Below, one piece after another: positions 1 to 43,535 of a stretch of DNA of 43,535 nt; within the stretch, counting starts at the first letter, position 1; each line of letters opens with the position of its first letter. The position numbers were made by a program, and so were the translations under genes. This DNA comes from Aeromicrobium sp. (GTDB taxonomy: Bacteria > Actinomycetota > Coriobacteriia > Anaerosomatales > Anaerosomataceae): assembly GCA_015351705.1 (NCBI GenBank), contig JADIIM010000011.1:1-43535 (forward strand). Direction: 5' to 3'. The notes under the pieces are model-generated. The model was not told the origin of the DNA, ran no database searches, and saw only the letters and a program-made list of their open reading frames with translations.

Positions 1-589
1 TGTAGCTGCCGGTGGCGATCGCGAGCTCGGCGGTTAGGTCGTCGCTCTTGCCCTCGGACTGGATGCGTCGTCCGATCTCCAGGATCTCGTCCTTGGCGAT
101 CTCAAGGCGCGTGGAAACCTCGTCGGCGGCCGCGTTGATCGCCTCGCGCTTGTAGTCGCGACTCCAGGTGACGAACTCCTCGGCAAGCGTGTTGGCGATC
201 TCAGCTGCGCGCGCGGGATCGCGGTCGCGCGCGGTGATGCGCACGATGTTGGTCTGCCCCACCGCTGAGACCGTCACGCGCCCCGCGAGCTGCTCGGGCG
301 TGATGCCCAGGCCGAGCGTTCGGATGGTGTTCTCCAGGAGCGGGCGCACCTGCATGAGCTGCACCTGCGTCTGGAGCCCGCGCTCAGGCTGGCTAGAGAA
401 GTCCAGACCAATGCTGCCGAAGAGCTCGGTGCCGCTCCCCTTCTCGGCGATGAGGACCTTCGCCTCGCCCTCGTACACCGGGGCCTGGAGCAGACTCGCC
501 ACGAGCGCCGCGAGGGCGACGATCACCACGGCCTGGATGATCACGCAGCGGCGGGCCCGGATGACGTTGAGATAGTCGCGGAGTTCCAC
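1..589 (-). CDS. Wzz-type polysaccharide chain-length determinant (partial, C-terminus outside window)
   Basis: The first ~196 residues are visible and the gene runs off the left edge. The frame opens with GTG at 589 (VELRDYLNVIRARR), followed by a membrane segment at about residues 18-35 and then a periplasmic-type region containing TNIVRITARDRDPARAAEIA, a signature of Wzz/capsular chain-length proteins, and then a helical, probably coiled-coil stretch. Such proteins set the length of exported surface polysaccharide and in Gram-positives often pair with a tyrosine kinase; whether a kinase domain follows cannot be seen. It starts 5 bases after the stop of the upstream anchored protein, so it is the downstream member of the same operon. 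No good ribosome-binding site precedes the GTG, so the start is tentative and coupling to the upstream gene is likely. Confidence 0.85.
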   Translation of the reverse strand, partial: MELRDYLNVIRARRCVIIQAVVIVALAALVASLLQAPVYEGEAKVLIAEKGSGTELFGSIGLDFSSQPERGLQTQVQLMQVRPLLENTIRTLGLGITPEQLAGRVTVSAVGQTNIVRITARDRDPARAAEIANTLAEEFVTWSRDYKREAINAAADEVSTRLEIAKDEILEIGRRIQSEGKSDDLTAELAIATGSY

Positions 590-594
590 GGAGG

Positions 595-1467
595 CTAGTT
601 CTTCGCGAACGACGTGATGAACCAGTGCTTCACGCCGCCGATGTCCTTGCTCACGGAGGTGATCGTGCCGGCGGTACGCGGCGCGGTCCCACCGGAGAGC
701 GTGATGCGCACGCTCGCGGTGCCCGAACCACTGGAGACACCGTTGATGGTCAGTGTCTTGAATCCACCGTCGACGATCGCCTTGGGGATGTCCTGATTGG
801 AGGCCTGGGCGCTGATGATCGCGGAGATCACGCCACTGTCACCCGTGACACTGGGCGTGGAGCCGGTGTTGCCGTCGCGGGTGATGGAGCTGAAGTACCA
901 CACGCCGTTGTAGTCACGCAGCACCATCGTGCCCGAGATCGAGCCGCCGCTCGAGTAGTTGGCGGTGATACGAACGCTGGCCGTCGAGCCGCTCTTGGTG
1001 ACGGTACCCAGGTTGAACGACGTGATCTCCCCGCGAACGAGCTTGCCGATCTGCTCCTGGCTCGCCACCTGCTCGGCGTACATGCGCTGCTGCTGGTCTG
1101 CGGTGGGGGGCTTTGCCACCGGAGCGCTCGCGGTGCCCGACGACGTGCCGCCGGATGTGGACTGAGCAGTCGTGCCGTCGTCGACGGCCTCCGTCGACGT
1201 CGGCTCGTCCGATGCGGTGGGCTCGGTGCTCGCGCCGGGCTCCCCGGCCGACCCGTCCCCGGGCTCGGCAGGATCCGACGGCGGCACGGGGGCGATGATC
1301 TCGTTGCTGTCGGCGTCGCCCGCAAGCAGGTCCGCGACCATGTCGATCCCGCCGACCGCGACGAACACACCGGCAAGCGCAGCAACGAGGACGAGCGCGG
1401 CAAGCGCCGAATAGAGGCTCTTGCGCCTCTTCGCTACCTCGTCTGCACCTGGAGTGGTCTCCGTCAT
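595..1467 (-). CDS. Membrane-anchored protein with two tandem C-terminal domains, function unknown
   Basis: A 290-residue protein. The ATG at 1467 is chosen over an in-frame start 60 bases upstream because GGGAGAGG lies about 6 bases before it. It has a short cytoplasmic N-terminus, one membrane segment at about residues 18-40, a Pro/Ser/Thr/Glu-rich linker to about residue 120, then two similar domains. Each carries a TASVRIT strand and ends in a Trp-containing strand (GVWYFSSIT; VKHWFITSF), which suggests a duplicated small alpha/beta domain of the DUF4878/NTF2-like kind; this fold guess is inference. The domains would lie outside the cell. It sits between the LCP-like gene and the Wzz gene, so a role in envelope polysaccharide assembly is plausible. 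I do not recognise the family firmly. Confidence 0.75.
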   Translation of the reverse strand: MTETTPGADEVAKRRKSLYSALAALVLVAALAGVFVAVGGIDMVADLLAGDADSNEIIAPVPPSDPAEPGDGSAGEPGASTEPTASDEPTSTEAVDDGTTAQSTSGGTSSGTASAPVAKPPTADQQQRMYAEQVASQEQIGKLVRGEITSFNLGTVTKSGSTASVRITANYSSGGSISGTMVLRDYNGVWYFSSITRDGNTGSTPSVTGDSGVISAIISAQASNQDIPKAIVDGGFKTLTINGVSSGSGTASVRITLSGGTAPRTAGTITSVSKDIGGVKHWFITSFAKN

Positions 1468-1548
1468 GAAACGCCTCTCCCTAGCGTGATGGACACCCCC
1501 GTACGCACGACCCAGACCCGGGCGCACTTACAGGGATGCTACCACGAC

Positions 1549-2295
1549 CTACTTCACCTGCGCCAACGCACCGACTAGCCGGTCGAGCGCCGCAGGCGAC
1601 AGCGTAGTGGTCATATCGGCACGTTCGGCCGCACGCATAAGCCCGCCCTCGTCCGGCCACTGTCCGAGGAGTGCGCAGACCGCGCGTCCGAGTTCAGCGT
1701 CGAGGGCGCTGCGTTCCTGAGCCGTCAGGTACGCCGCGCCCTTCAGCACGGCGCCGAGCTCCTCGGCCGAGAAGGTACGGCTGCCGGGGGCGAACACGTA
1801 GAGCGTCTCGCCGTCGAACACGGCCATGTCCGCGGGAAGCTCGAGCGTGACGCCGTCTGCGGCGTCGACCGCGCGCATGAGCGCATCCGGCGCAAGCGCC
1901 ACGTACGCAGGCGGCGTGATGCCGGTGGCGCGCGCGTACGCCTCGGCCACACCCGCGCCGCCCCCGAAGGGGTACGCATCGGCAAGCGTGTCGTAGCTGG
2001 TACCCGGGATCGACACGGGCGTCGCCGGACTCACGAACGTGGCCTGCGCCGCGCCCTGCGACACATCCACGAGCGTGATCACCTGCGCGACAACCGCACC
2101 GTCCTCATCCGGCGCCGCTGCCACGACAAGGACGCGCGTGAGGTCGTCTGCCCGCACGCCGGGGCCCTCGCCCACGAGTCCGCGCGACCACGCCGTCCAC
2201 AGCGCCGCGACGGCCAGCGCGATGACCGCAACGACGATGAGCACGATGCGCACAAGCCTCACACGCGGTTCATGGTGCGGGGGGAACGCTGCCAT
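1549..2295 (-). CDS. Degenerate LytR-CpsA-Psr (LCP)-like membrane protein
   Basis: A 248-residue protein with one N-terminal membrane segment (about residues 14-34). The following region lines up with the LCP core: a beta strand ending VSIPGTSYDTLADAYPFGGG, then VAEAYARATGI, PPAYVALAPDALMRAVDAADG and a VTLELPADM strand, in the order seen in LCP glycopolymer transferases. The usual SIPRDT-type segment, with its catalytic Arg and Asp, reads FVSPATP here, and no RKR-type segment is evident, so phosphotransferase activity is doubtful. It may be a binding or scaffold relative. It starts 3 bases after the amidase stop. Real LCP enzymes attach teichoic-acid-like or capsular polymers to peptidoglycan, which suits its neighbours. 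The assignment rests on motif order only. Confidence 0.65.
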   Translation of the reverse strand: MAAFPPHHEPRVRLVRIVLIVVAVIALAVAALWTAWSRGLVGEGPGVRADDLTRVLVVAAAPDEDGAVVAQVITLVDVSQGAAQATFVSPATPVSIPGTSYDTLADAYPFGGGAGVAEAYARATGITPPAYVALAPDALMRAVDAADGVTLELPADMAVFDGETLYVFAPGSRTFSAEELGAVLKGAAYLTAQERSALDAELGRAVCALLGQWPDEGGLMRAAERADMTTTLSPAALDRLVGALAQVK

Positions 2296-2298
2296 CGG

Positions 2299-3417
2299 TC
2301 ACATCCCCAGGTAGGCGACGATGCCCGCGGCCATGCCGTCCACGACCTTGGCGCGGTAGGCGGGGTCTGCCAGAAGCCGGTCTTCCTTCGGGTTGGAGAG
2401 GAACCCGGTCTCGACGAGCACGCTCGGCACGGTGGCGTAGTTGAAGCCGGAGAGGTCCGCGCGCTTGACCACGCCACGGTCGGCCGCGCCGGTCGACGCG
2501 AGCACCGCGGCGTGTACGGCCTTGGCCGCGGCCAGACTGCGGACCTCGATGGGCGCCACCCAGGTGTTGCCGCCCGGATACAGCGTGGAGACCCCGGAGA
2601 TGTCGGCGTTGGTGGACGAGTCCGCGTGCACGCGTACGAATAGGTCCGCCCGCGCGTCGTTGGCGATCTTCGCGCGCTGGGAATTGGAGATGTCCACGTC
2701 ATTGGCGGTCCGCGTCATCACCACGGTGATGCCCCGGGCCTCCAGCCGCTTCTTGAGCTCAAGGGACAGCTCGAGCACGAGTTCGTACTCGGCCTGCTTG
2801 GTGACCGCTCCCGCCGCCCCGCCGGTCACCTTCATCTTCGTCTCGCTCGCACCCGGACCGATGGGCTCGTGCGCGGTGTTCGCCCGCGCCTGATGCCCGG
2901 GGTCGATGCAGACGACCTTGGGACGGCCGGGCGGGCGCGTGTCTGAGGCCGAGGCGGTGACGACGCCGCTTGCGGCCACGGTCGCGTCGGGGTCCGCCCA
3001 CACGAGCTCGATGACGCTGCCCGGGGCGATGCGCTCCCCGGCCGTGGGCATCTGCGCGAGCACGGTCCCGGTGGCCGCTTCACCGGGCGGGGTGGAGAGC
3101 AGCGTGATCTCAAGCCCGGCAATGCCCAGCAGGAGCTCGGCCTCTCCCAGCGGCAGACCGGTGACATCGGGCACCTCGACGAGCATGGTGGTCACGCTCG
3201 ACGGGTCCACCGTGAGCGTGGCCTCGGCGACGCCTGCGTCCAGCGCCACGACGTCGATTTCCTCGGCGTCCGCGGGCGTGCCCACGCTGCCGGTGAGCAG
3301 CGCGACAGCAACGGACAGCACCGCAACGGTGGCGAGCACGGCCGAGCCGACGACCAACGCGCGCTTGCGCTTGTCGCGCACTCGCTCGAGTCTATCGGCT
3401 CTGCTTCGACGCGCCAT
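2299..3417 (-). CDS. N-acetylmuramoyl-L-alanine amidase (Amidase_3) with PASTA-like domain
   Basis: A 372-residue, single-pass membrane or exported peptidoglycan hydrolase. The ATG at 3417 follows AAGGA at about 7 bases; an upstream in-frame start is less well supported. The N-terminus is Arg/Lys rich, followed by a membrane segment (about 20-42), a PASTA-like domain (VPDVTGLPLGEAELLL; AGERIAPGSVIEL) and a C-terminal zinc amidase domain. Its metal and catalytic residues are visible: IDPGHQ (His), a Glu in the GASETK region, VHADS (His) and the catalytic Glu in LVETGFLSNPKED. The enzyme cleaves the lactyl-Ala bond between muramic acid and the stem peptide. PASTA domains bind muropeptides, so this one probably targets the enzyme to nascent wall. 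It heads the surface operon reading toward the left edge. Confidence 0.92.
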   Translation of the reverse strand: MARRSRADRLERVRDKRKRALVVGSAVLATVAVLSVAVALLTGSVGTPADAEEIDVVALDAGVAEATLTVDPSSVTTMLVEVPDVTGLPLGEAELLLGIAGLEITLLSTPPGEAATGTVLAQMPTAGERIAPGSVIELVWADPDATVAASGVVTASASDTRPPGRPKVVCIDPGHQARANTAHEPIGPGASETKMKVTGGAAGAVTKQAEYELVLELSLELKKRLEARGITVVMTRTANDVDISNSQRAKIANDARADLFVRVHADSSTNADISGVSTLYPGGNTWVAPIEVRSLAAAKAVHAAVLASTGAADRGVVKRADLSGFNYATVPSVLVETGFLSNPKEDRLLADPAYRAKVVDGMAAGIVAYLGM

Positions 3418-3500
3418 CCGTGATCCTTCGTGTGGTGGGCCTTCGCGCAACATGGGTCCGCGATCGGGCTCTCAGCCAGCGGACGCGCGCAGCGGTTCAC

Positions 3501-3506
3501 AGTATA
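3501..3506 (-). promoter_or_regulatory. Possible -10 element for the surface operon
   Basis: On the minus strand the sequence TATACT lies about 84 bases upstream of the amidase ATG, in the gap between the amidase and the HTH gene. No convincing -35 hexamer was found at 16-18 bases, so this is a weak call. Confidence 0.35.
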
Positions 3507-3541
3507 GCCGAGGGAGCGAACACCAGCGCTGTGGTTGGATC

Positions 3542-4048
3542 TCACCGGCGTTCCGCGGGGACCGGTCCGTCAGCTTCGCGGGAGCCGCTGCACGGGCGCA
3601 CCTGGAGGTCCACATCACAACCGAGCACCGCCAGGAGTGTGAGGACTTTGTCGATCGACTTCGTGTAGTTCGTCTGGTCGATCAGGCGGTAGAACTGGGC
3701 GGGTGACGTGCCAAGGCGGCGGATGATCTCGCGCTTCGACAGCCTGGTCCGACTGAGTTGCCGCTGCGCCTCCAGGGTGAGTCTGTACAGCAGCATGTCG
3801 CGCAAGTAGGCGGGGTCCTGGTTGTACTCCAGGACTTGGTCTCCAAGCACGGAGCCCTCAGCACCGGACGCGAGCAGATAGGTGAAGCCTTGCATGGCGA
3901 GTTCCGCGTCAACGTAAACATCAGCCACAGGGTCCTGCAAGCCAGGTACCGGGTCCGCCTTTCCATACGGGAACGTTAGAGACCCGCGTGACGTCCTCAC
4001 GATGAAGACCTGCTGTTCCTCATCTGCTCTGACGGACTCGATCCTCAC
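3542..4048 (-). CDS. HTH (XRE/HigA-like) DNA-binding protein, function unknown
   Basis: A 168-residue protein. The GTG start at 4048 overlaps the stop of a 14-codon leader frame (GTGA overlap), with AAAGGGAC about 9 bases upstream. The C-terminal half reads like a Cro/HigA-type helix-turn-helix: SKREIIRRLGTSPAQFYRLI, then NYTKSIDKVLTLLAVLGCDV. The N-terminal half is beta-rich (FIVRTSRGSLTFPYGK; VYVDAELAMQGFTYLL) and resembles small antitoxin-associated domains, but no named family is assigned. No toxin gene lies beside it: its neighbours are tRNA-Ile2 and the recombinase on one side and the amidase on the other. A palindrome overlapping its own -10 suggests autoregulation. It is probably accessory cargo or an orphan regulator left by an integrative element. 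Confidence 0.75.
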   Translation of the reverse strand: MRIESVRADEEQQVFIVRTSRGSLTFPYGKADPVPGLQDPVADVYVDAELAMQGFTYLLASGAEGSVLGDQVLEYNQDPAYLRDMLLYRLTLEAQRQLSRTRLSKREIIRRLGTSPAQFYRLIDQTNYTKSIDKVLTLLAVLGCDVDLQVRPCSGSREADGPVPAERR

Positions 4049-4119
4049 AGCCGACCGTCCCTTTCGAGTTGATCGATTTGACTCGTCATGCGTCGCGCAG
4101 CAGCGCTCACTGACAACAC

Positions 4120-4158
4120 GTTACCCTGTACGGTAACACCTGAGACCCGCAACCTCAA
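4120..4158 (-). promoter_or_regulatory. Promoter with palindromic operator for the HTH gene
   Basis: On the minus strand TTGAGG (4153-4158) and TACCGT (4130-4135) are spaced by exactly 17 bases. The inverted repeat GTTACC-N6-GGTAAC (4120-4137) fully covers the -10 hexamer. A dimeric HTH protein bound there would block RNA polymerase. The 168-residue HTH gene begins about 75 bases downstream, so negative autoregulation is the simplest reading. Hexamers and palindrome are seen directly; the regulator is inferred. Confidence 0.6.
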
Positions 4159-4173
4159 TCGCCTGAGACAGCA

Positions 4174-4203
4174 GGAGGCTCCCGCGCATTCGCGGAAGCC
4201 TCC
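4174..4203 (-). terminator. Hairpin terminator after tRNA-Ile2
   Basis: Two 13-base arms (4174-4186 and 4191-4203) pair with a 4-base loop, starting 12 bases past the tRNA 3' end. The only non-Watson-Crick position is a G-U wobble in minus-strand RNA but an A-C mismatch in plus-strand RNA, which points to the minus strand. No strong U-tract follows. Confidence 0.65.
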
Positions 4204-4215
4204 GTTCGCATGAAC

Positions 4216-4290
4216 TGGTGGGCCCAGCAGGATTCGAACCTGCAACCAAGGGATTATGAGTCCCCTGCTCCACCGTTGAGCTATGGGCCC
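4216..4290 (-). tRNA. tRNA-Ile2 (anticodon CAT, lysidine type)
   Basis: A 75-base cloverleaf with encoded CCA. The acceptor is GGGCCCA/TGGGCCC with discriminator A, the D stem is GCTC/GAGC, the anticodon stem is GGGGA/TCCCT with loop CTCATAA, and the T arm contains GGTTCGAATCC. The anticodon is CAT. A paired G1-C72 excludes initiator tRNA. The C4-G69 and C5-G68 pairs and the CTCATAATC...CTTGGT context match the minor isoleucine tRNA read by TilS rather than elongator Met, so Ile2 is preferred; elongator Met is not fully excluded. Its first 10 bases overlap the 3' end of the recombinase gene. No clear promoter of its own was found. Confidence 0.9.
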
Positions 4291-5468
4291 GGAGTGTCGT
4301 CCTGGCACTCGTCGGGCGAACCCACGCCGCGTGCCACCAACTCGCCCATGATAGCAGCATCACGGAGCCGCGCCGCGTGCATGGGCTTGGCGTAGTGGTC
4401 CAGGAAGAACGCCGCCGAGTGATGGCCGAGCCGCGCGCTCACCTGCTCCGCATCTGCACCTCCGGCCAGTGACAGCGAACCCGACGTGGCGCGCAGGTCG
4501 TGGAAGCGGCAGTCGAGTCCGGTGGTGCGCGCCCACGCATGCCACGCGCTTGAGAACGAGTCCGGCCACCAGGGCCTCCCTTGCGCATCGCAGATCAGCA
4601 GCTCGCCCCATGAGAGCACGCTGCCGTCGGGACGCACGGCATGCGTCTGCCACGCGCGGCCCGCGGCCTCCCTGGCGACCTCACGCTCGGCGATCGCCGT
4701 ACGCAGGATCTCCACAAGCTCGGGTGGCACGTCGACATATCGCTCCCTGCCCGACTTGGGCCAGGCGCGCATCCGGTAGCGTGCCAGCGGGTTCCTGCCA
4801 CGGGACGGGTCGTCGGACTTGTCCCACGCCCTGCGCACAGTGATCATCCCGAGCCCGTGTTCGTCTTCAGGGCCGGGAAGCGTGATGTCGCCCACCTCAA
4901 GGGCGAGGATCTCTCCCCGGCGCATGCCGGTCGCCAGCGCGAGCGCCACCGGCACGAACAGTCGTCCGGCAACACCCTCGGAGCCCCTAAGCGCACGCAG
5001 CACAGCTGCCGCCTCGGCCGGCTCAAGCGCCCGGACCCGCGTGCGCCGGACACGTGGCCGGTCCACGCCGCACCCCTTAGCAAGCACGTTGCGCTCCAGC
5101 CGACCCAGGGACACCGCCCGATCAAGTGCCATTCGCAGTGTCACATGGGTGAGTTCGCGCGTGCGCACCGAAAGCCCCAGCCCGCCCTCGGAGCGCGGCG
5201 TGCCCATCAGCAGGTAGAGGGCGGTGACGTGCTCGGCGGTGAGCCGGTCGAGTCTGATCGTGCCCAGATGCGGCCGCAGGTATCGCCGTACGTGTCCCCG
5301 GTAGCTGGCGACGGTGGAGGCCGCGAGCTCACCGTCCCGCGCCTTCGGCTCGACGTGGACGGCCAGCCACTCGTCAAGCCACGCCCCCACCGTCTCGCGT
5401 CGTCGTCGCCTCACTCTGCGCTCCCGCCCGCCGTCACCGTCTGTCGGCACCGTCACCGGGTCCTGCAT
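4281..5468 (-). CDS. Tyrosine recombinase / phage-type integrase
   Basis: A 395-residue site-specific recombinase. The ATG at 5468 follows AGGTG at about 5 bases. After an Arg-rich N-terminus comes a SAM-like core-binding domain (about 25-125; TVASYRGHVRRYLRPHLG) and a catalytic domain with a complete active site: Arg in GMRRGEI, a beta-hairpin Lys in WPKSGRERY, the HDLR box, LGHHS and the nucleophilic Tyr in LDHYAKP. It should therefore be active. No excisionase, repressor or structural phage gene is present and no duplicated tRNA segment marking att sites was found. The stop codon lies inside tRNA-Ile2, so transcription of this gene runs straight into the tRNA. It lies between two tRNA genes, the usual targets of such enzymes, but on the 5' side of both, which is not the normal position. 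Confidence 0.92.
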   Translation of the reverse strand: MQDPVTVPTDGDGGRERRVRRRRRETVGAWLDEWLAVHVEPKARDGELAASTVASYRGHVRRYLRPHLGTIRLDRLTAEHVTALYLLMGTPRSEGGLGLSVRTRELTHVTLRMALDRAVSLGRLERNVLAKGCGVDRPRVRRTRVRALEPAEAAAVLRALRGSEGVAGRLFVPVALALATGMRRGEILALEVGDITLPGPEDEHGLGMITVRRAWDKSDDPSRGRNPLARYRMRAWPKSGRERYVDVPPELVEILRTAIAEREVAREAAGRAWQTHAVRPDGSVLSWGELLICDAQGRPWWPDSFSSAWHAWARTTGLDCRFHDLRATSGSLSLAGGADAEQVSARLGHHSAAFFLDHYAKPMHAARLRDAAIMGELVARGVGSPDECQDDTPGP

Positions 5469-5529
5469 CCTGCACCTGCTGCCTTAACCACACCTGAGCC
5501 GGATGTGAGTCCGCGGGCACTCCCAACGG

Positions 5530-5557
5530 TTGCAGCCCTCGGAGCGCCTGCTATAAT
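5530..5557 (+). promoter_or_regulatory. Sigma-70 type promoter of tRNA-Asn
   Basis: TTGCAG (5530-5535) and a perfect TATAAT (5552-5557) are separated by 16 bases, and the mature tRNA begins 17 bases after the -10. This is the strongest consensus promoter in the window. Confidence 0.85.
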
Positions 5558-5573
5558 CGCGAGGCGCCGATAC

Positions 5574-5649
<76 letters not shown>

Positions 5650-5660
5650 GAATCCTTCCG

Positions 5661-5690
5661 AGGGCCCCGCCAGGGGCCTTCGTCGTTTCC
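5661..5690 (+). terminator. Terminator after tRNA-Asn
   Basis: AGGGCCCC and GGGGCCTT (5661-5668, 5673-5680) form a stem around a GCCA loop, 11 bases past the tRNA end, followed by the T-rich CGTCGTTT. Confidence 0.7.
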
Positions 5691-5783
5691 CGGTGGTGGA
5701 CGTTCGCCCACGCCCTGCCCCGACGGGTACACTTCTTGCAGACAGACGCCTCGTATCCACCCGACCCGAGGAGACGCCAGCAT

Positions 5784-6883
5784 ATGACGCCCGCACGGAT
5801 CCTGATCGCTGACGATGACCCCGCCGGCCGCTACCTTCTCGTCTCCACGCTCACGTCCGCCGGCTATGAGACCTACACCGCCGAGGACGGCGCCCAGGCC
5901 CTTGCGGTCGCCCGGGGCGAGGCGCCGGACCTCATCATCACCGACATCCTCATGCCGCAGATGGACGGGTACCAGCTCTGTCGTGAATGGGAGGCCGACC
6001 CGTCGCTCGCACACATCCCATTCATCTTCTACACCGCCAACTACGCCGACGAGGAAGACGAGCGGTTCGCTCTGAGCCTCGGCGCCGACCGGTTCTTGCG
6101 TAAGCCGCTCGAGCCCGGCGCACTCCTCGCCGAGGTCAAGACGCTGCTTGAGAACCACCGTCCCTCCGGTGTCCTCCCCAAGCCCACGAAGCCGGCCGAT
6201 GAGGCCCGCGTACTGCGGGAGTACAACGCCCGACTCGTGAGCAAGCTCGAGCGTCAGCTGGAGGAGGTCCAGCAGGCCAACGACCAACTCGTCGAGATGA
6301 TGAACGGCACCGTCCGGGCGGTCGCCAAGCTGACCGAGGCGCGCGACCCGTACACCTCAGGGCACCAGGAGCGGGTAGCGGACCTCGCTGCGGCCATCGC
6401 CCGGCGCATGGGCCACGACCACCTGTACTGCGAGGGCATCCGGACCGCCGGACTCGTCCATGACATCGGGAAGATCGCCGTGCCCGCGGAGATCCTCGCC
6501 ATGCCCCGGCGTCTGACCACCGAGGAGTTCGCACTCATCAAGGTGCACCCCGGCGTGGGCCACGACGTGCTCTCGGGCATCCGCTTCCCGTGGCCGGTAG
6601 CCGAGTGGGTTCTCCAGCACCACGAGCGGATCGACGGCAGCGGCTACCCCGCAGGACTGGAGGGTGATGAGATCGACGTCGGCGCCCGCATCCTCGCGGT
6701 CGCCGATGTCGTCGAAGCGATGTCGTCACACCGTCCCTACAAGACGGGCGCCGGGATCGATGCCGCCCTCGAGGAGATCGAACAGAACGCGGGCCGCTTC
6801 TACGACGTCGGTGTCGCCGCCGCGTGCATCGCGCTCTTCCGTGAGGACGCCTACTCGATCCCAGCAGCCAACAGCGGGGCCGT

Positions 6884-6896
<13 letters not shown>
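5784..6896 (+). CDS. Response regulator with HD-GYP c-di-GMP phosphodiesterase domain
   Basis: A 370-residue cytoplasmic protein. The ATG at 5784 is preceded by GAGGAG; the in-frame ATG 48 bases upstream adds residues not expected in a receiver domain. Residues 1-125 are a CheY-like receiver with acidic pair DDD, phospho-acceptor Asp54 ([12 protein letters not shown]) and a KPLEPG lysine. A coiled-coil linker (about 145-185) leads to an HD-GYP domain: DPYTSGH, HDIGK (HD at 226-227), [13 protein letters not shown] (GYP at 287-289). Such domains hydrolyse c-di-GMP, so a partner histidine kinase probably controls c-di-GMP here; none is in the window. It is a single gene after tRNA-Asn, and its stop lies 13 bases inside the tail of the convergent rpoD. 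Confidence 0.93.
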
Positions 6897-8295
<1,399 letters not shown>

Positions 8296-8299
<4 letters not shown>

Positions 8300-10140
8300 G
8301 CGGTATGCTCCGTCCCTTGGTCCTCCGCGCCGACACGGTGCGTTCGCAGCTTCTGCTGCTCACGCTGCGCCTCGGCGATCTCTCCGAACAGCCGGTCGTA
8401 CGCCTCGCGATCAGCGACCGGATCGAGCGCGCTCAGCTCCGCCTTCCTACTGAAGATTAGACGTCCGAGCGCGAACTCCTTGACGCGTGCCGCCACTTCC
8501 CGGAACGCGTAGTCTACTTGTTCCACTTCGGCCGCGTCCACCAACCACTCGGTGAGCATCTCGGCCGCTTCACGGTCACGACCCGCGACCGATTCGTACA
8601 GTGCCCCCTTGACCGCTCCCCCCGCGTCGACGACGAGCGCCAGGACGCGGCGCACGGTCTCGTCGGCCACGGCTTCGTCTTGCAGCAAATCCCGTGCCCC
8701 GGCCCGAACCGACGGCGCGATCGCGGCCAAGCGCACGAGCTCGCGCTCGGCCTTGGCCTCGGCCGACAGCGGCACAGCCTGATCAGCGGGCGGCGTCTCG
8801 CCGTCGGGTGCGGACCGCGCCTGGCGGGTCTGCGCACGCGGCACGACGCGCTGCACGGTGGCGAAGTCGGTCTGCAGTCTGGATGCCAGGTAGTTCATAT
8901 AGTCCTTGCCGAGCAGCGAGTCGCGGACCGGCGCGAGCACGGCGGCCGCCTCGGTAAGCGCCGCGCTGCGGCCCTCCGGTCGCGAAAGGTCATGCGCGGC
9001 GAGGCGCGCATCGAGCGCGAACTGTACGAGCGGCACGGCTCCATCGATCAGCGCGGCCATCTGCTCCGGGCCCTCGGCGGACACGTAGTCGGCCGGGTCC
9101 ATCCCGCCGGGGATGAGCGCCACATGCAGGTCCACCCGGGACCTCCCGGCTTCCGGCGTTGCCGTCCAGTCCAGGAACTCGATGGCCCTGAGAGCCGCGC
9201 GCTGCCCGGCCTCGTCTCCGTCGAACAGGTACACCACGCGCTTGCCGAACCGGCCGAGCAGCTTCACGTGGCGGTCGGTGAGGGCCGTGCCGAGCGTGGC
9301 CACCACGTGGCGCAGTCCCGCCTCGTGAAGCGCGATCACGTCGGTGTAGCCCTCCACGACCACAGCGGTCTCTTTCGCCACGATGTCAGCCCGGGCTCGG
9401 TCCAGGCCGAAGAGCGTCTGCGACTTGCGGAAGACCGGGGTCTCCTGGGAGTTGAGGTACTTGGGCTCGCCTGAACCCACCACCCGACCGCCGAACGCGA
9501 TGGTGCGGCCGGACAGGTCGGTGATCGGGAACATGATGCGGTCGAAGAACCGGTCCCGTGCCGAGCCGCGATCGTCCAGCATGAGGTTGGCATCCACGAG
9601 CTCCTCACGTGAGAACCCCTGTGCCGCCAGCTCGCGCGCAAGAGTGCCGCGGCCGCCGGGCGCGTAGCCGAGTCGCCAACGCTTGGCCACGTCCGAGCCG
9701 AAGCCGCGGCGCGCAAGGTACTCGCGCGCCGCGGTGGCGCCCGGCGTGCGTGAGGTGGTGAGCTCCCGGTGGAAGAGCGCGGCGGCGGCCTCGCACGCCG
9801 CAACCAAACGCTCCTTGCGCGACGCGCTCACCCCCGTGCCGCCCTCTTCGCGGATGTCGATGCGGGCGCGCTCGGCCAGCCGCCTGACGGCGTCCGGGAA
9901 CTCGAGGTGCTCGGCCTCCATCACGTAGCCGAAGGCGTCCCCGCCGCGACTGCAGCCGAAGCAGTGCCACAGTTGCGTGGACGGGTCGATCTTGAAACTC
10001 GGCGTCTTCTCACCGTGGAAGGGACAGTTGCCCCAGAACAGGCGTCCCTTCTGCTTGAGCACCACGGTCTCGGAGACGAGGGAGACGAGGTCGGTCGCGT
10101 CGCGTACGCGCGCGACGTCTTCATCGGGGATGCGACCCAC
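8296..10140 (-). CDS. dnaG: DNA primase
   Basis: A 614-residue primase that lays RNA primers at the replication fork. GTG at 10140 is set by an excellent ribosome-binding site (AGGAGGTGAG, 8 bases). The N-terminal zinc finger is complete: Cys39, His42, Cys60, Cys63 (CPFH...CFGC). The RNA polymerase core has the TOPRIM motifs VVVEGYTD and [11 protein letters not shown], with the primase signature [14 protein letters not shown] between them. The C-terminal third is a helicase-interaction domain with low recognisable similarity. It is the first gene of a dnaG-rpoD operon, the classic macromolecular-synthesis arrangement without rpsU. A palindrome sits just upstream, and a terminator separates it from the unrelated hppA. 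Confidence 0.98.
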
Positions 10141-10168
10141 CGACTCTCACCTCCTCCGGATATGCGCC

Positions 10169-10196
10169 GCCGCACGGACGTGACGTACCGTGCGGC
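10169..10196. promoter_or_regulatory. Palindrome upstream of dnaG-rpoD
   Basis: Nine-base arms GCCGCACGG and CCGTGCGGC flank a 10-base spacer, about 13 bases upstream of the dnaG ribosome-binding site and just past the hppA terminator. It could be an operator or a leader hairpin affecting primase and sigma expression. No clear -35/-10 pair was identified beside it. Confidence 0.5.
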
Positions 10197-10207
10197 CTGA
10201 ACACAAC

Positions 10208-10238
10208 GCTCCCGGGCGCCGCGCGGGCGCCCGGGAGC
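10208..10238 (-). terminator. Rho-independent terminator of hppA
   Basis: Thirteen-base GC-rich arms (10208-10220, 10226-10238) enclose a 5-base loop, 26 bases past the hppA stop. On the minus strand the stem is followed by GTTGTGTT, a modest U-rich tail. Confidence 0.85.
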
Positions 10239-10263
10239 ATTCTACCCCAGCGACGTGACGCGC

Positions 10264-12348
<2,085 letters not shown>

Positions 12349-12420
12349 GTCTGCCTCTCTTCTTCTCCGGTGAACGTGCGAAACGCGAAGGATGCCCGAA
12401 GCCCCCTCGGCGCTTTGGCG

Positions 12421-12449
12421 ATGATAGCCGACCTTGTATGGTGCGGCAA
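12421..12449 (-). promoter_or_regulatory. Sigma-70 type promoter of hppA
   Basis: On the minus strand TTGCCG (12444-12449) and TATCAT (12421-12426) are 17 bases apart, giving a leader of about 65 bases before the hppA ATG. It lies in the gap after the dgt stop. Confidence 0.7.
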
Positions 12450-12477
12450 CAACTCGGCAACGGCACGCGCCGGTGCG

Positions 12478-13518
12478 CTACCCCCGCCAGCGACTGGGTA
12501 TCATCAGCCGCTCGAACGTGCGGATGGCGAAGCGGTCCGTCATGCCCGAGACGTAGTCGGTCACGGCCTGTACCAGACCGCTCTCCTCATCAGGCTGCGC
12601 CTCGTCGGGAAGCGACGCCGGCGACTCCAGATAGTGGCGGAAGAGCGTCTGCACCACGCGGTACGCCTTGGGCTCCTCGCGCTTGGCGTCGGGCGACAGG
12701 TACACATGGTCGAACAGGAACGACCGTAGGTCCATCATCGCCTTGTACACACGGTCGTCCATCGCCACATCGTCACGCTCGGCCGTCGTCTCCACGAGGC
12801 TCTGCACCATCGTGGTGATGCGCTCGGCGTGCGTGTGTCCGAGCACGTCGCACGGCGCCTGCGGAAGATCGTTCTCGGTCAGTATGCCGCCGCGGATCGC
12901 GTCGTCGATGTCGTGGTTCACGTAGGCCACGCGGTCCGAGATCGCCACGATCTGGCCCTCGAGCGTGGCGGCGCGCTTAGAGCCCGTGTGGCACCGGATG
13001 CCGTCGCGCACCTCCCAGGTGAGATTGAGCCCCCGACCACCGTACTCGAGCGTCTCGACGATCCGTGAGCTCTGCAGGTTGTGGCGGAACGGGTACGGCA
13101 CGGCCGGATAGCGGTCCCGCACCTCGCGCAGGGCATCGTTCAGCGCGTCCTCGCCGATGTGGCCGAACGGCGTGTGGCCCAGGTCATGACCGAGGGCGAT
13201 GGCCTCCGTGAGGTCCTCGTTCAGGCGCAACGCGCGCGCAACCGACCGGGCGATCTGAGAGACCTCGAGGGTGTGCGTGAGACGGGTGCGGTAGTGGTCG
13301 CCCTCAGGCGCGAGGAAGACCTGCGTCTTGTGCGAGAGGCGGCGGAACGCCTTGCAGTGGATGATCCGGTCCCGGTCGCGCTGGTACTCGGTGCGGTACG
13401 GGTCGTCGCTCACGGGACGCTCCCGGCCGCGCGTGTCACGCGACAGCGCGGCCCGCGACGAGAGCCGGCCCGCTTCCTCGGCCTCATACGCCTCCCGGGT
13501 GAGGATCTCTCCGCTCAC
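12478..13518 (-). CDS. dgt: dGTP triphosphohydrolase-like HD protein
   Basis: A 346-residue dNTP triphosphohydrolase, splitting dGTP (or other dNTPs) to deoxynucleoside and triphosphate. The GTG at 13518 follows GAGAGGG; upstream in-frame codons encode low-complexity sequence. Family motifs: SDDPYRTEYQRDRDRIIHCK, FRRLSHKTQVF, RLTHTLEVSQIARSVARAL, the metal-binding HDLGHTPFGHIGEDAL and later DRVAYVNHDIDDAIR. This is the shorter bacterial dGTPase-like subfamily, conserved next to dnaG in many Gram-positives, where it is thought to balance dNTP pools. A hairpin lies between ppdK and this gene, so expression may be partly by read-through. True substrate preference is not shown by the sequence. 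Confidence 0.93.
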   Translation of the reverse strand: MSGEILTREAYEAEEAGRLSSRAALSRDTRGRERPVSDDPYRTEYQRDRDRIIHCKAFRRLSHKTQVFLAPEGDHYRTRLTHTLEVSQIARSVARALRLNEDLTEAIALGHDLGHTPFGHIGEDALNDALREVRDRYPAVPYPFRHNLQSSRIVETLEYGGRGLNLTWEVRDGIRCHTGSKRAATLEGQIVAISDRVAYVNHDIDDAIRGGILTENDLPQAPCDVLGHTHAERITTMVQSLVETTAERDDVAMDDRVYKAMMDLRSFLFDHVYLSPDAKREEPKAYRVVQTLFRHYLESPASLPDEAQPDEESGLVQAVTDYVSGMTDRFAIRTFERLMIPSRWRG

Positions 13519-13548
13519 ACGTCCCTCTCGCGTCCGGATGCGACACGA

Positions 13549-13570
13549 GGCGCCGGATCCGGCCGGCGCC
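13549..13570 (-). terminator. Hairpin between ppdK and dgt
   Basis: GGCGCCGG and CCGGCGCC (8 bp, 6-base loop) lie 19 bases after the ppdK stop and about 30 bases before the dgt start. The weak T content after it suggests partial termination or an mRNA processing boundary. Confidence 0.5.
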
Positions 13571-13588
13571 CCGTGCGGTCTGGTCGTC

Positions 13589-16306
13589 CTAGCGGTTGTC
13601 CGAGCCGGAGGCGCGCTCGGCCAGCACCGCCTGCGCGGCGGCAAGGCGCGCGAGCGGCACCCGGTACGGCGAACAGCTCACGTAGTCGAGGCCGAGGGCG
13701 ACGAAGACGCTCACGGACTCGGGATCGCCACCGTGCTCGCCACATACGCCGAGCTTGATGCCCGGGTTGGCGCTCCTGCCCCGCTCACAGCCCAGGCCGA
13801 CCACCTTGGCCACGCCGTCGTCGATGGTCTCGAACGGGTTGCGGGTGAGCACCTTGCGCTCGAGGTAGCGCGGCAGGAACTTGCTCTCGATGTCGTCGCG
13901 GCTGAAGCCGAACGTCGTCTGGGTGAGGTCGTTGGTGCCGAAGCTGAAGAAGTCGGCCACCTCGGCGATCTCATCGGCGCACACCGCGGCGCGCGGCAGC
14001 TCGATCATCGTCCCGATGGGGATGTCGACCGACACGCCCTCCTCCCCGCTCACGCGCGCGATGACCGCCACGCACTCCTCGCGAAGCACCGCAAGCTCGG
14101 CCTTCACGCTCACGAGCGGGATCATGATCTCCGGACGTGGGTCCTTGCCCTGCTTCTTGAGCTGGCACGTGGCCCGGGTGATCGCTTCGACCTGCAGTGC
14201 GTACAGCTCGGGGTGCATGATGCCGAGGCGGCACCCGCGCAGTCCGAGCATCGGGTTCATCTCGGCCATGGCGTCGATGTGCGCGAGCAGACGGCGCTTG
14301 GCGGCAAGCTCCCCGGCGTCGGCGCCGGCGCACTCGGCCCGCACGATCTCCACCTCGAGCTCACGCGGCGAGTCCAGGAACTCGTGGAGCGGCGGGTCGA
14401 GCAGACGCACCGTCACCGGCAGGCCGTCCATCGCCTCGAAGATGCCGAGGTAGTCGCCGGTCTGGACGTCGAGCAGCTTGGCGAGGGCGCCGTCGCGGAC
14501 CTCGTTGCTCTCGGCGAGGATGAAGTCCTGAATGATCGCCTTACGGTCGCCGAGGAACATGTGCTCCGTGCGGCATAGGCCGATGCCGGCCGCCCCGAAC
14601 TCCCGGCCGAGCGCGGCGTCCTCAGGCGTGTCGGCGTTGGCGCGGACACCGAGCGTGCGGACCTCGTCGGCCCATCCGAGCACGGTGTCGAGGTCTCCGG
14701 AGACCTCCGGCTGCACGAGCGAGACGCGCCCGAGCACCACGATGCCGCTGGTGCCGTCGATCGAGATGACGTCGCCCTCGCTGAGCGTCACGTCGGTGCC
14801 GCTCACAACGGCCTGCCTGGTCTTCGCGTCGATCTTGAGCGCCTCGGCGCCGCACACGCACGGCTTGCCCATGCCGCGTGCCACGACCGCGGCGTGGGAG
14901 GTCTTGCCGCCGTGGCTCGTGAGGATCCCCTCGGCCGAGACCATGCCGTGCAGGTCGTCAGGGGTGGTCTCCCACCGCACGAGGATGACCTTGCGTCCCT
15001 CGGCAGCGGCGGACTCGGCGTCATCGGCGGTGAAGACGACCTCACCCACAGCGGCGCCGGGGCTGGCGTTCAGTCCCTTGGCGAGCACGTCGTAGGTGGC
15101 GGTGGTGTCGAACTGCGGGTGGAGCAGCTGGTCGAGCTGTGCCGGGACGATCCGCATGAGCGCTTCCTCGCGCGTGATCATCCCCTCCTCGACCATGTCG
15201 ACCGCGATCTTGAGCGCTGCGCGCGCGGTCCGCTTGCCGATGCGCGTCTGCAGCATCCAGAGCTTGCCCTCCTGGATGGTGAACTCGATGTCGCACATGT
15301 CGCGATACGCCTGCTCGAGGATCTCGAACACCCCGTAGAGCTCCTCGGCCGCCTCCGGCAGCACCTCGGCGAGCTCGGCGATCGGACGCGTCTTGCGGAT
15401 GCCCGCCACCACGTCCTCGCCCTGCGCGTTGGTGAGGAAGTCGCCGTAGTACTCCTTGGTGCCGTCGGCCGCGTTGCGCGTGAAGCCCACGCCGGTCGCC
15501 GACGTGTCGCCCATGTTGCCGAAGACCATCGCCTGGACGTTCACGGCGGTGCCGAGGTCGTCGGCGATCTTCTCCATCTTGCGGTAGTACACCGCGCGGT
15601 CGTTCATCCAGCTCTTGAAGACCGCTTCGATGGCCAGGTGCAGCTGCAGTTGCACGTCCTGCGGGAAGACGACACGCCCGTCCTGAGCAAGCTGCGGGAA
15701 CTCCGCGGGCGACACGTGGCTCGAGACGATCCCCTTGAAGATGTCCACGAGGTCCTTGAGGTCGCCGGCGGAAAGATCGGTGTCTTCTGCCGCTTTCCGG
15801 TCCATCTTCATCGCGTTGATCGCGTTCTCGAACTCATCACCTTCGACGTCGAGCACGACCTTGCTGAACATCTGGATGAAGCGGCGGTAGCTGTCCCACG
15901 CGAAGCGCTCGTTGCCGCTCTTGGTGATGAGGCCCTCGACGCTCCGGTCGTTCAGACCGAGGTTCAAGACGGTGTCCATCATCCCCGGCATCGAGAACGC
16001 CGAGCCGGACCGGACCGACACCAGCAGCGGGTCGTTGTCGTCGCCGAGCGTCTTGCCCATCTTCTGCTGGAGGACGGCCACGTGCTCGGCGACCTCCTCG
16101 GCAAGACCGGCCGGGAAGGACGGCGGCGTTGCATTGTAGTACTCCATGCACGCCTGGCAGGTGATGGTGAATCCGGGCGGCACCGGAAGCCCCATGTTCG
16201 CCATCTCGGCGAGGTTGGCGCCCTTGCCGCCGAGCACGAACTTCATGTCCTTGTTGCCCTCGGTCTGTCCCGCCCCGAACGCGTAAACCCGCTTGATGTC
16301 AGACAA
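13589..16306 (-). CDS. ppdK: Pyruvate, phosphate dikinase
   Basis: A 905-residue enzyme interconverting ATP + Pi + pyruvate with AMP + PPi + PEP. The TTG at 16306 is chosen because AAGGGAG lies about 6 bases upstream and the protein then opens with the usual KRVYAFGAGQTEGNKDMKFV; the longer open frame overlaps the regulator gene and reads as non-coding. Domain order: N-terminal ATP-grasp (GGKGANLAEM near the start), phosphohistidine domain with HGGKTSHAAVVARGMGKPC (His near 471), and a C-terminal PEP-utilising barrel with LGLRGCRLG, SFGTNDLTQTTFGFSRDD and CGEHGGDPESV (Cys near 855). It follows its own regulator by 67 bases. With the PPi-driven pump nearby it suggests PPi-linked glycolysis or gluconeogenesis. 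Confidence 0.98.
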   Translation of the reverse strand: MSDIKRVYAFGAGQTEGNKDMKFVLGGKGANLAEMANMGLPVPPGFTITCQACMEYYNATPPSFPAGLAEEVAEHVAVLQQKMGKTLGDDNDPLLVSVRSGSAFSMPGMMDTVLNLGLNDRSVEGLITKSGNERFAWDSYRRFIQMFSKVVLDVEGDEFENAINAMKMDRKAAEDTDLSAGDLKDLVDIFKGIVSSHVSPAEFPQLAQDGRVVFPQDVQLQLHLAIEAVFKSWMNDRAVYYRKMEKIADDLGTAVNVQAMVFGNMGDTSATGVGFTRNAADGTKEYYGDFLTNAQGEDVVAGIRKTRPIAELAEVLPEAAEELYGVFEILEQAYRDMCDIEFTIQEGKLWMLQTRIGKRTARAALKIAVDMVEEGMITREEALMRIVPAQLDQLLHPQFDTTATYDVLAKGLNASPGAAVGEVVFTADDAESAAAEGRKVILVRWETTPDDLHGMVSAEGILTSHGGKTSHAAVVARGMGKPCVCGAEALKIDAKTRQAVVSGTDVTLSEGDVISIDGTSGIVVLGRVSLVQPEVSGDLDTVLGWADEVRTLGVRANADTPEDAALGREFGAAGIGLCRTEHMFLGDRKAIIQDFILAESNEVRDGALAKLLDVQTGDYLGIFEAMDGLPVTVRLLDPPLHEFLDSPRELEVEIVRAECAGADAGELAAKRRLLAHIDAMAEMNPMLGLRGCRLGIMHPELYALQVEAITRATCQLKKQGKDPRPEIMIPLVSVKAELAVLREECVAVIARVSGEEGVSVDIPIGTMIELPRAAVCADEIAEVADFFSFGTNDLTQTTFGFSRDDIESKFLPRYLERKVLTRNPFETIDDGVAKVVGLGCERGRSANPGIKLGVCGEHGGDPESVSVFVALGLDYVSCSPYRVPLARLAAAQAVLAERASGSDNR

Positions 16307-16348
16307 GGTCGCTCCCTTTCTCCGGCCTACCCCCGACAGCGTGCCTGC

Positions 16349-16354
16349 ATGATA
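16349..16354 (-). promoter_or_regulatory. Possible -10 of a ppdK promoter
   Basis: TATCAT on the minus strand lies 42 bases upstream of the ppdK start, in the gap after the regulator gene; the hexamer 17 bases further up (CTGAGC) is a poor -35. The same TATCAT is used before hppA and hrcA. Confidence 0.4.
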
Positions 16355-16373
16355 CCGCACCTTGCTCCGGCGC

Positions 16374-17192
16374 TCAGTCCTGTGTCTGGAAGCGCGCGCC
16401 GATGTTGCGCAGGATCTCCTGCGCCGACTCCTCCACCGCCCGGTTGTCGGTGTGGATGACCAGGCAGCCGATCTTGCGCATGATCGCCCGGGCCTCGGCA
16501 AGCTCCGCTTCGATGGCCTCGCGGTCCGCGTAGCGCGGGATGTACCCACCGAACTCGCGCATCCGCTCGGTGCGGATCTGATGGAGGACGGCCACGCTCG
16601 TCACGAGCCCGAAGACCCGGCGCGGATCGAGCTCGAAGATCTCCGACGGCGGCGCCACGCCCGGCGCGAGCGGGACGTTGGCCACCCGCCACCCCTTGAA
16701 GGCCAGGTACATGGCGATGGGCGTCTTGGAGGTGCGCGACACGCCGAGCAAGACGATGTCGGCTTCCTGGAGCCCCTCGGGGTGACGGCCGTCGTCGTGC
16801 TTGACAGCGAACTCCATCGCCTCGATCCGGTCGAAGTACCCCTCGTCGGTCCTGCGCATCCGTCCGGGCTCGCCGGTGGGCTCTTTGCCCGTGACATCGG
16901 TCAGACGCTGGATGGCCGGGCCGAGCAGGTCGACGCCGACCACACCGCCTTCCTCCAGCCGGCGCATCTCGCGCCGGAGCGGCTCGGAGACGAGCGTATA
17001 GAAGAAGATGCAGTCGTGCCCGCAGTGCTCGCGCACGAGGCTCCGCAGCCCCTCGGGCGTGGTCACCTTGGGAAGCCGCTCGATACGGAACGCGTTGGGC
17101 CGGAACTGCGAGATCGCCGCGAGCGCCACGGTCTCGCCGGTCTCGCCGAGCGAGTCCGACAGTACGTGGATCGTCACCGCGCGTTCGCGCAC
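16374..17192 (-). CDS. PPDK regulatory kinase/phosphorylase (PSRP/DUF299)
   Basis: A 272-residue bifunctional regulator. Family members inactivate PPDK (or PEP synthase) by ADP-dependent phosphorylation of a Thr next to the catalytic His and reactivate it by Pi-dependent phosphorolysis yielding PPi. Visible features: VTIHVLSDSLGETGETVA at the N-terminus, a central HDDGRHPEGLQEADIVLLG and the P-loop-like GVSRTSKTPIAMYLA. The PPDK here has the target Thr (GGKTSHA). GTG at 17192 starts 4 bases after the glyS stop; a second GTG 15 bases later is possible. Its place directly before ppdK identifies PPDK, rather than PEP synthase, as the likely partner. Confidence 0.93.
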   Translation of the reverse strand: MRERAVTIHVLSDSLGETGETVALAAISQFRPNAFRIERLPKVTTPEGLRSLVREHCGHDCIFFYTLVSEPLRREMRRLEEGGVVGVDLLGPAIQRLTDVTGKEPTGEPGRMRRTDEGYFDRIEAMEFAVKHDDGRHPEGLQEADIVLLGVSRTSKTPIAMYLAFKGWRVANVPLAPGVAPPSEIFELDPRRVFGLVTSVAVLHQIRTERMREFGGYIPRYADREAIEAELAEARAIMRKIGCLVIHTDNRAVEESAQEILRNIGARFQTQD

Positions 17193-17196
17193 CGTC

Positions 17197-19268
17197 CTAC
17201 CCCGCCAGCTTGCTGAAGTCCGCGAAGCGGTCGAACAGGCCCACCAGCCGGTTCAGGAGCGCGAGCCGGTTGCGGCGGACGGTCGGGTCCGGGTCCATCA
17301 CGAGCACCTTCTCGAAGAACTCGTCGACCGGCGCGCGCAGGCGTGCGATCTGATCGAGGGCCGATGAGTAGTCCGGGTCGGTACCGCCGGGCCCGCCGAG
17401 CGCCGGGGCCCCGCATGCCTCGATGGCGGCCTCGAGTGCGCGCTCGGCGTCGGTGAGCAGCGCGGCGTCCAGATCGGTGCCGGCCGCGACGTCACTCAGG
17501 TTCGCGGCGCGCTTGAACGCGATGGCGAGGTCAGCGCCGCCTTCAGTGGCGCGGAACGCCTTGACCGCGGCAACGCGCCGCGCGGTGTCGTAGACGTCAC
17601 CGGATGCGACCGCGAGCACGGCGAGGATCTCGTCGTGGGCGTAGCCCTGGTCCTTCAAGATGACCGCAAGACGGGTGTCGAAGAACTCCCGCACCGTAGC
17701 GGCCGTGGCCTGGGCGTCCAGGTCGGCAATCACGTCGCGGTATCCCGCGACCGCCTCGGCGATGGCCGCATCCAGGTCGATGCGCACGCCGCCATCCAGG
17801 AGCATCGCGAGGATGCCGATCGCCTGACGCCTGAGCGCGTACGGGTCCGCCGAGCCGGTGGGCGCCTGGCCGATCGCGAAGATGCCCGCGATAGTGTCGA
17901 GCTTGTCGGCGATCGCGACGATCCGCGCCGCGAGCGTGGCGGGAAGCGCGTCGCCGGCGAAACGCGGGCGATAGTGATCAGGGATGCCGTCGGCCACCTC
18001 GGCTGACTCTCCCGCGGCCAGCGCGTAGTGGCGGCCCATCACGCCCTGGAGCGACGTGAACTCCACCACGGCCTGCGTGACCAGGTCCGCCTTCGCCAGA
18101 CGCGCGATGCGTGCGGCGCTCGCGGCCGTGCCCGCGTCGACGCCCGCCGCGGTGGCGAGCGCACCGCTCAGCCGTTCGATACGACGCACCTTGGCGCCGA
18201 GCGAGCCGAGCTTCTCATGGAAGACGATCACGTCAAGATCGTCCACGTACGCCTCAAGCGGGCGCTTGAGGTCCTCCCGGAAGAAGAACACCGCATCTGC
18301 CAGGCGTGCGCGGATGACACGCTCGTGACCGGCCACGATCTGCGCGGCACGGGCGGAGTCGCCGTTGTGGACCACCAGGAAGCGCGCCATCAGACGGCCC
18401 TCGGCGTCATCGACCGGGAAGTAGCGCTGGTGACTCTCCATCGCTTCTTCGACGATCTCGCGCGGCACCTCGAGGAACTCATCGTCGAAGGTGCCCACCA
18501 CGACAGACGGCCACTCGACGAGGTTCACGACCTCCTTGAACGTCTTGCCGGGGACCACGGCGGTCCCGTTGAGGGCCGCCGAGGCGGCGTCAAGACCCTC
18601 GCGTATGACGCGGGCACGGTCCTCCGCCGAGACCATGACGTATGCCCCGGCAAGATCATCGGCGTACGAGCCTGCTGAGGAGACCTCGACCGGACCGGCG
18701 AGGAACCGGTGCCCCGCGCTCGTCTGTGTGGCCTCAAGACCCGCGAAGCGGACCGGGACGACCTCGTCGCCGAAGAGCGCCACCAGCCACCGCACAGGCC
18801 GGATGAACCGCGTGGCGCCGCTTCCCCACCGCATCGACTTGACCCACTCGATGTCGGTGATGAGCGACGTGAGCAGCCCGGGAAGCACCTCGGAAGCCGG
18901 ACGCCCTTCCTCCTCGATGTGCGCGACCACGTACTCGGCGCCATCGATGGACTCGCGCACGAGGTCGGTGACCGCCAGGCCGCGGCTGCGGGCGAATCCC
19001 TCGGCGGCCTTCGTTGGCTGACCGTTCTCGTCGAAGGCCACTTTGGCGGCAGGCCCCTTCACCGTCAGCGCGAGGTCGGACTGGCGCTCGGCCAGCCCGC
19101 GGACCACAAGCGCGATCCGGCGCGGAGAGCCGAACGTCTGGAGCTCCTCATAGGGAAGCCGAGCGGCCTCCAGGCGCGCCGCGGCCAGCGCGCGCACCTG
19201 CTCCACCGCGTCGTACAGCGGAGCCGAGGGGACCTCCTCGACACCGATCTCGAGCAGCAGGTCGCGGC

Positions 19269-19272
<4 letters not shown>
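17197..19272 (-). CDS. glyS: Glycyl-tRNA synthetase beta subunit
   Basis: A 691-residue tRNA-binding subunit of the alpha2-beta2 glycyl-tRNA synthetase. It opens with the family hallmark [15 protein letters not shown] and has [39 protein letters not shown] and the HD-like core around [31 protein letters not shown] (given here only as landmarks), then a C-terminal anticodon-binding helical domain ending in DFSKLAG. Length is normal for the family. The ATG at 19272 overlaps the glyQ stop (ATGA), which favours equal production of both subunits. Confidence 0.98.
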
Positions 19273-20156
<884 letters not shown>

Positions 20157-20225
20157 AGCTCCTCGGATCCTCGATCGGACGGTCAGCACCCCGCCGTGTC
20201 ACGGCGTGTGGTCAGCGTGGCAGAC

Positions 20226-20254
20226 AGTGTACACCAGCACCGCGCGCGGGACAC
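20226..20254 (-). promoter_or_regulatory. Possible glyQ operon promoter
   Basis: On the minus strand TACACT (20226-20231) has GTGTCC (20249-20254) 17 bases upstream, with three of six matches to the -35 consensus. It sits about 70 bases before the glyQ ATG in the gap divergent from the phosphatase gene. Confidence 0.4.
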
Positions 20255-20334
20255 CGCGCCGTGGTACGGTTGCCGTGACCGCATCCGCCGGTCCGCCCGC
20301 TCGCACGGACAGCACGCCTGAGGACACGCCGCCT

Positions 20335-21927
20335 GTGAGACGCATCGCCGCGATAGACATCGGCTCCAACTCCATCCGGGGCATCGTCGCCGAGGTCGCT
20401 CCCGACGGCACGTACCGCATCATCGACGACGAGCGGTTCCAGACGCGCCTTGCCGCGGGCCTCGCCGCCACCGGACGCATCGCGGCGGACCGCGCCGATG
20501 CGTCCGTGACCGCGCTCGAGCATCTGCTGCGCGTGGCCCGCGCCCGCGGGGCGGACACCGTTCGCGCGCTTGCGACCGCTGCCGTGCGGACCGCGGCCAA
20601 CGGCCCCGAGTTCCTTGCCAGCGTCCGTGATCGGCTCGGCCTTGCCATCGAGGTCATCGACGGCCCCACGGAGGCGCGGCTCGCGTTCCTCTCGGCCGAG
20701 GCGAACTTCGACCTTCCCGACCCTGTCGCCGTGCTCGACATCGGCGGCGGCTCCCTCGAGCTCGTCATCGCCCGGCACGGCGCCATCACCGACGTGCACT
20801 CGTTCCCGCTCGGCGCGGTTCGGCTGCTGGCCGACCTTCCCGCCGATGAGGACCCTCCCTCGGCCGACACGCTCGCCGCGCTGGCCGCCGCCGTCTCAGC
20901 GGAACTTTCCGCTGGCCTGGGTGAAGAGCCGCAGGGCGTACGTACCGTCATCGGCAGCGGCGGGACCGTCACGTCGCTCGTGGGCGTGGCGGTGGCAGCA
21001 CGCGGCGAGGACCCGTTCTCGCTCCAGGGCGCCGAGGTGTCCGCCGGGGACCTGGAGCGCACGTGGGAGCAGCTCGCCACCCTCCCCCGCAAGCGTCGCG
21101 CACGCACGCCGGGGCTTGCGGCCTACCGGGCCGACACGGTCGTCCTCGGGGGCCTTGTCGTACGTGAGGTCATGCGCCAGCTCGGCGCCGAGCGCCTGAT
21201 CGCCAATCAGAAGGGCCTGCGCGAAGGCATCCTGCTCGACACCATCGCCACCCTCGGCCGGGACGCCACGCCGCCGCCGCTTCGCGAGGTGGCCGAGCGT
21301 TTCGGCGAGCGTTGTCACTACGACGCGGAGCATGCGGCGCACGTGACGCGGCACGCACTCGCCCTGTTCGACGCGCTGCGCGAGTTCCGCCTGCTGCCGG
21401 CCGCGGCCGGTGCCCGCGAGCGAGAACTCCTCGAGGCCGCGGCGGTCACCCACGACGTGGGCTACCTGATCGGCCACGACAAGCACCATCGCCACTCCTG
21501 GAACCTCATCGCGCACGCCGACCTTCCCGGCCTGACCGCGCGCGAGACCACCGTGGTGGCCGCCGTCGCGCGGTATCACCGCGGCGCGCATCCCAAGCGG
21601 TCGCACGAGGCCTGGCGGCGGGTGAGCGACGAGGACCGGGCGCTGGTGCGCGTGCTCGCGGGCATCCTTCGTGTGGCGGACGGCCTCGACCGCTCCCAGG
21701 TGGGCCGGGTCCACGCGCTCTCACTCGCCGAGCACGACGGCGCACTGGTCGTCGTCGCCGAGGGACCGGGCGACCTGGACGTCGAGATCCGCGGCGCCGC
21801 CGCGAAAGCGGCACTGCTCGCCGAGGCGCTCGACCGCCCGGTGGAGATCACCGACAGATGTCCGCCGCGTACAGGTCGAGTGCCTTCAGGCGTGCGTGCA
21901 CGTGGTACCGGACGAACGCGCGCATGA
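20335..21927 (+). CDS. ppx: Ppx/GppA phosphatase with C-terminal HD domain
   Basis: A 530-residue exopolyphosphatase / guanosine pentaphosphate phosphatase family protein. The GTG at 20335 puts the ASKHA phosphate-1 motif (IAAIDIGSNSIRGIVAEV) right at the N-terminus and has GAGGAC upstream; further upstream codons look unrelated. Other ASKHA signatures are AVLDIGGGSLEL and VIGSGGTVTSL. From about residue 315 an HD domain follows: CHYDAEHAAHVTRHALALF, THDVGY (HD near 373), HRHSWNLI and a VARYHRG segment. It could hydrolyse polyphosphate or (p)ppGpp-related nucleotides; sequence alone does not choose. It is a lone plus-strand gene. Its last 80 bases overlap recO on the opposite strand, and its C-terminal ~20 residues are Arg/Gly/Pro rich. 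Confidence 0.9.
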   Translation: MRRIAAIDIGSNSIRGIVAEVAPDGTYRIIDDERFQTRLAAGLAATGRIAADRADASVTALEHLLRVARARGADTVRALATAAVRTAANGPEFLASVRDRLGLAIEVIDGPTEARLAFLSAEANFDLPDPVAVLDIGGGSLELVIARHGAITDVHSFPLGAVRLLADLPADEDPPSADTLAALAAAVSAELSAGLGEEPQGVRTVIGSGGTVTSLVGVAVAARGEDPFSLQGAEVSAGDLERTWEQLATLPRKRRARTPGLAAYRADTVVLGGLVVREVMRQLGAERLIANQKGLREGILLDTIATLGRDATPPPLREVAERFGERCHYDAEHAAHVTRHALALFDALREFRLLPAAAGARERELLEAAAVTHDVGYLIGHDKHHRHSWNLIAHADLPGLTARETTVVAAVARYHRGAHPKRSHEAWRRVSDEDRALVRVLAGILRVADGLDRSQVGRVHALSLAEHDGALVVVAEGPGDLDVEIRGAAAKAALLAEALDRPVEITDRCPPRTGRVPSGVRARGTGRTRA

Positions 21928-22603
21928 GCGCGAACGCGTCGACGAGGACCCTCCGGTCCACCTGCAGCATGGCGGCCTCGGCCATGGTGGCGCGCATCAG
22001 GGATGCGAGCGTGCCGCGCACCGCCGCCGAGGCGTGAGCGCACTCGCGCGCCGGCGCCTCACACCCCTCACACAGCGGTCCGCCGACCTCGAGCGAGTAC
22101 GTCGACACGGCCCCACCGACCGGAGCACCGCACGACGCGCACGCGTTGAACTGCGGACGATAGCCGTGCATCGCCATCGCCTTGACAAGGAACGCGACCA
22201 CGAGCACGAGCAGGGCGTCTTCCTCCGCGCCCTCCATCGCATCGAGGGTCGCCTCGGCGAGACCGAAGAGACGGTCGTCGATCTGGCACTCCACCGAGAT
22301 CTTGTCGAGCACGTCGGCCACCACCGAGGCGGCCTGCGCCCGGTCGTAATCGCTCCGGATGGCGCCGTGCCCGCTCACGATCTCGGCGTCGGTGATGACG
22401 TCGAGCGACCGGCCACGGCTGAGAAGCAGGTCGGCGACCACGAAAGGCTCCACCCGGGCGCCGAACCGCGATCCCGGCTTCCGCGCGCCCTTGGCCACCG
22501 CGCGCACCTGACACCCGTCGGCCGCGAGCAGCGTCACGATGAGGTCGGTCTCACCGAGCTTGGTCTTCTTCAGCGCGAGCGCACGCAGCCGGTACGACGC
22601 CAC
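21848..22603 (-). CDS. recO: DNA repair protein RecO
   Basis: A 251-residue recombination mediator that helps load RecA on SSB-coated DNA. The GTG at 22603 lies 4 bases after the deoC stop and gives the normal start (YRLRALALKKTKLGETDLIV). An N-terminal OB-fold region is followed by a helical part with a four-cysteine zinc site (CASCG and CEGCEAPAREC, about 155-185). The 3' end overlaps the convergent phosphatase gene by 80 bases. Its position after era and deoC matches the usual Gram-positive era-recO neighbourhood. Confidence 0.95.
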   Translation of the reverse strand: MASYRLRALALKKTKLGETDLIVTLLAADGCQVRAVAKGARKPGSRFGARVEPFVVADLLLSRGRSLDVITDAEIVSGHGAIRSDYDRAQAASVVADVLDKISVECQIDDRLFGLAEATLDAMEGAEEDALLVLVVAFLVKAMAMHGYRPQFNACASCGAPVGGAVSTYSLEVGGPLCEGCEAPARECAHASAAVRGTLASLMRATMAEAAMLQVDRRVLVDAFALMRAFVRYHVHARLKALDLYAADICR

Positions 22604-22607
22604 GGTC

Positions 22608-23285
22608 TTACCCGCGCGCGTCGAACGCCTCGAGGATCTCGATCCCTGAGGACGTGCCAAGCCGCGACGCGCCGGCCGCGAGCATCTCGAGCGCCGTGTC
22701 GAGGTCCCGGATGCCTCCGGCGGCCTTCACGCCCACGTCCGGCCCGACGGTGGCACGCATGATGCGCACGTCGTCGATCGACGCACCGCGGGGGCCGAAG
22801 CCGGTCGACGTCTTCACGTACTGCGCGCCCGCCTCCACGCACAGACCGCAGCCCCGCGCGATCTGGGCCTCGTCCAGGTAGCCGGTCTCGAGGATCACCT
22901 TCACGATCGCCTGATCACTGCGCGCGGCGACGGTCCGGACGACCGCGGCGACGTCATCGCGCACGAACTCGTCCTCGCCTTCGAGCAGCGCCGCGTAGTT
23001 GAGGACCATGTCGATCTCATGACAGCCGAGGTCCACCAGGTGCGCCGCCTCCTCGGCCTTCGACTCGGTGTTGCTGTAGCCGAGCGGGAATCCCACGACC
23101 GAGCAGACGAGCGTGCCGGTCCCCGCGCACCGCTGAGCGGCGAGCGGCACGAGGAACGGCGATACGCACAGCGAGGCGAAGCCCTGTCCGGCACCGGCCT
23201 CCATCCATGCGGCGGCCTCGGCGAATCCCACCGTGGGCTTGAGCAGCGTCTGGTCGATCGAGCGTGCGAGCGTGGCCCTGTCCAT
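22608..23285 (-). CDS. deoC: Deoxyribose-phosphate aldolase
   Basis: A 225-residue class I aldolase splitting 2-deoxyribose-5-phosphate into glyceraldehyde-3-phosphate and acetaldehyde. The ATG at 23285 follows GGGAGGG and comes 1 base after the era stop. Motifs: IDQTLLKPTVG, VCSVVGFPLGYSNTESKAEEA, EIDMVLNYAAL, KVILETGYL, the Schiff-base Lys in YVKTSTGFGPRGA (about Lys158) and VKAAGGIRDL. With cytidine deaminase two genes upstream it forms a small deoxynucleoside-salvage pair inside an otherwise housekeeping operon. Confidence 0.97.
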   Translation of the reverse strand: MDRATLARSIDQTLLKPTVGFAEAAAWMEAGAGQGFASLCVSPFLVPLAAQRCAGTGTLVCSVVGFPLGYSNTESKAEEAAHLVDLGCHEIDMVLNYAALLEGEDEFVRDDVAAVVRTVAARSDQAIVKVILETGYLDEAQIARGCGLCVEAGAQYVKTSTGFGPRGASIDDVRIMRATVGPDVGVKAAGGIRDLDTALEMLAAGASRLGTSSGIEILEAFDARG

Positions 23286-23286
23286 C

Positions 23287-24201
23287 TCAGAGTCCCTCCC
23301 CGTACCCGAAGCGCTTGATCTGCGCACCGTCCCGGCGCCAGTCCTTCCGCACCTTAACGCGAAGGTCGAGGTAGACCTTGCCGCCGAGAAGCCGTTCGAT
23401 GTCGGTCCGGGCCTCGGTCCCGATACGGCGGATCATCTCTCCGCCCTTACCGATGATGATGCCCTTCTGGGAGTCGCGCTCCACATAGATCGTCGCGCGC
23501 ACGGTGTTCAGGTCGCGGGCCTCGTCGTACTCGAGCTCGTCGAGCGCGACGCCCACCGCGTGAGGCACCTCGTCGCGCGTCAGGCGCAGTACCTTCTCAC
23601 GCACCAGTTCCGCCAGCATCACCTCGAGCGGCTGGTCCGTGGTCATGTCGCGCGGGAAGAACCGCGGCCCCATCGGCAGAAGCGGCACGACGGTGTCCAC
23701 GAAGCCGTCCAGATTGAAGCCGGTGGCTGCCGAGAGGACCACCTCGGCGACCGGCGTCACAAGCTCCCGGGCGGCTGCGAGCTGCCGCGCGACCATCTGC
23801 TCGTCGGCGGCATCGGCCTTGGTGAGCACGAGCACCACCGGTCGGCGCGTGCGCGCGACGCGCTCGGCCACCCAGGCGTCGCCCGAGCCCACTTGCGCAC
23901 TCGCATCGATGCACAGCGCCACGACGTCCACGTCTGAGATGGCCAGCACGCTCGAGCGGTTGACCTCCTCGCCGAGTGCGTCAACCGGCTTGTGCAGGCC
24001 GGGCGTGTCCACGAGCACAACCTGCGCATCGTCACGGTCCAGCACCGCGCGAAGACGGTGCCGCGTGGTCTGCGGAGTGTCCGAGGTGATGGCGACCTTC
24101 ACGCCGACGAGCGCGTTGACGAGCGTGCTCTTGCCGGCGTTGGGCCGGCCCACGAGGGCGACGAAGCCGCTCGGCACCGATTCGAGCGCGTCGGTGATCA
24201 C
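23287..24201 (-). CDS. era: GTPase Era
   Basis: A 304-residue ribosome-assembly GTPase that binds the 3' end of 16S rRNA. GTG at 24201 overlaps the cdd stop (GTGA). GTPase motifs are G1 GRPNAGKS (18-25), G2-region TPQTTRHR, G3 DTPG and G4 TKAD (Thr replaces the common Asn, as in some other Era proteins). A C-terminal KH domain carries GIIIGKGGEMIRRIG. Length is normal. Together with ybeY, also a 16S rRNA maturation factor, it suggests coordinated small-subunit biogenesis from one operon. Confidence 0.98.
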   Translation of the reverse strand: MITDALESVPSGFVALVGRPNAGKSTLVNALVGVKVAITSDTPQTTRHRLRAVLDRDDAQVVLVDTPGLHKPVDALGEEVNRSSVLAISDVDVVALCIDASAQVGSGDAWVAERVARTRRPVVLVLTKADAADEQMVARQLAAARELVTPVAEVVLSAATGFNLDGFVDTVVPLLPMGPRFFPRDMTTDQPLEVMLAELVREKVLRLTRDEVPHAVGVALDELEYDEARDLNTVRATIYVERDSQKGIIIGKGGEMIRRIGTEARTDIERLLGGKVYLDLRVKVRKDWRRDGAQIKRFGYGEGL

Positions 24202-24629
24202 GCGTCGTCGTTCCCGTCGTCCTGGTCCAGGTAGCCACGCACGAACGCCTCGGGCAAGAGTTCGTCGAGGCGCATGACCATCACCTCATCGGTGCGGCCG
24301 CCCATGATGACGCGCACCGCGGGGTTGAACTCGGCGAGGAACTGCCGACAGGCACCGCACGGCACGCAGGGCGACTCGGAGTCACCGACCACCGCCACGG
24401 CATCGAAGTCCGTGTGACCGGCGGTCACCGCAGCCATCGCGGCAGAGCGCTCGGCACAGATGCCCGAGCCGTACGCCGCGTTCTCGACGTTCACGCCTTG
24501 AAAGATCTCTCCGCCTGCGAAGACGGCGGCGCCCACCCGGAAGCCGGAGTACGGCGCGTAGGCCCGGGGGTGCACCTCGCGTGCGAACGCCAGCAGCGCC
24601 AGGTCGGCCTCAGTGATGCTCTTCGGCAT
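24198..24629 (-). CDS. cdd: Cytidine deaminase
   Basis: A 143-residue homotetrameric-type enzyme converting cytidine and deoxycytidine to uridine forms. The ATG at 24629 has the ideal site AGGAGGT 5-6 bases upstream and lies 20 bases inside the end of the CNNM/CBS gene. Active-site motifs: YAPYSGFRVGAAV, NVENAAYG, the CAERSA box with catalytic Glu and first Cys ligand, and PCGACRQFL with two further Cys ligands. The C-terminal acidic tail (DQDDGNDD) is short. It couples to era by a GTGA overlap. Confidence 0.97.
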   Translation of the reverse strand: MPKSITEADLALLAFAREVHPRAYAPYSGFRVGAAVFAGGEIFQGVNVENAAYGSGICAERSAAMAAVTAGHTDFDAVAVVGDSESPCVPCGACRQFLAEFNPAVRVIMGGRTDEVMVMRLDELLPEAFVRGYLDQDDGNDDA

Positions 24630-25908
24630 CGTCGACCTCCTCGTCGTCGTCGGTGCGCGACTCAACCAGCAGCCGACGCACACGGGTGCCCTCCACATCA
24701 CGCGCGATGATCCGCACGCCCTCCACCTCGATCGACTCGCCGGGCTCCGGGATGTGTCCGGCGAGCTCGACGAACAGCCCGCCGATGGAGTCCGCCTCGA
24801 GCTCGATAGCGGTCCCGAGCAGGTCGTTCAGGTCGTCGATCGGCATGCGCGCATCGAGCAGCAACCTCCCGCCGCCGAGGTCGGTGACCATCGGCTCGGC
24901 GCGGTCGTACTCGTCGAAGATCTCGCCCACGATCTCCTCGAGCAGGTCTTCGATCGTCACGAGGCCCGCCGTGCCGCCGTACTCGTCCGCGACCAGCGCC
25001 ATGTGCACCTTGCGCTGACGCATCTCGACGAGCAGCTCATCGACCGGCTTGGTCTCCGGCACGAAGTACGCCTCACGCGCGAGCGGCCCGATCGACGTCG
25101 GGCACTCGTCGGACCCGACGCAGACGAGCAGGTCCTTGGCGTAGAGCACGCCCCTGATGTCGTCGAGCGTCTCGTGATAGACCGGAAGCCGCGAACAGCC
25201 CGAGGCACGGGCGACCGAGACCGCCTCGGTCACGTCCGCGTCATCCTCCAGACAGATCATGTCGGTCCGCGGCACCATGACCTCGCGGACGATCTTCGTC
25301 GCGAAATCCACGACGGCCTCGATGAACGCCTCCTCGGCCTCCTCGCGGCCTGTCGGTTCGTCCGTGGCCGTCTCCGGGCGCAGCTCGTCACCGGTGAGCC
25401 ACGCATCGGTCACCGGCTCCTCGGCGACGAGCGAGGTGATCCGCACCCACGCCGAGGAGAGCGCGCGAGCAACGGGCGCCCCCACCGCGACCAGCCGGAC
25501 GGCCACCGGAGCGGCCGCAAGCCCCACGCGCTCCGGGTTGTGGACGGCAAGCGTCCGCGGGAGCGCCTCGCCCACCGAGAAGGTGAAAACGAACGTGCCA
25601 AGCCCGGCCAGTGGCAGCGCCCACCACGCGGTGCCGTCGCCGTTCAGACGCACGGCCACCCAGCCCAGCACAAGCGCCACGGCCACGTACGCGAAGGCCC
25701 GCCATACCGCCGAGGCAGCGGCAAGGCGGCTCGGCCGCTCGGCAAGCACATCCAGAGAGATCGCCCCCGTGCGCTCGGCCTCGATCAGTCGCCGGGTACG
25801 GGACCGCGAGAGCAACCGCACCGAACCCTCGGCTGCGGAAAGCACCGCCACCAGGGCGGTCAGGAACATGAGCGTGGCGCCAGCCACGAGCAGGGTGACA
25901 GCGGTCAT
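24610..25908 (-). CDS. CNNM/CBS transporter-associated protein (HlyC/CorC family)
   Basis: A 432-residue membrane protein. The ATG at 25908 begins a hydrophobic CNNM (DUF21) domain with several membrane segments (about 1-190), including the conserved FSVGEALPRTLAVHNPERV. Two CBS motifs follow (about 225-345; VPRTDMICLEDD and KPVDELLVEMRQRK...VADEYGG...GLVTIEDLLEEIVGEI) and then a CorC_HlyC C-terminal domain. Family members are linked to Mg2+ (or Co2+) export or homeostasis; older annotation as hemolysin is misleading. The ribosome-binding site is distant, so the exact start is moderately sure. The gene reads 20 bases into cdd and lies 29 bases after the DgkA-PAP2 gene. Confidence 0.9.
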   Translation of the reverse strand: MTAVTLLVAGATLMFLTALVAVLSAAEGSVRLLSRSRTRRLIEAERTGAISLDVLAERPSRLAAASAVWRAFAYVAVALVLGWVAVRLNGDGTAWWALPLAGLGTFVFTFSVGEALPRTLAVHNPERVGLAAAPVAVRLVAVGAPVARALSSAWVRITSLVAEEPVTDAWLTGDELRPETATDEPTGREEAEEAFIEAVVDFATKIVREVMVPRTDMICLEDDADVTEAVSVARASGCSRLPVYHETLDDIRGVLYAKDLLVCVGSDECPTSIGPLAREAYFVPETKPVDELLVEMRQRKVHMALVADEYGGTAGLVTIEDLLEEIVGEIFDEYDRAEPMVTDLGGGRLLLDARMPIDDLNDLLGTAIELEADSIGGLFVELAGHIPEPGESIEVEGVRIIARDVEGTRVRRLLVESRTDDDEEVDDAEEHH

Positions 25909-25937
25909 TGTGCGGTCGTGATGCCTCCCTTGAACAC

Positions 25938-26639
25938 CTAGGACCAGGATACCTGAAACACCGCGGTGGCCACGAGGAAGCCCAGCAGGGCGCCGACAAG
26001 GACCTGCGGCCACGTGTGCGCCCCGTTCTCGACCCGGCTCTGCCCCACGAGGAACGCCAGGAACACGCCGAGTGCCGCCGCGCCGGCGCTGCCGGTGATG
26101 TACGCCAAGGCGGTCGCCGCTGCCGCCGCGGTGGCCGTGTGTCCCGATGGCCACCCGCCCCGCATGTATGTGCCGGACCGGGTGATCGCCTTACCCACGA
26201 GAACGGCGATCGAGGTGAGCAGCAGCGCCACGATGGTGATGTGCGCAGGCGTCTGGCGCACGCGTGTGAGCAGCAGGTCGGTGACGTCGCCGATCCGCGC
26301 GAAGAACACGACGTAGCCGACGATCACCGCGTTGATGGCTGCCACGAACACCGCGCCAGCGGCCACGTCCTTCGCGATCTTGGCGACCGGGTCGTAGCTC
26401 TGGGTCGCCACATCGACGGCCGCCTCGAGCGCGGTGTTCACGAGCTCGGTCACGAAGACGAAGGTGATCGCGAAGATGACGGCGATGAACTCCAGTCGCC
26501 CGATGCGGAAGAAGAGCGAGGCCCCGAGCACGAGTGCCGCCGCTGCGGCGTGCAGGCGCATGTTGCGCTGGGTCCGCAGTGCGTGGACCACACCTTCGAT
26601 GGCGTAGTTGAAGCTCCAGAGAAGCGAACGGCTTCGCAC
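25938..26639 (-). CDS. Fusion of DgkA-type lipid kinase and PAP2-type phosphatase
   Basis: A 233-residue integral membrane protein with GTG start and GGAG 4-5 bases upstream. Residues about 1-120 are a DgkA domain (diacylglycerol/undecaprenol kinase): GVVHALRTQRNMRLH and the signature ELVNTALEAAVDVATQSYDPVAKIAKD (landmarks), with three membrane helices. Residues about 130-233 form a PAP2 domain: GGWPSGHTATAAA (motif 2) and VGQSRVENGAHTWPQVLVGA (motif 3, His present). The usual first motif KX6RP is not clear, so phosphatase activity is less certain. Such a protein could phosphorylate undecaprenol and dephosphorylate a polyprenyl or lipid phosphate in the same place, linking to wall-lipid recycling. 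It lies between ybeY and the CNNM gene. Confidence 0.9.
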   Translation of the reverse strand: MRSRSLLWSFNYAIEGVVHALRTQRNMRLHAAAAALVLGASLFFRIGRLEFIAVIFAITFVFVTELVNTALEAAVDVATQSYDPVAKIAKDVAAGAVFVAAINAVIVGYVVFFARIGDVTDLLLTRVRQTPAHITIVALLLTSIAVLVGKAITRSGTYMRGGWPSGHTATAAAAATALAYITGSAGAAALGVFLAFLVGQSRVENGAHTWPQVLVGALLGFLVATAVFQVSWS

Positions 26640-26647
26640 GTGGCTCC

Positions 26648-27091
26648 TTACCCGCCCGCGTACGCGTCGATGATGGTCTCCTCGCGCGCGGCCATCGCCC
26701 CCGCGTCATCGTGGGCCTCGTGGTCGTAGCCCAGCAGATGCAGGATCCCGTGCACCAGCAGCACGTCCAGCTCGTGTTCGACGCTATGGCCGAGGTCGGC
26801 GGCCTGCCGCTCGGCGACCGCAGGCGCGATCACCACATCGCCGAGCGTGACCGGCTCGTCGCCGGGCGTGGGACACGGGTCGTCGCAGCCGAAGGACAGC
26901 ACGTCGGTGGGGCCGGAGACGCCGCGATACTGTTCGTTCAGCCGCGCCATCTCCTCGTCATCCACCAGCGCGATGGACAACTCCGTGTCCTCGGCCACGC
27001 CCTCGATCGACAGCACGAAGCGCGCGAGCCGCTCGAACGCTGCGATATCCAGGGGCTCAGGCTCTCTGTGGCTCACGACGCGAATCTGCAC
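26648..27091 (-). CDS. ybeY: Endoribonuclease YbeY
   Basis: A 147-residue metal-dependent RNase involved in 16S rRNA 3'-end maturation and ribosome quality control. GTG at 27091 has AAGGTC about 6 bases upstream and lies 35 bases inside the preceding PgpH-like gene. The zinc signature HGILHLLGYDHE is complete, and the upstream substrate strand LNEQYRGVSGPTDVLSFG is typical. It sits in the conserved phoH - HD protein - ybeY - dgkA order. Eight bases separate it from the DgkA-PAP2 start. Confidence 0.97.
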   Translation of the reverse strand: MQIRVVSHREPEPLDIAAFERLARFVLSIEGVAEDTELSIALVDDEEMARLNEQYRGVSGPTDVLSFGCDDPCPTPGDEPVTLGDVVIAPAVAERQAADLGHSVEHELDVLLVHGILHLLGYDHEAHDDAGAMAAREETIIDAYAGG

Positions 27092-29172
27092 GGGCGACCT
27101 TCCCCTCCTCGGGCTCCGGGTACTCCACACGCGGGTGGTAGATGCTCGACAGCATGCGCGTGTAGACCATGACGATCGTCTCGATGTCGGCGAGCGTGAG
27201 GTCCGTCTCGTCGAGCTGGTGGTCGTCGATCTTCGTCTTCACGATCTTGCGGATCATCGCCTCGATCTTCGGCGGCGTCGGCTTCTGGAGCGTGCGCACG
27301 GCCGCCTCGGCAGCGTCTGCGATCATCACGAGCGCCGCCTCACGCGTGGACGGGCGCCGCCCGTCGTAGCGGAAGTCCGCCTCCAGAAGCGGCCCGCCCT
27401 TCTTCGACGCCTTGTCGAAGAAGTAGCCCACGACCGAGGTTCCGTGATGCGAACGCACGATGTCGACCACCTCGGGAGGCAGCCGGTACTCGTTGGCCAG
27501 CTCGACACCCTCGCGGACGTGCGCGGTGATGATGCGTGCCGAGAGCGACGGAGAGGTGGTGTCGTGCGGGTTCTCGCCGCCCGCCTGGTTCTCCACGAAG
27601 AACGCGGGGCGACGGATCTTGCCCACGTCGTGGAAGTACGCACCCGCGCGTGCGAGCAGCGGATTGGCGCCGATGGACTCCGCGGCCGTCTCGGCCAGAT
27701 TGGCGGCCATCACCGAGTGCGAGTACGTACCCGGCGCCTCGGTCATGAGTCGGCGCAGCAGCGGATGGCTCGGGCTGCCCAGCTCAAGCAGGGTGATGTC
27801 GGTCGTCACGCCGAACGCGAACTCGAAGAACGGGAGCAGTCCCAGCATCAGGATCGAGGTGATGAGGCCGCCTGCCAGGCCGTAGATGCCGGCGACCGCC
27901 GACTGACCGAGCATGTTGCCGGATGCGAGCGACGAGCCGAACGACGCGATCGCCAGGATGAGCATGAGGAAGCCGCCCGCGTAGAACAGGTGCGAGCGCT
28001 GGGTGAGACCCTTGAGGATCACGATCGCGGTGAGACTCGAAAGGAGCGTGGCGACGACCTGCACGCCACCGGAGAAGCCGAGGAGCAGACCGGCTACGGT
28101 CGTGAGGACGGTGAGGACGAGTGCCGAGCGGGCGCCGACGAGCAGGGTGGCGAGCACAGCCGCGAGCGGCACCGGCATCAGGTACGGCGACACCTCGGGC
28201 GCAAGCAGCGTCATCGTCCGCGTCGCGTACACCATGCCGATGAGCAGCGACGACAGCAGCAGCAGGTCGCGAAGCCGCAGCCACACCGGCACGACGTACG
28301 CCGCGAGATACCACCCGGCGGCAACGATCAACAGCGCCATCATCGCGATACCGGCGATGATCGACATCGCGCCGATGCCCTGTTCGAGTCCGCCAAGGCG
28401 CCGCACCAGATCGATCGTGCGTGCGGTCACGATATCGCCGCGCTCGATGATCGTCTCGCCTTCCTGGACGACCACGACCACCGGCGAGACCCGGTCGATG
28501 GCCTCCTGCCGTGCCCGCTCGGTGGCCGGTTCGTCCACCGAGAGCGTCGGCTGCAGGAACGCGTTACCCACTGAGATGACCGCGTAGCGCTCCGGGATGG
28601 TGAGCGCCATCAGCTCGGCGCTCCGGGCGAGCTGATCGCGGGTGTTCGCGAGGTCGCCTTCGAGGATGCGTGTCGACATCAGGCCCGTCACCAGGGTCTC
28701 GACGCTGCGCGCGACCCTGTCGACCGAGGCGTCTGACAGCGCCACGACGGCCTGGATCGTCTCGGTCTCCGTGCGGGACCGGTATCGATCGGTCAGGAAC
28801 GTGGCCTGGCCGGTGGTGTCCTCGCTGTACGACGCCCGCGAGGAGGACACCGACGAAAAGAACTCGACGATCTCGCTCCTCGTGGCCGCCTGGGCCTGGC
28901 GGTCGAAGACCATGACCGGCGCCACCGCGTCCGCCGCCGTCTGTCTGAGTGCGTCGGTGGCCTCCTGGTCGACGTACTGGATGGCACGCGGGGCCCGGAA
29001 CGTGCGCGGCGCCGGCTCGCCTTCCTCATAGCCGAGGGGGACGACCCGCACGGCGAGCGGCACCGACACGAGAAGGATGACCACAGCACCCAGGAAGACA
29101 CGCTTCCCAAGATCGGTGGAAAGCGGCCCCGACTTCGGCCACACACGACCGATGGTGGTGATGAGGAACCGG

Positions 29173-29180
<8 letters not shown>
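27057..29180 (-). CDS. PgpH-like 7TM-HD cyclic-di-AMP phosphodiesterase
   Basis: A 707-residue membrane protein. An N-terminal membrane segment (about 28-46) is followed by an extracellular 7TMR-HDED domain (about 60-280), a seven-helix membrane block (about 285-475) and a cytoplasmic HD domain with TEAPGTYSHSVMAANLAE, AGAYFHDVGKI (HD near 517-518), IRSHHGTS-type RSHHG and EAALVMIADAAEAAVR. This matches PgpH/YqfF, which hydrolyses c-di-AMP and so affects potassium balance and wall homeostasis. The start overlaps phoH by 8 bases; the end overlaps ybeY by 35. Assignment to c-di-AMP rests on family knowledge. Confidence 0.95.
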
Positions 29181-30156
<976 letters not shown>

Positions 30157-30229
30157 GTCGGTCGTACCTTCGCTTCCCGTCTCACACAGGCCGGCGGGCC
30201 TGATATCTACCGTCATCACGAACGTGCGC

Positions 30230-30251
30230 CTAGCACGTGGATTCTAGCACG
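30230..30251. repeat. Direct repeat upstream of phoH
   Basis: The octamer CTAGCACG occurs at 30230-30237 and 30244-30251, spaced 14 bases start to start. On the minus strand a TAGAAT -10-like hexamer (30241-30246) lies across it, in the 136-base gap between mtaB and phoH. It may be a regulator site or chance. A 6-bp hairpin (GGCAGC/GCTGCC, 30256-30283) lies just beyond. Confidence 0.35.
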
Positions 30252-30292
30252 CGGGGGCAGCGCGAACGCGCCCGCGGGCTGCCGGAAGGGCC

Positions 30293-31615
30293 TCACGCGA
30301 CCGTGCCGGTGACCGTCCCGTCAGGTGCGACACCGGTCACGCACACGGCCAGGAGGGCACCGGGGACGGCCGCAGGCGCCTCCACGCGCATCCTCACGTA
30401 CTCGCGCGTGACGCCCTCGGCCAGGGGCGGACGTCCCTCCCTGGCAGCGTCCACGCGCTCGACCAACAGCTCGACGTCCCTCCCCACCAGGGACCCGCTG
30501 AACCGCAGCGCTCCGGCCTCCCCCGCTTCGCGCATGGCAGCAGCACGCTTCGAGCGGACCGGCATCGGGACCTGCCCGGCCATCCCGGCCGCCGGCGTCC
30601 CGGCACGTGCCGAGTAGCGGAACACGTGCAGGCGCGCAAACCCGGCAGCGCTGATGAATGCGAGTGAGGCCTCGTGGTCCGCATCCGTCTCGCCGGGGAA
30701 CCCGACGATGACGTCGGTGGAGAGCACGACTCCGGGAAGCGCTGCCCGCGCCGAGGCGAGCATCGCGGCGAAGGCCGCGCTGTCGTAGGGGCGTCCCATC
30801 GCCGCGAGCGTGCGATCGCACCCGGACTGCAGCGGCACGTGAAGGTGACCGCACACCGACGGAGTGGATGCCATGACCTCGAGCAGCTCGGAGGTGACGT
30901 CTCCTGGCTCCACGCTGGAGATGCGGAGCCGCGGCACACCGGTGGCGGCGACTCTGGCGACCAGCCCCGGAAGGCGCACGTCACCGTCGCGATAGCGCCC
31001 GATGTTGATGCCGGTCAGCACGACCTCGGCCACGCCCTCGGCCGCCAGGCGCGCGACCGCGGAGACGACGTCATCGGACGGCACCGACCGTGGGATGCCA
31101 CGCGCGTCGGGGACGATGCAGTAGCGACAGCGGGTGTCGCACCCGTCCTGCACCTTCACCTGCACGCGCGACCGCGTGCGCCGGGGTGTCGCCGCACGTG
31201 CGCGTGGTGGGGCGTCCACGTCGCAGACTACCGTGGGCGCACCCACCCCTCCCGGCGCGTGCCCCGCGCTCCCGGCGAGTGCGGCCGCCACCTCGGGGAT
31301 ACGCGACTTGTCCGGCTCCACGACGACCCGCTCGCCGAGTGACGCGACACCGGCGGGATCGATCGTGGCGAGACAGCCGGTCACCACCACGGTGGGCGCG
31401 CCGGGGAGCGCGAGCGCCCGGCGGATGGCCTTGCGCGCTTTGTGGTCGGCCTCCCCGGTCACCGTGCACGTGTTGATGACGACGACCGCGCAGGCGTCCT
31501 CAGGCACCACCCGGCATCCGGAACGCACAAGGACGGCCGCGAACGCATCAGACTCGGCCTGGTTCACCTTACAGCCGAGCGTGCGCAGAGCGATCCCGAC
31601 GCGTTCAGTCACCAC
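30293..31615 (-). CDS. mtaB: tRNA (N6-threonylcarbamoyladenosine 37) methylthiotransferase MtaB
   Basis: A 440-residue radical-SAM enzyme that converts t6A to ms2t6A at tRNA position 37. The N-terminal MTTase domain has the three Fe-S cysteines (TLGCKVNQ, NTCTVTGEADHKARK, VTGCLA). The radical-SAM motif is CDTRCRYC, followed by VLTGINIGRY, HVPLQSGCDRTLAAMGR and DVIVGFPGETD. A C-terminal TRAM domain (VELLVE...) completes it. Two adjacent GTG codons (31615, 31612) lie inside the end of rsmE, an 11-base overlap. Subtype MtaB rather than MiaB follows from the LGCKVNQ and TRAM features. Confidence 0.95.
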   Translation of the reverse strand: MVTERVGIALRTLGCKVNQAESDAFAAVLVRSGCRVVPEDACAVVVINTCTVTGEADHKARKAIRRALALPGAPTVVVTGCLATIDPAGVASLGERVVVEPDKSRIPEVAAALAGSAGHAPGGVGAPTVVCDVDAPPRARAATPRRTRSRVQVKVQDGCDTRCRYCIVPDARGIPRSVPSDDVVSAVARLAAEGVAEVVLTGINIGRYRDGDVRLPGLVARVAATGVPRLRISSVEPGDVTSELLEVMASTPSVCGHLHVPLQSGCDRTLAAMGRPYDSAAFAAMLASARAALPGVVLSTDVIVGFPGETDADHEASLAFISAAGFARLHVFRYSARAGTPAAGMAGQVPMPVRSKRAAAMREAGEAGALRFSGSLVGRDVELLVERVDAAREGRPPLAEGVTREYVRMRVEAPAAVPGALLAVCVTGVAPDGTVTGTVA

Positions 31616-32369
31616 GAGGCTCCGGCGCGTTGCCGAGGCCGCCGCAGGCGGCGAGAGCGAGTGCGACGGCGACGACCCCCGCTGTCTCGGTTCGCAGGAT
31701 GGTGGGACCGAGGGTCACCGCGATCGCTCCCGCATCCGTGAGCGCCGCAACCTCCTCGGGCTCGAAACCGCCCTCCGGCCCCACGATGACCGCCACTCCG
31801 GCCTCGGGCACATCGGCGAGCGCACTCAGCGCCTGGGAGATCCCGGGCGCGTCCGGCGCGTCCTCGGCGCACACGAGCACCACCGAGCCGACAAGCAGGC
31901 TGGGAAGATCGAGCAGCGTCACGGGTTCGGCGACCTCGGGCACGTCTGCGCGTCTGGCCTGCTTGGCCGCGCTCTCCGCGATCCTGCGCCAGCGCTCGGC
32001 CCGTGCGGCGGACTTGTGCGCATCGAGTCTCACGATGCTGCGTGCGCCCGCGAACGGGACGATGCGCGCCACACCAAGCTCGGTGACCTGGCGTACGACG
32101 GTGTCGACCTTGTCCCCTTTGGCAAGCGCCTGCGCGAGCGTCACACGCGTCACGGCGGGCCGCGATGCGATCCGCGCCACGCGCGTCCCGCTCACCTGCT
32201 CGCCGACGGACGTCACCTCGTAGCGCCACACGTCGCCCGCCGAGGCGATCTCGATCGTATCGCCCGGCTGCGCGCGCAGGACAGTGCGTATGTGGTGGAC
32301 GTCGCCGTCGGTCAGCGGCAGGGCCCCGGATGTGGGCAACGAACCGGTTGCGAAGAAGCGGCGGGCCAT
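31605..32369 (-). CDS. rsmE: 16S rRNA (uracil-1498-N3)-methyltransferase
   Basis: A 254-residue SPOUT-family methyltransferase acting on 16S rRNA U1498. It has the N-terminal PUA-like part (MARRFFATG; HHIRTVLRAQPGD) and the SPOUT knot: LAQALAKGDKVDTVVRQVTELGV, ESAAKQARRADVPEV, VIVGPEGGFEPEEV and LGPTILRTETAGVVAVAL (landmarks). The ATG follows the dnaJ stop with no gap (TAGATG). The C-terminus is slightly extended (NAPEPRGD). The dnaJ-rsmE-mtaB order is common in Gram-positives. Confidence 0.97.
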   Translation of the reverse strand: MARRFFATGSLPTSGALPLTDGDVHHIRTVLRAQPGDTIEIASAGDVWRYEVTSVGEQVSGTRVARIASRPAVTRVTLAQALAKGDKVDTVVRQVTELGVARIVPFAGARSIVRLDAHKSAARAERWRRIAESAAKQARRADVPEVAEPVTLLDLPSLLVGSVVLVCAEDAPDAPGISQALSALADVPEAGVAVIVGPEGGFEPEEVAALTDAGAIAVTLGPTILRTETAGVVAVALALAACGGLGNAPEPRGD

Positions 32370-33485
32370 CTACGCGCCCAGCCAGTCCTTGAGTCGCGAG
32401 AGCGGCGTACGGTCATCGCCTGCGCCGGTGCCGAACGTCTCGCCGAGCTCGGACAGCAGCTCCTTCTGACGCTTGTTGAGCTTCCGCGGCGCGAGCACGT
32501 CCAGGTGCACGATGAAGTCGCCCTGACCTCCGCCCAGACGGGGCATGCCCTTGTCGCGGACGCGAACGGTGTCTCCCGTGTGCACACCGCCGCCGAAGGC
32601 GATCTCGATGTCCTCGTTGAGTCCCGGTACCACGATGCGTCCGCCCAGTGCAGCCTGGGCGATGTTGATCCCGGCCATCGCGTGCAGGTCGTCTCCGTCC
32701 CGGTGCAGATACTCGTGAGGCAGGACGCGTACCGTGAGCAGTAAGTCCCCGGCTCGCGCACCCCGCACGCCCGCCTCGCCCAGGCCGGGCACCCGAAGCG
32801 TGTGACCGTCGGCGATGCCCGCGGGGACCTCGACGGTCGAGGTCACGCTGTCGACCACGCGTCCATCACCCCTGCAGGCGGCGCAGGGATTGTCGATGAC
32901 CACGCCCGTAGCGGCGCACCGGTCACACGGCGTCGCCGTCTCCATCACGCCGAGGATCGTGCGCCGCTGCGTCCGCCGCTGCCCGGTGCCACTGCACGCG
33001 GGGCATGTCTGCGCGCTGCCGCCCTCGGCGGCGCCGGTGCCCGAGCACGTCGGACACGTCACCGCGTGGCGGACGGTCACCTCACGCTCACCGCCCTCGG
33101 CGGCCTGCTCGAGTGTGATCGAGACCTGCGCACGGACGTCGCGGCCGTCAGGGTTCGGACGTCCGGCACGCGCCCCATGCGCACCGCCGAAGAACACGCT
33201 GAACAGGTCGTCCATGCCGAAGAAGTCGGCGCCCGGCCCCGGTCCCCATCCCCCCGCCTGCGGATCGGCCGTGCCGAACCGGTCGTAGCGGGCACGCTTC
33301 TCGGGGTCCGACAGCACCTCGTAGGCCTCGTTGATGCGCTTGAACGTCTCCTCGGCCTCGTGACCGTCGTTGACGTCCGGGTGCGTCTCCCGCGCCTTGC
33401 GCCGGAACGCCTTCTTGATCTCCTCGGCGCTCGCCTCGCGGGTCACGCCGAGCAGTTCGTAGTAGTCCACTGGTGTCACGCTCAT
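32370..33485 (-). CDS. dnaJ: Chaperone DnaJ (Hsp40)
   Basis: A 371-residue type I co-chaperone that stimulates DnaK ATPase. The ATG at 33485 is preceded by AGAGGA. The J domain (about 6-70) has the HPD motif in [10 protein letters not shown] Gly-rich linker (about 75-110) leads to a zinc domain with four Cys pairs: CPTCSGTG and CPACSGTG are canonical, while CDRCAATG and CAACRGDG keep the cysteines but have altered glycines. C-terminal beta domains end in SRLKDWLGA. It is the second gene of the HrcA-controlled operon; grpE and dnaK are not in this window, so this may be a second DnaJ or the DnaK locus may be elsewhere. Confidence 0.97.
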
Positions 33486-33500
33486 GTCCTCTTCCCTGCC

Positions 33501-33524
33501 GACCGTGCGGATACGGGCACGGTC
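33501..33524 (-). promoter_or_regulatory. Hairpin spanning the hrcA stop, before dnaJ
   Basis: GACCGTGC and GCACGGTC (33501-33508, 33517-33524) pair with an 8-base loop. The stem covers two bases of the hrcA stop codon and lies 15 bases upstream of the dnaJ start. It could set different levels of HrcA and DnaJ by processing or attenuation; no U-tract follows, so full termination is unlikely. Confidence 0.45.
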
Positions 33525-34545
33525 ACGAACCTACCACCTCGGAAAGCGAGTCCGAGACCACGCGCACTGCGGAGATCGCCCGCCGGTAGTCCATGCGCGT
33601 CGGCCCGATCAGGCCGACGATCCCGCCCGATTCGCCGTCACCATACCGCGCGGCGACGAAACTCGCGTGCTCGAGAGCGCCCACAGGATTCTCGTGCCCG
33701 ATGCGCACCTGCACGCTCGACGACCGCATCACGTCCGAGAGCACCGTCAGCATCATGATCCCGTCCTCGAGGAGCCCCACGAGTGGCCGGACGGCCCCCG
33801 GATCGCTGAACTCGGGGTGTGTCAGCAACGCCGAGACCCCACCGGTGAGCACCCGGTCGTGGTCGGCCTCGGCAAGGCACTCCAGCACATCGTCGAGGAC
33901 CGCCAGGGCGATGCTCGCCTCGCTCGCCTCGATGCCCGCCATCGACGTGCGTACGTCCTCGACCTGCTCACCTACGGCGCCATCAAGCGTCCGCGAGAGA
34001 TACTCCTCCACCCGGCGGACCGTCTCCGGCGTGACCGGGCGATCGAACTCCACGGTGCGGTTCGCCACCTGGCCCGAGTCCGTCACCACGACCACCGAGG
34101 CGCGCTGGGTGCCGAGCGGCACCACGGTGACCCGCCGGATCCGCGCGCGACTCAGCGTGGGGGCGGCCACGACCGCCACATACGACGTGAGGCGCGAGAG
34201 CAGGAGCGACGTCTCGCGCAAGATGTCCGACAGCTCGTGCTCGAGCGACGCGAACCGCAAGCGGACGCTCTCGGCCTCACGCGTGTCCAGGCAGCTCGTC
34301 TGCCCGCTCACCACGTCATCCACGAAGACGCGGTAGCCGGAGTCGGTGGGCACGCGGCCGGCCGAGACGTGCGGCTGGTACACATGCCCGGTCTCCTCGA
34401 GCGCCTGCAGCTCGCCACGCACGGTGGCAGGGCTGAAGCCGAGGCCGTAGCGCTCCACGAGCACCTTGGACCCCACCGGCTGCACGCTTGCGACATACTC
34501 GTCCACCAGGGCCGTGAGGACCCGGCGACGTCGTTCGTTCAGCAT
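33523..34545 (-). CDS. hrcA: Heat-inducible transcription repressor HrcA
   Basis: A 340-residue repressor that binds CIRCE and is kept folded by GroEL-type chaperonin. The ATG at 34545 has AGGAGGT 5 bases upstream; the longer frame upstream crosses CIRCE and the promoter and is rejected. The N-terminal winged helix is clear ([58 protein letters not shown]), followed by [16 protein letters not shown] and a GAF-like core ending [19 protein letters not shown] (landmark). It heads the operon with dnaJ, rsmE and mtaB and should repress its own transcription through the CIRCE found here. Confidence 0.97.
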
Positions 34546-34554
34546 CACTACCTC

Positions 34555-34581
34555 CTGGCACTCACCCATGCCGAGTGCCAG
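34555..34581. promoter_or_regulatory. CIRCE operator (HrcA binding site)
   Basis: Perfect 9-base arms CTGGCACTC and GAGTGCCAG with a 9-base spacer match the CIRCE consensus (TTAGCACTC-N9-GAGTGCTAA) at eight core positions in each half apart from A to G/T to C changes near the ends. It begins 4 bases after the -10 hexamer, covering the transcription start, and reaches the hrcA ribosome-binding site. Confidence 0.93.
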
Positions 34582-34584
34582 ACG

Positions 34585-34613
34585 ATGATAGGACCCGCTC
34601 CACCGAGCGTCAA
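34585..34613 (-). promoter_or_regulatory. Sigma-70 type promoter of the hrcA operon
   Basis: TTGACG (34608-34613) and TATCAT (34585-34590) on the minus strand are exactly 17 bases apart, immediately upstream of CIRCE. No alternative heat-shock sigma site is needed: control is by repression. Confidence 0.88.
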
Positions 34614-34648
34614 ACAGCACGCGAGGCCCGACACGCTTGGAAAGGATG

Positions 34649-34687
34649 GGAGGCCGGGGCTGCTCCGGCACGATCGCCCCGGCCTCC
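34649..34687 (-). terminator. Terminator-like hairpin upstream of the hrcA promoter
   Basis: Perfect 11-base arms (GGAGGCCGGGG and its complement) with a 17-base loop. On the minus strand the stem is followed by CATCCTTTCC. It would end transcripts coming from the hemW side before the hrcA promoter, insulating the two units. Confidence 0.65.
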
Positions 34688-34965
34688 TGGAGGGAGGGTC
34701 ACGTACGCGGCGTGCTCGGCAGGACACCCCACGAGGGGGACCCGGTCGCCTGCCGTACGTCCGGCGTACATGACGGTCTCAGAGCGCGTGCCACCGATCC
34801 TCTACGGAGAAAGCAAACGCCTTCCCCGCAGCGAGGAAGGCGACATGGGCAGCCGTGGCTGCCACTGAATCCCCTTTCCAATGCGGGAGGCCTGGGCGTT
34901 TCCAACCAGACCCTATCGGCAAGGCGACCATGGGTGTCATCCGGTAGGTCGCCACGCTCGGAGAC
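34649..34965 (-). ncRNA. Candidate structured RNA between hemW and hrcA
   Basis: The 424-base gap 34582-35005 has no convincing coding frame but is rich in stems: 34717-34723/34749-34755 (7 bp, with an inner CCCC/GGGG), 34755-34759/34765-34769, 34818-34825/34835-34842 (8 bp), 34848-34854/34857-34863 (palindrome) and 34923-34929/34947-34953 (7 bp). A further 7-bp pairing 34932-34938/34963-34969 would interleave with the last as a pseudoknot or alternative. A 17-spaced promoter on the minus strand lies at one end and a hairpin terminator at the other, predicting an RNA of about 310 bases. It does not match RNase P RNA, tmRNA, SRP RNA or any riboswitch I can recognise. It could also be the 3' UTR of lepA-hemW. 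Confidence 0.5.
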
Positions 34966-34971
34966 ACCCTG

Positions 34972-35000
34972 ACCGTACCCGCATCGGGCGCGTCAGTCAA
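34972..35000 (-). promoter_or_regulatory. Promoter driving the candidate RNA
   Basis: On the minus strand TTGACT (34995-35000) and TACGGT (34972-34977) are exactly 17 bases apart and start 6 bases after the hemW stop codon. The predicted start is near 34965, pointing into the structured stretch and away from hemW. Confidence 0.6.
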
Positions 35001-35005
35001 TGGTC

Positions 35006-36243
35006 CTACCCGCCGGCCCACACCCTGCCGAAGACCTCGTTGCCGAGCAGCCACCCTCGATCGGTGGCCGCCCACCTGCCGGAGACACGTGAGACAAGGC
35101 CCTCGGCAGCAAGGCTCTTGAGCGCCTGCACGACTCCAGCGCGAGCGGCAAGCGCATCATCGATGCCGCGTGTGCGCCGCAGACCGAGCATCGCGTCTTC
35201 GCGGGCGGCCTCCTGCCCGCTCAGGTACTCCACCTCCACCTCGGGCATCACGCCGAGGCCCTCGCGCAGGTCCGGGGTCACGCCGTAGCGCACGCGCGCC
35301 ACGCCGTCTGGCACGATCACGCCGGCCGCCCGCGCCGTGCGAGCGTCGAGCATCCCGTGGGCGCCAGGCCCGATGCCGAGGTACGGCCTACCCGTCCAGT
35401 ACGCGGTGTTGTGGCGCGACTCGGATCCTGGCCGTGCGTAGTTGGCCACCTCGTAGCGCCCGAACCCCTCCGCGGCAAGCATCTTCGAGGCCGCCGCCAG
35501 CATCGCTGCGACCTCGTCCTCGTCGGGCACCGTGAGCTCACCGGCAGCGATGGCCGAGGCGAGCGGCGTGTCGTCCTCCACCTGCAGCGGGTAGACGGAC
35601 AGGTGCGACGGCCCGCACCCGACGGCCGCTGCCACGCTCGCACGCCATGAGCTTTCGTCCTGCCCGGGAAGCCCGCACATCACGTCGACCGAGAGCGCCA
35701 GGCCGGAGTCGACCACCCACCCCGCTGCACGTCTCGCCTCGGTGGCATCGTGCGGACGCCCGAGAACAGCGAGTTCAGCGTCGCTGAAGCTCTGCACGCC
35801 CAGGCTCACCCGTGTCACACCGGCCATCGCGAGCGTCTCGACGAGCGCGGGCGTGAGCGAGTCCGGGTTGGCCTCCACGGTCACCTCGGCGTCCTGCTCG
35901 ACCTCACACCAGATGGCAAGCGCCGAGACGAGCCCGGGGAGGGCATCGCCGAGCATCGTGGGCGTCCCGCCGCCGATGTACAGGGTATCGACGCCGCCCA
36001 CTGCCAGTCCCCGCTCCGCCCATGCGCGCGTCTGGTTGAGCAGCGCATCGGCGATCGCGGCGGGGGGCATGGGCACAGAATCGACCGGCAGCGAGAAGAA
36101 GTCGCAGTAGGTGCACTTCGAACGGCAGACCGGGACGTGCACGTAGACGTGCCGCGGCAGCGCAGGTGGTCGATCGGCCCCCACGTGGCCCGCATCGTCG
36201 CCGGCGAAGAACGGCGGCCCCGTATGCTCCGGGTCGCCGCCCA

Positions 36244-36247
<4 letters not shown>
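35006..36247 (-). CDS. hemW: Radical-SAM heme chaperone HemW
   Basis: A 413-residue radical-SAM protein of the HemW family (formerly called oxygen-independent coproporphyrinogen oxidase-like), which binds heme and an Fe-S cluster. Two tandem ATG codons (36247, 36244) overlap the lepA stop; the first is used here. The cluster motif is CRSKCTYC (Cys41, 45, 48) followed by DFFS, with [32 protein letters not shown] and [11 protein letters not shown] downstream and a HemW C-terminal domain with the [18 protein letters not shown] landmark. The lepA-hemW-hrcA order is standard in Gram-positives. The roughly 30 residues before the first strand are poorly conserved, so the start is moderately sure. 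Confidence 0.95.
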
Positions 36248-38046
<1,799 letters not shown>

Positions 38047-38163
38047 CAGAAGCGTAAGTCTAGCAGGGCGCGTGGGCGGGCGCGAGACACGTCAGGGCTA
38101 CGGCACGGTGACGCCTGGAGGCCACACGGTCGGTAGATGCCTCGCTCGCGATACCCTGGGCGC

Positions 38164-39003
38164 ATGCGACGCGTCATCCCTACACTGATCACGCTCGGCC
38201 TGCTCTCCGCGGGCTTCTTCGCGTGGCGCGACACGACCACCGTGCGTCTGCGAGAGGTGGAGATAGCCGCGCCCGGACTTGCCCGTGACGTCACCATCCT
38301 GCACGTGAGCGACCTGCATGGAGCGCGCTTCGGGGACGGGCAGGCCGATATCGGTTCGTTGCTGGGCGGCCGCACGTTCGATGCAGTCGTCATCAACGGA
38401 GATCACATCCCGACCTTCGAGTCACCACCGGACCCAGCGCTTGAGCTCCTTTCCATCCTCGCGACACACGCCCCGACGGTCGCGGTCACGCGTGGGAACC
38501 ACGACACGGCCGGCGTCCTGGACGCGCTCGCCGAAGCCGGTGCCGTGCATCTCGGCGACGGGCGTCCGCATGCGGCGATCGCCCCCGACGCGGGCACGGT
38601 CCTCCTTGCGCCGGTGCGGCCTTCAGAGGCGCTCCCGGACGCCGACGTCACGGTCACCGTCTCACACTTCCCCATGACCGATGAAGCGCTACGCGAGCAC
38701 GTCGCGGTCACCGGCGGGCTTGCGCTCTACCTCTTCGGTCACACCCATGGTGGTCAGATGCGTCTGCCGCTCCTCGGAGCGGTCTGGGCGCCCGGTCCGG
38801 TCGACGCGTACGGTGAGGCGCCCCGGCGCCATGCGGCGGAGACGTTCTTCCCGGAGCTGCGTGGAATGCAGGTGTCCGGCCTTGCCGAGCGCGCGGGCGC
38901 TCACGTGCACATCTCCGCAGGACTCGGGACGCAGGGAGTCCCGGTGCGCCTCTTCTGTCCCGCCGAGGTCACTGCCATCACGCTGCGGGCTTCCGCCGAG
39001 TGA
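38164..39003 (+). CDS. Membrane-anchored metallophosphoesterase (YaeI/YkuE-like)
   Basis: A 279-residue calcineurin-like phosphoesterase with one N-terminal membrane segment (about 4-20), so the enzyme probably faces outside. The dinuclear metal motifs are in order: VSDLHGARFG, VVINGDH, RGNHDTAGV, VSHFP and FGHTHGGQM. Relatives act on phospholipid-type substrates such as UDP-diacylglucosamine or on envelope glycolipids, but the substrate here is unknown. The ATG at 38164 has only weak ribosome-binding sequence; TACCCT ends 7 bases upstream, compatible with a near-leaderless message, while an ATG at 38137 would add nine residues. It is followed by rpsT on the same strand. Confidence 0.88.
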   Translation: MRRVIPTLITLGLLSAGFFAWRDTTTVRLREVEIAAPGLARDVTILHVSDLHGARFGDGQADIGSLLGGRTFDAVVINGDHIPTFESPPDPALELLSILATHAPTVAVTRGNHDTAGVLDALAEAGAVHLGDGRPHAAIAPDAGTVLLAPVRPSEALPDADVTVTVSHFPMTDEALREHVAVTGGLALYLFGHTHGGQMRLPLLGAVWAPGPVDAYGEAPRRHAAETFFPELRGMQVSGLAERAGAHVHISAGLGTQGVPVRLFCPAEVTAITLRASAE

Positions 39004-39112
39004 CTGCGCCCCCTTCGGCCGACCCTGGTGCGCGTGAACGGGCTATGCTAACATTGCGCGGTTCGTCAGCACCCCACTGCGACGGGCACCAGGCATTCGG
39101 AAGGACGAGAAC

Positions 39113-39379
39113 GTGGCCAACATCAAGAGCCAGAAGAAGCGCAACCGCACCAACGAGAAGGCACGGCAGCGCAACAAGGCGGTCCGCTCGGCACTGAAGA
39201 CGGCGATCAAGAAGGTCGACGCTGCGGTGACCGCCGGCGACCGCGACGCTGCGCTTGCAGCCGCGCAGGACGCATCGCGCGCACTCGACAAGGCCGCCAG
39301 CAAGGGTGTCATCCACCCGAACCAGGCCGCCAACCGCAAGTCGGGCATCATGGGTCGTGTGAACGGCCTCGACGCCTAG
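39113..39379 (+). CDS. rpsT: Small ribosomal subunit protein S20
   Basis: An 88-residue basic protein binding the 5' domain of 16S rRNA. GTG at 39113 is preceded by AAGGAC about 8 bases upstream. The sequence is canonical: [20 protein letters not shown], then [14 protein letters not shown] and a C-terminal [27 protein letters not shown] hexamer about 65 bases upstream could be a -10, without a good -35. It shares a bidirectional terminator with holA on the other strand, the common rpsT-holA pairing. Confidence 0.98.
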
Positions 39380-39401
39380 CGCACTGATCGACAGCGCACG
39401 T

Positions 39402-39431
39402 GCGAAAGGCCGGGGACTCCCGGCCTTTCGC
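39402..39431. terminator. Bidirectional terminator between rpsT and holA
   Basis: Perfect 13-base arms (GCGAAAGGCCGGG and complement) with a GACT loop. Each strand has CTTTCGC on its 3' arm, so it can serve both rpsT (+, 22 bases after its stop) and holA (-, 32 bases after its stop). Confidence 0.88.
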
Positions 39432-39463
39432 ATTCCCTCAGGCAAGCCAACGATGGTGGCGTC

Positions 39464-40438
39464 TCATGCCCGACACATGCCGGCAAGCCACACCTCGAAC
39501 ACCGTGCGGGCGTCGCCCTGGCCAGACTTGAGCCTCGCCTCGACCTCGGCCGCTCCACGCAGCGCACGGGAAAGCGCCCCGGCATCGAACCGGCCGGCCT
39601 GTTCGATAGCCGTACGCAGCTGCCAGTCCGCCATCCCAACTTCGCGCTGCATCGCGGACCGCTCCGCACCACGGTCAAGGAGCGCCCGCACGCTCACGAG
39701 CGTTCTGAGATGGCGCACGGTCATGCTGTGGATGCCGATGAGCTGCTCCCCGGCTGCAAGCAGGTCGTCGAGGCGCTCGAGAGCCGAAGCGCACTCCCGG
39801 GCCCCGAGCGCGTTCAGGAAGTCGAAGATGCTCACGGGGGCCACGCGAGCGACGACCTCGTCGATGTCCTCACGCTCGATGGTGCTTCGCTCCCCGACGA
39901 ACGCGATCACCTTGGCCGCCTCGATGTCGAGGCGCCGAAGATCGCGCCCGACGGCCTGCACGAGGGCGGTGGCCGCATCGCGCGAGATTGTGCGGCCTTT
40001 CGACTCGAACAGTTCGACCACCCAGCCGGGCACCTCATGCTTGCGGGGCGCGCGATACTCGGCCACGCCGCCGAGGGCGTCAACGGCCTTGAAGAGCTTG
40101 GAGTTCTTAGGGATCTTCGTGGCAACGAGGACAAGGCACGTCGTCGGGGCGGGATCGGCAGCGTACTGCGCAAGCACTGCCTGTTGCGCCGCGCGCATCT
40201 TGTCCACATTGCGCACGACGACGAGCCGACGCTCGGACGCGAAGGGCAGCGTGTTCGCGGCGGCGACGACCTGCTCAGGCTCAACGCTCTCCCCGTCGAA
40301 GGTATCGGAGTTGAAGTCCAGGTCGGCAAGCTCACCCACCCGCTGCCGGAGACGGTGGAGCGCGCGCTCCAGCAGGAGCTCCTGGTCGCCGTGTATCAGG
40401 TACACAGGCTTGAGCTGTTCGAGGCCTTTGACGCCCAC
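39464..40438 (-). CDS. holA: DNA polymerase III delta subunit
   Basis: A 324-residue clamp-loader subunit that opens the sliding clamp. The N-terminus has the usual YLIHGDQELLLERAL, then ASERRLVVVRNVDKM, a middle AAA+-like domain with CLVLVATKIPKNSK and AVGRDLRRLDIEAAKVIAFVG (landmark), and a helical collar domain. GTG at 40438 lies 107 bases inside the 3' end of comEC; the conserved YLIHGDQ segment begins at about residue 13, so a much later start is not possible and the overlap is real. The comEA-comEC-holA-rpsT neighbourhood is conserved in Gram-positives. Confidence 0.95.
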   Translation of the reverse strand: MGVKGLEQLKPVYLIHGDQELLLERALHRLRQRVGELADLDFNSDTFDGESVEPEQVVAAANTLPFASERRLVVVRNVDKMRAAQQAVLAQYAADPAPTTCLVLVATKIPKNSKLFKAVDALGGVAEYRAPRKHEVPGWVVELFESKGRTISRDAATALVQAVGRDLRRLDIEAAKVIAFVGERSTIEREDIDEVVARVAPVSIFDFLNALGARECASALERLDDLLAAGEQLIGIHSMTVRHLRTLVSVRALLDRGAERSAMQREVGMADWQLRTAIEQAGRFDAGALSRALRGAAEVEARLKSGQGDARTVFEVWLAGMCRA

Positions 40439-42923
40439 GGTGGCCCTTCTCTCGGTACAAGTGACCGGCTACCGGCGCCACTGCGGCACCCACGCGGTCA
40501 TCGGGAGTCTCGATTCTCTCACGAACCGATACCGCCCCACCACCGCGTGAACTCCTCACGCGAAAGCCGGTCCGTCCGATCTCAACCGCGATGTCTCCGT
40601 GCCGGTCGGTCCTGAGGACGCGCGCCCCGTTCGACCCGAGCAGTTCAAGCGTCCCGGCATGTGGGTGTCCGAACCGGTTCGGGTCGCCGACGCTGATGAG
40701 CGCATAAGCTGGGTCCCACACCTCCATCGCCTCAGCGGTCAGCCCGTTGACCGAGCCGTGGTGTGGCACCTTGAGCACCTCGACCTCGCGCAGCACTCCG
40801 GCCTCATGCATCCCGCGCTGCGCCTCCGCCTCAGCGTCTCCGGTCAGCACCATGTCGAACCCGCCACGTGAGAGATGCAGCACCACGCTCGTGTCGTTCG
40901 TCTCAAGCTCGGTCGCTGGTTCGAGAGGGGGCCAGATGACCGATACCTGGAAACGTCCCAACCGCCAGACCTCCCCGGCGTGAAGCGGCCGCACGCACGT
41001 CCCGGCACCGGGCCAGGCAGCATCGGCCTGCACGCACGGCGAGCCGACACAGGGCACCCCGATCCAGCCGAGGGTGCACACGCCGGCAAGTCCGCGTGCT
41101 CCGCCGGTATGATCGTCGTGTGCATGTGTGAGCACCAGGACGTCCACCCGCCGGACACCATGACGCGCGAGGGCCTGTCGCAGCACCGTCGGATCCTCGC
41201 CGGCATCCACGAGCATCGTGCGTCCGGCGTCGCGCACGACGATCGCGTCGCCCTGGCCGACGTCGAGCACGGTCACGCTGGCCTCGTGAGGCGACCGTGG
41301 CCCCAGTGCGAAGGCGATGGACGCGATGACCAACGCCGCAACGGCTCGACGCGATGACGCGGGGCTGCGCGGTCGGGGCCAGCGCACCCAGATCACCGTG
41401 GCCAGGCCGATCACCCCGACGACTAGCAGTGGCCCTCCCTCGAGCGAAGCCGCCGCACCCGGCACACCCGCCAGATGGTGCGACAGCCATGCTGCGGCCT
41501 CCAGGACCGCCGCTGCCAGGTGTGCGACCGTCTCTCCTGCCACCGGATGGATGGTTCCCACCACCGCCGCGATCAGGCCCACGAACATGGCCAGTGAGAT
41601 CATCGGGCCGGCGTACGCATTGGCCACCGGGGCGATGACGGACACCATGCCGAACGCGGCGGCGATCACCGGAGCGGTCAGCACCTGTGCGATCCCGGTG
41701 AGCGCGATGACCCCGCCCACGCCGCGCAGCGGCAGAGGGAGCCCCGCTCCCGCCCACTCGGTGGCAAGACCGCCGAACAGCAAGAGCCCGGCGACCGCGA
41801 TGACCGAGAGTTGGAACCCCAGGTCGAATACCGCCCAGGGGTCGGACGCCACCACTGCCGCCACTGAGACGACGAGCGCGGCCACGCCGTCGGTCCTCCG
41901 TCCGCAGAGCATGGCGCCACCGCCGACCGCGAGCATCAGCAAGGATCGCAGTGCCGAGTACGGAAGCCCGGTGACCACGGCGTACGCGGCCCCCGCGGCG
42001 AACGTGAGACAGACGAGGGGCACCCGGGAGACCCGCAACGCGCGCCCCGCCAGCGCAACGGCGCCGCACGCCATGGCAAGGTGGGAGCCCGACACCGCCA
42101 CCAGATGCGACAGGCCGAGGATCCGGAACTCCTCGTCCGTCGCCGTCCCTGCGAGCCGCCGCCGATCCCCGAGGACGACGCCTTCAAGCAGGTCGCCGCC
42201 CACCCCGGGCACCTCGTGCATCCTGTGGAGTGCGTCCGCACGCCACCCGAGCAGCAGACCCCCCACACCCGTCCGCCACCCTCCGACTTCAGCGCGCCAG
42301 GCCGAGCCCGTGGCGCAGACGCCCGCGCGTGCGGTCCTGCGGCCCCACGCCTCATCGTGCGGTACCGGGGCGAGCACCGCCGAGAAGCGCACGCGTCGAC
42401 CGAGCTCTGGCACCTCGGTATCGCTCGGCCAGCGAACGCTGACACGTGCACCGTCCAGAGGCCCTCCCTCCACGGAGACCCTCAGCGTGGTACCGAACGA
42501 CCCTTCTCGCGGGTCCGCCTCGACCGTGCCACACCACTCCCGTGCACCGGTATCCACCGCGGCGCGCGCATCCTGAAGCCATGCGGCGCCGTGAAGCGCT
42601 GAGATCACCAGGCCCAAGGCGACGCCGCTCACTGCGAGGATCGCCAGCGTCACGACCGGTCGGGCCGCACCCGCCCGGACCGAGGCCCGTACGTCACCGC
42701 GGCAGAGCAACACGACGCCGATTGCGAGCACCACGGCGACGGCTCCGGCGGCCGACGGCGCTGCACGGACCACTGCCAGAGACACGCCGGACTCAGCTCC
42801 GCCCGCCTGCAGTCCTCCCCACAGCCGCCAGACCAGCGACTCGCCGGCGACCGCACCCGCCCACATCCCGACGACAAGCCAGGCGAGCGGGGGGATCGAC
42901 GGCCTCGCAGCGCCCGGACTCAT
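40332..42923 (-). CDS. comEC: Competence DNA-uptake channel ComEC
   Basis: An 863-residue polytopic membrane protein that moves single-stranded DNA across the membrane. The ATG overlaps the comEA stop (ATGA). N-terminal helices and a DUF4131 region (about 1-220) precede the Competence domain (LVAVSGSHLAMACGAVAL, GLPYSALRSLLMLAV, DPWAVFDLGFQLSVIAVAGL landmarks). From about 565 a metallo-beta-lactamase-type domain follows with THAHDDHTGG, DTSVVLHL, LTGDAEAEAQ and KVPHHGSVNG. After the normal family end (about IGRTGFRV) there is an extra Arg/Pro/Ala-rich tail of roughly 60 residues, part of which is encoded over the start of holA. The domains look intact. Confidence 0.95.
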   Translation of the reverse strand: MSPGAARPSIPPLAWLVVGMWAGAVAGESLVWRLWGGLQAGGAESGVSLAVVRAAPSAAGAVAVVLAIGVVLLCRGDVRASVRAGAARPVVTLAILAVSGVALGLVISALHGAAWLQDARAAVDTGAREWCGTVEADPREGSFGTTLRVSVEGGPLDGARVSVRWPSDTEVPELGRRVRFSAVLAPVPHDEAWGRRTARAGVCATGSAWRAEVGGWRTGVGGLLLGWRADALHRMHEVPGVGGDLLEGVVLGDRRRLAGTATDEEFRILGLSHLVAVSGSHLAMACGAVALAGRALRVSRVPLVCLTFAAGAAYAVVTGLPYSALRSLLMLAVGGGAMLCGRRTDGVAALVVSVAAVVASDPWAVFDLGFQLSVIAVAGLLLFGGLATEWAGAGLPLPLRGVGGVIALTGIAQVLTAPVIAAAFGMVSVIAPVANAYAGPMISLAMFVGLIAAVVGTIHPVAGETVAHLAAAVLEAAAWLSHHLAGVPGAAASLEGGPLLVVGVIGLATVIWVRWPRPRSPASSRRAVAALVIASIAFALGPRSPHEASVTVLDVGQGDAIVVRDAGRTMLVDAGEDPTVLRQALARHGVRRVDVLVLTHAHDDHTGGARGLAGVCTLGWIGVPCVGSPCVQADAAWPGAGTCVRPLHAGEVWRLGRFQVSVIWPPLEPATELETNDTSVVLHLSRGGFDMVLTGDAEAEAQRGMHEAGVLREVEVLKVPHHGSVNGLTAEAMEVWDPAYALISVGDPNRFGHPHAGTLELLGSNGARVLRTDRHGDIAVEIGRTGFRVRSSRGGGAVSVRERIETPDDRVGAAVAPVAGHLYREKGHRGRQRPRTAQACVPDTRRPGAPAGARAPPSPAAGG

Positions 42924-43535
42924 CCGCAGCTCACGAGATCCTTCATCGCCTCGAACTTCTTCGGGCCGATGCCGGGGACGCGCATCAAGTCCTCCGGGAC
43001 CGCGAAGGGGCCGTTCTTCTCACGGTCGTCCGCGATCTTCTGCGCTGTCGCGGGGCCGACTCCGGGGAGCTGCTCCAGTTCGCTGGCAGTAGCGGTGTTG
43101 ATGTTCACCACTCCGCCGGCACCCACCCCGCCGACGGCGCCTGCTCCAGAAGCCGCCTCTGCGCCCACAGCGGCACCGCCCGCCCCTGCAGCGGCCTCCT
43201 CCACGGTCGGGATATGGATGCGCTCACCATCGGTGAGCACGCGCGCGAGATTCACCGCGTCGGGCGCAGCGGAGTCCAGTGCGCCGCCAGCACAAGCCAG
43301 TGCATCTGCCACGCGCGAGCCGAGCGGCAACTCGTAGACGCCAGGGCGCATCACGGCACCCGCGACGTGTACGATGAGCGTGGCGGGAGCGACATCAGGG
43401 TCAGCGACCGGTCCCGCCTCCGTGGCCGTCTCCCTGGCCGCCGCGATGTCCGGTACGAACTCGACCTCCGGCGCCGGTGCGGCGGGCCAGAACCGCCAGA
43501 CGGTGACGGCAACCACGGCGGCGCAGCCCAGCAGG
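42920..43535 (-). CDS. comEA: Competence DNA-binding protein ComEA (partial, N-terminus outside window)
   Basis: About 205 residues are visible and the frame continues past the right edge: the edge codons read LLGCAAVVAVTVW, part of a membrane anchor, so the GTG at 43516 is probably internal. After a linker there is an SLBB domain (LIVHVAGAVMRPGVYELPLG), an Ala/Gly-rich spacer and a C-terminal helix-hairpin-helix pair: VNINTATASELEQLPGVGPA and VPEDLMRVPGIGPKKFEAM (landmarks). ComEA binds incoming double-stranded DNA outside the membrane and hands it to ComEC, encoded next with an ATGA overlap. Confidence 0.95.
   Translation of the reverse strand, partial: LLGCAAVVAVTVWRFWPAAPAPEVEFVPDIAAARETATEAGPVADPDVAPATLIVHVAGAVMRPGVYELPLGSRVADALACAGGALDSAAPDAVNLARVLTDGERIHIPTVEEAAAGAGGAAVGAEAASGAGAVGGVGAGGVVNINTATASELEQLPGVGPATAQKIADDREKNGPFAVPEDLMRVPGIGPKKFEAMKDLVSCG

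Follow-up and report, generated by a model that had tools for sequence, protein, structure and literature searches.

A P3-less Moco/tungsten-cofactor riboswitch between hemW and hrcA as a candidate switch for a short non-coding RNA

The hemW-hrcA intergenic region

The window, meaning the whole 43,535-nucleotide (43.5-kb) stretch of DNA that was analysed, carries hemW (35006..36244; TIGR00539, 212.9 bits) followed by hrcA (33523..34545; TIGR00331, 274.9 bits) on the minus strand, and the 460 bp between the end of hemW (35006) and the ATG of hrcA (34545) are non-coding, in agreement with the non-coding stretch described here by a first-pass annotation of the same DNA. Directly ahead of hrcA lie a promoter found by a generic scan (TTGACG-17-TATCAT; 34585..34613, minus strand) and a CIRCE operator (CTGGCACTC-N9-GAGTGCCAG; 34555..34581, minus strand), and a similar promoter sequence as well as the operator occur in relatives that lack the insert described below. 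Where hemW and hrcA adjoin in relatives, the gap usually measures only 62–165 bp and holds little besides the hrcA promoter and CIRCE, values of 21 and -1 being apparent artefacts of automatic stop-codon extension. This comparison, which the first-pass annotation had proposed, marks the window as exceptional, with about 350 bp of extra sequence. Longer gaps of 922 bp (genome G004, locus L052) and 1265 bp (G008, L048) each hold an apparent gene on the opposite strand when read by eye, the one in G008 being multiheme-cytochrome-like.

Read along the minus strand from 35005 to 34649, the insert presents a promoter, an aptamer, an intrinsic terminator (T1), about 120 nt of further sequence, and a terminator-like hairpin (T2), the 3′ end of hemW adjoining this riboswitch unit directly. 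No convincing repeats of the kind that would border a mobile element were found at the ends of the insert. The window is an entire contig of a 60-contig assembly; a small chance of misassembly at the insert remains, although its flanking genes, hemW and hrcA, are the expected ones. Among named genomes, the near HrcA relatives come from uncultured Coriobacteriia.

Identity and distribution of the aptamer

A cmscan search places a member of the Moco/tungsten-cofactor riboswitch family RF01055 at 34855..34975 on the minus strand, scoring 74.7 bits against a gathering score of 36 (E 2.2e-16) and covering the full length of the model (positions 1–135), and the assignment of the window RNA to this family is virtually certain. 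The first-pass annotation was thus right to propose a structured RNA on this strand, although its description as an undescribed RNA matching no known family does not hold. The same annotation drew attention to two interleaved stems. One of them (34923-34929/34947-34953) corresponds to aptamer stem P2; the other (34932-34938/34963-34969) probably arises by chance, since its arm at 34932-34938 is not conserved in the clade of related aptamers. The P3 positions of the model are deleted in the window alignment, and GCCGATAGGG stands at the P3 position in all seven clade members. Copies that lack P3 have been associated with tungsten-cofactor metabolism (Regulski et al., 2008; PMC2408646), and by this rule the ligand of the window copy would be the tungsten cofactor. 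Downstream of the window aptamer there is no gene for a Mo/W cofactor, transporter or enzyme, hrcA being the next gene; a position upstream of a Mo/W gene is the usual context of RF01055 and not a sequence criterion for membership.

RF01055 was present in 56 of the 61 relative genomes searched, and most of the 103 copies with downstream DNA lead molybdopterin oxidoreductases or TupA-like proteins, the downstream genes having been named by eye and few of them checked against Pfam or NCBIfam. No second case beside hrcA was seen among the copies in these relatives. The window genome (G000) itself holds three copies, the window aptamer scoring highest, and the other two lead the formate dehydrogenase gene fdhA (contig C14) and a gene for a TupA-like tungstate-binding protein (C10), the latter scoring below the curated TupA cut-off. 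A recent duplication of the fdhA or tupA riboswitch is an unlikely source of the window copy, because those two aptamers are less similar to it than its clade members are. Further close pairs of Moco-type riboswitches, each pair on one strand, occur at L124 (G048:C7) and L127 (G049:C35).

A clade of seven aptamers with a conserved promoter position

In a midpoint-rooted tree of the 103 aptamers, the window copy falls into a clade of seven (support 0.81), which these searches located in six genomes, all from a single order of Coriobacteriia, namely G000, G004, G009, G016, G056 and, as a tandem pair, G013 (G013a and G013b). The window aptamer is about 69–75% identical to its clade, and T1 begins 12–16 nt past the aptamer match in all seven. 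A covariance model of T1 and the hairpin that follows it (R1) recovers exactly these seven at E < 1e-12 among 396 genomes of the class, the next best match having an E of 1.7e-4; as the seven had been chosen by T1 and used to build the model, this search indicates only how restricted the type is, and the independent evidence for the clade lies in the promoter position and the tree.

The promoter of the unit (TTGACT-17-TACGGT; 34972..35000, minus strand) is sigma-70-like, with a predicted start at about 34965. Being too weak, it escaped the generic promoter scan, whose only find here is the hrcA promoter. Its position is conserved in the clade: the best promoter-like match ends 8–9 nt before the aptamer core in 7/7 clade members and in 0/96 of the other Moco RNAs, and a match of such strength occurs anywhere upstream in 47 of 103 aptamers, compared with 7 of 103 after one shuffle. 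The 17-spaced promoter that the first-pass annotation had placed after hemW is supported by this conservation, the transcript start it gave near 34965 coincides with the one predicted here, and the unit very probably has a promoter of its own.

Terminator T1 and the predicted switch

The expression platform contains the intrinsic terminator T1 (34808..34842, minus strand), with an 11-bp stem and a 3-nt loop; the hairpin proper, missing from the first-pass annotation, occupies 34818-34842 and is followed by the tail TTTGCTTTCT. Within the aptamer, a predicted antiterminator strand, GGAAAGG (34873..34879, minus strand), is able to form a duplex with the T1 5′ arm, at -10 to -13 kcal/mol in all seven clade members, and this pairing predicts an OFF switch. 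The pairing is interrupted in the window and in G004, which in the window weighs against the switch reading. Immediately 3′ of T1 lies a hairpin, H1 (34781..34803, minus strand), which forms part of model R1; its AGAG/CTCT arms in the window correspond to CGGG/CCCG or CGAG/CTCG in relatives, as read by eye from the alignment without a covariation statistic. Ligand-dependent termination at T1 is considered likely.

Under the proposed mechanism, transcription would start from the unit's own promoter at P1. Without cofactor, GGAAAGG would sequester the T1 5′ arm and prevent the terminator from forming, so that polymerase would continue to T2 and release a non-coding transcript of some 320 nt. When the tungsten (or molybdenum) cofactor is bound, the aptamer would close, T1 would form, and the RNA would be only about 155 nt long. 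Both the OFF direction and the ligand are predicted for the window from sequence features.

Sequence between T1 and T2

The unit ends at T2 (34649..34687, minus strand), a terminator-like hairpin with a weak T tail (CATCCTTTCC). The final terminator hairpin of the first-pass annotation is therefore present, its stem being a perfect 12 bp rather than 11 bp. Perfect hairpins of at least 12 bp number three in the 43.5-kb window, T2 among them, and the other two are found at 10208-10238 and 39401-39432. The weak T tail of T2 weighs against the reading as a gated RNA. Between H1 and T2, the stretch termed X′ (34688..34780, minus strand) is predicted to form one long hairpin and is a candidate gated short RNA, but its predicted fold is little better than those of shuffled sequences (z -1.5, not significant).

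In three clade members (G009, G013a and G016), T1 is followed by an element of about 150 nt with predicted hairpins, termed X, with T2 at its end (loci L065, L091 and L064, respectively); it belongs to no Rfam family, and X, X′ and the flanks gave nothing but sub-threshold chance matches to Rfam families other than RF01055. X is 77–80% identical to the G016 copy across genera, and 6 of 51 predicted pairs are altered on both sides, a count from three sequences without a control. All three units share the layout promoter-aptamer-T1-X-T2, and in G013a a second promoter and aptamer, leading a GEGP gene, come directly next, which makes the G013a unit a closed one. This locus (L091; G013:C13:118030-118536) thus carries tandem Moco-type units, each with promoter, aptamer and T1.

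Within the order, an X model matches convincingly only its three founding sequences, many of its matches with E of about 1e-4 to 1 being to the terminator hairpin alone. X′ gave no convincing match to the X covariance model R2, so that homology of X′ with X is unsupported, and the stretch downstream of the G004 aptamer reaches only 17 bits, in a different place, and was likewise rejected as a homologue. The window unit and the X units therefore have a layout in common and not a sequence. Pairing of X′ with the starts of Mo/W genes showed no preference over control genes by a crude method, and visual inspection of the fold predicted for X′ revealed no ANTAR-type dual hairpins with six-base loops. 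Moco riboswitches that act in antisense have been suggested elsewhere (PMC9943018); for the window, antisense action on a neighbour was rejected, hemW and hrcA lying on the same strand as the unit.

The GEGP gene and the history of the unit

The units of G013b and G056 lead a gene for a secreted diheme GEGP family protein (NF041762), and in G016 the GEGP gene follows T1, X and T2. It was searched for and not found in G000, G004 and G009. In G013 and G016 a racemase-like gene stands after GEGP, and this gene comes next in G009; in the window genome an aldehyde-oxidoreductase-like gene adjoins that racemase (76% identity) in the arrangement of G013, the oxidoreductase and its neighbours being named by eye. 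This locus of the window genome has neither riboswitch nor GEGP, and the unit has therefore probably moved; most simply, gene order suggests that it left the oxidoreductase-racemase locus or that a second copy survived elsewhere. The unit of G004 (L277:13643-17234) is divergent from a molybdenum-cofactor-sulfurase-like gene and also from an aldehyde-ferredoxin-oxidoreductase-like gene, both recognised by eye.

Interpretation of the window unit

The unit lies between hemW and hrcA and leads no cofactor gene, so that the product of the switch would be a short RNA. The best explanation is accordingly a P3-less riboswitch acting as an OFF switch that gates a short non-coding RNA, a reading given an even chance; the existence of such an RNA in the window is predicted, and its function is proposed only tentatively. 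An independent RNA was among the possibilities offered by the first-pass annotation and remains the best reading, recast as a riboswitch-gated unit. The two others offered there, a 3′ untranslated region of lepA-hemW and a read-through leader of hrcA, are less likely, because the unit carries its own promoter and T2 and because hrcA has a promoter and CIRCE that relatives lacking the insert also possess. The related proposal of a riboswitch that regulates hrcA or curtails read-through transcription from lepA-hemW, with transcripts reaching hrcA only when cofactor is low, draws on the shared strand and on hrcA being the next gene, about 310 nt 3′ of the aptamer. It is nevertheless improbable, as T2 stands between aptamer and hrcA, and hrcA is served by a promoter and CIRCE of its own, just as it is where the insert is missing. 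HrcA is not known to be connected with the Mo/W cofactor. A 53-codon ATG frame (34610-34771) is open for a small protein under riboswitch control, but it crosses T2 into the hrcA promoter, and the three X sequences carry single-base gaps with frames that are not common throughout, which makes a protein product most improbable.

A close rival to the gated RNA holds that the unit is an orphaned relic, in which GEGP was lost, the unit was rearranged into the hemW-hrcA gap, the RNA is useless and X′ is a leftover. The failure to find GEGP in G000, G004 and G009, the lack of a homologue or an unusual fold for X′ and the absence of a Mo/W gene downstream all favour it, and it is a possible, less probable account. 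Against it, the aptamer is undecayed and, at 74.7 bits, the best of the three in its genome, even though an identity of only about 69–75% to its clade implies enough time for decay; promoter, T1 and H1 have also been kept. A broader extension of the gated-RNA reading would place an independent non-coding RNA under a tungsten-cofactor riboswitch, in a family of units (promoter, aptamer, T1, structured RNA, T2) that outlives its protein genes and travels apart from them; three genomes would carry the RNA as X and the window would carry it in diverged form. This is regarded as rather unlikely.

Comparison with known systems and significance

For RF01055, expression platforms of the terminator type and terminator-bearing tandem copies have been described (PMC2408646). 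The window unit, a full-length match of P3-less form, differs from the usual members: no gene for Mo/W or the cofactor follows it, it carries its own compact promoter starting at P1, and it has a second terminator. EutX/Rli55 is a trans-acting non-coding RNA under the control of a cobalamin riboswitch and need not adjoin its targets (reviewed in PMC5821096). The window RNA would be comparable in layout, with its own promoter, an aptamer, a terminator predicted to be ligand-dependent and then a non-coding stretch, and any action in trans is putative; it differs in the class of its aptamer, and no target site for an ANTAR protein was recognised in X′. A limited search of the open literature found no stand-alone RNA gated by a Moco/tungsten riboswitch. 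If the unit works, a stand-alone RNA would report Mo/W cofactor status in the way that EutX does for cobalamin, and a riboswitch would have outlived its gene in a new location. Even as a relic, the unit would clearly exemplify a riboswitch retained although its gene was lost.
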